NCBI RefSeq assembly: GCF_900091445.1
Contig: NZ_LT607733.1
Location: 3,364,501-3,428,500 of the forward strand
Length of the DNA: 64,000 nucleotides
Direction: 5' to 3'
Source of the DNA: Micromonospora echinofusca
GTDB taxonomy: Bacteria; Actinomycetota; Actinomycetes; Mycobacteriales; Micromonosporaceae
How positions within the stretch are numbered: position 1 is the stretch's first letter; the number at the start of each line of letters is the position of its first letter. This document shows positions 1 through 64,000 of the stretch, piece after piece. Both the position numbers and the translations under genes were made by a program. The notes beneath the pieces are model-generated. The model ran no database searches. It was not told where the DNA came from and saw nothing but the letters and a program-made list of their open reading frames with translations.

Positions 1-835
1 CCGGCGGGTCGGACACCGCGGCCGCAGGCCGCACCGACACCACCTCCACGCCGGTGGCGCCCCGTAGGGCGACTGCCACCTGGCCGGCCTCCGGCCGGCG
101 ACCCGCTTCCGACGACAGGCAACGCCCCACCAGGTCGGCCACCTCGTCCGGCAGTCCGGGAACGGACGGGACCTCGGCAGCACCCCGGCCGTGCCGCAGC
201 TCAGCGGGACTCAGCCCGCTGACACACTCGGCCAGCACCAGGCCCAGGGCGAAGATGTCGCCGGCTGGCGCCGCCGTGGCACCGGCCGCCTGCTCCGGAG
301 CCAGGTATGCCGGCGTGCCCCAGATCAGTTCCCCCTCGTCGGCGGGGTCCTGGCCGACACCTGCGGCGATGCCGAAGTCGACGACCTTGATCCCCCGGGA
401 ACCGAGCATCACGTTGCCGGGTTTGACGTCGCGGTGGACGAGTCCGAGGGCGTGTGCGGCGGCGAGGGCGTCCGCCACGGCGGCACCCACCCGGGCGACG
501 TCGCGCCAGGGCATCCGTCCCGACCGGCGCAGACAGGCGGCCAGGGTCTCGCCGTCGACGAACTCCATGACGAGGAACGGTGCCCGCCCTCTGCCGAGAC
601 GCCGCTGCTCACCGTAGTCGTAGACGCCGGCGACGTGCGGATGGTCGAGTCTTGCCGCAGCGAGCGCCTCACCGCGCAGCCGCCCACGCGCCGCCGGGTC
701 ATCCAGCAACTCCGCGGAGAGCATCTTCACCGCCACTGTGCGCTGAAGCCGCAGATCGAAACCGCGCCAGACCACCGCCATGCCACCCTGCCCGACCGGT
801 TCGTCGAGCCGGTAGCGCTGCTGCAGGAGTCGCAT
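1..835 (-). CDS. Serine/threonine protein kinase, N-terminal part (gene continues past the window edge)
   Basis: Transfers phosphate from ATP to Ser/Thr of target proteins. The reading frame opens with ATG at 835 (MRLLQQRYRLDEPVGQGG) and stays open to base 1, so about 278 residues of the catalytic domain are visible. It shows the glycine loop GQGGMAVVW, the VAVK lysine, the catalytic loop HRDVKPGN, a DFG magnesium loop and the GTPAYLAPEQ activation-segment end, all in the order of a Hanks-type kinase. The C-terminal sensor or transmembrane region lies outside the window, so the stimulus cannot be told. A lipoprotein gene is transcribed away from it on the other strand. Confidence 0.93.
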   Translation of the reverse strand, partial: MRLLQQRYRLDEPVGQGGMAVVWRGFDLRLQRTVAVKMLSAELLDDPAARGRLRGEALAAARLDHPHVAGVYDYGEQRRLGRGRAPFLVMEFVDGETLAACLRRSGRMPWRDVARVGAAVADALAAAHALGLVHRDVKPGNVMLGSRGIKVVDFGIAAGVGQDPADEGELIWGTPAYLAPEQAAGATAAPAGDIFALGLVLAECVSGLSPAELRHGRGAAEVPSVPGLPDEVADLVGRCLSSEAGRRPEAGQVAVALRGATGVEVVSVRPAAAVSDPP

Positions 836-1073
836 GTGTTCGTCTCCCCGGTCGTCGTACGGCGTCGACGCGATCGGGGCGGGATTCCGCTCCGGTCGCG
901 CCGTTGTTTCCGTCGACGCTGGGCGGTACCCGACGCTCGTGGACCCAAACCCCTGCTCACAGTCCTCCGGACCACGGCGGGGATTGTCATGCAACCGTCA
1001 TCGTCCTGCGGTCGTGCCGCCACATGCGGGGGAAGTTCTTGTCCATGCGGCACGACGGAGAGGAGGGACCGCG

Positions 1074-1505
1074 ATGGGTGGACGGCATCGCCGGGTGCGT
1101 CCGGCGCTGGCGACCCTTCCGGCGCTGGTCCTACTCGCCACGGGCTGCACGAGCCCACCAGCGGCCCCTCAGCCCAGTCCCGAACCGGTGCCCACCACCC
1201 GGCCCGGCACCGTCGCCCGAGCGGAGGTGGGCGACCGGCTCACCATGACCGCCGCAGTCGACCGGATCATCACCGACACCGCGTTCGTCGTACGCGACGA
1301 GGATCTGACCGGCGGTATCCTGCTCGTGCTGACGACGGGTCCGTCGGCGCCGGCTGCGCCGCAGCTCGTGACCGTGCGGGGCACCGTCATCCGGTTCTCC
1401 CACGGCGCCCTCAGCGCCCGCTACCGCCTCGGATCCCCGGAACCGTACCGGGCCTTCGAAGGTGGGCGGGCGCTCGTGGCCCAGGATCTGAAGGTCTGGC
1501 AATGA
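1074..1505 (+). CDS. Putative lipoprotein
   Basis: 143-residue exported protein of unknown function. It starts MGGRHRRVRPAL, has a short hydrophobic stretch and then the lipobox LATGC at about residues 20-24, so it should be lipid-anchored on the outer face of the membrane. A Thr/Pro-rich linker follows, then a mostly beta domain of roughly 95 residues. The ATG at 1074 is chosen because GGAGAGGAGG lies 7 bases upstream. Divergent from the kinase gene. Its small beta domain resembles OB-fold-like lipoproteins only in general outline. No family is recognised. Confidence 0.7.
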   Translation: MGGRHRRVRPALATLPALVLLATGCTSPPAAPQPSPEPVPTTRPGTVARAEVGDRLTMTAAVDRIITDTAFVVRDEDLTGGILLVLTTGPSAPAAPQLVTVRGTVIRFSHGALSARYRLGSPEPYRAFEGGRALVAQDLKVWQ

Positions 1506-1853
1506 GCCTCTCGACGCGGCCCGGGCTCCCCGGAGTCATCGGCCAGGCGGGGTGCGCCGGCCTCGCCGTCATTCTCGTCGCGACCTTCTCCGAGCGCCGT
1601 CACCCTTCCCGTTAGTACGGTGGTTACCGACGATCGCCGGTCTGCCGGTGGGCCGTCATCCTCGTCTGGTGAGCGGACAGCCCAACATCGAGGCACACCA
1701 TCCTGCCGAAGTTGCCCGCCATGACTCCCGCGGACCACCCGCTCTCCCATACCAGGCGCATTCCGATATCTCGTCGCCGACGGCTGCCTATGGTGGAGGC
1801 GACGCGACGGACGCGCGTGCGCCGTTCGCCACCGAGGACGATGGGCAAGCAGC
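1506..1853. other. Intergenic, no gene supported
   Basis: The 348 bases between the lipoprotein and the MscS-like gene contain only short overlapping frames with no family resemblance. The region presumably carries the promoter of the channel gene. No convincing operator or hairpin was found. Confidence 0.5.
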
Positions 1854-2780
1854 ATGGAGCGGTTCCTGGAGGCTGTCTGGGACACGAGCAGCGTGGGCGG
1901 CCGCCTCGTGACCAGCGTCGTCCTGATCGTGCTAGCCATCGTGCTCGCCCCCCTGGCCGGCCGCCTGGCCACCCTCCGGGTACACGACACGACCAACCGT
2001 TACTACCTGCGCAAGGCGGTGCACTACCTGACCGTCGTGGCGTTGCTGTTCGCGCTGGCACTGCTGTGGCGGCCGTTCGCCGGCCGGGTCGGTGTGGTCT
2101 TCGGCCTGCTCGCCGCCGGTCTCGCGCTGGCCATGCAGGAGGTCATCGGCGCGTTCGCCGGATGGGTCAGCATCCTCACCGGCCGGCAGTTCCGCGTCGG
2201 TGACCGGATACAGATGTGCGGGGTCCGCGGCGACGTCCTGGACATCACCCCGCTGCGTACCCGCATCCTGGAAAGCGGCTCCTCCTCCGACCCGGAATCC
2301 TGGATCCGCGGCCGCCAGTACACCGGACGTGTGGTCTCCCTGTCGAACCGCTTCGTGTTCAGCGCACCGGTCTACAACAGCAGCACGGTGCTGGACCATC
2401 TGTGGGAGGAGCTGACCCTGCCCGTCCCCTACGAGGCGGACTGGCACCTGGCGGAGCGCATCCTGTGCGAGGAGGCGGAGAACGTCTCCTCGACGGTCGA
2501 GGCGCGAGGCGCCATCGAGCAGATGCGTCACCGCTACCCGGTCGCCGACGCGGAGGTCGATCCCCGCGTCTTCATCCGCGCCACCCCCAACTGGGTCGAG
2601 CTGTCGGCGCGGTTCGTGGTGCCGGTGCGCGCCGCACGACAGGTCAAGGACAAGGTCACCCGGCGGGTGCTGGAGCGCTTCGCCGAGAACGGCATCCGGG
2701 TGGCGTCGGTGACGCAGGACATCACCGTCCACCCGCCGCAGTCCCCGGCTACCGGCGCCGCCCCGGATGGTCGTCGGTGA
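1854..2780 (+). CDS. MscS-family mechanosensitive ion channel
   Basis: Tension-gated membrane channel that releases solutes on osmotic downshock (family role). 308 residues. Three hydrophobic helices lie at about 17-38, 60-78 and 82-110. The third is Gly/Ala-rich with the run LLAAGLALAMQEVIGAFAGW, which matches the pore helix and its exit into the MscS beta domain (GDRIQ...GDVLDI). The cytosolic part continues to the C terminus, with an unusually long insertion in the beta region (about residues 140-160). Its 3' end overlaps the convergent antiporter gene by 32 bases. Start ATG at 1854 follows a GC-poor stretch with a weak ribosome site. Confidence 0.88.
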   Translation: MERFLEAVWDTSSVGGRLVTSVVLIVLAIVLAPLAGRLATLRVHDTTNRYYLRKAVHYLTVVALLFALALLWRPFAGRVGVVFGLLAAGLALAMQEVIGAFAGWVSILTGRQFRVGDRIQMCGVRGDVLDITPLRTRILESGSSSDPESWIRGRQYTGRVVSLSNRFVFSAPVYNSSTVLDHLWEELTLPVPYEADWHLAERILCEEAENVSSTVEARGAIEQMRHRYPVADAEVDPRVFIRATPNWVELSARFVVPVRAARQVKDKVTRRVLERFAENGIRVASVTQDITVHPPQSPATGAAPDGRR

Positions 2781-3981
2781 CGGCCGCCGACCGGCGGGCG
2801 TACCAGCGACGGCCCGGCGTGGCGGTGATGCCGTGCACCACGGTGCTCGCGACCACCACCAGGCTGCCGGCCGCCCACAGCCGGGGATCCCGGGCTCCCT
2901 CCTCCTGGCTGTGAGTGAGATAGAACAGCGCCGACACGCCGATCGGCCCGAACCAGCCCAGGAACACCACGCTTCGCCGGGGCATCCCCAGTACGCGTTT
3001 CAGCGCGAGCACCACCGGCAGGCGACGCAACACCAGCACCGCGACCACGAAGGCCGCCAGGGGCCAGCCCAGGTCGGCCCAGTCACGCCACGGCACCTCG
3101 ACGCCGAGCAGAAAGAACAACGGCAGCACCAGATAACGGGTAAGCGCGTCGTCGAGCCTCTGCTCGGATGCACGTGACCGGTCGCCGATCACCGCGTTGT
3201 AGGCCAGGCCGGCGGCGAACACCGCGAGGATGCCGTCCGTGCGCGCCACGCGGGCGACCCCCAGTGCCGCGATGCCGAGCACGACCGTGAAGATCAGCAG
3301 GGAGCCCTCGTCCACGTCCTCCCGGGCCTCGGCCGTCATGACGGCCCGGCCGGCGGCGTAGCCGACCGCCAGGCCAACCACCACGGCCCCCACCACCCCC
3401 CACACCGCCGTGCCGAGCTGCCCGGCGAAAGATCCGGACGTCACGGCGGACAGCGCGAGCACGACGAACACGAAGGCGAGCCCGTCGTTGGCACCCGACT
3501 CGCCACTGATCACCTGACGTAGCCGAGCCGGCAGCTGCCGTTCGGCTGGCCCGCCCGAGACGATGCTGGATGCGAGGACCGGGTCGGTCGGCGTCAGACA
3601 GGCACCCAGCAGCGCGGCCAGGGCCACCGGAAGGCCGAGAACGAGCCAGGCCAGACCAGCGCTGACCACGGCCATTCCTGCCATCGCAACGGCGAGGAGC
3701 ACACCGATCGGACGAATCACCGACCGGTACTCCGGCAGCGGAAAGCGCAGCGCGACGGCCATCAGCGAGATGGCCAGCAGGACCCGGCTCGCCTCCAGGG
3801 TCAGTACGGACGCCTGGCGGTGGGGCAGGTCGATCAGCCCGAGGACCGGACCTACCAGTACGCCCAGCAGCAGCGCGAGCAGAGGCTCACTGACCGGTAC
3901 CCGACGGATGGCGCTGGACCAGAAGGCCAGCAGCACACCCAGGACACCGACCAGGGCGTAGCTGAGGTGAAGCAGGTCCAT
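2749..3981 (-). CDS. Cation:proton antiporter (CPA1/NhaP type)
   Basis: Exchanges monovalent cations for protons across the plasma membrane. 410 residues with about 11-12 hydrophobic segments. The family's active-site elements are visible: LTPTDPVLAS in the middle third, and SGESGANDGLAF, whose Asn-Asp pair is the CPA1 ion-binding motif. It starts at ATG 3981 directly with a hydrophobic helix and no signal. It converges with the MscS-like gene and overlaps it by 32 bases. The substrate (Na+ or K+) cannot be read from sequence. It belongs to the transport island that continues to 7.5 kb. Confidence 0.92.
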   Translation of the reverse strand: MDLLHLSYALVGVLGVLLAFWSSAIRRVPVSEPLLALLLGVLVGPVLGLIDLPHRQASVLTLEASRVLLAISLMAVALRFPLPEYRSVIRPIGVLLAVAMAGMAVVSAGLAWLVLGLPVALAALLGACLTPTDPVLASSIVSGGPAERQLPARLRQVISGESGANDGLAFVFVVLALSAVTSGSFAGQLGTAVWGVVGAVVVGLAVGYAAGRAVMTAEAREDVDEGSLLIFTVVLGIAALGVARVARTDGILAVFAAGLAYNAVIGDRSRASEQRLDDALTRYLVLPLFFLLGVEVPWRDWADLGWPLAAFVVAVLVLRRLPVVLALKRVLGMPRRSVVFLGWFGPIGVSALFYLTHSQEEGARDPRLWAAGSLVVVASTVVHGITATPGRRWYARRSAAVTDDHPGRRR

Positions 3982-4334
3982 CCTGCGGCGCTACCCGTTT
4001 CGTGTCCGCTGCACACCTTCGCGCGGGCACCTGCCGCGGACGGTCACGTCGACTGGGGTCCGGCAGCGACGCAGGCCGGGCAGGCAGCGGCCTGGTCCGG
4101 TGATCCTGCCGTTGGTGAGGTGGCTGGTCGCACGACACTGCTCGCCCGAGAGGTGCGGGTCACGGTCCCCAGCGACGGAGCACCGGCGACTGATCCCGCC
4201 GGCTCCGGGCCGGCCAGCGCTGAGCCGCCCAGCGTGTCGCAAGCACCGTGCCCCGTGCCCCGGGTCGACGGACGGGGCGCGCCACGGTCCGTCGTACGCC
4301 ACGATGGGGGTGTGCCGTCGAGGAACTGGTCATC
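3982..4334. other. Divergent intergenic region
   Basis: The 353 bases between the antiporter start and the DUF2254 start must hold the two opposing promoters. Open frames here are unsupported shadows. I see no strong palindrome. Confidence 0.45.
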
Positions 4335-5540
4335 GTGAGCCGGCCCCGCACCATGTCCGCGCGGCTCGCCGAAGTGCGGGAGAGCTTCTGGCTGGTGCCG
4401 GGGATGTTCGCCGTGGGCGCGGTGGCAGTGGCCGGCGGCCTTTCGATGCTGGAGCTGCAACTGGACCTTCCCGTCGAGGGAATCCTGCCCAGCAATCCCG
4501 CGGGTGCCCGATCGCTGCTGTCGTCGATCATCACGGCGATGATCTCCTTCACCGCGCTGGTCTTCTCCATCACGGTCGTGGCCCTGCAACTGGCCAGCAG
4601 TCAGTACACGCCGCGGGTCCTCCGGACGTTCCTCCAGGATCGGATCATCCAGGCGACGCTCGGTACGTTCGTCGCCACCTTCCTGTTCGCGATGGTGGTG
4701 CTCGCGGCGCTGCCAGCCCGGGACGGGGAGCGGTTCCCGGAACTGTCGCTCGCGGTGTCGATGTCGCTCGTCCTGGCCAGCACCGGCATCTTCATCTACT
4801 ACCTGCACCACATCACCACGGTGATGAGGGTGTCGCACATCATCGCCTCGATCGGCGCCCAGACGCGGCGATCGATCGCCCGCCTACCCGCGCCGGACGA
4901 GCCGGCGGCGATGGTGCGCGGCGAGGTCACGCAGACCGTGCCCGCCCCGGCCCCCGGGATGGTCAGCAACGTCGACCTCCCCCTGCTCGCTCGCCTGGCA
5001 CGCGAGTACGACTGCGCCATCACCGTCGTCCCCGCCCCGGGTGACTTCGTCGTCGAGGGGGCACCACTGGTGCGCGTCCACCGGGTGGTCGGCGCAACGG
5101 ATCGCCCGGTACCGACCGACGAGGCCAGCCAGGGGGTGACCATCGGCATGGAGCGCACCCCGGGCCAGGACGTCGGGTTCGGCTTCCGACAGTTGGCCGA
5201 CATCGCCGAACGCGCGCTGTCCCCGGCCGTCAACGACGTGACCACCGCCGTGCGCGCCGTGCAGGAGGCGCACGACCTCCTGCGCCGACTCGCCACCCGC
5301 CCCGACCCCGTCCACGTCGTCCGGGACGACGACAGCACCGTACGCGTCCGGGTGGACGGGGTCCGGTACGACCTCCTACTGGCCATGGTCGTCGACGACA
5401 TCCGACTGGTCGCCGATCAGCAGCCGCGCGTCGCGCGGCTGCTGGACGCTGTCCTGCGCGACCTGGCGACCGTCGCGCTTCCCGCGCACCGGGCGGCGAT
5501 TGCGTGTCGGATGTCGCCGGCAGCCCACAGCAGCCACTGA
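4335..5540 (+). CDS. DUF2254 family membrane protein
   Basis: 401-residue integral membrane protein of a widespread, uncharacterised family. The first half has four hydrophobic helices, with the typical family run SSIITAMISFTALVFSITVVAL at the second. The Gln/Ser-rich LQLASSQYTPRVLRTF follows. The second half is soluble, with the NDVTTAVRAV segment typical of the family. The GTG at 4335 is preferred because AGGAA lies 9 bases upstream. An ATG at 4248 is possible but would add a positively charged, non-conserved leader. Flanked by ion channels and antiporters, so an envelope or ion-homeostasis role is plausible but inferred. Confidence 0.85.
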   Translation: MSRPRTMSARLAEVRESFWLVPGMFAVGAVAVAGGLSMLELQLDLPVEGILPSNPAGARSLLSSIITAMISFTALVFSITVVALQLASSQYTPRVLRTFLQDRIIQATLGTFVATFLFAMVVLAALPARDGERFPELSLAVSMSLVLASTGIFIYYLHHITTVMRVSHIIASIGAQTRRSIARLPAPDEPAAMVRGEVTQTVPAPAPGMVSNVDLPLLARLAREYDCAITVVPAPGDFVVEGAPLVRVHRVVGATDRPVPTDEASQGVTIGMERTPGQDVGFGFRQLADIAERALSPAVNDVTTAVRAVQEAHDLLRRLATRPDPVHVVRDDDSTVRVRVDGVRYDLLLAMVVDDIRLVADQQPRVARLLDAVLRDLATVALPAHRAAIACRMSPAAHSSH

Positions 5541-5600
5541 CAGCCTGACCCGGCGGCGCCAAGGGCGCACCGCTCGCACGACCGTCGCGCGCGAACGTGG

Positions 5601-6404
5601 TCAGCGGGAGGGTTGGGGTGCCTCGCCCCGCCGCTGCGATTCGTCGCCGGCCCGTGACGCCGGCGGGACGAGTTGCTCGCGCAGGGCCGCGATCTCGGCG
5701 CGGAGGACGGCGATGTCCTCGCTCGTCGCCGCGGCCGCCTGCCCCTTGTCGGAGACCCGCTCCACGATCCAGGTGGCCAGCGAGCCCGTGACGAAACCGA
5801 TCAGGCCGATCCCCCCGACCATGAGCCCCAGAGCCACAAACCGTCCGGCGTCGGTGACCGGGTAGTGGTCCCCGTAGCCGACGGTGGTGATGGTCACCGC
5901 CGCCCACCAGAGGGCGTCGTCGAACGAGACGATGTTGGCGTCCGTGGCGGACTGCTCGGCGTCGAGCACGGCCAGCGCGGAGACCAGTACGAGCAGCATG
6001 GTGGTCACGCCGACATAGATCGCCAGCCGACCGCGGGCCCACGTCTCCGTCTCCCGGCTGAGCGTCAGCACCACGGTGACCAGTCGCAGCGCCCGCAGCG
6101 GCCGCAGGACGGGCAGCACCAGTACGGCCAGGTCGAACAGGTGACCGCGCAGGAACCGCCGCCGATGGTCGGTCAGCCTCAGTCGCACCAGGAAGTCGGC
6201 CCAGAACGTCAACCAGATGAGGACGGTGGCGACCTCGCAGGTCCGCTGCCAGGGCTCCCCCAGGTCGGGTCGGAGGATCGGTGCCGCGTAGACGACAAGG
6301 AAGATCACCGACAGGACCGTCAGCGGGAGCGCCGTCCGGCGCTCCCAGCTCGTCGCCCGATCAGCGGGACGCGTGTGGTTTCTCGCCTGCATGACCGGTT
6401 CCAT
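5601..6404 (-). CDS. Two-pore-domain or voltage-gated-like potassium channel
   Basis: Membrane K+ channel. The signature selectivity filter TITTVGYGD is present, preceded by the pore helix (FDDALWWAAV) and followed by an inner helix (GLMVGGIGLIGFVTGSLATWIVE). Four further hydrophobic segments and an Arg-rich stretch (LRPLRALRLV) in the N-terminal half resemble a compact S1-S4 voltage-sensor unit, so it belongs to the VIC superfamily. A C-terminal coiled coil (SEDIAVLRAEIAALREQL) probably aids tetramer assembly. Start is ambiguous: ATG at 6404 or 6392. The ATG at 6431 would lie inside the palindrome that separates this gene from the MarR gene. Confidence 0.9.
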   Translation of the reverse strand: MEPVMQARNHTRPADRATSWERRTALPLTVLSVIFLVVYAAPILRPDLGEPWQRTCEVATVLIWLTFWADFLVRLRLTDHRRRFLRGHLFDLAVLVLPVLRPLRALRLVTVVLTLSRETETWARGRLAIYVGVTTMLLVLVSALAVLDAEQSATDANIVSFDDALWWAAVTITTVGYGDHYPVTDAGRFVALGLMVGGIGLIGFVTGSLATWIVERVSDKGQAAAATSEDIAVLRAEIAALREQLVPPASRAGDESQRRGEAPQPSR

Positions 6405-6413
6405 CCCGAAGTT

Positions 6414-6431
6414 TTGCGTGTATACATGCAA
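6414..6431. promoter_or_regulatory. MarR-type operator palindrome
   Basis: TTGCGTGTATACATGCAA is an 18-base inverted repeat with one mismatched pair, centred on GTATAC, in an otherwise GC-rich region. It lies between the divergent K+ channel and MarR genes, 11 bases before the regulator's GTG. Size and position fit autoregulation by the adjacent MarR protein and control of the channel. Binding is inferred. Confidence 0.65.
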
Positions 6432-6441
6432 TCATTGCCGG

Positions 6442-6951
6442 GTGGGACTTTACGCGGAAAGCGATACCCGGTCGACTCTCGGCGGCGAGGAGCTGATCGA
6501 CGGGCTCTCGGCCCTCAGCCGCGCCCTGGTGGGAATCACCGCCCGGACGCTGGCGACCCTCGATGTCGAGGTCACCCTGTCGCAGTACCGGACCCTGGTC
6601 GTCCTGGCCTCCCGAGGCCCGCTGCGCACCGTGGACCTGGCGGCTGCACTGCACGTGCACCCGTCCACGGCGACGAGGACCTGTGACCGTCTGGTGCGCC
6701 GAGACCTGGTGGCCCGGCACCACCGGCCCACGGACCGGCGGGTGGCCCTGCTCACGCTCACGGAGGCCGGCAAGACACTGGTGGGCGATGTCATGCGGCA
6801 CCGGACCGAGGAGATCCGGCGCCTGGTGCAGGCCGTCGCCACCAGTCCGCAGACGACCGCCGAGCTCATCACCTCGTTGGTGATCGCAGCCGACGAGCCC
6901 ACGGAGGAACAGTGGTGGCACCGCTGGGATCGCTGCGCCGTGGCGCCCTAG
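6442..6951 (+). CDS. MarR family transcriptional regulator
   Basis: 169-residue winged-helix DNA-binding protein. The MarR core is clear: SQYRTLVVLASRGPLRTVDLAAALHVHPS (helix-turn-helix), then STATRTCDRLVRRDLV and the wing DRRVALLTLTEAGKTLV. The GTG at 6442 is chosen. The upstream ATG at 6373 would overlap the channel gene and the palindrome. Divergent from the K+ channel gene, which is the most likely target. The ligand is unknown. Confidence 0.92.
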   Translation: MGLYAESDTRSTLGGEELIDGLSALSRALVGITARTLATLDVEVTLSQYRTLVVLASRGPLRTVDLAAALHVHPSTATRTCDRLVRRDLVARHHRPTDRRVALLTLTEAGKTLVGDVMRHRTEEIRRLVQAVATSPQTTAELITSLVIAADEPTEEQWWHRWDRCAVAP

Positions 6952-6989
6952 CGGCGGCCACGGCGCACTCCTGCCGAGCGGTCCGCCCG

Positions 6990-7505
6990 CTACCCGGCAT
7001 GGTCGACGACGTCGGCGAGACTGCTGCCGTCGCCCAGCTGTGACCGCGGGAGGACGCTCAGACTGCCGTCGGTCTCCAACACCACCGCCGCGAGGCCGTG
7101 GAGATCACCGGTGCCCTGACTGCGAGCGGCCTGCCGGATTTCGCTCTCGGCGACCCGGGCGCGGCGCATGGTGGCGTGACGCATCTGCCCGTCACGCAGC
7201 AGCATGGTCGGTCGTGCCTTGATCAACCGTTGTGACGGCGGCCAGCGCACCCCGAGCAGCGCGACCACGTACTGCAACGCCACCAGCAACACCAGCGCCA
7301 GGATGCCCTCCACCAGGGAGACATCACGCGACAGGAGGATCGTGGCGAGGGTGGAGCCCAAGGCCACGGTGACCACGAGGTCGAACGCGTTGAGCTTGGA
7401 CAGGGTCCGCTTGCCGGACAGCCGCAGGATCAACACCAGCGCCGGATAGACGATCGCCGCGACGACGAGTAGACGCAGCAGGTCGGCAGGGTTCTTCAGC
7501 ACCAT
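6990..7505 (-). CDS. DUF421 (YetF-like) membrane protein
   Basis: 171-residue protein. Two or three N-terminal hydrophobic helices are followed by the family hallmark LSGKRTLSKLNAFDLVVTVALGS and a soluble C-terminal domain with LLRDGQM, RRARVAESEIRQAARSQG and VVLETDGSLSVL. In Bacillus, YetF-type proteins sit in spore or cell membranes. The molecular role is unsettled. ATG at 7505 (MVLKNPADLL) is taken over the upstream in-frame start at 7559 because family members begin close to the first helix. Confidence 0.9.
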   Translation of the reverse strand: MVLKNPADLLRLLVVAAIVYPALVLILRLSGKRTLSKLNAFDLVVTVALGSTLATILLSRDVSLVEGILALVLLVALQYVVALLGVRWPPSQRLIKARPTMLLRDGQMRHATMRRARVAESEIRQAARSQGTGDLHGLAAVVLETDGSLSVLPRSQLGDGSSLADVVDHAG

Positions 7506-7596
7506 GTCAGCGCCGTACCCGCGATGCGCGCCTCGCACGCGGCCGAACCGACGGCTCACCTCCGCGCGGAGGAGCCGAGGGTACGCGGGCTGACCT

Positions 7597-7625
7597 GCGG
7601 GGCACCGACGGGCGTGGTGCCCCGC
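7597..7625. terminator. Hairpin in the divergent DUF421/qcrC gap
   Basis: Ten-base perfect arms (GCGGGGCACC and GGTGCCCCGC) around a 9-base loop. It lies between divergent promoters, so it may be an attenuator or leader structure of either transcript rather than a true end-of-operon terminator. Confidence 0.4.
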
Positions 7626-7730
7626 CTCGACGAACCTGGGCGACGAACTTCAGTACACCTGCCGCGAGCCGTATACCCTAAATAGGCGTAAAGGCCGCGT
7701 ATCGAACGGCTCTGAAGAGCAGAGGACGCC

Positions 7731-8555
7731 ATGCACGACTCACGCCCGGGGTGCGCCCGACCGGGGGTACCTGTCCGTTTCAGCCGAGCCCGGCGGCGAG
7801 CCGCCGGCATCGCGCGGATGGTTACCGCACTCGTCCTGGCCGGGGGTGCCTACGCGCTGTTCGCGCCGGCCGCCCAGGCCCAGGAGGAGCCACGGTCGAG
7901 CGCCGCCGCGGCCGAGGGCGAGGCGTTGTTCGAGGTCGGCTGCATCACCTGCCACGGTCGCAGCGCCGGAGGGGTCGAGGGACGCGGACCCAGCCTGATC
8001 AACGTCGGTGGCGCGTCGGTCGAGTTCCAGGTCGGCACCGGCCGGATGCCGCTGGCTCGCCAGGAGGCTCAGGCGCAGCGCAAACCGCCGCTGTACACCG
8101 ACGAGGAGGTCCGCCAGCTCGCCGCCTACATCGACTCCCTCGGGGTGGGGCCCGTGGTGCCGGACGACGTCGACGCCCTGGTCGACGAGGCCAACCTGGC
8201 CCGCGGCGGCGAGTTGTTCCGGGTCAACTGCTCGCAGTGCCACGCCTTCGGCGGCGGTGGTGGGGCGCTCTCCTCCGGCAAGTACGCCCCCAGCCTCTAC
8301 CCCGCCAGCGACCGGATCATCTACGCCGCCATGCTCAGCGGCCCGCAGAACATGCCGGTCTTCGGCGACAGCACCCTGACGCCCGAACAGAAGGCCGACC
8401 TGATCGCCTACATCCAGCGGGTGATCCAGACCGACAACGATCCCGGCGGGTTCAACCTCGGCCGCTACGGTCCGTCCACCGAAGGGCTGGCGGTCTTCCT
8501 GGTCGGGATCGTCGCGCTGGTGTTCGCGAGCCTCTGGATCGCGGGCAAGTCGTGA
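7731..8555 (+). CDS. qcrC: Cytochrome bc1 complex diheme cytochrome c subunit
   Basis: Carries electrons from the bc1 complex to the oxidase on the outer membrane face. 274 residues: N-terminal hydrophobic signal or anchor at about 28-50, two c-type heme sites CITCH (71-75) and CSQCH (167-171), the axial-ligand methionine regions (GRMPL, QNMPVFGD), and a C-terminal transmembrane helix (about 250-272). This is the actinobacterial diheme QcrC plan. The stop overlaps the qcrA start by GTGA. Usually ctaE precedes and qcrB follows. Neither is present here. Confidence 0.94.
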   Translation: MHDSRPGCARPGVPVRFSRARRRAAGIARMVTALVLAGGAYALFAPAAQAQEEPRSSAAAAEGEALFEVGCITCHGRSAGGVEGRGPSLINVGGASVEFQVGTGRMPLARQEAQAQRKPPLYTDEEVRQLAAYIDSLGVGPVVPDDVDALVDEANLARGGELFRVNCSQCHAFGGGGGALSSGKYAPSLYPASDRIIYAAMLSGPQNMPVFGDSTLTPEQKADLIAYIQRVIQTDNDPGGFNLGRYGPSTEGLAVFLVGIVALVFASLWIAGKS

Positions 8556-9640
8556 CCGGACAACGCGCCCAACAGAGCCGGGAGCCGGTCGACGTCGCGG
8601 ATCGGTCGTTGTCCCGCTTCGAGGTCGTACGCGAGGGCGCGCGGCGTGACGACATCGAGATCGTGCACTACGAGCCCCAGGTCGCCGCCGGCTCCAAGGC
8701 CGAGCGCCGACTGGCGCGTACCGTCGCGGTGTTCTTCCTCGTCGCGGGACTCGCCGCCACCGCGTTCCTGGTCGTGTTCATCTGGTGGCCGTGGCGCTAC
8801 CAACTCCTCGGCGAGATCGAGGAGTACTACACTCCGCTGCTCGGGACGACGATGGGCATCGCCCTGCTGGGCATCGGGTTCGGGGTCCTCATGTGGGGCA
8901 AGAAGCTGTTGCCCAAGGAGGTGTCCATCCAGGACCGCCACGAAGGTGCGGTCTCCGCCGACGACCGCGCCGTCACCGGACAGACCATGCTCTACATGGT
9001 CGACGAGATCGGTGTGAAGCGTCGCCCGCTGCTGGGTGTCTCGCTGCTCGCGGGCCTCGTGCCCCTCGGCGCGGCCGCCGCCGCGCCCCTCGTCGGCGGT
9101 CTCATCGCCGACCCCCACAAGGACGACCAGCTGTTCCGCACCGGCTTCGCCCTCGCAGACGACCCGGGCGCCGTCACCCGCGTGCGGCTGGTCCGCGAGG
9201 ACGGCCGGCCGGTACGCCCCGCCGACCTGCTCCCCGGCGGGCAGGTCACCGTCTTCCCCGGCATCCCGCACGGCGTCAGCAACCAGTACGCCGACTCGGT
9301 CACCCTGCTCATCCACCTGCGGGCCCGAGACGCCCTGCGGGCACGCGAGAACAACGAACAGGCCGGCAAGCAGGACTGGATGTGGGGCAGCTACATCGCC
9401 TATTCCAAGATCTGCACCCACGCCGGCTGCCCCGCCAGCCTCTACGAACAGCAGACCAACCGGCTGCTCTGCCCCTGCCACCAGTCGCAGTTCCTCATCA
9501 CCGACAACGCCAAACCCATCTTCGGCCCCGCCAGCCGGCCCCTTCCCCAGCTCCCCATCGAGGTCGACGACGAGGGCTTCTTCGTAGCCACTTCCGACTA
9601 CCAGGAACCCATCGGCCCCGACTTCTGGGAACGCCCCTGA
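8552..9640 (+). CDS. qcrA: Cytochrome bc1 complex Rieske iron-sulfur subunit
   Basis: Transfers electrons from quinol to cytochrome c through a 2Fe-2S centre. 362 residues from GTG 8552, which overlaps the qcrC stop (GTGA). Three N-terminal hydrophobic helices (about 55-78, 95-115, 160-185) give the actinobacterial QcrA topology. The Rieske motifs are CTHAGC (288-293) and CPCHQS (307-312), supplying two Cys and two His ligands. No qcrB follows: the next 200 bases hold a regulator remnant and then a gene on the other strand. Confidence 0.95.
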   Translation: MTGQRAQQSREPVDVADRSLSRFEVVREGARRDDIEIVHYEPQVAAGSKAERRLARTVAVFFLVAGLAATAFLVVFIWWPWRYQLLGEIEEYYTPLLGTTMGIALLGIGFGVLMWGKKLLPKEVSIQDRHEGAVSADDRAVTGQTMLYMVDEIGVKRRPLLGVSLLAGLVPLGAAAAAPLVGGLIADPHKDDQLFRTGFALADDPGAVTRVRLVREDGRPVRPADLLPGGQVTVFPGIPHGVSNQYADSVTLLIHLRARDALRARENNEQAGKQDWMWGSYIAYSKICTHAGCPASLYEQQTNRLLCPCHQSQFLITDNAKPIFGPASRPLPQLPIEVDDEGFFVATSDYQEPIGPDFWERP

Positions 9641-9644
9641 CCAC

Positions 9645-9830
9645 ACAGCGCCACCGGCCACCCGCTCCCGGAGGCCGGCGGCGGTGCCGCAGGTGAGCCC
9701 GACGTGGTGCAGCACGCCGGCCACCGCCAGGCCCAGCGCCTCGGTGTCGACGCCGGCGGGCAGCCGACCCAGTTGCTGCTCGGCGGCCAGATAGTCGGCG
9801 CTCGCGCGTTCGATCGTCGGCCAGGTTCCG
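9645..9830 (-). pseudogene. Remnant of a TetR-family regulator C-terminus
   Basis: On the minus strand one frame reads WPTIERASADYLAAEQQLG, then RLPAGVDTEALGLAVAGVLHH and VGLT, which looks like the last helices of a TetR/AcrR ligand domain. There is no HTH, no start, and the frame runs on without its own stop into the antisense of qcrA. Upstream it abuts the VOC gene's stop codon in a different frame. Best explained as a decayed gene end. Confidence 0.4.
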
Positions 9831-9839
9831 CGCGGCCGG

Positions 9840-10562
9840 CTACCGGGGCGGCAACACGCAGAACTCGTTGCCGTCGGGATCGGCCAGCACCGCCCGGTCG
9901 ACCTCGCCCTGGCCGATGTCGATCCGGGTCGCCCCGAGGGAGAGCAGGCGCTCGACCTCCGCCTGAAGATCGCCGTCGGCGGGCGGCGCGAGGTCGAAGT
10001 GCAGCCGTTGCCTGCCGGTCCTCGGCATCAGCGGCGGGCCGCCCCAGGTGATCTTCGGACCGCCGAGCGGTGACTGGATCGCCGTCTCCTGGTCCTGGTC
10101 CCAGACCAGCGGCCACCTGAGGGCTTCGCTCCAGAAGTAGCCGACCTCCTGCGAGCCGTCGCAGGCCAGCGCGCCGACGAATCCGCAGCCGGCGAGGAAG
10201 TTGTTGCCCGGCTCGATGACGCAGAACTCGTTGCCCTCAGGGTCGGCGAGCACCACGTGCCCGTCTTCCGGGCGCTGGCCGACGTCGATGTGCCGTGCGC
10301 CGAGTTCCAGCGCCCTGTCCACCGTCTGCTGCTGCTCGCGCGGGGAGGCGCTCGTCAGGTCGAAGTGCATCCGGTTCTGGCCGGCCTTCGATTCCCGGGT
10401 CGGCAGGAAGCGGATCCGGAATGCCGTGTCGTCACCGGACAGGAGGGCGGCCCCGTCGTACGGGTCGTCGGCCAGGTCCCGGCCCAGTACCCCCGACCAG
10501 AACCGCGCGAGTGGCAGAGGTTCGTGCGCGGCGAAGCTGATCGCGAACAGGTGACATGTCAT
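9840..10562 (-). CDS. VOC (glyoxalase/bleomycin-resistance-like) protein, two tandem domains
   Basis: 240 residues made of two homologous betaalphabetabetabeta halves. Each ends with the same signature: VVLADPEGNEFCVIEPG in the first and AVLADPDGNEFCVLPPR in the second. Each has an internal NRMHFDL or QRLHFDL strand with a His that could bind metal. Such proteins act as dioxygenases, isomerases or drug-sequestering proteins, and the substrate is not evident. Start ATG at 10562 (MTCHLFAISF). Longer upstream frames lack family similarity. Confidence 0.85.
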   Translation of the reverse strand: MTCHLFAISFAAHEPLPLARFWSGVLGRDLADDPYDGAALLSGDDTAFRIRFLPTRESKAGQNRMHFDLTSASPREQQQTVDRALELGARHIDVGQRPEDGHVVLADPEGNEFCVIEPGNNFLAGCGFVGALACDGSQEVGYFWSEALRWPLVWDQDQETAIQSPLGGPKITWGGPPLMPRTGRQRLHFDLAPPADGDLQAEVERLLSLGATRIDIGQGEVDRAVLADPDGNEFCVLPPR

Positions 10563-10832
10563 GGCTGTCCATCTCCGATCGCCGATCGGCCTCCGCCGAT
10601 GGTGGCACCACCGGCCGGGTCGATCGGGAGCATAGGGGCACGCGGCGCCGTCCGCAGCCGAGTATTCCGCCGCCGCACCGGCCGGCAGCCCGTCGTGACC
10701 GGTCCGGGCCAGCTCCTTGCGCCGGTGGCGCCCGGCAGCGGCACCCGCGCCACATCCCCCTGCGGCGGTACGACCTCTGCGCGGGAGGCGGCAGCCGATT
10801 AGGCTCATGAAGATCGACTTAAGGAGTTGGCC

Positions 10833-11546
10833 ATGCCGAACCTGTCGTCCCCTTCGACGGCCGTCCGCCGCGCCGCCGTCGCGGCCGCGCTGGCCGTCGG
10901 TGTCGCCGCGTCCATGCCAGCCTGCACCACCGCCGAGCCCACGGCCGGCGAGCCCACCGCCTCGCCGTCGACGTCGGCACCCGCCAGCGGGGCCGCCGAC
11001 ACGCCCTCGCCCACCGGCGCCACGCCGACGACCGACTCGCGGACGCCCGCCCCCGGCGCGACCGGCGACGCGGACCCCATCCTGCGGGGCGAACGGCAGA
11101 TCGTGCTGCGGCCGGTCGGGTCGTTCGAGTCGATCCTGGCCGTCGACGCCAAGGGCCGACTGAACCTGACCGACGGCGACACGGACAAGAGCCTGTTCGT
11201 GTTGCTGCCCGCCAACGGCAACCGTCACCAGATCCGGACCGCGAAGGCGCACAACGGCGCCGAACCCGACTGCATGGGTCTGCGCGACAACGGCAGCGCC
11301 CCGGCGACGGTCGTGGCCGCCGCCTGCGACGCCCGCCGGGCCGGTCAACTGTTCACCATCGAGAAGACGAAGGAGAAGAGCGAGGGCCGCCCGACCTACA
11401 CCATCAGCGGCGAGGGCAGGCTCCACCTGCGCGCCACGGACCGGGGTGGGCTCACCGCCCAACCGGTGGGCGAGGGCGACGCCGGCGAGGGCACGGCCTT
11501 CGACTTCGTCGACAACGGCGCCGCACCCTCCGGCCCGGGCGAGTGA
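10833..11546 (+). CDS. Secreted lipoprotein with C-terminal beta-trefoil-like domain
   Basis: 237 residues. Signal peptide with Ala-rich core and lipobox-like MPACTT near residue 30, then a Thr/Ser/Pro/Ala linker of about 60 residues and a globular domain from about 95. That domain contains IVLRPVGSFESILAVDAKGRLNLTD, and repeats of similar length suggest a beta-trefoil-like fold, which is an inference. ATG 10833 is supported by AAGGAG 7 bases upstream. A TTG at 10827 is less likely. No enzymatic motif is seen. Confidence 0.65.
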   Translation: MPNLSSPSTAVRRAAVAAALAVGVAASMPACTTAEPTAGEPTASPSTSAPASGAADTPSPTGATPTTDSRTPAPGATGDADPILRGERQIVLRPVGSFESILAVDAKGRLNLTDGDTDKSLFVLLPANGNRHQIRTAKAHNGAEPDCMGLRDNGSAPATVVAAACDARRAGQLFTIEKTKEKSEGRPTYTISGEGRLHLRATDRGGLTAQPVGEGDAGEGTAFDFVDNGAAPSGPGE

Positions 11547-11689
11547 GCGCCGCTGCCCCGGCAACCGACGGCGTCGGCGGGCCGCAGTGGCGGGGTTCCG
11601 CCAGGTCACGGGACCTTCGACTCTGCGCGCCGGGGCGCCCGCCGACGATCATGAAGAGGAGAGTTCCGAGGTCGGACGGAGATTGAGCC

Positions 11690-12448
11690 ATGAACGAGCA
11701 GCGTTACGCCGGACGGGTCGCGGTGGTCACCGGGGCCGGATCGGGAATCGGCCAGGCGGTGGCCCGCCAGCTCGCGGCGGAGGGAGCCATGGTGCTCGCG
11801 TGCGACATCGACGCCGCCGGCCTCGCGTCGACCGTGGAGCTGATCGAGAAGGACGGGTACACCGCGACCACGGTCACCGCCGACATCACCCGGCAGGCCG
11901 ACGTCGACGCGCTCATCGACGCGCTGCCCGAGCGACGGGTCGACCTGCTGGCCAACGTCGCCGGCGTCATGGACCACTTCCTGCCCGTCACCGAGCTCGA
12001 CGACGACACCTGGGAGCACGTCCTGGCGGTCAACCTCACCGGCCCCATGCGGCTGTGCCGGGCCGTGCTGCCACTGATGAGGGCCCAGGGCTCGGGCGCG
12101 GTCGTCAACGTCTCGTCCATCGGCGGGCTCACCGGCGCGGTCGCCGGCACCGCCTACGTCGCTTCCAAGCACGGGCTCATCGGCCTGACCCGCTCCATCG
12201 CCAACCTGTACGCCGAGGACGGCATCCGCGCCAACACCGTCTGCCCGGCGGGCGTGGAGACCAACATCGGCCGCACCGCCGCGCCGAAGGTCCCGTGGGC
12301 GTACCAGCGACTGGAGAAGTCGTTCGGCCGCACCACCCGGATGGCCGTGCCCGCCGAGGTCTCCACCCTGGTCTGCTGGCTGGGCTCGCCGGAGGCGGTC
12401 AACGTCAACGGCGCGACCATCACCTCCGACGGAGGTTGGACCTCCTGA
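11690..12448 (+). CDS. SDR family NAD(P)-dependent oxidoreductase
   Basis: 252-residue Rossmann-fold dehydrogenase. Cofactor motif TGAGSGIG at about residues 14-21, NVAGV at about 92, catalytic Ser in NVSSIGG and the YVASK Tyr/Lys pair. These are the features of a classical SDR. CDIDAAG after beta2 has an acidic residue that favours NAD(H). Substrate unknown. Single gene, closed by a strong hairpin shared with the convergent ribosomal protein genes. Confidence 0.92.
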   Translation: MNEQRYAGRVAVVTGAGSGIGQAVARQLAAEGAMVLACDIDAAGLASTVELIEKDGYTATTVTADITRQADVDALIDALPERRVDLLANVAGVMDHFLPVTELDDDTWEHVLAVNLTGPMRLCRAVLPLMRAQGSGAVVNVSSIGGLTGAVAGTAYVASKHGLIGLTRSIANLYAEDGIRANTVCPAGVETNIGRTAAPKVPWAYQRLEKSFGRTTRMAVPAEVSTLVCWLGSPEAVNVNGATITSDGGWTS

Positions 12449-12451
12449 CGC

Positions 12452-12489
12452 GGCCCCCGCCGGCCGGTTGTCGGCCGGCCGGCGGGGCT
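12452..12489. terminator. Bidirectional hairpin terminator
   Basis: GC-rich inverted repeat (arms built from CCCCGCCGGCCG and CGGCCGGCGGGG around a GTTGT loop) between the SDR stop (12448) and the rpsN stop (12518). Convergent position fits a shared terminator. Confidence 0.65.
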
Positions 12490-12517
12490 GCCTACGTTCG
12501 GGCGGGGCGCGGCGACG

Positions 12518-12823
12518 TCACCGCGACGCCTTGCGCACCCCGGGCAGCTCGCCGCGCAGGGCCAGCTCGCGGAACCGCACCCGGGACAGCCCGAACCGGG
12601 ACAGCACCCCGCGCGGGCGGCCGTCGATCTGGTCGCGGGAGCGCAGTCGTACGGGGCTGGAGTCCCGGGGCAGGCGGCTGAGTCGGCGCGCCGCCTCGGC
12701 GCGTACGTCCGGGTCGGTGTCCGGATGGCTGACCGTCCGCTTCAGCTCGCCCCTCGCCTCGGCGTGCCGGGCGACGAGGATCTCGCGGCGGGCCTGCCGG
12801 TGGCCGAGGCTCCGGCGGGCCAT
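12518..12823 (-). CDS. rpsN: 30S ribosomal protein S14, zinc-independent paralogue
   Basis: 101 residues ([20 protein letters not shown]...). This is the long S14 form, and it contains no cysteine, so the zinc-binding CxxC pairs of the usual S14 are absent (C-minus type). The C-terminal [26 protein letters not shown] is the conserved S14 rRNA-binding end. Last gene of the rpmB-rpmG-rpsN string, with TGATG overlap to rpmG. In mycobacteria and streptomycetes such copies replace the zinc forms when zinc is scarce, under Zur control. Confidence 0.94.
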
Positions 12824-12990
12824 CAGCGCGCCTCGCGGAACTCGACGTGCCGGCGTACGACCGGGTCGTACTTGCGCAGCACGAGGCGGTCCGGATCGTT
12901 GCGGCGGTTCTTGCGGGTGACGTACGTGTAGCCGGAGCCGGCGGTGCTGCGCAGCCGCACGATCGGGCGCACGTCGGTCTGCCGGGCCAT
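12823..12990 (-). CDS. rpmG: 50S ribosomal protein L33, zinc-independent paralogue
   Basis: 55 residues with the L33 core [25 protein letters not shown]. There are no cysteines, so the zinc ribbon is lost (C-minus form). It starts at ATG 12990, sharing one base with the rpmB stop (TGATG), and its own stop overlaps the rpsN start the same way. Expected to swap into the large subunit under zinc limitation. Confidence 0.94.
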
Positions 12991-13226
12991 CAGAGCTTCA
13001 CCCCTCGGGCGCGCAGCTCGGCGACCACCCGCTCGATGCCCCTGCGGTCGACGGTCCGCAGCGCCTTCGCCGTCAGGGTCAGGCTGACCCACCGTCGCTC
13101 CGACTGCAGCCAGTAGCGGTGGTTCTGCAGGTTCGGGTTCCACCGGCGGCGGGTGCGCCGGTGGGAGTGGGACACGGCGTTGCCGAAACCCGGCTGCGCG
13201 CCGGTGACGTCACAACGTCTGGACAC
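12990..13226 (-). CDS. rpmB: 50S ribosomal protein L28, zinc-independent paralogue
   Basis: 78 residues ([20 protein letters not shown]...[10 protein letters not shown]...). L28 signature is clear, with a single cysteine, so the four-Cys zinc site is absent. The start is GTG 13226, preceded by GAGGAG 9 bases upstream. First gene of the three-gene C-minus operon, 34 bases from the Zur-like palindrome. Confidence 0.94.
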
Positions 13227-13259
13227 AGTGATCGCTCCTCGCTCGGTCGTCACATTAAC

Positions 13260-13272
13260 GACAACGGTTTTC
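13260..13272. promoter_or_regulatory. Zur-box-like palindrome
   Basis: GACAACGGTTTTC has 6-1-6 symmetry with one mismatch (arms GACAAC and GTTTTC). It matches the layout of the actinobacterial Zur site (GAAAAT-G-ATTTTC core). It lies between rpmB (34 bases from its GTG) and mrf (5 bases from its GTG), so zinc-loaded Zur could shut both. Assignment is inferred from position, symmetry and gene content. Confidence 0.65.
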
Positions 13273-13277
13273 TCACC

Positions 13278-14465
13278 GTGCTGTCCGGGTTCTGGCCGGC
13301 GGCGACCTTCGCCGTCGCCCGTACGCTGCTCGCCGCCGACGAGTCGCTGCTGCTGGTGCGGCACGACCTCACCGGGATGCGCGGCGGCGTGATCCGTCGG
13401 GTGGTCCGCAACGGCACCGGCATCGTCGAGGACGAGCAGGTGGCGCTGGCGCACGGCTGCGCCTCCTGCACGCTGCGCGAGGACGTGCTGCCCACCCTCG
13501 CCCGGCTCGCCCGGGACAACCCCGGTCACGACCTGGTGCTGATGCTGTCCGAGGTGGTCGAGCCCGAGGCCGTCGCCGCCGCCTGCGCCCACCACCTCGT
13601 CGACGGCGCACCGCTCACCGACCTGATCCGCGTCGACTCGTACGTCACCGTCCTCGACGCCGAGCACCTGCTCGACGGCCTGGCCAGCACCGACGACCTC
13701 GCCGCGCTCGGCATCCAGGCCGCCGAGGACGACCACCGCGCGCTCGCCGACGTCGTGGCCCGGCAGATCGAGTACGCCGACACCCTGCTGCTCTGGGGGC
13801 GGTCGCGGGACGGGGAGTTCGGCACCAGCAGGATCGCCGTCCTGCTCCAGCGGATGGCGCCGTGGGCGACCCACTTCCGGGTCGACGGCGATCTCGTCGA
13901 CGCGGACGCGCTCACCCGCCAGCTACGCCACACCCACCGGCACCGCCCCGAGACCCCCGGCGTCCTCGCCCGGGGCCTGGAAGGCTTCGCGCTGGGCATG
14001 CACGAACCGGAGGCCGACTGCGGCGTGGTCTCCGCCGTGTTCCGCGCCCGCCGGCCGTTCCACCCGCAGCGGCTGCACGACGTCCTGGAGGACGTCAACG
14101 CCGAGACGGTCCGCTCCCGGGGCCACCTCTGGCTGGCCAGCCAGCCCGACGCGGTCGTCGCCTGGGAGTTCGCCGGCGGCGGCCTGGCGCTGGGGTCGCT
14201 CGGACACTGGCTGGTCAGCCTGCCCGAGGACGGGTGGGAGCACGTCTGCGACCAGCGCCGGCTCGCCGCCGCCCTGGAGTGGGACCCCTACTACGGCGAC
14301 CGGCACCAGCACCTGGTCTTCATCGGCCTCGACGCCGACCCCGTCGCGTTGCACCGCACCCTCACCGGCTGCCTGCTCACCGACGCGGAACTCGCCGACG
14401 GCGAGGAGACCTGGCGGACCTATGACGACCCGTTCGCCGGCTGTTTCCCCCTCGGCACCGGGTAG
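13278..14465 (+). CDS. mrf: Ribosome-hibernation-factor-recruiting GTPase (MRF), CobW-like
   Basis: 395 residues, clearly related to mycobacterial Rv0106/MRF: EVALAHGC-type metal motif (VALAHGCASCTLREDVLPTL), FRARRPFHPQRLHDVL, TVRSRGHLWLASQPD, GGLALGSLGHWL and the DPYYGDRHQHLVFIG C-terminus. As in Rv0106, the P-loop is degenerate (SGFWPAATFAV, no GKT). In mycobacteria MRF brings the hibernation factor MPY to C-minus ribosomes under zinc starvation. The start is unsure: the only common start in frame near the N-terminus is GTG 13278, right after the Zur-like box. That would clip the first strand or imply a leaderless mRNA. Confidence 0.85.
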   Translation: MLSGFWPAATFAVARTLLAADESLLLVRHDLTGMRGGVIRRVVRNGTGIVEDEQVALAHGCASCTLREDVLPTLARLARDNPGHDLVLMLSEVVEPEAVAAACAHHLVDGAPLTDLIRVDSYVTVLDAEHLLDGLASTDDLAALGIQAAEDDHRALADVVARQIEYADTLLLWGRSRDGEFGTSRIAVLLQRMAPWATHFRVDGDLVDADALTRQLRHTHRHRPETPGVLARGLEGFALGMHEPEADCGVVSAVFRARRPFHPQRLHDVLEDVNAETVRSRGHLWLASQPDAVVAWEFAGGGLALGSLGHWLVSLPEDGWEHVCDQRRLAAALEWDPYYGDRHQHLVFIGLDADPVALHRTLTGCLLTDAELADGEETWRTYDDPFAGCFPLGTG

Positions 14466-14471
14466 GCACGC

Positions 14472-15674
14472 CTATCCGGCGAGCGCGTCCCTGACGAACA
14501 CGATCGCCTCGGCGCCGCCCAGGTGGGCCGGGTCCAGCGGCGAATAGCCGAACCACGGGGACACGCGGGCGGGCGGCGTCACGTCGCCGAGGGCGGCGGC
14601 CAGCCACCGGGCGTCGACGACGTACCGGTCGTCCGGGAGCGCGTACAGCATCCCCTCGACGGTGTCCGGCGGTGGGACGTCCACGCCGTGGTGGCGGATC
14701 GTGCCGAGGGCCGTGGCCAGGAAGGCGTACGCCTCCCCCAGGTGGGCGTCGACGATCGCGCCGGCGCTCCACCACTCCAGCGGCAGGCCCCCCATCCGCA
14801 TGCTGCTGCGGTGCCGCTGGAGGTGGCCGTTGTGCGCGTTGACCAGCGCCGGGCCCCGCTCGGCGACGGCGAGCAGGTTGGCGGCCATCATCGAGTCCCG
14901 TACGCCGAGCAGCCGCGCCAGGCGGCTCGGCGAGGTGTCGGCCATCCAGTAGTGGTAGCGCAGCAGCCCGGCGGCGGTGCGCCCGTACAGCCGCGCCCGG
15001 TCCCAGTCGTCCCGCGAGGACGCGGCGATCAGCTGCGGCGTCTGCGCGTCGAGCAGCGCCACCAGGTCGTCGGCGAGCAGCCGCAGCTGCCTGGCCTCGG
15101 ACGTCTGCCCCACGGATTCGGCCGGGTCCATCATGGCGGCGGGACTGGTCCATCCGTCATCGGCGCCGAGCAGCCGGTCGAGCGTGTCCGCGGTGCAGGG
15201 AAGCAGGCCGGTGTCGACCCGCGCGGCGAGGTAGGCGTGCAGCGCCGAGAGGGCGCGCCGAGGGCTCGCGGCGCCGGTGATCTCCAGCGGACCGTCGAAC
15301 CCGGCGAACCGCAGCCGCTCGGCCGCGGGCCGCCCGTCGTTGTACGCGCGCATCCAGCGCACCAGCTCGCGGTTGGCCGGGAAGGCACCCCACCCGTGGC
15401 TGAAGCCGCGCGCCATGGCCTCGTCGAGGCTTCCGGCGCCCGAGGTGACGAAGTCGTCCACGACCAGGCCCGTCAGGCAGTCGCTCTCGATCGCGATCGT
15501 GCGGTAGCCCTCCTGCTCGACGAGTTGCCGGAAGAGCTCGTTGCGCAGGTCGAGCAGGACGTGCTCGCCGTGGGTGGGCTCGCCCAGGGCGAGCAGCCGT
15601 GGCCGCGTCGGCAGCAGCCTCATGACGTTGGCGGCGTCGACGACGTGGGCGGTGTCCTGGACAGCGAGGGTCAT
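14472..15674 (-). CDS. Erythromycin esterase family protein
   Basis: 400 residues. The family hallmark LLALGEPTHGEH near the N terminus carries the Glu and His of the esterase-type active site. Further conserved parts are IAIESDC, RFAGFDGP, and ALVNAHNGHLQRHRSSMR with a third conserved His. Ere-type enzymes hydrolyse macrolide lactones. Many actinobacterial members have unknown substrates, so resistance is not implied. ATG 15674 (MTLAVQDTAH) is preferred to 15779, which would read through the palindrome just upstream. Converges with mrf, with 6 bases between stops. Confidence 0.85.
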   Translation of the reverse strand: MTLAVQDTAHVVDAANVMRLLPTRPRLLALGEPTHGEHVLLDLRNELFRQLVEQEGYRTIAIESDCLTGLVVDDFVTSGAGSLDEAMARGFSHGWGAFPANRELVRWMRAYNDGRPAAERLRFAGFDGPLEITGAASPRRALSALHAYLAARVDTGLLPCTADTLDRLLGADDGWTSPAAMMDPAESVGQTSEARQLRLLADDLVALLDAQTPQLIAASSRDDWDRARLYGRTAAGLLRYHYWMADTSPSRLARLLGVRDSMMAANLLAVAERGPALVNAHNGHLQRHRSSMRMGGLPLEWWSAGAIVDAHLGEAYAFLATALGTIRHHGVDVPPPDTVEGMLYALPDDRYVVDARWLAAALGDVTPPARVSPWFGYSPLDPAHLGGAEAIVFVRDALAG

Positions 15675-15677
15675 GAC

Positions 15678-15695
15678 TTCAACCGTATCGTTGAA
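15678..15695. promoter_or_regulatory. Inverted repeat in the promoter of the esterase gene
   Basis: TTCAACCGTATCGTTGAA: six-base perfect arms with a six-base spacer, 4 bases upstream of the esterase ATG. The architecture suits a TetR- or MarR-type repressor that blocks initiation. No cognate regulator gene adjoins it. Confidence 0.5.
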
Positions 15696-15830
15696 CACCG
15701 CGGTTGAGGGTTCTGCGCGATGTTGGCGAGAGATCCATGGGGAACCCTCAAATCTGGGTGTCACCGGGGCGTTCCGCACCTCCCCCGGACGCCGTTTCGG
15801 GCCGGACCCGCGGCCGGGGACGACCGGCGA

Positions 15831-16691
15831 TCACTCCGGCGGCTTGCGCCAGTACCAGATCTCCGTGCCCGGTAACTGCTCGGCGAACACGCCGTCGGGC
15901 GAGACCTCGCGCAGCAGCGCGCGCAGGTCGCGCTCGAACTCGTCGAGGCGCTCGCCGTACAAGTGAGGCGCGGAGTCCGACCGGGAGAACACCCACGCCA
16001 CGATGTCGTCCGCGCTGCGCTCGACCACCGCGCCGGAGGGCACGACCAGCCGCTGGTACCCCTCGAACCCGGCGCCCTCGACGATCGCGCGTTCCCCGCT
16101 CTGCGTGCCGTGACGCAGCACGCCCTGCCCGGCACGGCGCACCGCACCGAGGTACGTGCGCACCAGCGCGGCGATCCCCTCGAACGGCGGCGCCGGGTGC
16201 GGCAGCGGCAACGGGTTCGCCGGCGGCTCCTTGAGATCGCTCATGTGCACGAAGAAGCCGCTCGGCTCGATCATCTCGAAGGCGGTGGCGGCGACGCGCT
16301 CGCGGTCGGTCCAGTGGAAGGACTGGGCGAAGAGCACCACCCGGAAGAGCCCGAGGCCGGCCGGAAGGTCCTCGGCGCGCGCCTCCGTCCAGCTCGCGTT
16401 GCGCACACCGAGACCCTCCGCGCGACGGCGCGCCTCGACGAGCATGTCCGGATCCGGGTCGACGCCGACGGCCTCGGCGAAGTAGGGTGCCAGCGCCAAC
16501 GTCACCGTGCCCGGCCCACAGCCGACGTCCAGCAGCCGACCCTGACCGTGCTGGCCGAGTTCACCGGCGAGCCGCGCCGCGTATCGGGGCGCATAGGGCA
16601 GCCGGCCCTGGTCGTAGTAGGCGGCACTACCGCGGAACAGCGTCTGATCCCACTGCCAGCCTTCGGGCATCTGTGCTCCCAGGAGTGACAT
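15831..16691 (-). CDS. Class I SAM-dependent methyltransferase
   Basis: 286 residues. Motif I LLDVGCGPGTVTLAL at about residues 55-70 with acidic VGVDPDPDM after beta2 binds S-adenosylmethionine, and FRVVLFAQSFHWTDRERV is motif IV-like (Methyltransf_11 type). The C-terminal half is helical and ends EIWYWRKPPE. Substrate unknown. ATG 16691 (MSLLGAQMPEGW) is preferred over 16718. Tandem with the esterase gene but with a 156-base gap. Confidence 0.88.
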   Translation of the reverse strand: MSLLGAQMPEGWQWDQTLFRGSAAYYDQGRLPYAPRYAARLAGELGQHGQGRLLDVGCGPGTVTLALAPYFAEAVGVDPDPDMLVEARRRAEGLGVRNASWTEARAEDLPAGLGLFRVVLFAQSFHWTDRERVAATAFEMIEPSGFFVHMSDLKEPPANPLPLPHPAPPFEGIAALVRTYLGAVRRAGQGVLRHGTQSGERAIVEGAGFEGYQRLVVPSGAVVERSADDIVAWVFSRSDSAPHLYGERLDEFERDLRALLREVSPDGVFAEQLPGTEIWYWRKPPE

Positions 16692-16838
16692 GGGGCCGAT
16701 TGTCCGTTCCTCGGGCACCCTACCGCTTTCCGCACGAAGGTCTGCTCCGCGCCGCCCGGGCCGTCGAGCCGCTCGACGAGGCGCCGCCGACGGGGTCCGA
16801 CGATCGGCGACGGATTCGGCGAAGCCGGGCGGTGCAGG

Positions 16839-17846
16839 TCAGACCGCGCGCGCCACGCAGATCCTGGCGTCGAGGCGGGGCCCGGCCTCGTACAGCAGGT
16901 ATTCCACGCCGCCGTCGGTGCCGAACGTCGGCGACGCCACCCGACCGTTGTCCGAGGCGATCGGCCGGTGGAACACACCGAGGTGGACCTCGCGGTCGAA
17001 GTTGTTGCCGACCTCGGTCAGGTACATGTTGCCGCTGCTGCCGTGATACGCGAGGTACGCGGTGCCGTTGCGCTTCAGCAGGTGCGGCGCGGAGATGTCG
17101 GTGAGCCCGTCGCCCGACGGTGACACCAACGGGTTCGGGGCGAACTGCCAGCCGTTCCAGCCGTTCGGCGACCAGCCCCAGAAGATCTTGCGGGTGCCGG
17201 GGCGGACCGTGTGGGCACCCATGAACACCATCACGTAACGGTTTCCCTTGCCGGCCACCGGGTGCTCGAAGACCCGCGCGTACGAGGTCTCCGTCGTGTT
17301 GGGCACCAGATTCGTCGACAGGATCGGCGTCTCGTTGGTGAAATGGATGCCGTCGGTCGAACGGGCGACCCGGGTCGTGTGGTTCTCGCCGTGGAAGTAC
17401 AGGTAGAACTGCCGCGTCGGCGCGTCCCACACGACGTGCGGCGACGACACGTGGCTCACCGTCGTGGTCGGCAGCACCCGGTCGACGACGGGGTTGCCGG
17501 CGTACTCGGTGTAGGGGCCCTCGAGGCGGTCGGCGTAGGCGAGGCAGATTCCGCCGGGCGCGTCGTGCGGCGCGTAGTAGAGGTAGTAGCGGCCGAGATA
17601 GCCGCTGATCTTGTCGTAGACGCCGCGCACGCACGGGAAGATGAACTCGCCGGTGGGGTTGTAGCGCAACGGTCGGTCGAACGCGTCGCGCACGTACCGG
17701 TAGGTGGGAAAGCCGGCCGGGCCGGCCAACGCCGGCGTGGGCGTCGCGGCGAGACCGGCGCCGGTGGTCGCGGTCGCCATCCCGGCGGCCGCCGCGCCAC
17801 GCAGCAGCGCGCGTCGGGAGAAGGATCCTTCAGGGGTACGCGTCAT
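16839..17846 (-). CDS. Tat-exported five-bladed beta-propeller (glycoside hydrolase-like) protein
   Basis: 335 residues. N-terminal twin-arginine signal FSRRALLRGAAAAG followed by an Ala-rich core and ALAGPA cleavage site, so it leaves the cell folded. The mature part has repeated propeller motifs (YYLYYAPHD, RQFYLYFHGEN, RYVMVFMGA, TAYLAYHGS, GVEYLLYEAG) as in GH43/GH62/GH32-like enzymes. Acidic catalytic residues cannot be fixed by eye. ATG 17846 has GGAGGG 7 bases upstream. A LacI-like operator lies 168 bases upstream, hinting at sugar control. Confidence 0.75.
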   Translation of the reverse strand: MTRTPEGSFSRRALLRGAAAAGMATATTGAGLAATPTPALAGPAGFPTYRYVRDAFDRPLRYNPTGEFIFPCVRGVYDKISGYLGRYYLYYAPHDAPGGICLAYADRLEGPYTEYAGNPVVDRVLPTTTVSHVSSPHVVWDAPTRQFYLYFHGENHTTRVARSTDGIHFTNETPILSTNLVPNTTETSYARVFEHPVAGKGNRYVMVFMGAHTVRPGTRKIFWGWSPNGWNGWQFAPNPLVSPSGDGLTDISAPHLLKRNGTAYLAYHGSSGNMYLTEVGNNFDREVHLGVFHRPIASDNGRVASPTFGTDGGVEYLLYEAGPRLDARICVARAV

Positions 17847-18013
17847 CGCGTTCCCTCCGTTCGTGGGCCGAGCCGACGGGGGCAGGGGAAGCGGGGCGGC
17901 CGTGACGGGTCGGGTGACACCCCACCTCGCCGAGCGGCCGAACGGTGTGCGCGCCCGTCGCGATCGGGCTCGTTGATCGATGAGTCTGCGCGCGCCTGCT
18001 TCGCGGCGTCAAG

Positions 18014-18033
18014 GTGCTAATACGAATTAGCAC
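18014..18033. promoter_or_regulatory. LacI-type operator upstream of the propeller gene
   Basis: GTGCTAATACGAATTAGCAC is an AT-rich 20-base inverted repeat (9-base half sites around CG, one mismatched pair) in a very GC-rich region. A central CG flanked by 9-base arms is the hallmark of LacI-family sites. The rest of the 307-base gap 17847-18153 has no supported gene. Confidence 0.6.
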
Positions 18034-18098
18034 GGCGATCCGGTGAGCCGCGACCGTGCCGCCGGCTGCGCCCGCGCGTGCGGAAGGCGTAAGCGGAA

Positions 18099-18136
18099 CG
18101 CCGGCGCCCGCCCGGGGGTTCGAGCGGGCGCCGGCG
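18099..18136 (-). terminator. Terminator of the SWIM/VWA/MoxR operon
   Basis: Perfect 13-base arms (CGCCGGCGCCCGC and GCGGGCGCCGGCG) around a 12-base loop, starting 18 bases past the stop of the last operon gene. Confidence 0.75.
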
Positions 18137-18153
18137 TGGTCGGCGTCGGCGCG

Positions 18154-20055
18154 TCAGCCGACGGCGGACGCGGTCCAGGAGGACCGGATCAACTCCCGCT
18201 CGGCGGCGGCGAGGTGGACGGTCGCCGCGAGCCAGGCCCAGGCGTACCGGTCGGGATCCGGATCGGTGAGCCGACCGAACGCGTCCCGGCCGCGCCGGTC
18301 GGACTCGTCGGCGAGCGCGGCGGCCAGCGCGGCGGCGGTGGTGAAGCCGGCGCGGCGCAGCGGACCGGCCGGGCCGGCGCCGTCGCCGCGGGCCGCCTCG
18401 GCGACGGCGCGGCGGCCGCCCGCGACGGCCAGCTCCACCAGCCGGCGGACCCGCCACAGCGGGGACTCCGCGACCGCGTCGGCGCCGACGGCGAGCACCG
18501 GTCCGGTCGTCGCGGCCGGGTCGCGCGGCGGCAGGTGCCCGCCCTGGATCTCGTCGTAGCCGAGGTCCGCCCGGCCGTGCCAGTCCGGCGGCAGCCGGAG
18601 CGTCGCGGCGGCACCGGGCACCGGGCCGACCGCGAGCGGACGCAGCGTGCTGGCCCGGTCCGGGTCCAGCCGGCCGACCACCCGCACCCGCAGGCCGGGC
18701 CGGGAGGCGAGCCGCCGCAGGTTGGCAACGTGGGCCAGCCCCGGGTGTGCGTCGACGGGCACCAGCCGGATCAGCGGCCCGTCCGGCACCGGCGCGCGCT
18801 CCGCTGCGGCGTCGGTGGCGGGGGCCAGCTCGCGGGCCAGCACCTGGTCGCCGACGGCGCCCACCACCACCAGGTCGCCGCCGACGAGCGCGGTGCCCGC
18901 CCGGCCCGGGTCCTCCGGGTCCTCGGTGGCGAGCTGGGCGGTCACCACCTCGGCGAGCGGGCGGGCGAACAGTTCCGCCAGCGCTCCGGTGGCCCAGTCG
19001 GTGCCGGCGAGCGGCGTGGCCCGCACGCCCTTGCCGGCGCCGAGCCGGCCGTCCGGGGAGACGGTGGTGCCGGTGATCCGCAGGCCGCCGCGGGACAGTA
19101 CCGCGTGGTTGACCGAGACCGCGCCCATCTCGGTGACCGCCCGGGCGCAGTCCCGGGCCCGGTCCGGCCCGCCCGGTTTCACGTCGCCGAAGGAGAGCTG
19201 ACGGCCGTCGGCGGCGAGCAGGTGGGTGACCACCCCGGCGTACCCGGTCGCGCTGATCACCGGCTCCCGGCAGACACCGTGCACCTCCAGCGTGCCGTCC
19301 GGCTGGTAGGCCCGCCGCAGGACGCCGACCAGCGCCGGGTCGGGATCGCCGGCGGCCAGCCGGCCCGCGACGTACAGCAGGTCGTGCAGCACCTCGACGA
19401 GCTCGGCCAGCCGGTGGCCGTTCTGTCGTCCCCGCTGCGCGCGCAGGCCACGCACCGTGCGCAGCGCGGCGCTCTCGGCCCGCGGCAGGCCGGCGAGCCG
19501 GGCGCCGTGGGCGGCCCGCAGCAGTTCGGCCTGCGGCACCGCCCCGGCGGCCGGCACGCCGGCCGAGAGCACCGCCGCGCCCGCCCGCCACAGCGCGTCG
19601 GCGGCGGCCCGTTGCGCCTTCGTCGGTGCCGCGCCAGCCGACTTCCTGGTACGCCCGGTGCGGCCGGACGCCGCGTCGGCGCGGTCCGGCGTCGGGGACG
19701 CGGCGGCGGTGGTCGGCGGACCGGGGTGGCTGCCCGGATCGGCGACCGGGCAGGCCAGCAGGACGGCGGTGCGGTGCAGGCAGCGGGGCGAAAGCAGGCA
19801 GCTGCACCGCGCCTGGTCCGGGTCGGTGACCGCGCCTGCCGGTCCGGGCGTCAGGGTGACCAGCGCCTCCGGTCCGCAGTCGACCGACACGCCCCCGTCG
19901 AGGGGCCCGACCGGTACGCCGGCCAGCCGCTCGACGGCGGCGTCCAGCCGCTTGTGCAGCCGGGACGGCAGGGCCGCCACCGCCGCGGCGGCGACGGCCG
20001 GCAGCACCGCCGGCAACCGGTCGGTGTCCACGGTGGTGGCGGTGCGCTGCGTCAA
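18154..20055 (-). CDS. SWIM zinc-finger family protein (YehQ-like)
   Basis: 633 residues. The SWIM finger is CSCLLSPRCLH at residues 84-94 (CxCx5CxH), a zinc site thought to bind DNA or proteins. After an Ala/Pro/Thr linker the remainder is mainly alpha-helical with a beta-rich middle (VISATGYAGVVTHLLAADGRQLSFGDV). TTG 20055 is chosen as start: it overlaps the preceding stop as TTGA and sits 6 bases after GGAGG. No ATG or GTG fits as well. Last gene of the five-gene operon. SWIM proteins recur beside MoxR/VWA/DUF5682 genes, as in E. coli yehL-M-P-Q. Confidence 0.85.
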   Translation of the reverse strand: MTQRTATTVDTDRLPAVLPAVAAAAVAALPSRLHKRLDAAVERLAGVPVGPLDGGVSVDCGPEALVTLTPGPAGAVTDPDQARCSCLLSPRCLHRTAVLLACPVADPGSHPGPPTTAAASPTPDRADAASGRTGRTRKSAGAAPTKAQRAAADALWRAGAAVLSAGVPAAGAVPQAELLRAAHGARLAGLPRAESAALRTVRGLRAQRGRQNGHRLAELVEVLHDLLYVAGRLAAGDPDPALVGVLRRAYQPDGTLEVHGVCREPVISATGYAGVVTHLLAADGRQLSFGDVKPGGPDRARDCARAVTEMGAVSVNHAVLSRGGLRITGTTVSPDGRLGAGKGVRATPLAGTDWATGALAELFARPLAEVVTAQLATEDPEDPGRAGTALVGGDLVVVGAVGDQVLARELAPATDAAAERAPVPDGPLIRLVPVDAHPGLAHVANLRRLASRPGLRVRVVGRLDPDRASTLRPLAVGPVPGAAATLRLPPDWHGRADLGYDEIQGGHLPPRDPAATTGPVLAVGADAVAESPLWRVRRLVELAVAGGRRAVAEAARGDGAGPAGPLRRAGFTTAAALAAALADESDRRGRDAFGRLTDPDPDRYAWAWLAATVHLAAAERELIRSSWTASAVG

Positions 20056-23000
20056 CGTGATCCTCCGCGGATGCGGTCGCCCACCCAGCGGGCGAGTTCG
20101 AGCGGACTGAGGGCGGCGACCGGCATTCCGGCCGCGACGAGCTGCTGGGCGACCGGCACCGAGTAGCAGGGCGCTCCCCTGTCGTTCAGCGCGGCACAGC
20201 CGAGCACGTGCACGCCGGAACTGACCAGCGTGCGGACCTCGCCGAGCAGCCCGGCCAGCGGGTAGCCCTCCTCGAAGTCGCTGACCACGGCGACGATGGT
20301 GCGGCTCGGCACGGTCACCAGCGAGCGGGCGGCGGCCAGCCCGGCGGCGATGTGCGTACCACCGCCGACGCGCACCTCCAGCAGCAGCGACAGTGGGTCG
20401 TCGACCCGGTCGGTCAGGTCGACCACCTCGGTGGAGAAGGCGAGGAAGTGGGTGGACAGGGCGGGCACCCCGGCCAGCACGGCGGCGGTCAACGCCGACC
20501 ACACCACCGACGCCTCCATCGAGCCGGACACGTCGACCACCAGCACCAGCCGCCAGTCGGCCTCCTTGCGCGTGCGGCTGTTGAAGACGGGGCGCTGCGG
20601 CACCACCACCGTCCGGCCGTCGCCGAGGCGCTGGGTGTGCGCCAGGTTCGCCCGCAGCGTACGGGCGAGGTTGATCCGGCCGCCGGGGCGGCGGGACGGA
20701 CGCGGGTTGGTCAGCCCCGTCAGCGCCGGGCGGACCTGGGTGGCCAACTGCTTCGTCAGCTCCTCGACCAGCCGCCGCACCAGTGGACGCAGCTTGGCCA
20801 GCTGCCCCTCGGGCAGCCCGCCGGCCAGCGACAGCACCGAGGTCAGCAGCTCCATCGACGGGCGTACCGCGGCGGGGTCGAGCTCGGTGAGCACGTCGGT
20901 ACGGCCGTCCTCGGCCGCCCGGGCGATGACCTCCTCGCGGACCGCGGTGCCGAACAGCGCCTCGAGTTCGTCGGCCCACTCGCGGGCGGTCGGGAAGGAC
21001 GCCTCCTGGCCGCCGCCGGCCGCCTGCCCGAGGTCGGTGGCGCCCTCGCCCTGGCCCGCCCCGTACAGCTCGTCCAGGGCGCGGGCGTAGCGACGGGCGT
21101 CGGCCGGCAACCGGTCGGGTTGGCGGCCGAGCAGCAGCCGCCACCGGTCGGTGGGGGTGAGCCCGGCCTCGGGGGTGTCCGGCCCGGGTGCGGCCTCGAC
21201 CTCGGCGTCGGCGCAGCCACTCGGCGCGCCCGGGACGGGGATGTGGCGGGCGAGCAGGGCGGCCCGGCCGGCCGCGTCGGCGGCGGCCCAGCGGGCCAGC
21301 AGCTCGGGCGGGGCGGACAGGCTCAGATCGAGCCGGTCGCCGAGCCGGTCGGTGACGGTGTGCAGCAGCCGGTCCCGGGCCGCCGGGGTCAGCACGTCGA
21401 ATCCGCCGCGCAGCGCCGGCAGCCGGTCCAGGAAGTCGGCGTCGGGAAGCCGCTCGACGCGTTCCAGCAGCGGGTCCAGCGCGGCCGGGGCGGACTGCAG
21501 CAGCGGGTGCGCCGCGGTGAGCAGACCGCCGAGCAGCCGGTGCAGGTGCCGGCGGGTGTCCGGTCCGGTCGCCGCGTCGACCCAGCCGGCCACCCGGGTC
21601 CCCAGGGTCTCCAGGTCGGTCAGGTCGAGCAGCACCCGGGCGGCCAGGGCGGCGCCCTGGATCAACGGCGAGCCGGCGCGGGCCAGGTGGTCGAGGGCCT
21701 CGTCCAGGCGCAGCCCGATCCGGTCCTCGCCGGCGCGGACCGCGAGGTCGACCAGCGCGGCGGCGTCGGCCGGGACGTCGCTGCCGGCCAGGCCGGGCAA
21801 CCCGCGTACCGCCGCGTCCAGCAGCACGACCGTCAGCTCGGCCGCCCGGGCCCGGCCGTCGGCGGTGGTGCCGGGCAGGTGTTCGCGGCGCAGCGCCTCC
21901 AGCAGGTCCAGCGCGGCCAGCAGCTCGGGCAGCGTGCCGGTGCCCGGCAGCACGGAGGCCGCCAGGTCCAGCCGGTCGGTGACCAGGTCCGGCAGGTCGC
22001 ACCGGGCGGCGTCGCGCAGGCCGACGAGCAGCTGCGCGGCCGTGGGGCCACCGTCGGCGGCCTCCCGGCGGAACCGTTCCCGCAGGGTGCCGGCCGCGGC
22101 CAGCGCCGCGGTCACCCCGCGTACGCCCACCAGGTCCAGCCGGGCCGCCACGGACGGCGTCCAGGCCAGTTGCCAGCGGGTGGTCAGGGCCGCACCGTCG
22201 CCGGTGCCGGACACCGCGATCGCCTCGCCGTAGCCGATGCCGCAGACCTGGAGGCGTTGCAGCAGGATCTCCCGCCGCCCGTCCAGCTCGGTACGCAGCG
22301 GGTCCAGCCGCACCTCGCGGGCCTTGGGGCTGTCCGGGCTGGGCAGCCGCAGTGTGACGAGTTCCGCCTCGACCGCCGGGCCGAGCCCGGAGCGCGGCGT
22401 ACCGGGGGCGACGCGGCCCCGCTCGGCGCCGACCAGCACGGTCTCCAGCGCCCGGGCCAGCGCCCGGCCCCGGCCGAGCAGTTCGCCCTGGCCGAGCACG
22501 GTGGTCACCGCCTCCAGCACCTCGCCCCGGCCCGGGGCGGGCAGGTCCCGCAGCCGGGCCAGGTCGTCGGCGAGCCGTACCGTCTCGGTGGCCTCACCGG
22601 TGCCGGCGGTGTGGCCGGCCGCGCGGAGTTCCCGGCACAGGTCGGTGACCGCGCGGGCGGCGGCGGCCCGGATCCGTTCCGGGTCGCCGGCGGCGGTGAA
22701 GACGGACTGCTGCCAGCGCGGGTCGCGGATCCCGGCCGGGTAGCCGGACCGGGAGTCGAGCAGGTCGAAGGCGTACGGCACCAGCGAGGTGACCGCCGTC
22801 GCGCCGTCGGTGGCGGCGGGTCCGGGCGGCGTCGTCACGGACCGGACCGGATCGGTCGCGGCGGGGCCGGGCCGGCCGGGCGCCACGCTGGCGTCGGCGG
22901 CCGGCGCGGCGGCGAGCAGGGCCGGCGCGTGGAAGGCGCCGACGACGGCGGCGACCCGCCGGCCGTCGGCGCCGGCCTCGGCCAGCACCCGGCGCATGTG

Positions 23001-23729
23001 CCGCTCGCGGGCCAGGTCCCGGGCCGGTACGCCGCCGTGGCCGGCGCTGTCGGTGCGCATCGCCCAGCCGACGCCGAGCGCAGCCCGGCGCAGCGCTTCG
23101 GGCGCGCTGCCCGGGGCGCGCACCTCGACCACCCGGTCCCACAGGTCGTCGCCGTCGCGGCCGGTGCCGCTGGCGCTGAGCGCGGCGGCGTAGGAGCGAC
23201 GCAGGCCGGGCACCGGCTCACCGGCGTCCGGCTCGGGCCCGCCACCGGCGGCCGGGTCGGAGTCGGTAGCCGGGCCGGTGCCGGTGGCCGGCTCGGTGCC
23301 GTCGGCGGTCCAGCCGCTGTCGGCCAGCGGCAGGTCGCAGCAGAGCACCTCGACGCCGCGTTGCCGGGCCCAGCGCAGCGCGGCCAGTTCCGGGGAGAAG
23401 TCGGCGAACGGGTAGAAGCCCATCGGGCCGTCCGTGCCGTGGCTGCCGACGAGGGCCAGCGGGGCCCGCGCGGCCGGGTCGGACAGGTACGGCAGCCAGC
23501 GCTGGAAGTCGGCGGGCAGCTCGACGCAGACCACCTCGGCCCCGGCGGCGTCCAGCAGCGCCGGGACCGCCGCCGCCAGCGCCGGGCTGTGGTGCCGCAC
23601 CCCGATCAGGTACGGCCGGAGCGAACCGGCGAGCGCGTCGACCACGGCGCGCGGGTCGGCCGACGTCGGGTCGACGGCCACCGGTCCGGCGGTCGGCGGC
23701 GCGCCGGACGTACGGGAAAGGGTCGTCAC
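20052..23729 (-). CDS. DUF5682 - von Willebrand A fusion protein
   Basis: 1,225 residues. The N-terminal part is DUF5682 (YehM-like): LIGVRHHSPALAAAVP, VVCVELPADFQRWLPYL, GFYPFADFSPELAALRWA and RGVEVLCCDLPLAD. A long helical region follows. The last ~190 residues are a VWA domain with the MIDAS metal site DVSGSM (about 1065-1070), GGGTHIAAG and SDFEEG, as in YehP. In enterobacteria these are two proteins, and here they are one chain. GTG 23729 overlaps the MoxR stop (GTGA). VWA proteins next to MoxR ATPases usually act as substrate adaptors. Cytoplasmic, no signal. Confidence 0.9.
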   Translation of the reverse strand: MTTLSRTSGAPPTAGPVAVDPTSADPRAVVDALAGSLRPYLIGVRHHSPALAAAVPALLDAAGAEVVCVELPADFQRWLPYLSDPAARAPLALVGSHGTDGPMGFYPFADFSPELAALRWARQRGVEVLCCDLPLADSGWTADGTEPATGTGPATDSDPAAGGGPEPDAGEPVPGLRRSYAAALSASGTGRDGDDLWDRVVEVRAPGSAPEALRRAALGVGWAMRTDSAGHGGVPARDLARERHMRRVLAEAGADGRRVAAVVGAFHAPALLAAAPAADASVAPGRPGPAATDPVRSVTTPPGPAATDGATAVTSLVPYAFDLLDSRSGYPAGIRDPRWQQSVFTAAGDPERIRAAAARAVTDLCRELRAAGHTAGTGEATETVRLADDLARLRDLPAPGRGEVLEAVTTVLGQGELLGRGRALARALETVLVGAERGRVAPGTPRSGLGPAVEAELVTLRLPSPDSPKAREVRLDPLRTELDGRREILLQRLQVCGIGYGEAIAVSGTGDGAALTTRWQLAWTPSVAARLDLVGVRGVTAALAAAGTLRERFRREAADGGPTAAQLLVGLRDAARCDLPDLVTDRLDLAASVLPGTGTLPELLAALDLLEALRREHLPGTTADGRARAAELTVVLLDAAVRGLPGLAGSDVPADAAALVDLAVRAGEDRIGLRLDEALDHLARAGSPLIQGAALAARVLLDLTDLETLGTRVAGWVDAATGPDTRRHLHRLLGGLLTAAHPLLQSAPAALDPLLERVERLPDADFLDRLPALRGGFDVLTPAARDRLLHTVTDRLGDRLDLSLSAPPELLARWAAADAAGRAALLARHIPVPGAPSGCADAEVEAAPGPDTPEAGLTPTDRWRLLLGRQPDRLPADARRYARALDELYGAGQGEGATDLGQAAGGGQEASFPTAREWADELEALFGTAVREEVIARAAEDGRTDVLTELDPAAVRPSMELLTSVLSLAGGLPEGQLAKLRPLVRRLVEELTKQLATQVRPALTGLTNPRPSRRPGGRINLARTLRANLAHTQRLGDGRTVVVPQRPVFNSRTRKEADWRLVLVVDVSGSMEASVVWSALTAAVLAGVPALSTHFLAFSTEVVDLTDRVDDPLSLLLEVRVGGGTHIAAGLAAARSLVTVPSRTIVAVVSDFEEGYPLAGLLGEVRTLVSSGVHVLGCAALNDRGAPCYSVPVAQQLVAAGMPVAALSPLELARWVGDRIRGGSR

Positions 23730-24916
23730 CGCAGGCTCTCCCGCAGGTCCCAGAGCCGGCGCCACATCGCCGAGCCGTCCTCGGCGCGGCGGCGGACCGG
23801 GCCGTCCCAGTAGCCGAGCAGCCGGGCGTGGTCGTTCTGGTCGTCCTTGCGCACCACGCCGAGCAGGTGCCCGGGCACCAGGTCGAGCGTGTCCCCGCCG
23901 GGCAGGTACGCGGCCGACAGGCCGAGCGACACCGCCACCTGCACCGCCTCGGCGGTGGACATGACCGTGCCGGGCCGCTCCACGTCCCAGCCCTCGCCCG
24001 AACGACCGGAACGCAGGTCGCGGAACACGGTGACCAGGGCGTCCAGCACCGCGTCGTCCACCGTGTAGGCCGCACCGGCGCGCCGCACGGCGGCGGTGGC
24101 CTGCTGGCGGACCAGGTCGGTCTCGACGTCGGCGTCGGCGATCGGGTGGATCGTCTCGAAGTTGAACCGGCGCTTGAGCGCCGAGGACATCTCCGACACG
24201 CCCCGGTCCCGCAGGTTGGCGGTGGCGATCACGGTGAACCCGGGCAGGGCGCGGATCAGGCCGTCCTCGGTGCCGGACAGCTCCGGCACGTTCATCCGCC
24301 GGTCGGACAGGATGGACACCAGCGCGTCCTGCACCTCGGGCAGGCAGCGGGTGACCTCCTCGATCCGCACCACCCGGCCGCTACGCATCGCGGTCAGCAC
24401 CGGCGAGTCGACCAGCGCCTGCGGAGTCGGGCCCTGCGCCAGCAGCAGGGCGTAGTTCCAGCCGTAGCGGAAGGCGTCCTCGGTGGTGCCGGCGGTGCCC
24501 TGCACGGTCAGCGCGCTGGTGCCGCAGACCGCGGCGGCCAACAGCTCCGACAGCATGGACTTCGCGGTGCCGGGCTCGCCGACCAGCAGCAGGCCCCGCT
24601 CGCCGGCCAGGGTGACCACGCACCGCTCGACCAGGCTCCGCTCGCCGACGAACTTCGCCGCAATGGTCATGCTGGCCGGCAGCTCGGTGCCGTCGGGGCC
24701 GGTACGCCGCTCGGCGGGCAGCTTCAACGCCTCGCCGTCACTGCCCTGGATGAAGGTGACCACGGCGCGCGGGGTCAGCGCCCAGCCCGGCGGCCGGGCC
24801 CCGTCGTCGTACGCGGCCAGGAAGGCCAGCTCGTCGGCGTACCGCTGCTCGGCGGAGAGGACCTGGGCGGCGGTCTCCGGCGCCTCGGAGGGGCGGACAT
24901 GTTCCGTCACGGTCAC
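23726..24916 (-). CDS. MoxR-type AAA+ ATPase (YehL-like)
   Basis: 396 residues. Walker A GEPGTAKS at 113-120, Walker B-like VVRIEEVTR at about 182-190, sensor 1 FTVIATANLRDRG, and an arginine-finger region SSALKRRFNFETIHP. This is the MoxR plan of a chaperone-like ATPase that remodels or inserts cofactors into protein targets, usually with a VWA partner, here encoded next. GTG 24916 has GAGGAA 5 bases upstream. A second GTG lies at 24910. Stop overlaps the next gene (GTGA). Confidence 0.92.
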   Translation of the reverse strand: MTVTEHVRPSEAPETAAQVLSAEQRYADELAFLAAYDDGARPPGWALTPRAVVTFIQGSDGEALKLPAERRTGPDGTELPASMTIAAKFVGERSLVERCVVTLAGERGLLLVGEPGTAKSMLSELLAAAVCGTSALTVQGTAGTTEDAFRYGWNYALLLAQGPTPQALVDSPVLTAMRSGRVVRIEEVTRCLPEVQDALVSILSDRRMNVPELSGTEDGLIRALPGFTVIATANLRDRGVSEMSSALKRRFNFETIHPIADADVETDLVRQQATAAVRRAGAAYTVDDAVLDALVTVFRDLRSGRSGEGWDVERPGTVMSTAEAVQVAVSLGLSAAYLPGGDTLDLVPGHLLGVVRKDDQNDHARLLGYWDGPVRRRAEDGSAMWRRLWDLRESLR

Positions 24917-25023
24917 GGGTGTTCCTCGATCTTCCTCTTGAGGGGGTGTTGCGGGACAGGGGTCGGCGGCGCCGCAACGTCCGGGCAGGTCGTCGCGGGC
25001 ACCGCCGCCCTTTCGGGTACGGG

Positions 25024-28000
25024 TCAGCGGGGGGCGCCGCGGCCGGGCAGGTCGGCGAGGCGGGGCCGGTCGCCGTCGCGGAGGCGTCGCCAGGCCCGCC
25101 GGTAGAGTTCCGCGGCCGGTTCGAACGGCACGGTCACCCCGAGCGCGGCCGTGCCGTCGGGGGCGAGGTCGAACAGGGCCAACTTCCAGCCCTCGATCGG
25201 CACCTGCCCGGCGCCGCGCTCCAGCCACGGGCCGGGCAGGAACAGCGACCGGCCGGCCCGGGACCGGCTGGCCTCGACGACCAGGTCGGTGCCGGCCAGT
25301 TCGGCGCGGGCCGCCTTCAGCCGGGCCGGCTTCCAGCCCGTCCACCTCGCCGTGTTGCGGTCGGTCGGGTCGGGCATGGCCAGCAGCATCAGGTACGCCG
25401 CCGCCGCGTCGGCGCCCAGGGCGTGCTCCCCGGCGACCTCGGCGACCAGGTCGGGCACCGACCGCGTCGGGTCCTGCGGCCACCAGGTCCCGTCCGCCGT
25501 CCGCTCGCCACCGTCGGGCTCCCCCGCGTCGGCGAGCAGCGCCGCGAAGCGCGGGTCGCGCACCAGCCGCAGCGCCACCTCCACCGGGTACGGCTTGGCC
25601 ACGTCCCTGCGCAGCGCCGGCAGGTACGGGTCCGTGCCGTCGGCGTCGAGCAGCTCCGGCCGCAGCGCGGGCGACGGTCGGCTGTCGTGGGTGGACAGCA
25701 CGATGGCGCCGTAGCGTTCCCAGCCCGGGCCCGTCTCCGACGGGGTGCCCGCCACCTGCCGGAACTCGGGCAGGTAGACGTACTGCTCCAGGTCGAGCAG
25801 GAGGTCGGGGTTGGCCAGCCGGTCCCGGATCGCGGCGAGCGCGGCCGGCAGCGCGGCCCGGCACGGGTCACCGGCCGGCGTGTGGTGGGCTACCCAGGCC
25901 GCCAGTGCGACCGTGGAGCGCAGCACGTGGCCGGTGAAGCCCGCCGTGCGGTTGTCGACCGGCCGCACCCGGTCGCCTCTGAACTCGAAGGCCAGGTCGG
26001 TGCTCAACTCGGCCGAGCGGGCCGGGTCGAGCAGCGCCGGCAACGCCTTCGCGGGCGCCCACCCGGTGCGGATGGCGCGGGTCGCCTCGGCGAGCAGCTG
26101 TTCGGGCACGACCACCCGGCGCCCCAGGGCGGCGTTCCACACCGCCGCGGCTGCGGCCACGTCCGGTCCGTCGGTCCACAGCCGGGCCGGGTCGGCCGGC
26201 AGCAGCGCCGAGACCACGGCCCGGCGCAGTGCCGGCCTGGCCTCCCGCAGCACCCCGAAGGCCAGCTTGACCTCCCCGACCTGCCTGATCCCGAGCGCCT
26301 TGCGCAGCTCGGTCGGGACGGTGCCGGCCGAGTCCGCGTACGGCAGGCCGGCCAGCACGAGCTTCGCGGCGGTGGGGGTGATGCCGGTCAGCTCGGCGAA
26401 CCGCTCGGCCGCCTCGGGCCGCCACGGCAGCGGGCCGCGTGCGGCCCACTCGGTGCGGAAGCCGGCCAGCCAGCCGGTCGGCCGTTCGTCACCGACCGGC
26501 TCCGAGGAGTGCACCGTGTACGGCTCCGGCACGGCGAAGACGCCGGCCGGGTCGTGGTGCAGCGCGTCGAAGAAGTAGCCGGTGGCCGTGCCGCTGGAGT
26601 TGAGCACGGCGAGGAACGCCCCGTCGGGCAGCGGCAGGATGCCCGGCCGGGGGTAGCGGCGCGAGCCGTCGGGGTTCTTCAGGTCGTCGTCCAGCAGGTG
26701 CAGCCTGCACCGGCGCCACCGCCCCGGCTCGGCCGCCGCGCTCAGGTCGAGCCCGTCCAGCTCCGTGAGCAGGGCGGCCAGCGTCTCCCGGTGCTCGTCG
26801 GGGGTGACCGCCGCGACGGCCCGGTAGGCGACGGCGGCGACGCCGTCGAGCAGCGACCACCAGTTCAGGGTGGACGGCAGCGACGGCCCGTCCAGGTGCA
26901 GCCGTACGGCGGGCTCGACCCCGCCGGTGGCGGAGCACTGGATGGCGAACGCCCGGAACTGGGTGAAGGTCGAGGTCGCGGTGCCCGCCCCGTGGACCGA
27001 GCCGCGCAGCCCGTCCAGCGCCGCGCTGAGCTGCCTGTCGGTGGGTCCGGCCGCGGCGGCCGGCGGCGCCACGGCGACGGGCGCGGCCAACGCCCTGGTG
27101 AGCCGCTCGGTCACCGCGTCCAGGTCGGTACGCACCCGGGCGGCCAGCCGCAGCGCCCCGGCCACCCCGGCGAGCAGGGCGTCGTGGCCGATCGCCGGCA
27201 GCGTCGAGCGGACCAGCTCGACCAGCGCGTCGGTGTCGTCCCCGTCGATGGCCGGTGCAGCCCCGCCGGTGCCGACCATGGACGCCGGGACGGCGACGGG
27301 CAGACCGGTGATCGCCTGCGTGGCGGCGGTCGACCCGGATCGCGTCGCCGCGCGGGCCGCGGCCCGCGCGGCCTCTTCCGCCAGGGCGGCGCGCCGCTCG
27401 TCGACCGCGACCTTGAGCAGTGCGGCGGCGGTCTCCCGGTCCATCCGGCGCAGGGTGGTGGAGCCAGCCGGGTCCCGGGGCAGCAGGTGCCCGACGAACG
27501 CCTGCGGCGGCAGCGGCACGGCGTCGGGGTGGTAGTCGCGGCTGGCCGGCGGTCCGGGGACCGCCGACGCCACCCCGTCCGGGTCGAGCAGGACGAACCC
27601 CTTGAGTACGGCCCGCGGCCGGTCGTCGCCGGGCAGCACCAGCGCCGCGATCGGCTCCTGCCCCGCAGCCACGGTGACCGTACGGCCGGCGAGGTCGTCG
27701 CCGCGTACCGAGCCGTCCGGCAGGGTGACCACCCGCCAGCCGAGCAGACCGTCCACGGGGACCGCTGCCGGGGTTGCCCCCTCGGACAGGGCCGGGCGCA
27801 GCCAGCTGGCCGGCTCCCGCAGCTGGCTGCCGTCGACCGGGAGCTCCGCCAGGAACCGGGGCAGGCCGCGCCCGCCGTGGGTGTTGGCGACCGGGTCGTA
27901 CTCGCGCCAGCCGTACGTGTCGTCGTCCTCGCTGTGCCGGTAGACCCAGTGGTCGGTGCCGTCGGTGATGACCGGCAGCTCGGACGGCACGGCGGTGTCA

Positions 28001-30057
28001 CCGGCGTGCAGGACGCCGTCGCCGGTGGTCCGTCCGCCGCCCGCCAGCGGCAGGGTGATCCCCTTCCCGCGTGGCTGGCTGCCGTGGTGGCGGCCCTGGA
28101 GGGGCTGCGGTTCACCGGGCGCCGAGTGCCAGTAGCCGCGCAGGTCGTAGTCGAGCGCCTTGGAACGCCAGTAGACCAGCAGGTGGCCGGCGACGTAGTG
28201 GTAGCCGGGCTGGCCCCACATGTCGTTGGCCGGGATGCGCAGGTCGTGGCGGAGCACGATGCCCTCGTCGCCAATCACGCGCACCGTGGTCGGCCCGGCC
28301 AGGATCACGTACGGCCAGGCCTCCTGCCGGGCGACCTCGACCCGGCGGTCGCCGCCGGTCACCTCCTGCCAGGCCAGCTCCCAGTCCGGCCAGCCCAGCT
28401 CGTCGACGAGGCCGCCGCGCAGGGCGCGGGCGACGTGCTCGGCGAGATCGACGCCCAGGGCCTGCCCGAGGTCGCCGCCCGCGCCGGCCTCGCCGACGAC
28501 GTCGGGGACGAGCCGCAGCGCCTCGACCGGGATCCTGCCCAGCCAGTCCACCGACGCCGGCAGGTACGGCAGCCCGGCGGTGAACCGGGCGCGGATCCGC
28601 TCCCGCAGCCAGTCGGTCAGCAGCGGCCGGACGCCCGGCGTGTCGACCATCCGGCGCAGCGCCGGTTGCTGGTCGTCGAGCTGGTCGAGGCCCCGGCGCA
28701 GGGCGGCGGTGAACCGGTCGTCGCCGGCCACGGCGAGCAGATCCCGCTCTCCCCCACGCTTGACCCAGTTCGCCAGGTCGAGGACGTCGCGCTCCTTGGG
28801 CGGGGTCACCGGCAGGCCGAGGGCGAGCAGCAGGTCGAGCAGTTCCAGGTCGCCGTCGACGTCGAGGCCCTCGCCGCTGCCGGCCAGTTCGATGCGCAGC
28901 CGGTCGGCCATCCGCTCGACGAGCGGGTACAGCTGCGGCAGCCGGCGGTGGTGATGCCCGGAGTTGGCCCGACTCACGAAGCGGCGTAGCCAGCCGACGG
29001 AGCCGTCGCGCGGGCGGGCCGCCTCCGGCACGTCCGGGTCGCACAGGCCGGTGAGCGCGCCGGTGTCGGTGAGCAGGGCCAGCCAGGTGACCAGGTCGTC
29101 GCGGTCGGCGGGCATCAGGTCGAGCAGGCTGCCGCGGACCGCCGGGTCGCGCCCGGCCAGCGCCGTCACGGCCGGCAGGTGCGCCTTCCACCAGCCGGCC
29201 GGTGCCTCGGCGGCCACCGGCAGCCGGAGCAGCTCGGTCAGGTAGGCGTCCGCCCGGTCGGCGACGGCGGCAGCGGCCTTGCCGGCGGCTCTGGTGGCCG
29301 TGCGGACCAGGCGGTTCACCGCGGTGGCCGACTGGGTGGACGGGACCACCCCGGCGGCCGCGGCCCGCAGCGCCAGCCGGCAGAAGCGGTCCAGCGCCTC
29401 GTCGGCCGGCAACTGGGCGGACAACTCCTTCGCGTAGCCGGCCAGCGCGGTCGCGGACACCACCTTGGCCGACGCGAACTCCACGTAGACCTCGTCCAGC
29501 CGGTGCAGGTCGACCGGCAGGCCGTGCTGCGCCTCCGCCTTGCGCGCCTTGTTGAACAACTGCGTGGCGTACGCGTCCTGCCCGGCGGCCAGGAACACCC
29601 GCGCCGCCTGCTCGAAGAACGTCGGCAGGAAGTGCGGCAGCGTACGGGCGAACCGGTCGGCGATGCCCTGGTGGGCGTCCAGGGCGGCCTTGGGACGCGA
29701 GCGCACCTGCTTGGCCAGCTTCTGCAACTCCGGCACCACCGCCAACGCGTGCCGGCCGTCCGCCGGGTGGTGCACCAGCACCCATTCCGGGAAGGCCAAC
29801 GGGCGGCGGGGGCCCAGCCCGACGACGACCGGCTCGGCGCCCGGCGCCAGGCCGAGGAACTCGAGGGCGATGTCCTCGCCCTCGCCGAGCGCGGCGTCGA
29901 CCAGGCGCACCACCGGCCGGTCGTCGAGGGCCGGGTGCCGGTAGGTGCGGGCGGTCAGGGGCACCGCCCGCTCCCCCGCCCCGGCGGTGTCGGTCGGCAG
30001 CACCGCGCCGGCGGTCAGCACGCTTTCTGCCGAATGCTCGTCCGCGGTCGTGGTCAT
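25024..30057 (-). CDS. Very large protein of unknown function in the MoxR/VWA operon
   Basis: 1,677 residues, no recognised enzymatic motif, no signal or transmembrane segment. Residues 1-560 are mostly alpha-helical, perhaps a solenoid (for example PHFLPTFFEQAARVFLAAGQ, DAYATQLFNKARKAEAQ). Residues about 590-850 are beta-rich with Trp/Tyr-rich signatures (HYVAGHLLVYWRSKALDYD; DGTDHWVYRHSEDDDTYG). An Ala-rich helical stretch lies near 885-1010, and a mixed C-terminal half follows. Start ATG 30057, or GTG 30066 which overlaps the upstream stop as GTGA. Likely a scaffold or target-recognition subunit. This is inferred from context only. Confidence 0.8.
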   Translation of the reverse strand: MTTTADEHSAESVLTAGAVLPTDTAGAGERAVPLTARTYRHPALDDRPVVRLVDAALGEGEDIALEFLGLAPGAEPVVVGLGPRRPLAFPEWVLVHHPADGRHALAVVPELQKLAKQVRSRPKAALDAHQGIADRFARTLPHFLPTFFEQAARVFLAAGQDAYATQLFNKARKAEAQHGLPVDLHRLDEVYVEFASAKVVSATALAGYAKELSAQLPADEALDRFCRLALRAAAAGVVPSTQSATAVNRLVRTATRAAGKAAAAVADRADAYLTELLRLPVAAEAPAGWWKAHLPAVTALAGRDPAVRGSLLDLMPADRDDLVTWLALLTDTGALTGLCDPDVPEAARPRDGSVGWLRRFVSRANSGHHHRRLPQLYPLVERMADRLRIELAGSGEGLDVDGDLELLDLLLALGLPVTPPKERDVLDLANWVKRGGERDLLAVAGDDRFTAALRRGLDQLDDQQPALRRMVDTPGVRPLLTDWLRERIRARFTAGLPYLPASVDWLGRIPVEALRLVPDVVGEAGAGGDLGQALGVDLAEHVARALRGGLVDELGWPDWELAWQEVTGGDRRVEVARQEAWPYVILAGPTTVRVIGDEGIVLRHDLRIPANDMWGQPGYHYVAGHLLVYWRSKALDYDLRGYWHSAPGEPQPLQGRHHGSQPRGKGITLPLAGGGRTTGDGVLHAGDTAVPSELPVITDGTDHWVYRHSEDDDTYGWREYDPVANTHGGRGLPRFLAELPVDGSQLREPASWLRPALSEGATPAAVPVDGLLGWRVVTLPDGSVRGDDLAGRTVTVAAGQEPIAALVLPGDDRPRAVLKGFVLLDPDGVASAVPGPPASRDYHPDAVPLPPQAFVGHLLPRDPAGSTTLRRMDRETAAALLKVAVDERRAALAEEAARAAARAATRSGSTAATQAITGLPVAVPASMVGTGGAAPAIDGDDTDALVELVRSTLPAIGHDALLAGVAGALRLAARVRTDLDAVTERLTRALAAPVAVAPPAAAAGPTDRQLSAALDGLRGSVHGAGTATSTFTQFRAFAIQCSATGGVEPAVRLHLDGPSLPSTLNWWSLLDGVAAVAYRAVAAVTPDEHRETLAALLTELDGLDLSAAAEPGRWRRCRLHLLDDDLKNPDGSRRYPRPGILPLPDGAFLAVLNSSGTATGYFFDALHHDPAGVFAVPEPYTVHSSEPVGDERPTGWLAGFRTEWAARGPLPWRPEAAERFAELTGITPTAAKLVLAGLPYADSAGTVPTELRKALGIRQVGEVKLAFGVLREARPALRRAVVSALLPADPARLWTDGPDVAAAAAVWNAALGRRVVVPEQLLAEATRAIRTGWAPAKALPALLDPARSAELSTDLAFEFRGDRVRPVDNRTAGFTGHVLRSTVALAAWVAHHTPAGDPCRAALPAALAAIRDRLANPDLLLDLEQYVYLPEFRQVAGTPSETGPGWERYGAIVLSTHDSRPSPALRPELLDADGTDPYLPALRRDVAKPYPVEVALRLVRDPRFAALLADAGEPDGGERTADGTWWPQDPTRSVPDLVAEVAGEHALGADAAAAYLMLLAMPDPTDRNTARWTGWKPARLKAARAELAGTDLVVEASRSRAGRSLFLPGPWLERGAGQVPIEGWKLALFDLAPDGTAALGVTVPFEPAAELYRRAWRRLRDGDRPRLADLPGRGAPR

Positions 30058-30062
30058 CGCGC

Positions 30063-30920
30063 TCACGCCTTCTTCCCCGTTCCGGTCACGGCGCCGGACA
30101 GGGCCGTCGCCATCCGCATTCCTTCCGACCAGGCCACCGGCCCGACCTCGGTCAACCGCAGCGTCGGGCCGTCCACGACCGCCCAGGAGAGGGTGCCCAG
30201 GGTCGCCTCGGAGTCCCAGTAGTCCTCGTCGAACCACAGGGCGGCCTCGACGGTGCGGCCGGCCTCCCAGACGCGGCACCTGATCTGCGAGCCGGAGACC
30301 CGGAAGCCGAGCGTGGCGGCCCGGACGGCCAGCCGGTTGGGGACCTTGGTGCCGCGGAAGTCGGCGACCGTGGTGTCCCGCGCCCTGAGGTCGTCGGGCT
30401 TGTCCCAGGTGCCCCGGTGCAACTGCTCGATGCGCTGGGTCACGTCCAGTTCGTCGGCGAACTCGCGCAGGTCGGGCAGGTCGGGCAGGCGCACCGGGTG
30501 AGGCAGCGTGGCGGTCGCCGGCGAGAGCCGGACGGTGTCGCCGTCGAGGTTGACCACGCGCAGGTCGCCGCCGTCGGTGACGTCGCGCAGGAAGCCCGTC
30601 TCGGCCAGGTCGTCCCCGAGCACCACGAGGTCGCGCAGCGCGTGCTGCCAGGCCGGGTCCGGCCAGACGCGGGCCAGCAGCGCGGTCGGCACCGGCAGCG
30701 AGGACACCACCCAGGCGTCGACCCGGGCCAGGCACTCGGCGCCGTGCCGGTCCAGCCACTGGGCGAGCTGACGCAGCCGGTCCACCTCGGGGGCGTCACG
30801 CAGCACCTTCGGCAGAGTCTTCAGTGGACGGCCGCCGGCGCGCGGGCCGGTGGACCGGGCCGCCACCTTTCCGTCCACGAGAGAGATCTCGTACGAGTCC
30901 CCCACCGGTAGCCAGGCCAT
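30063..30920 (-). CDS. DUF4132-like protein (MolR/YehI-related), first gene of the operon
   Basis: 285 residues. It begins MAWLPVGDSYEISLVDGKVA and holds the segment RPLKTLPKVLRDAPEVDRLRQ plus WLDRHGAECLARVDAWVVSSLPVPTALLARVWPDPAWQHALRD, typical of the DUF4132 domain found in YehI/MolR and in short actinobacterial proteins. The family function is unknown. ATG 30920 has GGAGGG 8 bases upstream. It ends at 30063, coupled to the 1,677-residue protein. Confidence 0.75.
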   Translation of the reverse strand: MAWLPVGDSYEISLVDGKVAARSTGPRAGGRPLKTLPKVLRDAPEVDRLRQLAQWLDRHGAECLARVDAWVVSSLPVPTALLARVWPDPAWQHALRDLVVLGDDLAETGFLRDVTDGGDLRVVNLDGDTVRLSPATATLPHPVRLPDLPDLREFADELDVTQRIEQLHRGTWDKPDDLRARDTTVADFRGTKVPNRLAVRAATLGFRVSGSQIRCRVWEAGRTVEAALWFDEDYWDSEATLGTLSWAVVDGPTLRLTEVGPVAWSEGMRMATALSGAVTGTGKKA

Positions 30921-31159
30921 CAGGAACACCCTCCGCAGTGGCAGAACAGCCAGATTTCGTGAGGAATCGGCCGTGATCGACAACGAGGGCACGCTAACAG
31001 TAGTGACCGACACGACAGCGACCCATCGGCCGAGCAGCCGAGGCGGGGTCGGGGGGGAAGAGGACGGCGCGGCTCGCGGAAGCCGCAGGTCCGGCGTGCC
31101 GGAGCGCGCGGCGCAGGGCCGACGGCAGCCCCGGCGGGAGCCCACGGTGATGACCTAGG

Positions 31160-31545
31160 TCACACGGCGACCGGATGCGTCGAGATCGCCGAACTGGTCG
31201 GCAGGCTCGCGGGCCTGGACGGCGCTTCGAGGACCTGCGAACCGTCTACGTTCCGCACGCCGAGACCAGCAGTCCACGCGGCGTCCTGCGCGGCATCGAC
31301 GACATCGTCGACGTCGTGCGGCGCACCAGCCCGGAGCACGAGGCGACGCAGCACTTCAACACCGACGTGGTGGTGGATCTCGACGGCGACCATGCCGACG
31401 TCAGCACCCATCAGCTCGTCTACTTCTCCCACCAGGGCGAGGCGCCGCACCGGGCGGCCGGCGTCCAGGCCCGGTACACCGCCGTACGGACACCGGCCGG
31501 CTGGCGATTGCGCGGGCTGAGATCTCGCCGCGCTGGCGACACGTC
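31160..31545 (+). pseudogene. Frameshifted NTF2-like (SnoaL-type) gene remnant
   Basis: One frame reads EIAELVGRLAG at 31182-31214. The next frame then reads RFEDLRTVYVPHAETSSPRG, GIDDIVDVVRR, ATQHFNTDVVVDL, VQARYTAVRTPAGWRLRGLR. Joined, they form a SnoaL-like domain, with a one-base loss between 31184 and 31223. There is no acceptable start, and the end runs past the usual length without conservation. Read as a broken gene, unless the shift is a sequencing error. Confidence 0.6.
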
Positions 31546-31640
31546 TCGTGATCGCAGCGGTAGGCCGACAGTCGCGACGCGAGCGGTGCTCTGGCGGGAC
31601 GGCAGCGGTCGCCCGCCGCCGTCCCGGCGGAACCGTCGGC

Positions 31641-31937
31641 TCAGCAGGTGGTGTTGCCGGCCGGCACCCAGCCGTCCACGGACGGGTGCTCGGCGCCGTG
31701 ACCGTAGATCCAGACGTCGTCGTCGACGGCCCAGACCTGACCGTGCCAGCGGAACCCGCGCCCGGCGGTCAGGGTGAGCAGCACGTGGCTGTGCGGCGCG
31801 GCGCGCAGCCAGGTGTTCTCGCGGAGGTTGCAGACGATGCCCCACGCGTCGCTCGCCGAGGCCGGCGCGGCGGGCACGGCCGAACCGGAAAGAACGACGG
31901 TCACGACCGTCAGTGCGTGCAGGAGCCGGCGTTTCAC
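31641..31937 (-). CDS. Small exported SH3-like protein
   Basis: 98 residues from GTG 31937 (VKRRLLHALTVVTVVLSGSA), a Sec signal peptide with an AxA site at about 23-27, then a domain of about 70 residues: VCNLRENTWLRAAPHSHVLLTLTAGRGFRWHG...GYVPAGNTTC-like end. The layout (short strands, WLR.AP.., GWVPAGN) matches bacterial SH3 domains that bind cell wall. GAGAGG lies about 6 bases before the start. Two cysteines near both ends may form a disulfide. Longer starts are not credible. Confidence 0.7.
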   Translation of the reverse strand: MKRRLLHALTVVTVVLSGSAVPAAPASASDAWGIVCNLRENTWLRAAPHSHVLLTLTAGRGFRWHGQVWAVDDDVWIYGHGAEHPSVDGWVPAGNTTC

Positions 31938-32051
31938 TCGTGTCCTCTCGACAATGGACGATGACGGACTCCGATTGTGGTCGATGCCCGGTCCCGACGC
32001 CACGGGAGGCCTCCTCGGGTGAACGGCCCGTGGTCGAAGCGACGGCGGCGG

Positions 32052-32690
32052 TCAGCCGGCGGGACGTCGCGGGTCGGGGTGCCGACCGGCGAACGCCTGC
32101 AACAGGGTCGTGACCGCGACGGTGAGGTCCGCACGGTTCGCGGCCGTACCGGGTGGCGGCGCGGTGCGCGCGCCCGCGCCGGCCAGCCGGTCGAAGAGCA
32201 GACCGTCGATGCAGGCGACGAGATGGTCGCCGGCCTGCCCGGGGTGCCGGGCGCCGGCGGCCGCCAGCATCGCCCTCGACTGCGCGCGCGATGCGTCGCC
32301 GTACGCGAGGATCGTCCGGAGTTCCGGGCGGTGCGTGGCCTCCAGCAGGCAGGCGTAGCGGGCGAGCGTGCGGTTGCGGGCGGTGCTCATCCACCGATCG
32401 AGCAGGGCGGCGATGCCGCCGGCCACCGCGACGACGTCGTCCGGCGCGAGTTCCGGGAGGTTTTCCCCGGCCGGCACCCCGGCGGCTTCCAGGTCGGCCC
32501 GGTCGAGGTCGGCGAGTCGGCGCACCACCGCTTCGATGAGCGCTGCGCGGGTGCGGAAGTACGCGGACGTGGTGCCCTGCGGCAGCCCGGCCCGCGCGTC
32601 GACGGCGCGGTGGGTGAGCCCGCGCATGCCGAGTTCGGCGAGTACGTCGATCGCGGCGTCGGTCAGGACCGCGAACCGGTCGGTCGGCAC
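32052..32690 (-). CDS. TetR family transcriptional repressor
   Basis: 212 residues. N-terminal HTH: ILTDAAIDVLAELGMRGLTHRAVDARAGLPQGTTSAYFRTRAALI, the TetR DNA-binding pattern. The C-terminal ligand domain is all-helical and ends LLQAFAGRHPDPRRPAG. GTG 32690 is supported by AAGGAGGTG about 10 bases upstream. It is divergent from the FAD monooxygenase and a perfect palindrome lies between them, so it most likely represses both genes until a substrate-like ligand appears. Confidence 0.9.
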   Translation of the reverse strand: MPTDRFAVLTDAAIDVLAELGMRGLTHRAVDARAGLPQGTTSAYFRTRAALIEAVVRRLADLDRADLEAAGVPAGENLPELAPDDVVAVAGGIAALLDRWMSTARNRTLARYACLLEATHRPELRTILAYGDASRAQSRAMLAAAGARHPGQAGDHLVACIDGLLFDRLAGAGARTAPPPGTAANRADLTVAVTTLLQAFAGRHPDPRRPAG

Positions 32691-32726
32691 GGCGTCGCCA
32701 CCTCCTTCCAGGGCGGTAGTATCTCT

Positions 32727-32742
32727 TTCTACACCTGTAGAA
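32727..32742. promoter_or_regulatory. TetR-type operator
   Basis: TTCTACACCTGTAGAA is a perfect 7-2-7 palindrome whose right arm runs into the AAGGAG ribosome site of the monooxygenase gene. It lies 36 bases from the regulator's start. Position and symmetry fit steric repression of the divergon. Confidence 0.75.
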
Positions 32743-32751
32743 GGAGCGGCG

Positions 32752-33888
32752 ATGACGCGGACGGCAGTGGTGGTCGGAGCCGGCATCGGCGGGCTGGGCG
32801 CGGCCATCGGCCTGCACCGCGCGGGCTGGCGGGTGACGGTGCTCGAACGTGCCGCCACCTTCCGCCCGGTCGGGGCGGGACTGGTCCTGCAAGCGAACGG
32901 GCTGCGCTGCCTGGACGCGCTGGGCCTCGGCACAGCCGTACGGCAGCGGGGCCGCGCCGACGTCTCCGGCGGCACCCGCAGAGCCGACGGCCGGTGGCTG
33001 GCCCGCATCGGGCCCGGCGAGCTTGCCCGCGCGCTCGGCACACCCGCCGTCGGCATCCACCGCGCCGCCCTGCACGAGATCCTGCTCGGCGCGCTGCCGG
33101 ACGGCGTCGTGCTGACCGGCGCCGAGGTCCGCGCCGTCACCACGGACGGCGAGGTGAGCTACCAGGGCCGGGACGGAGCGGCCCGGACGAGCGCCGATCT
33201 CGTGATCGGCGCGGACGGCATCCACAGCACGGTGCGCGGACTGCTCTGGCCGGAGGCCGCCGCCCCCGCCCCCATCGGCGTGACCGCCTGGCGCGGGGTG
33301 ACCCCGACCTGGGACGGCGAGCTCGTCGTCGCGATCAGCTGGGGCCGGGGCGCCGAGTTCGGCATGGTGCCGCTCACCGATGGCCGCGTCTACTGGTTCG
33401 CCTCCGTCAACGCCGCGCCCGGCGCGCTGGGCGGCGACGAGCTGGCCCGGGTGCGCGAGCGGTTCGGCGGCTGGCACGATCCGATCCCCGCCCTCATCGC
33501 CGCGACCGGCACCGTCCTGCGGGACGACCTCGCATGCCTGGACGAACCCCTGACGACGTACGTCAAGGGCCGGGTCGTCCTGATCGGCGACGCGGCGCAC
33601 GCGATGACACCCAACCTCGGCCAGGGCGCCAACCAGGCGCTGGAGGACGCCGTCGTGCTCGCCTCCGTCGCCAGCCGCCCGGACGGGCCCCTCGCCTACG
33701 ACCGGCGGCGCCGCCCGCGCAGCCAACGGGTGGCGAGGGCGTCGCGCGCCGTCGGCCGCTTCGGTCAGCAACTGGAGAACCCCGTCGCCGTGGCGGCCCG
33801 CGACGCCGTCCTGCGCCTCACCCCGCCCCGGCTGGCGCTGCGCTCGATGGCCCGCTACGCCGACTGGCGTCCGCCGTCGCTCGGCTGA
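32752..33888 (+). CDS. FAD-dependent monooxygenase (PHBH/UbiH-like)
   Basis: 378-residue aromatic-ring-type hydroxylase. N-terminal dinucleotide fold VVVGAGIGGLGAAIGLHRAGWRVTVLER, the DG motif ADLVIGADGIHSTVRG at about 140-155 and the second FAD motif VVLIGDAAHAMTPNLGQGANQALEDA at about 280-305. Class A flavoprotein hydroxylases use NAD(P)H and O2. The substrate is not readable. ATG 32752 follows AAGGAG. Controlled with the divergent TetR gene by the palindrome upstream. Confidence 0.93.
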   Translation: MTRTAVVVGAGIGGLGAAIGLHRAGWRVTVLERAATFRPVGAGLVLQANGLRCLDALGLGTAVRQRGRADVSGGTRRADGRWLARIGPGELARALGTPAVGIHRAALHEILLGALPDGVVLTGAEVRAVTTDGEVSYQGRDGAARTSADLVIGADGIHSTVRGLLWPEAAAPAPIGVTAWRGVTPTWDGELVVAISWGRGAEFGMVPLTDGRVYWFASVNAAPGALGGDELARVRERFGGWHDPIPALIAATGTVLRDDLACLDEPLTTYVKGRVVLIGDAAHAMTPNLGQGANQALEDAVVLASVASRPDGPLAYDRRRRPRSQRVARASRAVGRFGQQLENPVAVAARDAVLRLTPPRLALRSMARYADWRPPSLG

Positions 33889-34150
33889 GAGCGCGCCCGC
33901 GGGCCGCCCGGCAGGGGCGACGGACGGGCGGGGCGGGCGAGGCAGCCGGGCCGATGGGCGGGGGTGCCGACGGACGGTCGCGCCGAGGGCCGTTGCGCGG
34001 CATTCGCCAGGTTGATGCGAACCCCCGTCATCTGACATCGGCCGACAAACACAGTCGTATTTATTCTCGTCGATCGCGCTCCGTATGGGTGTCCACCGCC
34101 CACGCCGCCATACCGGGGCGCGCGGCGATTCCCCACCTCCGGGAGGAAAT

Positions 34151-35194
34151 GTGTCCACCAGACTCGCAGGAAGAGCGCGCCGCTCGACGCTCGCCCTGTT
34201 CACCGGCGCGGCGCTGGCGACGCTGCTGTCCGTCACCGCGGCCGGCGCCGCGCCACTGGCCGGCCCGACGGACAGCCGCGCCACCGCCGCCGCCGTCGAC
34301 GTGTACATGCAGGACACTTCCGCCGACGTGGGGATCGAGCCGCACGCGCTCAATCCCCTCTGGCAGAGCCCGGACATCAAGGTCTGCCACACCGCCGTCG
34401 AGTGCGCGACCAGCCAGAACCCGATCGTCGGCCAACGCAACTACATCTTCATCAAGCTGCGTAACCCCGGCCCGTACGGCGACAGCGTCATGGAGCAGGG
34501 CACGATCTTCGTCTACCGGACCACGCCCGGCGGCGGGGCGGCCTGGCCGGGCGCGTGGACGCAGATCGGGGCGATGGCGGTACCGGTCTACCCGGGGGTC
34601 ACCTCGGTGACCATCCCGTGGGACGACGTGCCCGGGCCCGGTCACTTCTGCCTGCTGGCCCGCTGGGTCTCCCCCAACGACCCGATGACCTTCGAGGGCC
34701 CGGACATCGGCGTCAACACCCGCCACAACAACAACATCGCCTGGCGCAACGTCGACTCGGTGGCGCTGACCGCCGGCGGTCAGGCGCAGAGCCGCCCGTT
34801 CGCCATCGGCAACACCCTGACCCGTCCGGCCCGCAGCAGCGTGGTCTTCAGCCAGAACGGGGCCCCGTTCCAGACCGCCGGTGGCCGGCTCGTCGCCGAC
34901 CTCGGCCCGACCCTGTTCGAGCGCTGGGTCAAGGGGGGCAAAGCTGGCAAGGGCGTGCGCGAGGTGGGCCGCAACCAGGTCGAGATCGTCGACATCGGCC
35001 AGGCCAGCCTGGACAACCTGGAGCTCAACCCCGGTGAGCGGCTCGCCTTCTCGCTGAGCTTCACGGCGACCGTGCCGACCCGGGAGAAGACCGCCGTCAA
35101 CGTGACCCAGATCGGCCCGGACACCACCGGCGCCGCCCGGGCCGACCTCGGCGGCGTCCGCTACGACGTCACCGTCGGCCAGCGGGCCGGGTAG
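34151..35194 (+). CDS. Secreted protein of unknown function
   Basis: 347 residues. GTG 34151 (VSTRLAGRARRSTLALFTGA) opens a Sec signal peptide ending near AGAAPLA. GGGAGGAA lies upstream. The mature chain is beta-rich with VDVYMQDTSADVGIEPHALNPLWQSPDI, an NYIFIKLRNPGP strand pair and a W-rich PGHFCLLARWVSPNDPM. The pattern resembles immunoglobulin-like domains of actinobacterial exported proteins. Two Cys pairs may be disulfides. No catalytic motif seen. Monocistronic, with a perfect terminator directly after the stop. Confidence 0.75.
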   Translation: MSTRLAGRARRSTLALFTGAALATLLSVTAAGAAPLAGPTDSRATAAAVDVYMQDTSADVGIEPHALNPLWQSPDIKVCHTAVECATSQNPIVGQRNYIFIKLRNPGPYGDSVMEQGTIFVYRTTPGGGAAWPGAWTQIGAMAVPVYPGVTSVTIPWDDVPGPGHFCLLARWVSPNDPMTFEGPDIGVNTRHNNNIAWRNVDSVALTAGGQAQSRPFAIGNTLTRPARSSVVFSQNGAPFQTAGGRLVADLGPTLFERWVKGGKAGKGVREVGRNQVEIVDIGQASLDNLELNPGERLAFSLSFTATVPTREKTAVNVTQIGPDTTGAARADLGGVRYDVTVGQRAG

Positions 35195-35207
35195 CCCTCC
35201 GAGAGCA

Positions 35208-35246
35208 GGAACGGAGGTCGCGGACGGGGCCCGCGACCTCCGTTCC
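35208..35246 (+). terminator. Terminator of the secreted protein gene
   Basis: Perfect 16-base stem (GGAACGGAGGTCGCGG pairing with its complement) around a 7-base loop, 13 bases past the stop. One of the clearest hairpins in the window. Confidence 0.85.
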
Positions 35247-35383
35247 ACCCGTCCGGCCGGCACACGGCCAGACCCGCGTCGCCCGGCGCCGGACCCGCAC
35301 GGCGAGGACGACCCGCGCGTACGCCGCCCGGCGCGGACGGGAACGCCGTTCGACGCGCGCGATGGCGGCGAAGTGGTGTCCGC

Positions 35384-35848
35384 TCAGCGCAGGCTGACCC
35401 AGGCGGTCGCCACCGCGTACCCGGCGGTGCGCGCACAGAGCTGGACCGGGCCGGCGGGCGGCACGCCCATCGAGAAGAAGCCCACCGCGTCCACCGGCAC
35501 CTCCTCGTACGCGCCGACCGACGTGTGCGCGGTGACCCGACCGCCCCGGGCCGGCGAGAGCTGCCCGACGATGCCGGCCCGGGTCACCTCGATCTCGACG
35601 ACGACCGCACCGGCCCGGAACGTCAGCGTGCGCGCCGATCCGGTGGACCGGGTGAGACCGGCCGGCTCCGGGTCGCAGGACGAGTCGAAGGTCAACTCGG
35701 CGAGCTCCAACTCGGCGTCGACGGTCCGCCACCCGTACGCGGCCAGCGCCCCGGCCACGAACTCCTCCGGCACCGGACCGGGCTCGCGCAGGGCGGCCCT
35801 CAACTCGGCCAGCAGGGCGTCGTCAGCGGCTGGCGGCCACGGCTCCAT
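35384..35848 (-). CDS. Conserved protein paired with a sigma factor
   Basis: 154 residues, MEPWPPAADDALLAELRAALRE. The N-terminal helix and the segment VPEEFVAGALAAYGWRTVDAELELAELTFDS recur in actinobacterial proteins beside sigma factors. The C-terminal part is beta-rich (TLTFRAGAVVVEIEVTRAG; VDAVGFFSMGVPP; VQLCARTAG). No transmembrane helix. ATG 35848 follows GGAGG by 8 bases and lies inside the sigma gene's 3' end (26-base overlap), so translation is coupled. Possibly a modulator of the sigma factor. This is inferred from the pairing. Confidence 0.75.
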   Translation of the reverse strand: MEPWPPAADDALLAELRAALREPGPVPEEFVAGALAAYGWRTVDAELELAELTFDSSCDPEPAGLTRSTGSARTLTFRAGAVVVEIEVTRAGIVGQLSPARGGRVTAHTSVGAYEEVPVDAVGFFSMGVPPAGPVQLCARTAGYAVATAWVSLR

Positions 35849-36461
35849 CCCGGTCACCTCCGCTCCCGTCGTTGCCCGGGTGCGCCCCGACGAACGGGGC
35901 GAGCGCCGGGCAGTTGCGCAGCTTGTGCAGGCACCGGGCCTGGGTGGGACCGACGCTGCCCACCGGCATGCCCAGCCGCGCCCCGATCTCGCGGTAGCTG
36001 ACCGGCGGCTCGGCCATCAGCAGGGTGAGCAGTTCGCGGCAGCGCGGCGGCAACTGTGCGAACGCCTCCCGCAGCGCCTGCCGCCGCTCGGCGCGCAGCA
36101 GGTCCTCGTCGGGGGTGACCGGGTCCACCAGCAGGGACGCGCCGACGTGCCCGCCGACCGAGTCGTCGTACGGGTCGAACGGCTGGGTCCGCCGGCCGAG
36201 GCGCAGCAGTCGGTAGCACTCGCGCCGGGTGGTGGTGATCAGCCAGGCGGGCAGCGCGTTGGACTCCCGTAGCCGGCCCAACTGCTCCACGGCGCGCAGC
36301 CAGACGGTCTGGTTCACGTCCGCCGCGTCGACGTGGTCGAGGCCGTGGGACCGGATCACCGACAGCACCAGTGGCGTGTAGCGACGGACCAGCTCGCCCC
36401 ACGCCCCCTCGTCGCCGCAGGAGGCGGCGGCGACCAGCCCGACCGTGCCGCGCTCGCTCAT
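35823..36461 (-). CDS. Sigma-70 family RNA polymerase sigma factor (ECF-like)
   Basis: 212 residues. Sigma region 2: WGELVRRYTPLVLSVIRSHGLDHVDAADVNQTVWLRAVEQLGRL, with the DAADVNQTVWLRA core-binding and -10-recognition helix. Region 4: LPPRCRELLTLLMAEPPVSYREIGARLGMPVGSVGPTQARCLHKLR, an HTH for the -35 element. Only regions 2 and 4 are seen, as in ECF factors. ATG 36461 is used. It lies 31 bases after the subtilase stop and overlaps the 154-residue partner gene, so the three form one leftward operon. Confidence 0.9.
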   Translation of the reverse strand: MSERGTVGLVAAASCGDEGAWGELVRRYTPLVLSVIRSHGLDHVDAADVNQTVWLRAVEQLGRLRESNALPAWLITTTRRECYRLLRLGRRTQPFDPYDDSVGGHVGASLLVDPVTPDEDLLRAERRQALREAFAQLPPRCRELLTLLMAEPPVSYREIGARLGMPVGSVGPTQARCLHKLRNCPALAPFVGAHPGNDGSGGDRDGAVAASR

Positions 36462-36492
36462 CCGGCCACCGCCCGGCACGCCGCTACCGGCC

Positions 36493-37803
36493 TCACGCGA
36501 CGAGTACGCCGTAGTCGGGATGCCAGCGGGGGCCGGCGACCAGCGCGGCGTGGGCCGCCTCCGCGCTGAGCCCGGCGCTGGTCATCAACGCGGCCAGCCG
36601 GCCGGCGACGTGGCCGGTGGCGAACGAGGTGCCGACCCAGGCGGCGAATCCGTCGAAGTAGCGGGTGGGATGGCCCGGCAACGGGAGCCGGCCCCGGACG
36701 TAGGTGCTGTGCCGGTCCCCCAGGGCGCAGGCGTCCACCCACGACCCGTGGCTGCTGTAGGGCGCCGGCACCGGGCCGGTGGACCCGGCACTCACCGCGC
36801 CGACCGCCAGCACCCGGTCGAGGGCGGCCGGCCACGTCCGCCGGCTGGTGCCGGCGTTGCCCGCCGAGGCCACCACGGCTCTGCCGGGCAGCCCGGCCAG
36901 CGCGTCGACCAGTGGCAGCGGAGGTTGGTCGTCCTGGGTGAAGTAGCCCAGCGAGAGGTTGACCACCGACACCTGCGGACCGAGCCGCCCGAGCGCGGCG
37001 ACCAGCATCTCCTCGTCGCCGACGCCGGTGGCGTCCAGCGCGGCCTCGGGATCGAGCCGTACGCCCGGCGCGGCCTGCCGGACCACTCCGGCGACGAACG
37101 TGCCGTGGCCGCCCTGAAGCGCCAGCACGTCCGCGCCGACGTAGACCGCGTCCTCGTCGTCGACCTCGGGCAGGTAACTGCCGCCCAGCCACTGCGGATG
37201 GCGGGAGCCGGCCTGCCGCCAGATGCCGGTGTCGCAGATTCCCACCGTCACTCCCGCGCCCTCACCGGCGCGCGCCGGATCCGGCGCCGGCAGGGCGGCG
37301 GCGACGCGCGGCGGGCCGCCCGGGTTGCCCATGATGTTGCCGAAGCCGACGAGCACGTGGTGCGGCTGGACCAGGGGAACCGGCTGCCCGGGCCACTGCT
37401 GCGGGTCGCGCAGCCTGGTCACCACCGACGGGATGTCGGTCTCGACGGCGAAGAGGAGCCGGGCGACCCCGCCGAAGCCGACGCCCTCGGTGACCGGATG
37501 GCCGTAGCCGCGCAGCCGAGCCACGACCCGCTGCACGTCGGGACCGGCCACCAGGAGCTGCCGTGGCCGGTGGAGGAACTCCCGGCCGGCGACGGCGTGC
37601 CGGCGCACGTCGGGGTCCGCGGCCAGGGCCTCCAGGAAGAGCCGCTGGTAGGTGGCGTCGGGTGACTCGCCGGCGGCGGCCGGCCCGCCCGCCCCGACGA
37701 GACCGAGCGGCGCCGCCGCAACGGCCAGGGTGGACCAGGCCACAAGCTGCCGGCGGGACAACCCGGCGGGCGGGCGCGGCACGAAGGAGTCGTCGGACGG
37801 CAC
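36493..37803 (-). CDS. Exported S8 (subtilisin-like) serine peptidase
   Basis: 436 residues. The catalytic triad is in order: Asp in VGICDTGIW, His in GGHGTFVAG and Ser in VGTSFATGHVAG, plus the oxyanion Asn in VVASAGNAGT. The N terminus has a Tat-like leader (LSRRQLVAWSTLAVAAAPLGL) and an N-terminal region of about 130 residues that could act as a prodomain. GTG 37803 has GGAGG 4 bases upstream. First gene of an operon with a sigma factor and divergent from a TPR-CHAT protein. Confidence 0.9.
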   Translation of the reverse strand: MPSDDSFVPRPPAGLSRRQLVAWSTLAVAAAPLGLVGAGGPAAAGESPDATYQRLFLEALAADPDVRRHAVAGREFLHRPRQLLVAGPDVQRVVARLRGYGHPVTEGVGFGGVARLLFAVETDIPSVVTRLRDPQQWPGQPVPLVQPHHVLVGFGNIMGNPGGPPRVAAALPAPDPARAGEGAGVTVGICDTGIWRQAGSRHPQWLGGSYLPEVDDEDAVYVGADVLALQGGHGTFVAGVVRQAAPGVRLDPEAALDATGVGDEEMLVAALGRLGPQVSVVNLSLGYFTQDDQPPLPLVDALAGLPGRAVVASAGNAGTSRRTWPAALDRVLAVGAVSAGSTGPVPAPYSSHGSWVDACALGDRHSTYVRGRLPLPGHPTRYFDGFAAWVGTSFATGHVAGRLAALMTSAGLSAEAAHAALVAGPRWHPDYGVLVA

Positions 37804-37988
37804 CGGTCCTCCAAGCGGTCGGAGATGCGTGGTCGGCGACGGGCCGGGCAGCCACGGAAGCGCGCTCCGAGGCACCGGACGATTATTTCAAAGGATAGTC
37901 GGGTGTCAATTGATTGTCGTTCCGGCGACGGATTTCCGATACCGCCCGCGCGATTGACCGAGGAGCGCGACTGCGGGATTCTTCTGGC

Positions 37989-40616
37989 ATGGCCGACAGC
38001 GCCGGTTCCGGTGCCGGCACGGCCCAGGCCGCGCTCGACGCCGTCCAGCGTTACCCCCGCGAGGCGATCGTCATCGGCCGGCGGGTCCTCGCCGCCGGGC
38101 ACCCCGACGCCGACGAGCGCTCCACCGCCGAACGCGCCATCGGGCTGGCCCTGCGGGAGATCAACGACCTGCCGGGCGCCCTGCGGCACCTGCGCCGGGC
38201 GGTCCGGGCCGCCGACTCACCCCGGGTACGGGCGCTGGCGCGGATGAGCCTCGGGTACGTCCTGGCCAACGCCGGACGCACCGGCGCGGCGCTGCGCGCG
38301 GTGACCCTGGCCCTGCCCCGGCTCACCGGCGCCGACGCCGGCCGGGCCCGGATGCAGCGGGGCGTCGTGCTGCACTACCGGGGGCGGTTCGACGAGGCGG
38401 TCCGCGACTACGGCATCGCGGTTGAGGTCGCCCGGCGCGAGGGCGACCTGCTGCTGGAGGCCCGCGCGCGCAACAACCGCGGGCTCCTCAACGCCCACCG
38501 GGGCACCGGCCGCGACGCCGACGACGACCTGGCCCGCTCCGCGGCCATCTTCAGCCAGCTCGGGCTCGACCTGGCCGCCGCCGACGCCCGCTGGAACATC
38601 GGCATCGCCGCCGGGCAGCGCGGCGACGTCGCGGGCGCGCTGCGCGGCTTCGCCACGGTCAACGAGGAGTACCGCCGGCTGTCGGTGCCCCGGCCGGCAC
38701 TGCTGCTGGACCGGTTCGAGCTGCTGTTGTCGGTGCCGCTGGTCGACGAGGCGGTCGAGGTCGCCACCACCGCCGTGTCGGAGCTGCGCCGGCGTGGCAT
38801 GGCCTCGGATCTCGCCGAGGCGCTGCTGGCCCGGGCCCGCGCGGCCCTGCTCGCCGGTGACCTGGACACCGCCGCGACCGCCGCCGCCTCGGCGCGGGCC
38901 CGCTTCCGCCGGCAGGGACGCCGCATCTGGGCCGCCTTCGCCCGGCACGTCGAGTTGCGCGCCGAGTTCGCCCGGGGCAACCGTTCGGCGGCCCTGCTCA
39001 CCGCCATGGTGCGCACCGCCGGGCAGCTCGACGCCACCGGCTGGCCCTCGCCGGCGCTGACCACCCGGATCGAGGCCGCCCGCCTGGCCGAGGCGTTGGG
39101 CCGGCCCGCCCGGGCCGCCGGGCTGCTGGCGGTGGCGGCCCGGGCGCACCGCCGGGGCACCGCGCCCCACCGCGCCCAAGGCTGGTACGCGCTCGCCCTG
39201 CGCCGCCGACTCGACGGTGACCTGCGGGGAGCGGCCCGGGCCCTGCGCCGGGGCCTGGCGGTGCTCGACGGTCACCGGGCCTCCCTGGGCGCCACCGAGC
39301 TACGCGCACACAGCGGGACGTACGGGCACGAACTGGCCGCCGAGGGCCTGGACATCGCCGTATGCGCGGGCACGCCCGCGCAGGTGCTGGCCTGGGCGGA
39401 GCGCTGGCGGGCCAACGCCCTGCGGATGCGCGCGGTACAGCCGCCACAGGATCCCGAACTGGCCGCCGCCCTGGCCGAGCTGCGGATGGTCAGCGCCGCC
39501 CTGGAGGACGCGCTGCTCGTCGGTCACCCGGTGCACACGCTGCGCCGCAGCCAGGGCCGGCTCGAACAGCGCATCCGGGAACTGGCGCGCGGAGTGGACG
39601 GCGCCGCGCGGGGCGCCGCCGGTGACGGCCTGGTGGCACCGCCCTCGGTGCGGGCCCTCGCCGCCGCGCTGGGCGACGCCGTGCTGCTGGAACTGGTGAC
39701 GCACGGGCGCCGGCTGCGGGCGGTGCTCGTCCGCGACGGGCGGACCAGCCTGCACGACCTCGGTCCGCTCGACGAGGCGCTGGGTCGGGCCCGACGGCAC
39801 CGCTTCGGCCTGCGCCGGCTGGTCACCACCGGCGACTCGGCCAGCGCCCGGGCCGGCGTCGAGTTCGCCGCCACCGCGCTCGACCGGCAGCTCTTCGACC
39901 CCGTACGCCGGCTCCTGGGCGACCGGCCACTGGTGATCGTCCCGATCGGCGCGCTGCACGCCGTGGCCTGGTCCGGCCTGCCGACCTGCGTCGGCCGCCC
40001 GGTGACGGTGGCGCCCTCGGCGACGGTCTGGTTGCGCGCCGCCGGTCGGATCGTCCCGACCGGCCCGCCGGTGCTGGTGGCCGGGCCCCGGCTGCCCGCC
40101 GCCGAGACCGAGGTACGCCAGCTCGGCGCCGCCCTACCCGGCGCCCGCCACCTCACCGGTTGCCACGCCACGGCCGACGCCGTCACCGACGCGCTGAACG
40201 CCACCGCGCTGGCGCACGTCGCCGCACACGGCACCTTCCGCGCCGACAACCCGCTCTTCTCCACCCTTGAGCTGGCCGACGGGCCGTTGACCGCGTACGA
40301 GTTGGAGCGGCTGACCCACCCACCTGGCTGTGTGGTGCTCTCCGCCTGCGACTCGGGCCTCTCCGGCGTCCGGCCCGGCGACGAGGTCATGGGTTTCACC
40401 GCCGTGCTGCTTGCCCTGGGTGCGCGCACCCTGATCGCGGCCGTGCTGCCGGTCCCGGCCGACCTGACCACCGCGCTGATGCTGGACCTGCACCGGCGGA
40501 TGCGCGCTGGCGCCGCCCCGGCGGTGGCGCTCGCCGATGCCCAGCGCGCATTCGCCGCGGGGGGCGCAGCCGCGCACGCCACCGCCGCCGCCTTCGTCTG
40601 CTTCGGCGCCGGCTGA
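37989..40616 (+). CDS. TPR-CHAT (caspase-like) protein
   Basis: 875 residues. About 60-480 is an alpha-helical repeat array (for example RMSLGYVLANAGRTGAALRAV, RMQRGVVLHYRGRFDEAVRDYG, NRGLLNAHRGTG), i.e. TPRs. The C-terminal ~330 residues form a CHAT protease domain with the catalytic His747 in HVAAHGTFRADNPLFS and Cys787 in CVVLSACDSGLSG. CHAT is a caspase/separase-clan cysteine peptidase. Related TPR-CHAT proteins act in type III-E CRISPR (Craspase) and in conflict systems. Start ATG 37989 lacks a good ribosome site, so leaderless translation is possible. A perfect hairpin follows the stop. Confidence 0.9.
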   Translation: MADSAGSGAGTAQAALDAVQRYPREAIVIGRRVLAAGHPDADERSTAERAIGLALREINDLPGALRHLRRAVRAADSPRVRALARMSLGYVLANAGRTGAALRAVTLALPRLTGADAGRARMQRGVVLHYRGRFDEAVRDYGIAVEVARREGDLLLEARARNNRGLLNAHRGTGRDADDDLARSAAIFSQLGLDLAAADARWNIGIAAGQRGDVAGALRGFATVNEEYRRLSVPRPALLLDRFELLLSVPLVDEAVEVATTAVSELRRRGMASDLAEALLARARAALLAGDLDTAATAAASARARFRRQGRRIWAAFARHVELRAEFARGNRSAALLTAMVRTAGQLDATGWPSPALTTRIEAARLAEALGRPARAAGLLAVAARAHRRGTAPHRAQGWYALALRRRLDGDLRGAARALRRGLAVLDGHRASLGATELRAHSGTYGHELAAEGLDIAVCAGTPAQVLAWAERWRANALRMRAVQPPQDPELAAALAELRMVSAALEDALLVGHPVHTLRRSQGRLEQRIRELARGVDGAARGAAGDGLVAPPSVRALAAALGDAVLLELVTHGRRLRAVLVRDGRTSLHDLGPLDEALGRARRHRFGLRRLVTTGDSASARAGVEFAATALDRQLFDPVRRLLGDRPLVIVPIGALHAVAWSGLPTCVGRPVTVAPSATVWLRAAGRIVPTGPPVLVAGPRLPAAETEVRQLGAALPGARHLTGCHATADAVTDALNATALAHVAAHGTFRADNPLFSTLELADGPLTAYELERLTHPPGCVVLSACDSGLSGVRPGDEVMGFTAVLLALGARTLIAAVLPVPADLTTALMLDLHRRMRAGAAPAVALADAQRAFAAGGAAAHATAAAFVCFGAG

Positions 40617-40688
40617 GCGGCGCGGCCGGAAGGGCGGTGTTTCGGCCCGCACGAGGCGGGGCACAGACCGCAGCCGACGACAGATTCC

Positions 40689-40714
40689 TCGGCCCGTCCC
40701 GCGGGACGGGCCGA
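40689..40714 (+). terminator. Terminator after the CHAT gene
   Basis: A 26-base perfect palindrome (half site TCGGCCCGTCCCG) about 70 bases past the stop. It could form a strong stem and would separate the CHAT gene from the CDF gene. Confidence 0.6.
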
Positions 40715-40813
40715 CGCATACCCGGGGCGCGATGCCGGTAGAAGACCCTGACGGACGGGTGTCGTGTCGTAGGACGCCCCGATCGACGACATGTGACGAG
40801 GGAGAACCAACCG

Positions 40814-41761
40814 ATGGCGGCTGAAGGCAGCACCAAAGCCGTGGTGACGGCCCTGATCGCGAACCTGGGCATCGCGGTGAGCAAGTTCGTCGCGGCCGCG
40901 ATGACCGGCTCGGCGTCGATGCTCGCCGAGGGCGTGCACTCGGTCGCGGACTCGACCAACCAGGCGCTGCTGCTGATCGGCGGCAAACGCGCCCGCCGCG
41001 CCCCCTCGGCGCTGCACCCGTTCGGGTACGCCCGGGAACGCTACATCTACGCCTTCATCGTCGCGATCGTGCTCTTCAGCATCGGAGGCCTGTACGCCCT
41101 CTACGAGGGCTATCACAAGATCAGCGACCCGCACGAGCTCACCTCGCCCCTGATCGCCGTCGCCGTCCTGGTCATCGCGATCGCGTTGGAGAGCTACGCC
41201 CTGTACACCGCCGTGAAGGAGGCCAACAAGGTTCGCGGCAACCGGGGCTGGGTCTCCTTCGTTCGCCACGCCCGCGCTCCCGAACTGCCGGTGATCCTGC
41301 TCGAGGACGCGGGCGCCCTGCTCGGCCTGGTCTTCGCGCTGGGCGGCGTGGGGCTCAGCGTGCTCACCGGCAACGCCATCTTCGACGGCATCGCCACCCT
41401 GTGCATCGGTGCCCTCCTGGTCGTCATCGCGGTCGTCCTCGCCGCCGAGACCAAGAGCCTGCTCATCGGCGAGGCCGCCCTGCCCGAAGAGATCACCGCA
41501 ATCCACACCGAACTGGTGTCCACCCCGGGCGTGGACGGCGTCATCCACCTGCGCACCCTGCACCTCGGACCGGAAGACCTCCTGGTCGCGGCGAAGATCG
41601 CCATCGGAACCGTCGACCGGGGAGCCGACGTCGCCGCCACGATCGACGACGCCGAGGCGAGAATCCGCAGGGTGCTGCCCACCGCTACGGCGATCTACCT
41701 CGAGCCCGACATCGACCGTCGGTCCGTCCCGGCAGTCGAGCCGGCCGGTCACAGCGGCTGA
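40814..41761 (+). CDS. Cation diffusion facilitator (CDF) transporter
   Basis: 315 residues with 5-6 transmembrane helices. HSVADSTNQALLL at about 39-51 holds the His/Asp metal pair and LEDAGALLGLV the second pair. The C-terminal ~85 residues (VDGVIHLRTLHLGPEDLLVAAKIAIG) are the metal-sensing ferredoxin-like domain of CDF proteins. Exports divalent metals (Zn, Fe, Co or Mn) from the cytoplasm in exchange for protons. The metal is unclear. ATG 40814 with GAGGGAGAA upstream. Probably its own transcript. Confidence 0.9.
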   Translation: MAAEGSTKAVVTALIANLGIAVSKFVAAAMTGSASMLAEGVHSVADSTNQALLLIGGKRARRAPSALHPFGYARERYIYAFIVAIVLFSIGGLYALYEGYHKISDPHELTSPLIAVAVLVIAIALESYALYTAVKEANKVRGNRGWVSFVRHARAPELPVILLEDAGALLGLVFALGGVGLSVLTGNAIFDGIATLCIGALLVVIAVVLAAETKSLLIGEAALPEEITAIHTELVSTPGVDGVIHLRTLHLGPEDLLVAAKIAIGTVDRGADVAATIDDAEARIRRVLPTATAIYLEPDIDRRSVPAVEPAGHSG

Positions 41762-41840
41762 GCCCTCCGAGTCGAACGAGAGGTGCCTGCGACGTCGGCG
41801 GCCCGGTGCGGGAAGGCGTCCCACACCGGGCCGTACGCGG

Positions 41841-43532
<1,692 letters not shown>

Positions 43533-44402
43533 TCAACCCACACCGTGGCGGAGGACATCGACCATGACGGCCGGTTCGATGGTGGACGGTCGATCGCTGA
43601 CCTGCCCGTCGCCGAGCTCGACGATCCGCCATCCGCCGTCGGCGCGCAGGGCCAGGTCCACGGTCACGAACGGCAGTCCCAGCGCCGCCACCGACCCGCT
43701 GACCAACCCCGCATCGAACGCCTCCGGCGGGGTGTCGTGCGGGCTGTCGGGGTGGGCGCCGACCAGGACGCAGACGCCGTCCACCCACCACGAACGGACC
43801 TCGGCGCCGGTGAACCGCTCGAACCGGCGCAGCACCAGGCCGCCCACGAGATCGTCCCCGCGCAGCTCGACGAAGCGGCTCGCGACCCGCCAGGCGGCCT
43901 CGCCGTCGTCGAGATCCGGGATGAACGCCGCCTCGTGCCAGTGGTGCTTCATCGACTTGGTGAAGTCGCGCAGCACCGCCGCCCCGCCGCCGAGCGCGTG
44001 CCGCGCCCGGTCGAAGTCGGCGCGCCGCGTCCCGACCGTCCACGCCGAGCGCGGCGTCAGCTCGGCCAGGCCCGGATACCAGCCGGGCAGCTCGTGGGCG
44101 CGCCGGTACTGCTCCCCGGTCGTCCGCAGGGCGACACCCCGACGGGCCAGCGCGTCGGCGAAGGCGGCGTACCGCTCGCTGCGCAGCATCCAGCCCCGGT
44201 AGACCGCGACGCCCTCCCCGGTCACCCGCGACACCGCTCGCGGCACGTCGTCGCCACGGGCCAACGCGTCGTGGTCGACGACGGCGACCTCGACGCCGGC
44301 GTCCCGGGCGGCGTGCGCCTCCGGGGCGAAGTGGGCATCCGGGTGCCGCGGACGCAGGGGGTCCACCGGAACGAGCAACAGCACGGGTGCATGCTCCCCC
44401 AT
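43533..44402 (-). CDS. ATP-grasp domain protein
   Basis: 289 residues. The middle and C-terminal parts carry an ATP-grasp-like core: AVLRDFTKSMKHHWHEAAFI, RRFERFTGAEVRSWWVDGV and FVTVDLALRADGGWRIVELGDGQVS, the last with the metal-binding E near the end. The family couples ATP cleavage to ligation. The substrate is unknown, and similar genes are annotated only by domain. ATG 44402. Divergent from the DUF1905 gene. Confidence 0.75.
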   Translation of the reverse strand: MGEHAPVLLLVPVDPLRPRHPDAHFAPEAHAARDAGVEVAVVDHDALARGDDVPRAVSRVTGEGVAVYRGWMLRSERYAAFADALARRGVALRTTGEQYRRAHELPGWYPGLAELTPRSAWTVGTRRADFDRARHALGGGAAVLRDFTKSMKHHWHEAAFIPDLDDGEAAWRVASRFVELRGDDLVGGLVLRRFERFTGAEVRSWWVDGVCVLVGAHPDSPHDTPPEAFDAGLVSGSVAALGLPFVTVDLALRADGGWRIVELGDGQVSDRPSTIEPAVMVDVLRHGVG

Positions 44403-44494
44403 CGACGCCGACGACGCGAGTGCCGCCGCACGGCGTGGATCTGTCCGTCGCCCACCCGGACCGAAGCGTCGGCCCCCGTCCCTATGCTGAGCCG

Positions 44495-44782
44495 ATGGAG
44501 CTGGAGTTCAGCGGCGAGCTGTGGTTCTGGCGGGGGCCGGCGCCGTGGCACTTCGTCACCGTCACCGAGGACGGCGGTCAGGAGCTGGCCGTGCGCGCCG
44601 CGGGGGTCAGCTACGGCTGGGGCATGATCCCGGTCGCGGCGCGGATCGGGCAGACCGGCTGGCGCACCTCGCTGTTCCCGAAGGACGGGCGCTACCTCGT
44701 GCCGGTGAAGGCGGCCGTACGACGGGCCGAGGGGCTGGCGGTGGGCGACGAAGTGACCGTCCGCCTGGTCGTCGACGGCTGA
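44495..44782 (+). CDS. DUF1905 domain protein
   Basis: 95 residues: MELEFSGELWFWRGPAPWHFVTV, GWGMIPVAARIGQTGWRTSLFP and KDGRYLVPVKAAVRRAEGLAVGDEVTVRLVV. This is the complete short beta-barrel DUF1905 unit, often fused to or near YdeI-like proteins. Function unknown. ATG 44495. Single gene between divergent and tandem neighbours. Confidence 0.85.
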   Translation: MELEFSGELWFWRGPAPWHFVTVTEDGGQELAVRAAGVSYGWGMIPVAARIGQTGWRTSLFPKDGRYLVPVKAAVRRAEGLAVGDEVTVRLVVDG

Positions 44783-44906
44783 ACGGCCGGCTCCACCCCA
44801 CGGCGTACGCACATCTTTCCTGATCGCAGGAGTAGCGCCGGCGGGGTCCAGGGGGTAGAAACATGCCATCCCTTCCATCTCGACGTGAAGCAAGCACGCG
44901 GCGGCG

Positions 44907-44920
44907 AGAGAGCGCTCTCA
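44907..44920. promoter_or_regulatory. Glucanase-regulon operator, copy 1 (LacI type)
   Basis: AGAGAGCGCTCTCA includes the perfect 12-base palindrome GAGAGCGCTCTC centred on CG. It lies 150 bases before the GH55-like gene. The same core occurs before the GH64 gene at 51292-51311. Confidence 0.75.
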
Positions 44921-45069
44921 CAGATGCGCTTTCCCCACTGTCGTCCCCGGCGGCAGGTCGACGACGACCGGCCGACACCGGCGCACCCACCCTCGCACCG
45001 CGCCGGAGCACCTACCCCCACCGCGTCGCCGCGCCCGGCACCCGCCCCGGCCGGCGGAGAGGAACTCCG

Positions 45070-46944
45070 ATGAGAATGCAGTCCCCCGACGAGCGACGGC
45101 GACTGCGCCGCGCGCTCGCGCTCGGTCTGGCACTGGCGGCGGTCGCCGGCACGACCGGCACGGCGGCCGCCGCCGGCCCGGCCCGCCACGGGGCCCCGGA
45201 CTTCGGGCCCAACGTGACGATCTTCGATCCCGACACACCGCTCGCCGAGATCCAGGCGACCCTCGACGCGGCACACGCCCGACAGGTCGACGCCGAAATG
45301 GGCACCGCGCGGCACGCGTACCTCTTCAAGCCCGGCAGCTACGGCACGCCCGCGCAGCCCCTCCAGGCGAAGGTCGGCTACTACACCGAGGTCTCCGGCC
45401 TGGGCGCCTCCCCCACCGACGTCACCGTCACCGGCAAGATCGAGGCCTACAACCGCTGCCTCACCGACGGCGGCACCGGCAACTGCATCGCCCTGGTCAA
45501 CTTCTGGCGCACCCTGTCGAACCTGTCGCTGTCCGTCAACGCCACCGGCCAGGACGGCTGCCGGTCCTCGGCGAACTTCTGGGCGGTCTCCCAGGCGGTG
45601 TCCATGCGCCGCCTCGACATCAGCGGCGGCGGCCTGTCGCTGATGGACTACTGCACCGCCGGCCCCCAGTACGCCAGCGGCGGCTTCATCGCCGACTCCC
45701 GGCTGCCCGCCACCACCAACGGCTCCCAGCAGCAGTGGCTCACCCGCAACAGCGAGGTCGAGAGCTGGTCCAACGCGGTGTGGAACCAGGTCTTCGCGGG
45801 CACCGTGGGTGCCCCCGACGACGCCGACTTTCCCGACCCGCCCTACACCACGCTGGAAACGACGCCGCTGAGCAGGGAGAAGCCGTACCTGTTCGTCGAC
45901 GACCACGGCAGGTACCACGTACGGGTCCCCGCCGCCCGGCGCGACACCCGGGGCGTCTCCTGGGCCGACGGCATGACGCCGGGCCGCACCATCGGCATCC
46001 GGGACTTCTTCGTCGCCAAGCCCTCCGACCCGGTGCACGTCATCAACGCCCAGCTCGCCCGCGGCAGGCACCTGCTGCTGACCCCCGGCGTGTACGACAT
46101 CGCCCGCAGCATCGAGGTCAGGCGGCCCGACACCGTGGTCCTCGGCATCGGCCACGCCACGCTGACGGCCGGGAACGGCGCGATCCCGCTGGACGTCGCC
46201 GGCGTGCCCGGCGTGGTCGTCGCCGGGGTCACCGTCGATGCCGGCCGCACCGAGTCGCCGGTGCTGCTGCGGGTCGGCCACCGGCACGGCCGCAACGCCA
46301 GCACCCCGCGCAACCCGATCACGCTCTCCGACGTCTACTTCCGCGTCGGCGGGCCGCACGTCGGCAGGACGCACACCGCGCTGGAGGTCAACGCCGACCA
46401 CGTCCTCATCGACCACACCTGGGTGTGGCGCGGGGACCACGGCGTCGAGGGCTTCACCGAGGGCGTCAACGGCGACACCGACCGCTGGCGGACCAACACC
46501 GGTCGCTACGGCGCCGTCATCAACGGCGACCACGTGACGGCCACCGGCCTCTTCGTCGAGCACTTCCAGCGGTACAACACGGTCTGGAACGGCGAGCACG
46601 GCACGACGGTGCTCTACCAGAACGAGCTGCCGTACGACCCGCCGACGCAGGCGGACTGGATGAACGGCAGGACCCGGGGATGGGCCGGCTACAAGGTCGG
46701 CGACCGGGTGCGCCACCACACCCTGCACGGCGGCGGGGTGTACGTGTTCAACCAGAACAACCCGTCGATCCGCACCGAGAACGGCTTCGAGGTCCCCGTC
46801 ACCCCGGGCGTGCGGCTGCACCACGTCATGACCGTCAACCTGAGCGCCGGCACGATCGACCACGTGGTCAACGGCGTGGGCGAGGCGGCCGACACGACGC
46901 GGGTCGGCGCGCCCGTCTACGTCACCCGCTACCCCGCGCGGTAG
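45070..46944 (+). CDS. Secreted exo-beta-1,3-glucanase-like protein (GH55-type beta-helix)
   Basis: 624 residues. The N terminus has a positively charged, then hydrophobic Sec signal (RRALALGLALAAVAGTTGTAAA). The mature chain starts PDFGPNVTIFDPDTPLAEIQ and contains YLFKPGSYGTPAQPLQAKV plus GYYTEVSGLGASPTDVTVTG, characteristic of bacterial GH55 laminarinases (often mislabelled adenylyl cyclase). Repeated beta-helix coils and GRYGAVINGDHVTATGLFVEHF follow. Cuts glucose from the end of beta-1,3-glucan outside the cell. ATG 45070 has GAGAGGAA upstream. A terminator follows directly. Confidence 0.8.
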   Translation: MRMQSPDERRRLRRALALGLALAAVAGTTGTAAAAGPARHGAPDFGPNVTIFDPDTPLAEIQATLDAAHARQVDAEMGTARHAYLFKPGSYGTPAQPLQAKVGYYTEVSGLGASPTDVTVTGKIEAYNRCLTDGGTGNCIALVNFWRTLSNLSLSVNATGQDGCRSSANFWAVSQAVSMRRLDISGGGLSLMDYCTAGPQYASGGFIADSRLPATTNGSQQQWLTRNSEVESWSNAVWNQVFAGTVGAPDDADFPDPPYTTLETTPLSREKPYLFVDDHGRYHVRVPAARRDTRGVSWADGMTPGRTIGIRDFFVAKPSDPVHVINAQLARGRHLLLTPGVYDIARSIEVRRPDTVVLGIGHATLTAGNGAIPLDVAGVPGVVVAGVTVDAGRTESPVLLRVGHRHGRNASTPRNPITLSDVYFRVGGPHVGRTHTALEVNADHVLIDHTWVWRGDHGVEGFTEGVNGDTDRWRTNTGRYGAVINGDHVTATGLFVEHFQRYNTVWNGEHGTTVLYQNELPYDPPTQADWMNGRTRGWAGYKVGDRVRHHTLHGGGVYVFNQNNPSIRTENGFEVPVTPGVRLHHVMTVNLSAGTIDHVVNGVGEAADTTRVGAPVYVTRYPAR

Positions 46945-46956
46945 CCGAGTACGGGC

Positions 46957-46992
46957 CCGGGCCGGACGGGGCGCGCACCCCGTCCGGCCCGG
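46957..46992. terminator. Bidirectional terminator
   Basis: Perfect 15-base stem (left arm CCGGGCCGGACGGGG) with a 6-base loop between the stops of the GH55-like gene (+) and the small exported protein gene (-). Confidence 0.8.
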
Positions 46993-46995
46993 TCG

Positions 46996-47355
46996 TCAGC
47001 CTGCGCAGTTGTTGTTGCGCGCGGGCTGGGTCAGCTTCTCCTGGGTGCCGAACTTCGCGTAGACCCGCAGGTAGCACGGCAGCTCGACGTCGCCGTAGTA
47101 GCTCTGCACCTCGTCGTCGTAGTGCGTGGTGCCGCTCTGCGCGACCTGCCAACCGCCGGCGTCACCCGACTGGATCTCCCAGTAGACGTCGCCCGAGCAG
47201 CCCTGGAGGCCCTGCGACCAGGCGATGATGTTGGCCCCGTTGTAGATCTCGGACTGCACGAGCGTGCAGCTCGCGGCCTGCGCCGGGCTGGCGCCGACGA
47301 GCAGCCCCACGGTCAGCATCGCTCCGGCTCCGATCGCCGACATCAATCTGCGCAT
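46996..47355 (-). CDS. Small exported cysteine-containing protein
   Basis: 119 residues. Sec signal MRRLMSAIGAGAMLTVGLLVGASPAQAA with an AQA-A site near 27. The mature ~90 residues have four cysteines (ASCTL, LQGCSG, LPCYLR, NNNCAG) and many Trp/Tyr, compatible with a small disulfide-stabilised beta protein. No family recognised. ATG 47355 has AAGGAG 8 bases upstream. Lies between a beta-1,3-glucanase and a chitinase remnant, so an accessory antifungal or glycan-binding role is possible but only inferred. AATCTCGGAGATT at 47406-47418 is a small inverted repeat in its promoter region. Confidence 0.7.
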   Translation of the reverse strand: MRRLMSAIGAGAMLTVGLLVGASPAQAASCTLVQSEIYNGANIIAWSQGLQGCSGDVYWEIQSGDAGGWQVAQSGTTHYDDEVQSYYGDVELPCYLRVYAKFGTQEKLTQPARNNNCAG

Positions 47356-47488
47356 GCTCGATCTCCTTCACGGTGGACGGCAGGTGGGTCCACAGGAGGG
47401 TATCGAATCTCGGAGATTAGCTCCATGAGCACGGTCGATGTCGGCGAAAAGTTTTACCGCCCTTCCGCCATCCCGGTCGGCCACCGAG

Positions 47489-48205
47489 ATGTGCCGCGCC
47501 AAGGCCGCCGGCCTGACCATCCTGCTGTCCATCGGTGGCGCGACCGCCGGGATCGACCTCAGCTCGGCGGCCGTCGCCGACCGGTTCGTCGCGACCGTCG
47601 TACCGATCCTCAAGCGGTACAACTTCGACGGCATCGACATCGACATCGAGACCGGGCTCACCGGCAGCGGGAACATCTCCCAACTCTCCCCGTCACAGGC
47701 CAACCTCATCCGCATCATCGACGGGGTGCTCGCCCAGATGCCGGCGGGCTTCGGCCTCACCATGGCGCCGGAGACCGCGTACGTCACCGGCGGCAGCGTC
47801 ACCTACGGCTCGATCTGGGGCGCGTACCTGCCGGTCATCAAGCGGTACGCCGACAACGGCCGGCTCTGGTGGCTGAACATGCAGTACTACAACGGCAGCA
47901 TGTACGGCTGCTCCGGCGACTCGTACCCGGCCGGGACCGTGCAGGGCTTCACCGCCCAGACCGACTGCCTCAACGCCGGGCTGGTCGTCCAGGGCACCAC
48001 CATCCGCGTCCCGTACGACAAGCAGGTCCCCGGGCTGCCGGCGCAGCCCGGCGCCGGGGGCGGACACATGGCCCCGGCGACGGTGGCCCAGGCGTGGAAC
48101 ACCTACCCGGGCGGCCTGAAGGGCCTGATGACCTGGTCGCTGAACTGGGACGGGTCGAGGGGCTGGACGTTCGGCGACAACGTCCGAGCCCTCCAGGGCC
48201 GCTGA
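47489..48205 (+). pseudogene. Truncated GH18 chitinase
   Basis: About 238 residues of a family-18 barrel: ILLSIGGATAG, the catalytic NFDGIDIDIET (DxxDxDxE), GFGLTMAPETAY, LWWLNMQYYNG and GLMTWSLNWDG. The N-terminal quarter (first beta strands), the signal peptide and any binding domain are missing. The frame begins abruptly at MCRAKAAGLTILLS in the first barrel strands. Upstream frames show no similarity. Either a 5'-deleted gene or a very short cytoplasmic variant. The missing barrel strands argue for a non-functional remnant. Confidence 0.7.
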
Positions 48206-48226
48206 GCCGCCGGCCACCCCCGGGCG

Positions 48227-48280
48227 CCGACCGAGCGGGTCCGCCCCCGGCCAGGAGGAGGGGGCGGGCCCGTGGTCGGC
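48227..48280 (+). terminator. Hairpin after the chitinase remnant
   Basis: Nested inverted repeats (outer GCCGACC with GGTCGGC, inner GGGTCCGCCCCC with GGGGGCGGGCCC) beginning 22 bases past the stop. Good terminator form, between this gene and the convergent CoA transferase gene. Confidence 0.65.
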
Positions 48281-48360
48281 GGCGTACACGGACGCCCTCC
48301 GACCGGAGCGCACGGGCGGGATCCGGCAGCCGGGCGGGCGTCAGCCGGGCGGGGCGGGCG

Positions 48361-49497
48361 TCAGCCGGCCAACCAGCCGCGGATCTCGTCGCCGTGTTCG
48401 TCGAGCCCCGGCGGCGGCAGGTCGTAGCGCGGCGGGGTGGCGCTCAGGCCGATCGGGTTGCGGACGCCGGGCACGCCGCCGGCGCTGACCACCGGGTCGA
48501 GCCCGAGTTGCCGGGCCAGGTCGACGCCACCGGCGACGGTGTTGATCGGGCTGCACGGCACGCCCGCCGCGCGCAGGTCCCGGAACCACTCGTCGCGGGT
48601 GCGCTCGGCCAGGCGCGCGACCAGGATGGGCCGCAGTGCCTCCCGGTTGACCGTGCGGTCCTGGTTGCGTGCGAAGCGGGGGTCGTCGGGCAGGCCGGGC
48701 AGGCCGAGCACGTGGCACAGCTTGCGGAACTGCCCGTCGTTGCCGGCGATGACGACGAGGTCGCCGTCGGCGGTGGGCAGCGGCTCGTACGGGAACAGGC
48801 TCGGGTGTCCGTTGCCCATCCGGAACGGCGTCGCGCCCCCGGCGACGTGGCCGCTGCTCTGGTTGACCAGGCCCGACAGCGCGGCGGAGAGCAGGTCCAC
48901 CTCGACGTGCTGGCCGGTGCCGCAGCGGTCGCGGTGGTGCAGGGCGGCGAGGATGCCGACGGCCGCGTGCAGGCCGGCGATCACGTCGAACACGGCGACC
49001 CCGGCCTTGTAGGGCGGCCCGTCCGGCTCGCCGGTGAGGCTCATCAGGCCGGACGCGGCCTGGACCACGAGGTCGTAGCCGGGCAGATCGGCGCCGGCGC
49101 CAGCGCCGAACCCGCTGATCGAGGCGTAGACGATCCGCTCGTTGAGGGCCACGACGCTGTCGTAGTCGAGGCCGAAGCGCCGCAGCCCGCCGGGCCGGAA
49201 GTTCTGGATCATGACGTCGGAGCGGCGGACGAGCTCCCGGGCGACGTCCAGGTCGGCGGGGTCGGCGAGGTCGAGGGCGATGGAGCGCTTGTTGCGGTTG
49301 ACGCCGAGGTAGTAGGTGGAGGTCCCCTCCCGCACGGGCGGCAGCCAGGTCCGGGTGTCGTCCCCGCCGGGCCCCTCCACCTTGATCACCTCGGCGCCGA
49401 GGTCGGCGAGGAGCATGGTCGCGTACGGGCCGGCGAGGATGCGTGAGAAGTCGGCGACGAGGACGCCGCTGAGCGGCCCGGATCGTTGCTCTGCCAT
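48361..49497 (-). CDS. CaiB/BaiF-type (family III) CoA transferase
   Basis: 378 residues. N-terminal SGVLVADFSRILAGPYATMLLADLGAEVIKVE, then the catalytic-aspartate region GYDLVVQAASGLMSLTGEPDG, and VDLLSAALSGLVNQSS plus NGHPSLFPYEPLPTADG. Moves CoA between carboxylates (formyl-CoA, carnitine, alpha-methylacyl types). The substrate is not clear. ATG 49497. Not tied to the surrounding secreted enzymes by overlap or operon. Confidence 0.9.
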   Translation of the reverse strand: MAEQRSGPLSGVLVADFSRILAGPYATMLLADLGAEVIKVEGPGGDDTRTWLPPVREGTSTYYLGVNRNKRSIALDLADPADLDVARELVRRSDVMIQNFRPGGLRRFGLDYDSVVALNERIVYASISGFGAGAGADLPGYDLVVQAASGLMSLTGEPDGPPYKAGVAVFDVIAGLHAAVGILAALHHRDRCGTGQHVEVDLLSAALSGLVNQSSGHVAGGATPFRMGNGHPSLFPYEPLPTADGDLVVIAGNDGQFRKLCHVLGLPGLPDDPRFARNQDRTVNREALRPILVARLAERTRDEWFRDLRAAGVPCSPINTVAGGVDLARQLGLDPVVSAGGVPGVRNPIGLSATPPRYDLPPPGLDEHGDEIRGWLAG

Positions 49498-49618
49498 CGT
49501 CCGCGCCCCTCCCCCGTCGACGCCACGCCCCGGCGCGTCGTGGCCCGCCGGGTGCCGACGTCCGGCGCGTCGATGGAAGGACCACGATGGCACAGCGGAC
49601 GCGGCGGCCGTCGCTCGC

Positions 49619-49660
49619 CCCGGCGGCGGGTGGCAACGGGGCGCCGCCACCCGCCGGGCC
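49619..49660 (-). terminator. Terminator of the GH64 gene
   Basis: Stem with 10-base arms GGCGGGTGGC and GCCACCCGCC plus further pairing, directly downstream of the GH64 stop on the minus strand. Confidence 0.6.
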
Positions 49661-49662
49661 GG

Positions 49663-51261
49663 TCAGCCCTTACGCCACTTCTGGTTGGCGGTGCCCGCGC
49701 AGTCCCAGAGCTGGAGCTTCGCGCCGTCGGCGCCGTTCCACTCCCGGATGTCGACGCACCTGCCGGACGGGAGGTTGACCAGTTCGCCCGCCGCGTTCAG
49801 GGTGAACCGCTGTGCTCCCGTGCCGTTGCACGCGTAGAGCTGCACGACCGCGCCGTTGCCGGTGGCGCCGCCGTCGACGTCCATGCACTTGTCGTTCTGG
49901 CTGCGCAGGGCGTCGCCGGTGAACGTCCACTTCTGCGCGTCGGTGCCGTTGCAGTTCCACATCTGCAACTGCGCGCGGTCGACGAAGTTCGCGCTCGGCA
50001 CGTCGATGCACTTGTTGTTCCAGGTGCTCAGCACGGGTACCGCGCCGCCGGGGTTCCCCGGCCCGCTGCCGCCCGCGCCGAACGGGCTCAGGACGACGCC
50101 GGCCGCGCGGGGGTCGCCGTCGTGGACCAGGGACTCGAACGCGCCGACGTCGTCGAAGGCGAAGGCGTACGCCCGGCCGTCGACCATGTTGGCGTGGATG
50201 ACGCGGGCGTAGTGGTTCGTCGGGGTGTTGCGGTAGAACTCGGCGGGGTTGGTGCTGGGCTGGGTGTCGATGGTGCCGAGGGTGCCCCGGTTCAGTGCCG
50301 CGCAGAGCGTCCGGGAGATCGGGCCGACGACCGGATCGTTGGGTGCGGGCAGGTCCCCGTCGCAGCCCCAGACACTCGCCGAGGAGGGCCGGTTGAAGGA
50401 GGCGACCACCTGCCCGGCACCGTTGGTGAAGGTCATGACGTTGCCGGAGGTCCGCCCGAAGTAGCGGGTGTTCGGCTGGTCGGCGAAGGGCACGACGGTC
50501 AGCGTCCTGGTCGTGTACGCGTTCCACGCCCACGCGATGTAGGAGTCCAGGTAGGTGGCGCTGAACAGCCCGGCGCCGGCTGCCTTGCCGGGTGCGAGCA
50601 CCCGCAGCACGGTCCCGTCGGAGCGGGTGTGCACGGTGCTGGCCCAGCCCGGCTGCGACCGGATGCCCTCGATGATCGCGTTGCGGCCGCCCGCCACGAC
50701 GTCGCCGGTGCGCTTGGTGACGCCGTTGGCGCCGGTCACCGTGACCGCGTGCGGCACCGCGAACATGTCGACCTGCGAGCTGTTGAGCCACAGTCCGGCG
50801 TCGTTGTAGGTGAACTCGCTCCAGTCGAACAGGATGTCGCGGTTGGCGTCGCCGGCCGTCCAGGGTGCGGGTTGCACCAAGCCGTCCGGGGTGAGGAAGA
50901 ACCTGAGCTTCTCGCCGAAGGAGAAGTAGACGCGGCCGGAGAAGCCGCGCGGGAACCGGATGGTGGTGCTGCCGCCGTTGTCGGGGCCGGGGATCGAGGC
51001 GTCCGGGGCGGGAGACGGCGGGAGCTGCCCGCCCGACCAGGGGACGAAGGTGCCGCCCTGGTTGACGTAGCCGAGACGGCCGCTGGAAAGCTGCACGCCG
51101 ATGACGTACAGGTGGACGGCCTCGCCCCGACCGGTGCTGTTGGTGACCGTGACGGGCAGCAGCGCGGGGCCGACGGCGTGGGCGGGGGACGCCACGACGG
51201 TCACCGGGACGGCGGCGACCAGCGCGGACACGACGGCGAGCAGCCTTCTTCGGAGCTTCAC
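49663..51261 (-). CDS. Secreted beta-1,3-glucanase, GH64 with C-terminal ricin-type CBM13
   Basis: 532 residues. Sec signal (MKLRRRLLAVVSALVAAVPVTVVASPAHA). The catalytic domain has the GH64 features LPVTVTNSTGRGEAVHLYVIG, IRFPRGFSGRVYFSFGEKL, LFDWSEFTYNDAGLWLNSSQVDMFAVP and GYRNTPTNHYAR-like HANMVDGRAYAFAFDDV. The last ~125 residues are a beta-trefoil with QKW, QRF and QKW motifs (CBM13). Releases laminaripentaose from beta-1,3-glucans in family members. GTG 51261 has GAGGAGGAG upstream, and a perfect operator lies 31 bases before it. Confidence 0.92.
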   Translation of the reverse strand: MKLRRRLLAVVSALVAAVPVTVVASPAHAVGPALLPVTVTNSTGRGEAVHLYVIGVQLSSGRLGYVNQGGTFVPWSGGQLPPSPAPDASIPGPDNGGSTTIRFPRGFSGRVYFSFGEKLRFFLTPDGLVQPAPWTAGDANRDILFDWSEFTYNDAGLWLNSSQVDMFAVPHAVTVTGANGVTKRTGDVVAGGRNAIIEGIRSQPGWASTVHTRSDGTVLRVLAPGKAAGAGLFSATYLDSYIAWAWNAYTTRTLTVVPFADQPNTRYFGRTSGNVMTFTNGAGQVVASFNRPSSASVWGCDGDLPAPNDPVVGPISRTLCAALNRGTLGTIDTQPSTNPAEFYRNTPTNHYARVIHANMVDGRAYAFAFDDVGAFESLVHDGDPRAAGVVLSPFGAGGSGPGNPGGAVPVLSTWNNKCIDVPSANFVDRAQLQMWNCNGTDAQKWTFTGDALRSQNDKCMDVDGGATGNGAVVQLYACNGTGAQRFTLNAAGELVNLPSGRCVDIREWNGADGAKLQLWDCAGTANQKWRKG

Positions 51262-51291
51262 GCGTACTCCTCCTCAGGGGGTGGCGGACAA

Positions 51292-51311
51292 CTGAGAGAG
51301 CGCTCTCTCAG
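51292..51311. promoter_or_regulatory. Glucanase-regulon operator, copy 2 (LacI type)
   Basis: CTGAGAGAGCGCTCTCTCAG is a perfect 20-base palindrome with central CG, 31 bases upstream of the GH64 start. Its core GAGAGCGCTCTC also precedes the GH55-like gene at 44907-44920. Confidence 0.8.
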
Positions 51312-51366
51312 CGTCGGACCGACGCGCCCTCCTGTCAATAGACGTACGCCAATGGAGCCGCCGGGA

Positions 51367-51954
51367 TCAGGCCCGGCGCCCGGGCGCCCCGGTCCATTCG
51401 GCGCCGGTCACCCGGGCGACCGCCTCGCCAAGACTGTCGTACGCCGGGAGCACCTCGTCCAGGCGCAGGGTCCGCAGGACGGTCCGCAGGAACGGCGACG
51501 GCGCGGCCAGGCTGAGCGTGGCGCCCCGCTCGGCGCAGTCCCGCTGGGCGCCGACGAGCAGGCCCAGCCCGGTGGAGTCGATCAGCCGGACGTTGCTCAG
51601 GTCGACGACGACGTGCCCGCCCATGTCGGTGGCGTGCAGCAGGGCCGTACGCAGGGTGCCCGCACCGTCGACGTCGATGTCTCCGGCGCAGGTGATGACG
51701 GTCGCGTCGCCGCGATGGTCGATGCCGAGGATCCCGCCCGGTCCCGGGCCGCCCGTGCTCGCCTCTCCGGAACCCGCCAGCAGGGTGCAGTGGGCGCAGC
51801 GGTGCGGCCCGTCGGCGAGCGGCGAGCCGGTCCAGTCGTGGTCGGACACCAGCTCCCAGACCACACCGCCCGGTCCACTCCCCGCCTGCACGACCGTCTC
51901 GCCGCAGACATCGCAGATCAGAGTCGTGTGCTCGTCACCCCGGACGACGCTCAT
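51367..51954 (-). CDS. STAS-domain (anti-anti-sigma-like) protein with N-terminal zinc ribbon
   Basis: 195 residues. The first ~70 contain two CxxC pairs (LICDVCGET at about 14-22, HRCAHCTLL at about 52-60), likely one zinc site. The second half is a STAS domain: GDATVITCAGDIDVDGAGTLRTAL, HVVVDLSNVRLIDSTGLGLLVGAQR, whose DSTGLG serine/threonine is the usual phosphorylation site. STAS proteins bind anti-sigma kinases in stress pathways. ATG 51954 has GGAAGG upstream. Partner kinase not nearby. Confidence 0.85.
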   Translation of the reverse strand: MSVVRGDEHTTLICDVCGETVVQAGSGPGGVVWELVSDHDWTGSPLADGPHRCAHCTLLAGSGEASTGGPGPGGILGIDHRGDATVITCAGDIDVDGAGTLRTALLHATDMGGHVVVDLSNVRLIDSTGLGLLVGAQRDCAERGATLSLAAPSPFLRTVLRTLRLDEVLPAYDSLGEAVARVTGAEWTGAPGRRA

Positions 51955-52143
51955 CGTGCCGGTCCCTTCCTTCCACCCCATCCGTACGGCGTCGCCGCCG
52001 CGCGTTCACGGGCGTGCGCTGCCGTTCGGTCCACAACCTGCCGGCCGCGGTTCGCGGTCACCCTTCGGGCGGATGACGGTTGTGTGACAACTCCGGCTCA
52101 GGCGGGCTCCGGGGTGCATCAGCGCCGACAGTAGGGTGGCGGC

Positions 52144-53094
52144 GTGACCTTGACGCCTGCCACCGCCTCGTCCGCCCCCGGCGACACGTTGCTCGCCGAG
52201 ACCGAGCGGGTGACGGCCGCCGAGCCGCTCGACGCCGCGCACCTCGAAGGGTTGTGCCGTGAGATCGACGGCCGGATCGTCCGCGGGGACGTGATGATCG
52301 GGATCCTGCCGATCCGGGCGTACGAGGTGCTGGTCCGGGGCTACCTGGCCGCTGCGCGGGCCGGCCGGACCGACGCGTGGGTGCCCCTGGGGCGTCGGCT
52401 GCTCGACCTGCCGATCGGGCAGCCGCCGGCGTGGCCGTCGCCGCACCCGTTCCCCACGAGCGGGAACGACGTCCTGGACGCGGCCCTGCGCTGCTTCGCC
52501 GAGGCCGCCGGACAGGGCGACCGCCAGGGCGCGTACCTGTTCGCCGCCGTCGGCCGGGAGGCCGTGGGCCGGGTCGGGCGGTACGCGCTGACACTGCTGG
52601 AGCCGCTGCGCGCCGACGACCCGACCGGGGAGGCGCGCTACTGGTCCGGCATCGTGCACTACCTGCTGGGCGAGGGCGAGGCGGCGGTCGCGTACCACCG
52701 GCAGGCCGCCGAGGCCGGCAACGCCGACGCGATGTTCGAGCTGCACGTCCTGCACGACACCGGGGACATGGTGCCGCGCGACGGGGCGGTGGCGCGGCAG
52801 TGGCTGCTGCGCGCCGCCGAGCGGGAGCACCCCCGCGCCCTGTACAACGTCGCGGCCGGGCACGCCAGCGGCCGGGGCTTCCCCCGGGACGAGGCCGTCG
52901 CCGCCGGCTGGTACGAGCGGGCGGCGAACGCCGGGAACGCGCGGGCGGCGGCCACCCTGGGGGTGATGTGCCTGCTCGGCTCCGGCGTGCCCACCGACCC
53001 GGCCCGCGCCGCCCGGTGGCTCGACCAGGCCGAGGAGCAGGGGTTCGACGTGGACGGCTGGCTGGACCAGCTCGGCATGCGCCGCCCCTCCTGA
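52144..53094 (+). CDS. Sel1-like repeat protein
   Basis: 316 residues with a series of Sel1-type helical repeats: ARYWSGIVHYLLGEGEAAVAYHRQAAEAGNADAMFELHVLHD, GAVARQWLLRAAEREHPRALYNVAAGHASG, EAVAAGWYERAANAGNARAAATLGVMCLLGSG, DPARAARWLDQAEEQG. Such solenoids act as protein-binding scaffolds. No enzymatic part. GTG 52144 opens the frame. The first 100 residues are helical without clear repeats. Converges with Sir2. Confidence 0.85.
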   Translation: MTLTPATASSAPGDTLLAETERVTAAEPLDAAHLEGLCREIDGRIVRGDVMIGILPIRAYEVLVRGYLAAARAGRTDAWVPLGRRLLDLPIGQPPAWPSPHPFPTSGNDVLDAALRCFAEAAGQGDRQGAYLFAAVGREAVGRVGRYALTLLEPLRADDPTGEARYWSGIVHYLLGEGEAAVAYHRQAAEAGNADAMFELHVLHDTGDMVPRDGAVARQWLLRAAEREHPRALYNVAAGHASGRGFPRDEAVAAGWYERAANAGNARAAATLGVMCLLGSGVPTDPARAARWLDQAEEQGFDVDGWLDQLGMRRPS

Positions 53095-53163
53095 CCCGGC
53101 GGCCTCGGCCACCCGGGGCCGGGTCCTCCGCCTCGACGGCCTCCCAAGCCTCGCCGCGCGCCG

Positions 53164-54000
53164 TCAGGTCGGGTCGGCGGCGCCCCAGGCGGCGCGCACG
53201 AGGGCGGGAAGCACCTGGGCGGCCGGGCCGCGCAGGTTCACGTCGGCCACGGCGTCCAGGGGCGTCTCCTCCGGGTTGACCTGCACCACCGGGGCGCCGA
53301 ACCGGGCGGCCACCCGGGGGATCTCGGCGGCGGGATACACCAGTCCCGAGGTGCCCACGGTCAGCAGCAGGTCGCAGGCGGACGCCGCCTCGACGGCGGC
53401 CTCCAACGCGGCGCTCGGCAACGCCTCACCGAACCACACCACGCCGGGCCGGACGGGGCCCGCGCAGTGCGTGCACCGGGGCGGCGCCACGCGGCGACCG
53501 TCACCGTGCCCGTCCGGCGCCCCGCCGGACAGCGGCGGCGCCTCGGCGGGTAGGGACGTCCCGTCGGGCAGCGGCGGCTCGGCGGGCAGCGGCGCGGGAC
53601 GGGCGCAGGCCGAGCAGCGCGGCGCGGACAGGCTTCCGTGCAGGTGGATCGGTGCGACGGAGCCGGCGCGCTCGTGCAGGTCGTCGACGTTCTGCGTCAC
53701 GACGACCGCGTGGGGGGCGCGAGCCTCGATGGCCGCCACGGCCACGTGACCGGCGTTCGGGCGGGCCCGCCCCACCGTGGCGCGCCGCCACTCGTACCAG
53801 CCCCAGACCAGGGCGGGATCGTCGCGGAAGGCCTCCGGCGTGGCGAGCCGCCGCGCGTCGAAGCTGCGCCACAGGCCGGTGAGGGCGTCGCGGAAGGTCG
53901 GCACGCCGCTCTCGGCGGAGATGCCCGCGCCGGTGAAGACCACGACGTGCCGCGCCTGCGCCAACAGCGCTGCGGCCTCCCGAACCGACCGCTCCCCCAC
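53164..54000 (-). CDS. NAD-dependent protein deacylase, Sir2 family (class III type)
   Basis: 278 residues. NAD site TGAGISAESGVPTFRD, TQNVDDLHERAG, catalytic His121 in HLHGSL, zinc ligands C129/C132 and a second CTHC pair, and VNPEETP. Tyr69 and Arg72 (YEWR) are the class III pair that favours removal of succinyl or malonyl groups. The zinc module is longer than usual (about 45 residues between Cys pairs, Pro/Gly rich). GTG 54000 is the likely start. Confidence 0.92.
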   Translation of the reverse strand: MGERSVREAAALLAQARHVVVFTGAGISAESGVPTFRDALTGLWRSFDARRLATPEAFRDDPALVWGWYEWRRATVGRARPNAGHVAVAAIEARAPHAVVVTQNVDDLHERAGSVAPIHLHGSLSAPRCSACARPAPLPAEPPLPDGTSLPAEAPPLSGGAPDGHGDGRRVAPPRCTHCAGPVRPGVVWFGEALPSAALEAAVEAASACDLLLTVGTSGLVYPAAEIPRVAARFGAPVVQVNPEETPLDAVADVNLRGPAAQVLPALVRAAWGAADPT

Positions 54001-54460
54001 CGGACCCGCCCCCTTCCGTCACGTACCCGCGCGCCGCAAGACTAGTGCGGCATCCGGGACCCCCAGCGGGGATGCGCCGGGTGGCGCGTCGGAGCCGCCC
54101 CACGACCGAGTCGCGGCCCTACCGCCGGTGGGCCGGTGCGGCCTGTTCCGCCGTCCCCGTACGCCACCGGCTGTCGCGCCGCGCGACGGCACTTCGCGAT
54201 CCGCGGACGGGCCGAGTGCGTCGGCGAATTTGTTCTCCCTTGCGCAATTGCCCGGCGTACGCCGACCCCGTTCCCCCGTGCCGGAACCGGCCCGGAGAAC
54301 GGGTCGGACGGGCCGACCTGCCCGTTGTCGCCTCCGCCGACGGAAATTGCCGCCACGGACATCGGAAATGGGAATCCCACCGCGCCGGGCGGAGGCTGGT
54401 GTGAACGCGTACCGTCCGATAAGAATGGGGCAGGCGCTTCAGCGGAAAGGCGTGTCGTCG
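54001..54460. other. Promoter region of the Sir2 and DUF899 genes
   Basis: 460 bases with slightly lower GC near 54230-54400. Long frames run through but show no family. No palindrome of note was seen. Confidence 0.5.
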
Positions 54461-55195
54461 ATGACTATTCCGAAGGTCGTGTCCCGGGACGAGTGGGTCG
54501 AGGCCCGCAAGGAACTCCTCGAACGCGAGAAGGAGATCACCCGCCGCCGCGACGAGGTCACCGCGCTGCGACGCGAACTGCCCGCGGTCGCCGTCGAGAA
54601 GGACTACTCCCTCACCGGGCCCTCCGGCTCCGTCCGGCTGGCGGACATGTTCGAGGGGCGGCGACAACTGCTCGTCTACCACTTCATGTTCGATCCCGAG
54701 TGGACCGAGGGCTGCTCGAGTTGCTCGCTGCTGGCCGACAACTTCGGCCACCTCGCGCACCTGCACGCCAGCGACACGACCCTCGCCGTGGTCTCCCGGG
54801 CGCCCTACGCGACCCTCGCGTCCTTCAGGAGCCGGATGGGCTGGGGCTTTCCCTGGTACTCCTCGCACGGCAGCGACTTCAACTACGACTTCCACGCCAC
54901 CAACGACCCGGCCGTCGCACCGGTGGAATACAACTACAAGGACGCCGAGACCCTGACCGCGCAAGGCCTCACCGGCTTCATCAAGGGCGAGGGCCACGGC
55001 CTGAGCGTCTTCGTCCGCGACGGCGAGCGGATCCTGCACACCTACTCGGTGTACGGCCGGGGTCTCGAGACGCTGCTCAACACCTACAACTTCCTGGATC
55101 TCACGCCGCTGGGCCGGCAGCGCTACGTCAACGAGTTCCCCCTGCACGACACCTACGACACGGCCACGGCCGGCGGCGACTGCCACTGCCACTGA
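54461..55195 (+). CDS. DUF899 (thioredoxin-like) protein
   Basis: 244 residues. MTIPKVVSRDEWVEARKELLEREKEITRRRDEVTALRREL opens with the helix shared by the family. VYHFMFDPEWTEGCSSCSLLADNFG holds a CSSC pair in a thioredoxin-like position, and FPWYSSHGSDFNYDFH and SVFVRDGERILHTYSVYGRG are conserved. Role unknown, perhaps a redox protein. ATG 54461 with GGAAAGG 11 bases upstream. A GTG at 54452 is an alternative. The end is rich in Cys/His (GDCHCH). Confidence 0.9.
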   Translation: MTIPKVVSRDEWVEARKELLEREKEITRRRDEVTALRRELPAVAVEKDYSLTGPSGSVRLADMFEGRRQLLVYHFMFDPEWTEGCSSCSLLADNFGHLAHLHASDTTLAVVSRAPYATLASFRSRMGWGFPWYSSHGSDFNYDFHATNDPAVAPVEYNYKDAETLTAQGLTGFIKGEGHGLSVFVRDGERILHTYSVYGRGLETLLNTYNFLDLTPLGRQRYVNEFPLHDTYDTATAGGDCHCH

Positions 55196-55213
55196 CGGCG
55201 ATCGGCGCCACGC

Positions 55214-55870
55214 TCACCCGGGCGGGCAGTTGTTGCTCTTGCGTCTGACCGTGTACTCGGTGTCGTCGTGGGTGATGCCCGACGGCGCGCCGTCGAAGTA
55301 CGCCTCGACCTTCTCCCAGCCCCGCCGCTGCTCGTAGTGCAGGTGCGGGGCGCCGGAGTTGCCGGTGCTGCCCACCCGCCCGATCTGCTCGCCCTGGGCG
55401 ACCCGCTGACCGACCCGGACCAGCGGCGGCTCCAACAGGTGCAGATACTGCGTCTCCCACTTCCCGCCGTGGTCGATCTTCACCCAGTAGCCGCCGCCAC
55501 GCCCGCGCGGCCCGTCCGGGTCCTCGGGCGTACGGCCACCCACCGACCCGTTGATGCCCGCCACGGTGACCTTCCCCGCGTACGACGCGAACACCGGCCG
55601 CCCCCACGCCTTGCCCTCGGTCGGGAACAGGTCCACGTCGTAGTCGTCGTGACCGGGATAGGTGCCCAACTGCCACGTCTCCCCGCACGCGACGGGCAGT
55701 TGGAAGAGCGGACGCGGCCCCGCCGGTCGCACCAGCGGGACGACCACCGCGACGACGAACACGACGGCGGCGAGGAGCAGCGCGAGCGCGCCGGAGACGA
55801 GCGCGATCCGGAGGCGGCGGCTGCGGACGCGGCGGTGGGTGCGGGGACTGCTGCGGGGGCCGGTCGTCAC
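55214..55870 (-). CDS. Membrane-anchored M23 family metallopeptidase
   Basis: 218 residues. One N-terminal hydrophobic helix (LRIALVSGALALLLAAVVFVVAVVV, about 20-45), then an extracytoplasmic LytM domain: HDDYDVDLFP (HxxxD zinc ligands) and APHLHYEQR (HxH), both with the glycine-rich loops between. M23 enzymes cut peptidoglycan cross-links or act as degenerate activators. Both zinc motifs are present, so it may be active. GTG 55870 is preferred; a longer start would add a non-conserved leader. Confidence 0.85.
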   Translation of the reverse strand: MTTGPRSSPRTHRRVRSRRLRIALVSGALALLLAAVVFVVAVVVPLVRPAGPRPLFQLPVACGETWQLGTYPGHDDYDVDLFPTEGKAWGRPVFASYAGKVTVAGINGSVGGRTPEDPDGPRGRGGGYWVKIDHGGKWETQYLHLLEPPLVRVGQRVAQGEQIGRVGSTGNSGAPHLHYEQRRGWEKVEAYFDGAPSGITHDDTEYTVRRKSNNCPPG

Positions 55871-55941
55871 CGGCCCGAGGATGGCAGACGCCGGCAAGGC
55901 CCCGCGGAACGGGTGTGCGGGGCGGCGTCCCGACCGCCACA

Positions 55942-56202
55942 ATGAGCGGCGTGCGGAGATCGACACGCCGGCTGCTCGGTGAACTGGACGCGCTGACCCA
56001 CCGGGAACGGATGGTGGCGCTCGCCCGCCGCGCCCGCGAACTGGCCGCCACGGGCGAACTGCCGGAGATCCTGGCGGACCTGCGCGGCGGGGAGGCGTAC
56101 CACCGCTTCCTGGCCGTCACCGCCGCCGGGATCGTCGGCGACCGCGCGGCGGGGCGGGCGGCGCTCGACGACCCGCAACCCACCACCGGGCGGTCGCCGT
56201 GA
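55942..56202 (+). CDS. N-terminal part of a HEAT-like repeat protein (separate frame)
   Basis: 86 residues, MSGVRRSTRRLLGELDALTHRERMVALARRARELAATG, then LPEILADLRGGEAYHRFLAVTAAGIVGD. It ends in ...ALDDPQPTTGRSP. The last helices look like a first HEAT repeat and continue in meaning, but not in frame, into the next gene: reading one base lost at about 56172-56185 would give DDP..HHRAVAVKAGLRAGWL. The stop overlaps the next GTG (GTGA). Confidence 0.6.
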   Translation: MSGVRRSTRRLLGELDALTHRERMVALARRARELAATGELPEILADLRGGEAYHRFLAVTAAGIVGDRAAGRAALDDPQPTTGRSP

Positions 56203-59200
56203 AGGCGGGCCTGCGCGCCGGCTGGCTCGCCGGCGACGACCTGCACGCACTCGTCGGGGACGCGTCGGCCGACCTGCGCCACCTGGTCTACCGGTCGCTG
56301 CGGCACCTGCGCCGACCGACGGTCGCCGACGACCTGGTCGACGGCGTGCTGGGGCGCTTCGGCGCCGCCGAAGCGGTCGCCCTGCTGCCCGCCTGCGGGG
56401 CGGACACCGTCCGCCGGCTGCTGCCGGTCGTCGAACACGCGTTGCCGGACTCGGTCCGCCTGGCCCGCCGCCACGGCGACGTGGTGCTCGACCACGCGGA
56501 GTCGACGCTGCCCGACATCCACCCCGCCGACCGGGACCGCTGGTGGTCGACGCACGGCCCACGGGTCCTGGTCGCCGGTGCACGTCGACCGGAACGCGCG
56601 CTGGCCCTGCTCGAACGCTACGCGCCCACCGGGTACCTCCCCGGCGACCTGGCGAGCTACGGGCCGCTCGCCGCCGCCGCGCCACGACGGGTACTGGCCC
56701 TGCTGACCGCGGTGCCCCGCGCCGACTGGGTGGGCTACCAGTGGCTGCCCCCGGCGCTGCTGCGTCGGCTCGTCCGACTGCCGCAGGCGGACCTGGTCCT
56801 TCTGGGCCGGCGGGTACGCGGCCGCAACAACTCACTGGAGCGGCTGTTGGGGGCGCTGCCCCCGGCGCGGCGGGGCGAGCTGCACGACGCCGTGTTCGCC
56901 GACGTCGAGACGGCCAACCGGATCCCCGACGCGCCGCTGATGGAGGTGCTGCCGCACGCCTGGCGGGAGCGGGAGGCCCGCCGGGTGCTCACCCTCGACG
57001 ACGTCCGCCACGACGAGGCGCAGGTGCGGTCCTGGAGCGCCCTGCTGCCCTGGCCGGCGGCGTCGGCGGTGCTCACCCCCGCACTGCGCGCCGCCGACGC
57101 GCGCGACCGGGCCGTCGCGTACCAGTTGCTCCTGGCCGCCGCACGGCGCAGCCGCGACCCCGTCGCGGCGGCCGAGGCCCTGGCCAGGCTGGACCGGCTG
57201 CGCAACGAGCAGGATCCGGTCCGGGCCGTGGCGCTGGCGGAGCTGGCGGACCTCGCCCCGTTGCTACGCGCGGACGCCGTCGACATGCTGGCCCGGATCA
57301 CCGTCGACGCCACGACCACCCGCGACGCGTCGACGCGCACCCTCGCCGCGCTCGGCACCCTCGCCGCCCGGGTGCTGGGCCACCACGTCGACGAACCGGC
57401 CCTGCTGCGGTGGGCGTTGGACACCCTCGACCGGCTCTTCGGCGGGCACCGGCTGCCGCCGCTCGGCCGCCTCGACGAGACGCTGCGCCGGAGACAGGAG
57501 CAGTTGGTCTTCGCCCGGCTGCGTGGCTGGGTCGAGGCCGGCATGGCCCGGGGCCGGTTCGCCGCGCTGTTCGCCGTGACCCGGGCCCTGGGTCGGCGGG
57601 CGTGGGGGCTGCCCGAACTCCAGGATCTGCTGCGCCGGGCGACGGCTCCCGGCACCGTCGCCCCCGTCGTGCGGGAGGCCGTCGAGCTGTGGCTCGCCGA
57701 TCCGAGGACACGGGCGCAGCGTGTGGCGTACGTGCTGCGCTCCGACGCCTCGACCATCACCTTCCCCACGGTGTGGCGGACCGTCAGCGCGCGACGCACC
57801 GACCTGCTCGACCGGGTGCTGCGCCACCCACCGAAGGGGGCGTTCCTCACCGCCGGCACCCGCTGGGTCCCGGGCCCGCCCGTGCACGCCGAGCGGTGGC
57901 TGCCCCGCCAGCAGGAGGCGTTCGTACGGTTGCAGGCGCGCCTCACCGCCGACGCCGGCACCCCGCTGCACCACCGGGCCGCCGCCGTCCGGGCCGCCGC
58001 GCCGGTGTCGGACCCCGGACGCGAGCTGGTGCTGCGCCACGTCGACTCGCCGAACGTCACCCTGGCCGAGGCGGCCCTGGCGGCGCTGCCGTGGACCGAC
58101 CGACCCGAAGAGGCGCTGCCGCTGCTGCTGTCGCACGCCGACGACGAGCGGGCCAGGGTCGCGCTCTACGCCGCCGGTCGCGTCGCGCGCTTCACCCGTC
58201 CGGCCGACCTGGTGACCCCGCTGTCCGCCGTCGCCCTGGGGCGGGGCAAGGTGACCAGCCGCAAGCAGGCGCTGCGACTGCTCGGGCGCTTCGGTCCCCC
58301 GGCGGCGATGGCGGTGCTGGTGTCGGCGTGGCAGCAGCCCGACCAGCACCGCGACGTACGCGCGGCGATCGTCGCCGCCGCCCGGCAGCGGCTGCACGCA
58401 CCGGAGAGCTGGCCGATCCTCGAACAGGCGGTCGTCGGGAGCCGGGAGGAGTCGCTGACGGTCCTGGCGACCCCGCCCGACGGGGTCGCCGCACCGGATC
58501 GCCCCCGCTACGCCGCCCTCGTCGCCCGGGCCTGCGCGAGCACCGACCGTGAGGTCAGCCGGCTCGCCCGACCCCGGCTCGTGCACTGGCTGCCCTGGGC
58601 ACCCGACCTCACCGGCCTGGTCGCGGCGGCGCTGGCCGACCCGGGCGAGCGGCACGACTGGCAGTCGGTGCGACCGCTCGTCGACGCGGTGCTGCGCCAC
58701 CCGGGTCGTCCCGAGCGGGAGGCGCCCACCATCGCCCTGCGCGCCCTCGTACGGGCCGACGACGCCGACACGGACCCCGGTGGCCCCGGCGCGGACCGTC
58801 CCGCGCGGCGGCGCATCGACGCCATCGTGGCCGAGGCGTCCTCGGTGTGGGCCTCCGATCCCCGGATGGATCCCGCGCCGTGGCGGCGGATGGCGGACGA
58901 GCTGGGCGGCCATCGCGCGTACGGGGCCCAGGCCGGCACCCTGCTGACCGGGCTGCTGCCGCTCGCCGACACGACCTCCGATCGGCTCAGCGCCGAGATC
59001 CTCGGCATCGCGCGACTGGTGACGGGGCGGCCGGCACTCGCCGCCCGGCTCGCCCGTCTCCTCGGCCGGCGCACCGCCTCGCCGAAGACCCTCGACGCCG
59101 AGCCGGTGCTCGCCGCGGCCCACGTACTCGCCGCGCGGGGCGAGGCCACCACCGGCCTGTTCGCGGTGGCACTCGCCGGCGGCGGCAGGGCGTACGGCTG

Positions 59201-59297
59201 GTCCGCGCCGTGGCGGGACCTGCTGCACCTGCTGCGCGAGCACCCGGTGGCCGACGTCCGCGACGCCGCCTTCGACATCTCGATGGAGGCGACGTGA
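56199..59297 (+). CDS. Long HEAT-like repeat protein
   Basis: 1,032 residues from GTG 56199. A long alpha-helical solenoid with repeating two-helix units (LVYRSLRHLRRPTVADDLV; VALYAAGRVARF, DVRAAIVAAARQRL, TLAEAALAALPW), rich in Leu, Ala and Arg. No catalytic motif, signal or membrane segment. HEAT-repeat proteins are scaffolds or bind nucleic acids or partners. Probably the main part of a protein whose N-terminal 86 residues lie in the previous frame. No recognised partner gene. Confidence 0.75.
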   Translation: MKAGLRAGWLAGDDLHALVGDASADLRHLVYRSLRHLRRPTVADDLVDGVLGRFGAAEAVALLPACGADTVRRLLPVVEHALPDSVRLARRHGDVVLDHAESTLPDIHPADRDRWWSTHGPRVLVAGARRPERALALLERYAPTGYLPGDLASYGPLAAAAPRRVLALLTAVPRADWVGYQWLPPALLRRLVRLPQADLVLLGRRVRGRNNSLERLLGALPPARRGELHDAVFADVETANRIPDAPLMEVLPHAWREREARRVLTLDDVRHDEAQVRSWSALLPWPAASAVLTPALRAADARDRAVAYQLLLAAARRSRDPVAAAEALARLDRLRNEQDPVRAVALAELADLAPLLRADAVDMLARITVDATTTRDASTRTLAALGTLAARVLGHHVDEPALLRWALDTLDRLFGGHRLPPLGRLDETLRRRQEQLVFARLRGWVEAGMARGRFAALFAVTRALGRRAWGLPELQDLLRRATAPGTVAPVVREAVELWLADPRTRAQRVAYVLRSDASTITFPTVWRTVSARRTDLLDRVLRHPPKGAFLTAGTRWVPGPPVHAERWLPRQQEAFVRLQARLTADAGTPLHHRAAAVRAAAPVSDPGRELVLRHVDSPNVTLAEAALAALPWTDRPEEALPLLLSHADDERARVALYAAGRVARFTRPADLVTPLSAVALGRGKVTSRKQALRLLGRFGPPAAMAVLVSAWQQPDQHRDVRAAIVAAARQRLHAPESWPILEQAVVGSREESLTVLATPPDGVAAPDRPRYAALVARACASTDREVSRLARPRLVHWLPWAPDLTGLVAAALADPGERHDWQSVRPLVDAVLRHPGRPEREAPTIALRALVRADDADTDPGGPGADRPARRRIDAIVAEASSVWASDPRMDPAPWRRMADELGGHRAYGAQAGTLLTGLLPLADTTSDRLSAEILGIARLVTGRPALAARLARLLGRRTASPKTLDAEPVLAAAHVLAARGEATTGLFAVALAGGGRAYGWSAPWRDLLHLLREHPVADVRDAAFDISMEAT

Positions 59298-59414
59298 CCC
59301 GCAGCGGCCGCCACGACGACGGGCCGGTCCGCCCGCCGGCGCCGCACCCGCTCCGCCGCCTGACGCACGCACCCGGGGCGCCCCCGGTCCGCGAGGGTCG
59401 GGGGCGCCTCCGGC

Positions 59415-60452
59415 TCAGAAGTCGTCGTCGAAGGCCACCGTGCCGCTCACCCCGACCTGGTACGCCGACACGCGCCGCTCGAAGAAGTTCGACAGCTCCT
59501 GGACGTCCTGCAACTCCATGAACGCGAACGGGTTGGTCGACCCGTAGTGGGCGGGGATGCCCAGCTGCGCGAGCCGCCGGTCGGCGACGTGTTGCAGGTA
59601 CTCGCGCATGTCGGCCAGGGACAGCCCGGGTACGCCCTGGCCGAGCAGGTCCTCGGCGAACTGGACCTCGCACTCGACGGCCTCGGTGAGCATCTGCCGC
59701 ACCTGCTCGGCCAGCTCGTCGTCGAACAGGTCCGGCTCCTCGCCACGGACCGTCTCCACCACGTCGAAGGCGAAGGCCATGTGCAGGGACTCGTCGCGGA
59801 ACACCCAGTTGGTGCCGGACGCCAGGCCGTGCAGCAGCCCCCGGGAGCGCAGGAAGTAGACGTAGGCGAAGGCGCCGTAGAAGAACAGCCCCTCGATGCA
59901 GGCGGCGAAGCAGATCAGGTTGAGCAGGAACGCCCGCCGGTCCTGTCGGGTACGCAGCTCACGCAGTTCGCCCAGCGAGTCGATCCAGCGGAAGCAGAAC
60001 TCGGCCTTGCGCCGGATCGACGGGATGTTCTCGATGGCGGCGAACGCGGCGAAGCGTTCGGTCTCGTCGGGCACGTAGGTGTCGAGCAGGTTGAGGTAGA
60101 ACTGGACGTGCACGGCCTCCTCGAACAGTTGCCGCGACAGGTAGAGCCGGCCCTCCGGGGAGTTGACGTGCTGGTAGAGGTTGAGCACGAGGTTGTTGGC
60201 GACGATCGTGTCGCCGGTGGCGAAGAACGCGACGAGGCGGCTGACCAGGTGCCGCTCGGCCGGCGAGAGCCGGTCGAGGTCGGCGAGGTCGGCGTGCAGG
60301 TCGACCTCCTCCACGGTCCAGGTGTTGCGGATGGCGTCACGGAAGCGGTCGAAGAAGTGCGGGTAACGCATCGGGCGCAGGGTGAGATCCATCCCCGGGT
60401 CTAGCAGCATGTGGGCGGTCCTCGGTTCGCTGGTGGTGGTCGGGGTGGTCAC
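59415..60452 (-). CDS. nrdB: Ribonucleotide reductase class I, beta subunit
   Basis: 345 residues. Holds the diiron site and the tyrosyl radical. Ligand motifs: EEAVHVQFY (ExxHxxxY; the Tyr is the radical residue, so not the Tyr-less class Ic type), FRDESLHMAF, AAIENIP and CEVQFAEDLLG. It ends with the acidic FDDDF tail that docks on the alpha subunit. The GTG at 60452 overlaps the nrdA stop. Makes deoxynucleotides together with NrdA. Confidence 0.93.
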   Translation of the reverse strand: MTTPTTTSEPRTAHMLLDPGMDLTLRPMRYPHFFDRFRDAIRNTWTVEEVDLHADLADLDRLSPAERHLVSRLVAFFATGDTIVANNLVLNLYQHVNSPEGRLYLSRQLFEEAVHVQFYLNLLDTYVPDETERFAAFAAIENIPSIRRKAEFCFRWIDSLGELRELRTRQDRRAFLLNLICFAACIEGLFFYGAFAYVYFLRSRGLLHGLASGTNWVFRDESLHMAFAFDVVETVRGEEPDLFDDELAEQVRQMLTEAVECEVQFAEDLLGQGVPGLSLADMREYLQHVADRRLAQLGIPAHYGSTNPFAFMELQDVQELSNFFERRVSAYQVGVSGTVAFDDDF

Positions 60453-62875
60453 TGGCAGGCCTCGCACGACTCGGGGTTCTCCAGGGAGCAGGCCAGCGCC
60501 TCGTCGACGGTCGCCACCGGCGCGACGAGGCCGGCGGCGCGCGCCGGCCCGGCGGGCGCGACCGTGGCCTGCTGGATCCGGGTGGCCGGCCGCGACCGCA
60601 GGTAGTACGTCGTCTTCAGCCCGGCCTTCCAGGCGTACAGGTACATCGAGGAGAGCTTGCCGATCGTCGGGGCGGCCAGGAACAGGTTCAGCGACTGCGA
60701 CTGGTCGATGTACGGGGCGCGGGCCGAGGCCAGGTCGATCAACGCCCGCTGCGGCAGCTCCCATGCGGTACGGAACAGCTCCCGCACCTCGGCCGGCAGT
60801 TCCGCGACGTCCCGCACGGAGCCCTCGGCGCGCTTGATGGCCGTGCGGATCCGCTCCGTCCACAGGCCACGCGCCTTCAGCTCCCGTACGAGGGCGGTGT
60901 TGACCTGGAGGAACTCCCCCGACAGGGTCTCGCGCTTGAACAGGTTGGACACCTGCGGCTCGATGCACTCGTAGCAGCCGGCGATCGAGGCGATGGTGGC
61001 GGTCGGCGCGATCGCCACCAGCAGCGAGTTGCGCAGCCCGTACGCGGCGACCCGCTCCCGCAGCGCGGCCCACCGCGCCGGCTGGGTGCCCGTCACGCCC
61101 CACAGGTCGGGTTGCAGCTGCCCGCGCGCCGCCCGGGTCCGCCCGTACGCCGGGTGGGCGCCCGAGCGTTCCGCCAGGTCGGCGGAGGTCTCCAGGGCGG
61201 TCAGGTACAGCTCCTCGCTGATCCGGGTGGACAGCTCCCGCGCGGCCGGGGAGTCGAACGGCAGCCGCAGCGCGAAGAACACGTCCTGCAAGCCCATCAG
61301 CCCGAGCCCGACGGGCCGCCAGCGGGGGTTGCTCGCCGCCGCCTGCGGCGTCGGGTAGTAGTTGATGTCGATGACCCGGTCGAGGAACGTCACGGCGGTG
61401 CGGACGGTGGCGCGCAGCCGCTGCCAGTCGATGCCGTCGGCGCCCAGGTGGGCGGCGAGGTTGACCGAGCCGAGGTTGCACACGGCGGTCTCGCCGTCAC
61501 TGGACACCTCGATGATCTCGGTGCACAGGTTGGACAGGTGCACCACGTTGCCCGCCTCGGCGGTCTGGTTGCACAGCCGGTTCGCGGCGTCCTTGAACGT
61601 CATCCACCCGTTGCCGGTCTGGGCGAGGGTACGCATCATCCGCCCGTACAGCTCGCGCGCCGGGACCTGCCGCACGTAGCGGCCCTGCTCCTCGGCGGCC
61701 CGGTACGCCGCGTCGAACTGCTCGCCCCACAGGTCCGGCAGCTCCGGCACCACGTCGGGGTCGAACAGCGACCACATCCCGTCGGCCTCCACCCGCCGCA
61801 TGAACTCGTCCGGGATCCAGTTGGCCAGGTTCAGGTTGTGGGTGCGCCGGGCGTCCTCACCGGTGTTGTCGCGCAGTTGGAGGAACTCCTCGACGTCCGG
61901 GTGCCACGGCTCCAGGTAGACGCAGGCCGCGCCCTTGCGCCGGCCGCCCTGGTTGACCGCTGCCACCGAGGCGTCGAGCGTCCGCAGCCACGGCACGATC
62001 CCGTTGGACTGCCCGTTGGTGCCCCTGATCAGCGCGCCCCGGGAGCGGACCCGGGAGAAGGCGATGCCGATGCCGCCGGCGAACTTCGACAGGTTCGCCA
62101 CCTGCGCGTACCGCTGGTAGATCGAGTCCAGCTCGTCGCGCGGGGAGTCGACCAGGTAGCAGGAGGACATCTGCGTGTGCCGGGTGCCGGAGTTGAACAG
62201 CGTCGGTGAACTCGGCAGGTACGCCAGGCTCGACATCAGCCGGTAGAACTCGACCGCCTCGTCCGGCGTCTGCGACAGGCCGCAGGCCACGCGCAGCAAC
62301 CAGTACTGCGGGGTCTCCAGCACCAGCCGGCTCGTCGGGTGACGCAGCAGGTAGCGGTCGTAGACCGTACGCAACCCGAAGTACTCGAAGCGCAGGTCGC
62401 CGCGCGGGTCGACGGCGGCGTCGAGGACGCCGGCGTGGGCGGCGACGAACGCCGCGGTGTCGTCACCGATCAGCCCCTCGGCGTACCCGCGCCGGATCGC
62501 CTCGCTGAAGGAGCCGATGCCCTGCCGGCGGACCTCCTTGTCGACGTACCCGGCCAGCAGGCGGGCCGCCAGCCGCGAGTACTGCGGCTCCTCGCCGATC
62601 ATCTCCGCGGCGGTCTGGATGGACAGCCGGTCCAGTTCGGCCGTCGTCGCCCCGTCGTACAGGCCGCTGATCGTCCGGGTCGCCACCCGCAGCGGGTCGA
62701 CGTCGGCGAGGTCGTCGGCCCACCGCTCGACCGCCCGGACGATCCGGTTGACGTCGACCGCCTCGGTGCCGCCGTCGCGCTTGCGGACCCGCATCTGCGG
62801 TCGCCGCTGGCCCGCCACGGCCGCATCGTCGACCGCCGTGCCGGCGGCCGGAACAACCTCGGTGACTGTCACCAC
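60449..62875 (-). CDS. nrdA: Ribonucleotide reductase class I, alpha subunit
   Basis: 808 residues, the catalytic subunit. ATP-cone at about 30-120 (MRVRKRDGGTEAVDVNRIVRAVERW), active-site regions SSCYLVDSPRDELDSIYQ, NLCTEII and GSVNLAAH, YYLRSRP near the end, and the C-terminal redox pair SCEACQ. The cone suggests allosteric control by ATP/dATP. GTG 62875 has a GAGGAG site upstream. In Streptomyces this class I operon is under B12 control beside a B12-dependent class II enzyme. Here a riboswitch precedes it too. Confidence 0.95.
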   Translation of the reverse strand: MVTVTEVVPAAGTAVDDAAVAGQRRPQMRVRKRDGGTEAVDVNRIVRAVERWADDLADVDPLRVATRTISGLYDGATTAELDRLSIQTAAEMIGEEPQYSRLAARLLAGYVDKEVRRQGIGSFSEAIRRGYAEGLIGDDTAAFVAAHAGVLDAAVDPRGDLRFEYFGLRTVYDRYLLRHPTSRLVLETPQYWLLRVACGLSQTPDEAVEFYRLMSSLAYLPSSPTLFNSGTRHTQMSSCYLVDSPRDELDSIYQRYAQVANLSKFAGGIGIAFSRVRSRGALIRGTNGQSNGIVPWLRTLDASVAAVNQGGRRKGAACVYLEPWHPDVEEFLQLRDNTGEDARRTHNLNLANWIPDEFMRRVEADGMWSLFDPDVVPELPDLWGEQFDAAYRAAEEQGRYVRQVPARELYGRMMRTLAQTGNGWMTFKDAANRLCNQTAEAGNVVHLSNLCTEIIEVSSDGETAVCNLGSVNLAAHLGADGIDWQRLRATVRTAVTFLDRVIDINYYPTPQAAASNPRWRPVGLGLMGLQDVFFALRLPFDSPAARELSTRISEELYLTALETSADLAERSGAHPAYGRTRAARGQLQPDLWGVTGTQPARWAALRERVAAYGLRNSLLVAIAPTATIASIAGCYECIEPQVSNLFKRETLSGEFLQVNTALVRELKARGLWTERIRTAIKRAEGSVRDVAELPAEVRELFRTAWELPQRALIDLASARAPYIDQSQSLNLFLAAPTIGKLSSMYLYAWKAGLKTTYYLRSRPATRIQQATVAPAGPARAAGLVAPVATVDEALACSLENPESCEACQ

Positions 62876-63021
62876 TCACTCCTCGCGAGCCTTGATCCCA
62901 GACGGATTTCCTGGGGCACGCGGGGAGCGGACACCGACGACGACGCGCGCGAGCACGCGTCGGGATGGCGTCGGCCGTCCCACGCGGCCTCGGACCGCCA
63001 CACACCCTGATGCGGGCGTAC
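62876..63021 (-). promoter_or_regulatory. Expression platform between riboswitch and nrdA
   Basis: 146 bases of leader RNA on the minus strand with hairpin-forming GC-rich repeats (around GGTCCGAGGCCGCGTGGGAC) and a GAGGAG ribosome site close to the GTG. Control may act on termination or on translation. The sequence alone does not decide. Confidence 0.55.
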
Positions 63022-63219
63022 GGCGCACTGGCAGGTCTTCGGACTCGCGGGCGTGACCGGACTCGCCGGTCTCCTACTGGCCGTCGCTTCCCAGGCCGTT
63101 GGCGGCCCAGTGCTGATGACGGCGGTCGTTCCCACTCACCGCTGCGGGGCAGTCCCGGATTCCCACCGGGTTCCCTCTTGCCTCGACCGCTCCGGATGAG
63201 CGGCCGAACCAGCTGCGCC
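63022..63219 (-). ncRNA. Cobalamin (AdoCbl) riboswitch
   Basis: On the minus strand the leader shows the conserved core AGAGGGAACCCGGTGGGAAT, then CCGGGACTGCCCCGCAGCGG and TGAG, then AGTAGGAGACC and GAGTCCGAAGACCTGCC, in the right order and spacing. The first (near 63219) and last bases (near 63022) can pair as P1 (GCGCA, CTGG with CCAG, TGCGC). Expected to bind adenosylcobalamin and lower nrdAB expression. Confidence 0.9.
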
Positions 63220-63223
63220 CGAC

Positions 63224-63232
63224 ACCATATAT
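63224..63232 (-). promoter_or_regulatory. Possible -10 element of the nrdAB leader
   Basis: TATATATGG on the minus strand, an AT island directly before the riboswitch start, at a distance consistent with transcription beginning near 63219. A matching -35 is not certain. Confidence 0.5.
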
Positions 63233-63464
63233 AGGGTTGGCGGCGTTGTCACACCCCACATGTCGGTCCCGGGCGTGTCGTCGGCGAGCCGGACGACGCC
63301 TGTCGATCGCACGCCGGATGCCCGCGTCGATACACCGCCGGCGGGCCGTTGCGCCAGCGGGCCGGTCCCGTCGACGGCGTCGCGCCCCGTCGACGTCCGG
63401 CCCACGAGACCAGCGCGCACCGAGCCGCCTCCGCTCGATACATCGTCGGCTGTACCATCGGGGC

Positions 63465-63794
63465 GTGGAGACGTTGACGTACGGTCAGGTGCTGGCGCGC
63501 TTCGGTCACGCCCTGTCCGATCCGACCCGGGCGCGGCTGCTGCTGGCGCTACGCGACGGGCCGGGCTATCCCGCAGAGCTGGCCGAACTGCTGGGCACGA
63601 CCCGGCAGAACCTGTCGAACCACCTGTCGTGCCTGCGCGGCTGCGGCCTCGTGGTCGCCGCGCCCCAGGGGCGGCGCACCCGCTACGAGTTGGCCGACGC
63701 CCGACTGGCCCACGCCCTGACCGACCTGCTCGGCCTCGCCCTGACGGTCGACCCCGCCGCCTGCCCGGTCTCCGCCGAGAAGGGCTGCTGCTGA
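63465..63794 (+). CDS. ArsR/SmtB-family metal sensor, CmtR-like
   Basis: 109 residues. Winged-helix core: RFGHALSDPTRARLLLALRDGPGYPAELAELLGTTRQNLSNHLSCLRGCGLVVAAPQGRRTRYELADARL. CLRGC in helix 4 and the cysteines near the C-terminus (ACPVSAEKGCC) are the ligands of mycobacterial CmtR for cadmium and lead. GTG 63465 is chosen over the upstream frame to 63237. Stop and next start overlap (TGATG), tying it to the CDF transporter. It should release its promoter when it binds metal. Confidence 0.9.
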   Translation: METLTYGQVLARFGHALSDPTRARLLLALRDGPGYPAELAELLGTTRQNLSNHLSCLRGCGLVVAAPQGRRTRYELADARLAHALTDLLGLALTVDPAACPVSAEKGCC

Positions 63795-64000
63795 TGAGCC
63801 TGCCCCTGATCGACCCCGCACCGGTCGGGCCGTCGCCGGCACGCCGCCAGGTGCTCGCCCGCCGGGTGCGGCTGCTGGTCGCCGCCACCATCACCTACAA
63901 CGTCGTCGAGGCGGTCGTGGCGATCACCGCCGGCACGCTCGCGTCGTCGACCGCGCTGATCGGCTTCGGGCTGGACTCGGTGATCGAGGTGTCGTCGGCG
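63794..64000 (+). CDS. Cation diffusion facilitator transporter, N-terminal part (cut by window end)
   Basis: About 69 residues visible from ATG 63794: RRVRLLVAATITYNVVEAVVAITAGTLASSTALIGFGLDSVIEVSSA. This is the first helices of a CDF metal exporter with the start of the GLDSVIE metal region. Translationally coupled to the CmtR-like sensor, so probably a Cd/Pb/Zn efflux pump under its control. Confidence 0.9.
   Translation, partial: MSLPLIDPAPVGPSPARRQVLARRVRLLVAATITYNVVEAVVAITAGTLASSTALIGFGLDSVIEVSSA

Follow-up and report, generated by a model that had tools for sequence, protein, structure and literature searches.

The five genes at positions 18154-30920 of the window, i.e. the whole 64-kb stretch of DNA analysed here, form an operon which, judged from its protein families, is the Micromonospora counterpart of the E. 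coli yehI-L-M-P-Q genes. Our computational comparison shows that a core of MoxR, DUF5682, VWA and SWIM proteins recurs over many phyla while the large partner protein is exchanged, and that the DUF5682 protein has a predicted fold with invariant residues. With respect to the known YehL-type loci, three features appear to be new: the fusion in the core protein, the exchange of the scaffold and, within DUF5682, a predicted domain of Tiki type. The most economical reading of this gene set would be an ATP-driven MoxR-VWA remodelling machine.

All five genes lie on the minus strand, as the initial annotation had described, and their codon use is clean and high in GC throughout. The order of transcription is mini-DUF4132, 1,680-aa protein, MoxR, DUF5682-VWA, SWIM. 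The host, Micromonospora echinofusca, is a soil actinobacterium with a 7.0 Mb genome in one contig. The features are as follows.

30063..30920, minus strand: gene 1, small DUF4132 protein, 285 aa, ATG start (PF13569, E 7.1e-24, residues 30-203)
25024..30066, minus strand: gene 2, large protein, 1,680 aa from GTG, without a family in Pfam, NCBIfam and PADLOC
27445..28425, minus strand: predicted beta-propeller of the large protein, about residues 548-874 (predicted structure)
23726..24916, minus strand: gene 3, YehL-type MoxR AAA+ ATPase, 396 aa, GTG start (AAA_5, E 3.9e-37)
20052..23729, minus strand: gene 4, DUF5682-VWA fusion, 1,225 aa, GTG start (PF18934, E 5.6e-207, and PF05762 VWA_CoxE, E 4e-64, in one chain)
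22896..23639, minus strand: predicted Tiki/TraB-type domain of DUF5682, about residues 31-278, with H46, E70, R241 and H267 (model, fold matches, Pfam cross-hits, invariant residues)
20082..20747, minus strand: VWA domain of CoxE type with the DxSxS metal-site motif (PF05762, residues 994-1215)
18154..20055, minus strand: gene 5, SWIM-type protein, 633 aa, TTG start (PF04434, 16.1 bits, cut-off 19.6)
18098..18137 (about), minus strand: GC-rich hairpin with a 17-bp stem, directly past the last stop codon

Overlaps had been proposed at three or four of the four junctions. Three are present, each of 4 bases: GTGA at 30063-30066 between gene 1 and the large gene, GTGA at 23726-23729 between moxR and the DUF5682-VWA gene, and TTGA at 20052-20055 between the DUF5682-VWA and SWIM genes. 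The fourth is not, because the large gene and moxR are separated by a gap of 107 bases. The first overlap is valid only with the GTG start of the large gene; the database form of the protein begins at the ATG at 30057 and has 1,677 aa. The gene caller places the start of gene 1 9 bases earlier (288 aa) and that of the DUF5682-VWA gene at a later GTG (1,209 aa), with which the overlap with moxR is gone. The strong terminal hairpin of the initial annotation was confirmed, i.e. an 84-nt stretch folds with -52.4 kcal/mol (z -3.1, a value reached by 0 of 200 shuffles); a T run is lacking, and the hairpin is absent from the terminator-scan listing. The operon is more than a chance arrangement, since the same string of genes recurs across phyla.

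In E. coli K-12 yehI encodes a DUF4132, yehL a MoxR, yehM a DUF5682, yehP a VWA_CoxE and yehQ a SWIM protein. The link to these genes, which had been suggested earlier, was borne out domain by domain, with the families in the same order. MoxR is 46% identical to YehL over 373 columns (E about 2e-96), and direct comparison gave 38% identity between the VWA domain and YehP and about 26% between DUF5682 and YehM. The mini-DUF4132 matches the C-terminal domain of YehI (profile probability 95%, E 3.8e-8). The SWIM protein is below the Pfam cut-off, yet it falls into the same profile family as the YehQ-type proteins and has CxC...CxH in its frame. The type of locus is thus a known one. The YehL subfamily probably goes back to Snider and Houry (2006). 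YehL is one of seven MoxR subfamilies (PMC3893208). The open-licence literature searched yielded neither a function for YehL or the yeh genes nor a mention of DUF5682.

The two loci also differ. In yehI-yehK-yehL-yehM-yehP-yehQ the DUF5682 and VWA proteins are separate, whereas the Micromonospora operon fuses both; and YehI is a DUF4132 protein of 1,210 aa, whereas Micromonospora has a 285-aa DUF4132 protein and an apparently unrelated 1,680-aa propeller protein. A large DUF4132 protein of the YehI type is absent from the operon, where the DUF4132 domain stands alone in 285 aa. The 1,680-aa protein was also compared with YehI as a possible homologue and rejected (hhalign probability 0.7%). Having only a mini-DUF4132, and a 1,680-aa protein without profile similarity to YehI, the operon is a variant rather than a plain member of the YehL system.

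The conservation of the string was surveyed from MoxR. The best 80 of 184 loci were kept, which biases the survey to close relatives; the 57 with long flanks were counted and the 23 with short flanks were dropped. Among the 57 counted loci DUF5682 was found in 56, VWA in 54, SWIM in 52 and DUF4132 in 49. Two loci counted without SWIM (L113 and L120) carry a SWIM-like gene, which brings SWIM to 54 of 57. The DUF5682, VWA and SWIM genes that were detected are on the strand of MoxR in all 57 loci of this best-80 sample. The loci span Actinomycetota, Pseudomonadota, Bacillota, Bacteroidota, Planctomycetota, Spirochaetota, Myxococcota, Chloroflexota and others. The DxSxS motif is present in 95/95 VWA domains surveyed. 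DUF5682 and VWA share one frame at 25 surveyed loci, 23 of which are of the window type, i.e. have the 1,680-aa protein with a mini-DUF4132. The counted locus L111 has MoxR without DUF5682, and in the short-flank loci L116 and L118 MoxR adjoins genes for type II/IV secretion ATPases, and the short stretches around it showed no DUF5682.

Among 197 genomes of Actinomycetota DUF5682 is present in 18, at 28 places (29 rows of the search, one gene being listed twice). One of four partner types was found at 28/28 of these loci: 15 lie by DUF5691, 7 by the 1,680-aa protein and a mini-DUF4132, 2 by a YehI-type DUF4132 protein and 4 by a pair called s1/s2. Above the cut-off, 15/15 DUF5691 matches lie at most about 3.4 kb from DUF5682, and three weak matches lie elsewhere in the 197 genomes. 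The 1,680-aa protein adjoins DUF5682 in all seven genomes that have it, and G172 shows an extra partial match elsewhere. DUF4132 is looser: in the same genomes 10/15 matches adjoin DUF5682 and 5/15 are apart. SWIM proteins occur at 15/15 DUF5691-type, 7/7 window-type and 2/2 YehI-type loci; at the fourth-type loci s1 gave nothing in Pfam, so that no SWIM protein was recognised there. The initial annotation had named the finding of these genes apart in most genomes as evidence against a single system; in the loci sampled MoxR, DUF5682, VWA and SWIM almost always occur as a set, and only DUF4132 is more loosely tied.

The large partner comes in four types, i.e. DUF4132-HEAT, DUF5691-HEAT, the propeller-bearing 1,680-aa protein with a mini-DUF4132, and the fourth set (s1/s2). 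These types were placed on a MoxR tree of 107 rows, restricted to YehL-type relatives, which was made by a quick method and has its long branches flagged; some of its labels were assigned manually, namely fourth type for L101 (s1 match) and HEAT type for L113 and L120 (the HEAT match of L120 being below the cut-off). The HEAT/DUF5691 type (17 rows) is found on one side of one branch with support 100 and unites Paenibacillus with Actinomycetota. The window type (26 rows, support 100) and the fourth type (6 rows, support 97) each form one group, and the DUF4132 type (43 rows) does not (11 changes). A single genome can carry two or three partner types. M. echinofusca itself has a second set (C1:2447967-2455210), whose 951-aa DUF5682-like protein gave nothing in a Pfam hmmscan and was recognised by the genome profile search (DUF5682, E 1.7e-31) and by BLAST against the DUF5682-VWA protein of the operon (E 6e-8). 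FxSxx-COOH genes adjoin this second set; we take this as a coincidence, because the other fourth-type loci compared have no matches to them. The s2 protein was also considered as the remainder of a SWIM protein and rejected (hhalign probability 2.8%).

The partners are predicted to be repeat or propeller scaffolds. HEAT repeats were found in 17/42 and WGR domains in 6/42 of the DUF4132 partners, where WGR may be undercounted because some N-termini were trimmed, and the DUF5691 partner has a marginal HEAT match. The DUF5691-type set of other Actinomycetota likewise has SWIM, MoxR, DUF5682 and VWA in one cluster, and SWIM is also present at 2/2 Paenibacillus loci. It differs from the operon in having DUF5691 as its large partner (a HEAT protein in Paenibacillus) and a shorter SWIM protein; at one such locus (L020) SWIM and DUF5691 are divergent from MoxR.

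The large protein of the operon had been annotated as lacking an assigned family, and this agrees with our searches of Pfam, NCBIfam and PADLOC. It nevertheless has at least 871 homologues at E 0.001 or better (7,977 candidates scored) and is 97% identical to a database protein of Micromonospora echinofusca. The AlphaFold model of residues 521-1680 (pLDDT 87.0, pTM 0.67) shows, past residue 521, a beta-propeller followed by mixed helices and strands, so that a propeller at about residues 548-874 is predicted. A MoxR, a VWA and a beta-propeller protein are also the components of the MoxR-vWA-beta-propeller ternary systems (bpMoxR). However, the MoxR of the operon scores 22.9 bits against bpMoxR (PF20030), below the cut-off of 27, and in the bpMoxR systems the propeller is fused to the VWA domain, whereas here the 1,680-aa protein carries the predicted propeller on a chain of its own and the VWA domain is fused to DUF5682.

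The N-terminus of DUF5682 is predicted to be a Tiki/TraB/EreA-type domain, which the initial annotation had missed. The AlphaFold model (pLDDT 86.2, pTM 0.80) showed the Tiki fold in comparisons with VIA-align and with a viral structure library, in which TraB was the best match. None of the Foldseek matches, whether to the PDB or to the viral library, reached E 0.001, and since the top PDB rows are mostly helical-repeat proteins, the Tiki part is visible, among the families listed, only through VIA-align and the viral library. H46, E70, R241 and H267 are invariant in 76/76 aligned DUF5682 sequences from many phyla. Many members of the family give weak Tiki-type Pfam cross-hits, and the commonest foreign match of the N-terminal domain is ChaN (15/54). 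In the operon protein itself TraB_PrgY_gumN (PF01963) scores 14.4 bits, below its cut-off of 26.8. The profile-profile tests of the Tiki link were not significant (YbaP, E 0.22 over a narrow alignment; EreA, E 0.033, probability 1.5%), a PDB sequence search with DUF5682 gave no relative, and TraB itself was found in only 1/198 Actinomycetota genomes.

With the Tiki superfamily (TraB/PrgY, ChaN, EreA) DUF5682 has in common the predicted fold, the first His motif, the Glu, the R..M and the GxxH; it differs in its very low sequence similarity, its HEAT-like arm, its tie to MoxR-VWA and the missing first Glu. In the 2His/2Glu set of the enzyme of PMC6254334 the first Glu is two residues before the first His. 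That residue has no counterpart here, since 76/76 sequences carry V, I or L at position 44, so the activity may differ or be lost.

Our preferred reading, to which we give somewhat less than an even chance, is that a YehL-type MoxR ring uses VWA to act on a Tiki-type domain, which would be a hydrolase or bind metal, and that the scaffolds choose the target. MoxR would assemble into a ring and spend ATP to move its VWA partner. As the latter is covalently joined to DUF5682, i.e. to a putative Tiki/TraB-type domain with a HEAT-like arm behind it, the force would be transmitted directly to the Tiki-type domain, which the ring may open, close or load. This domain would then cut or otherwise act on a target brought by the SWIM protein and the large scaffold (the 1,680-aa propeller protein with the mini-DUF4132). 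NorQ/NorD and CoxD/CoxE likewise pair a MoxR ATPase with a VWA partner, and in the model of PMC13036017 a linker of NorD is twisted and stretched by NorQ; the system as its abstract describes it includes no DUF5682, SWIM protein or scaffold. A precedent for the fusion is the jumbo-phage MoxR-vWA pair of PMC7824862, in which a VWA is joined to a metallopeptidase, i.e. has an N-terminal enzyme-like domain in one chain as in the operon; its context is the virion, and the passage on it does not describe the peptidase as of the Tiki kind. Against our reading it also counts that most lineages encode DUF5682 and VWA separately and that three loci (L116, L118, L111) have MoxR but no detected DUF5682.

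The main rival, possible though on the unlikely side, is that MoxR and the CoxE-type VWA insert metal, haem or cobalamin and that a ChaN-like DUF5682 domain binds the cofactor and cuts nothing. The membership of the VWA domain in the CoxE family and the frequency among the foreign matches of ChaN, a haem-binding Tiki family, are in accordance with this, as is a B12-binding domain gene that adjoins the DUF5691 gene in 7/7 genomes of one genus (g5) of the DUF5691-type set. However, this synteny is that of a single genus, the B12-binding gene is oriented opposite to DUF5691 in L020, and of the 8 other DUF5691-type genomes only G110 has a B12-binding match no farther than about 4 kb from DUF5682. 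Moreover, B12-binding domains are common (18/18 genomes, 12/14 controls). The B12 neighbour, being confined to one genus and of a common kind, therefore leaves our estimate of the insertion reading unchanged; the neighbour clusters were judged by eye only, and a metalloenzyme partner may be among them. The molR gene presumably belongs to the yeh region. It was reported to be needed for molybdate use (Lee 1990, as cited in PMC8533742 and PMC4245954), and NorQ/NorD and CoxD/CoxE insert metals, NorQD being the precedent (PMC13036017). Nevertheless, MoaA was found in 26/29 genomes, and Acetatifactor muris (L078) and a Stenotrophomonas (L093), possibly drafts, have the core string and no MoaA match, which weakens a general role in molybdenum use; the third genome without a match is that of L111, which lacks DUF5682.

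A general or stress chaperone without enzyme activity, in which MoxR-VWA with a degenerate Tiki domain and repeat scaffolds protects or assembles large complexes, seems improbable to us. The HEAT and WGR counts of the DUF4132 partners speak for it, and the WGR domains of some partners would make DNA a possible site, but a merely structural domain is not expected to keep H46, E70, R241 and H267 in every aligned sequence. In a search for damage boxes with LexA-like and RecA-NDp-like motifs, no LexA-like box was found within the window, and neither of two damage-motif sites lies upstream of the operon. An indirect lead to stress is the upregulation of a DUF4132 gene on DdrO depletion in Deinococcus (PMC8533742). 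More improbable still is a part in phage defence or conflict, as in the MoxR-vWA systems that multicellular prokaryotes have been described to carry. MoxR-VWA pairs do anchor several proposed conflict systems (PMC7159879), the distribution of DUF5682 over the Actinomycetota genomes is patchy (18/197), and two to four DUF4132 copies occur in 12/57 loci of the best 80 of 184; but the main text of PMC7159879 does not mention DUF5682, DUF4132 or SWIM. A PADLOC search at E 0.01 gave nothing for any of the five operon proteins, and variable effector domains were not seen. When 123 of 142 picked neighbours were scanned, no PADLOC family occurred in more than two proteins among the matches listed (25 of 107 families, ordered by members). 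The proposed role in conflict or defence thus found no support, and the suggested neighbourhood survey gave no link to phage-defence genes in these 123 proteins. Single neighbours do match defence families, e.g. a UvrD-type helicase.

Returning to the MoxR ring that acts through VWA on a Tiki-type domain, its boldest form would be an undescribed, widespread AAA+ hydrolase machine, in which the ring gates or loads a Tiki-type protease or esterase via VWA and exchangeable scaffold subunits choose the substrate. We consider this rather doubtful. If true, cells would have a further ATP-driven processing machine, one without kinship to Clp, Lon, FtsH and the proteasome. The Micromonospora form would be convenient for structure work, because its enzyme-like domain and VWA are one chain. 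A predicted Tiki-type domain whose His, Glu and Arg residues do not vary would give a concrete, testable activity to a system that is spread over many phyla, E. coli K-12 included, and the exchangeable scaffolds may be a route to finding its targets.

The genome of Micromonospora echinofusca, besides the window operon, carries another set, assigned to the fourth type (with the s1/s2 pair as large partner), and FxSxx-COOH genes lie directly ahead of it:

G000 C1:2447967-2455210 (locus L013): second, divergent MoxR-DUF5682-VWA set
L013:2967-11204: FxSxx-COOH genes (FxsB radical SAM, FxsC TIR-like, TPR protein, HExxH protein)

Two proteins without an assigned family, of 154 and 468 aa, are part of this set, and the shorter one has a Cys/His pattern that looks SWIM-like on visual inspection. 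Sets of the same kind are also present in genomes G023, G153 and G192 and in a Myxococcales MAG (L119), the latter with s2. The FxSxx-COOH genes had no matched counterparts in the remaining fetched loci of the fourth type.

Two other genes of the window are listed here:

14472-15698: erythromycin esterase family gene (PF05139, E 5e-54)
59415-60410: ribonucleotide reductase small chain gene (PF00268)

The former lies downstream of the operon, separated from it by two called genes; it encodes a Tiki-type enzyme in its own right. An 808-aa gene is immediately upstream of the latter.

In five loci (L111, L117, L071, L065 and L067) two to four DUF4132 genes precede MoxR, and L111 is without DUF5682. 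Arachnia propionica (L057:2-10014) has three relatives of the 1,680-aa protein in tandem, and within this stretch no DUF4132 match was found ahead of MoxR. A WGR domain occurs in 6 of the 42 scanned DUF4132 proteins, counted over all 42 together.

Neighbours of MoxR or DUF5691 in other loci include the following:

L116:1781-6925 and L118:1-2942: YehL-like MoxR genes adjoining type II/IV secretion ATPase genes, with no DUF5682 there
L088:11160-14735 (Lachnospiraceae MAG): UvrD-type helicase gene between MoxR and DUF5682
L020:3440-3829 and equivalent positions in six further g5 genomes: B12-binding domain gene

ATP-grasp is also among the MoxR neighbours in L116. In the DUF5691-type sets of genus g5, the B12-binding domain gene has the DUF5691 gene as its neighbour in all genomes (7/7); on the opposite side, succinyl-CoA ligase-like genes were seen by visual inspection.
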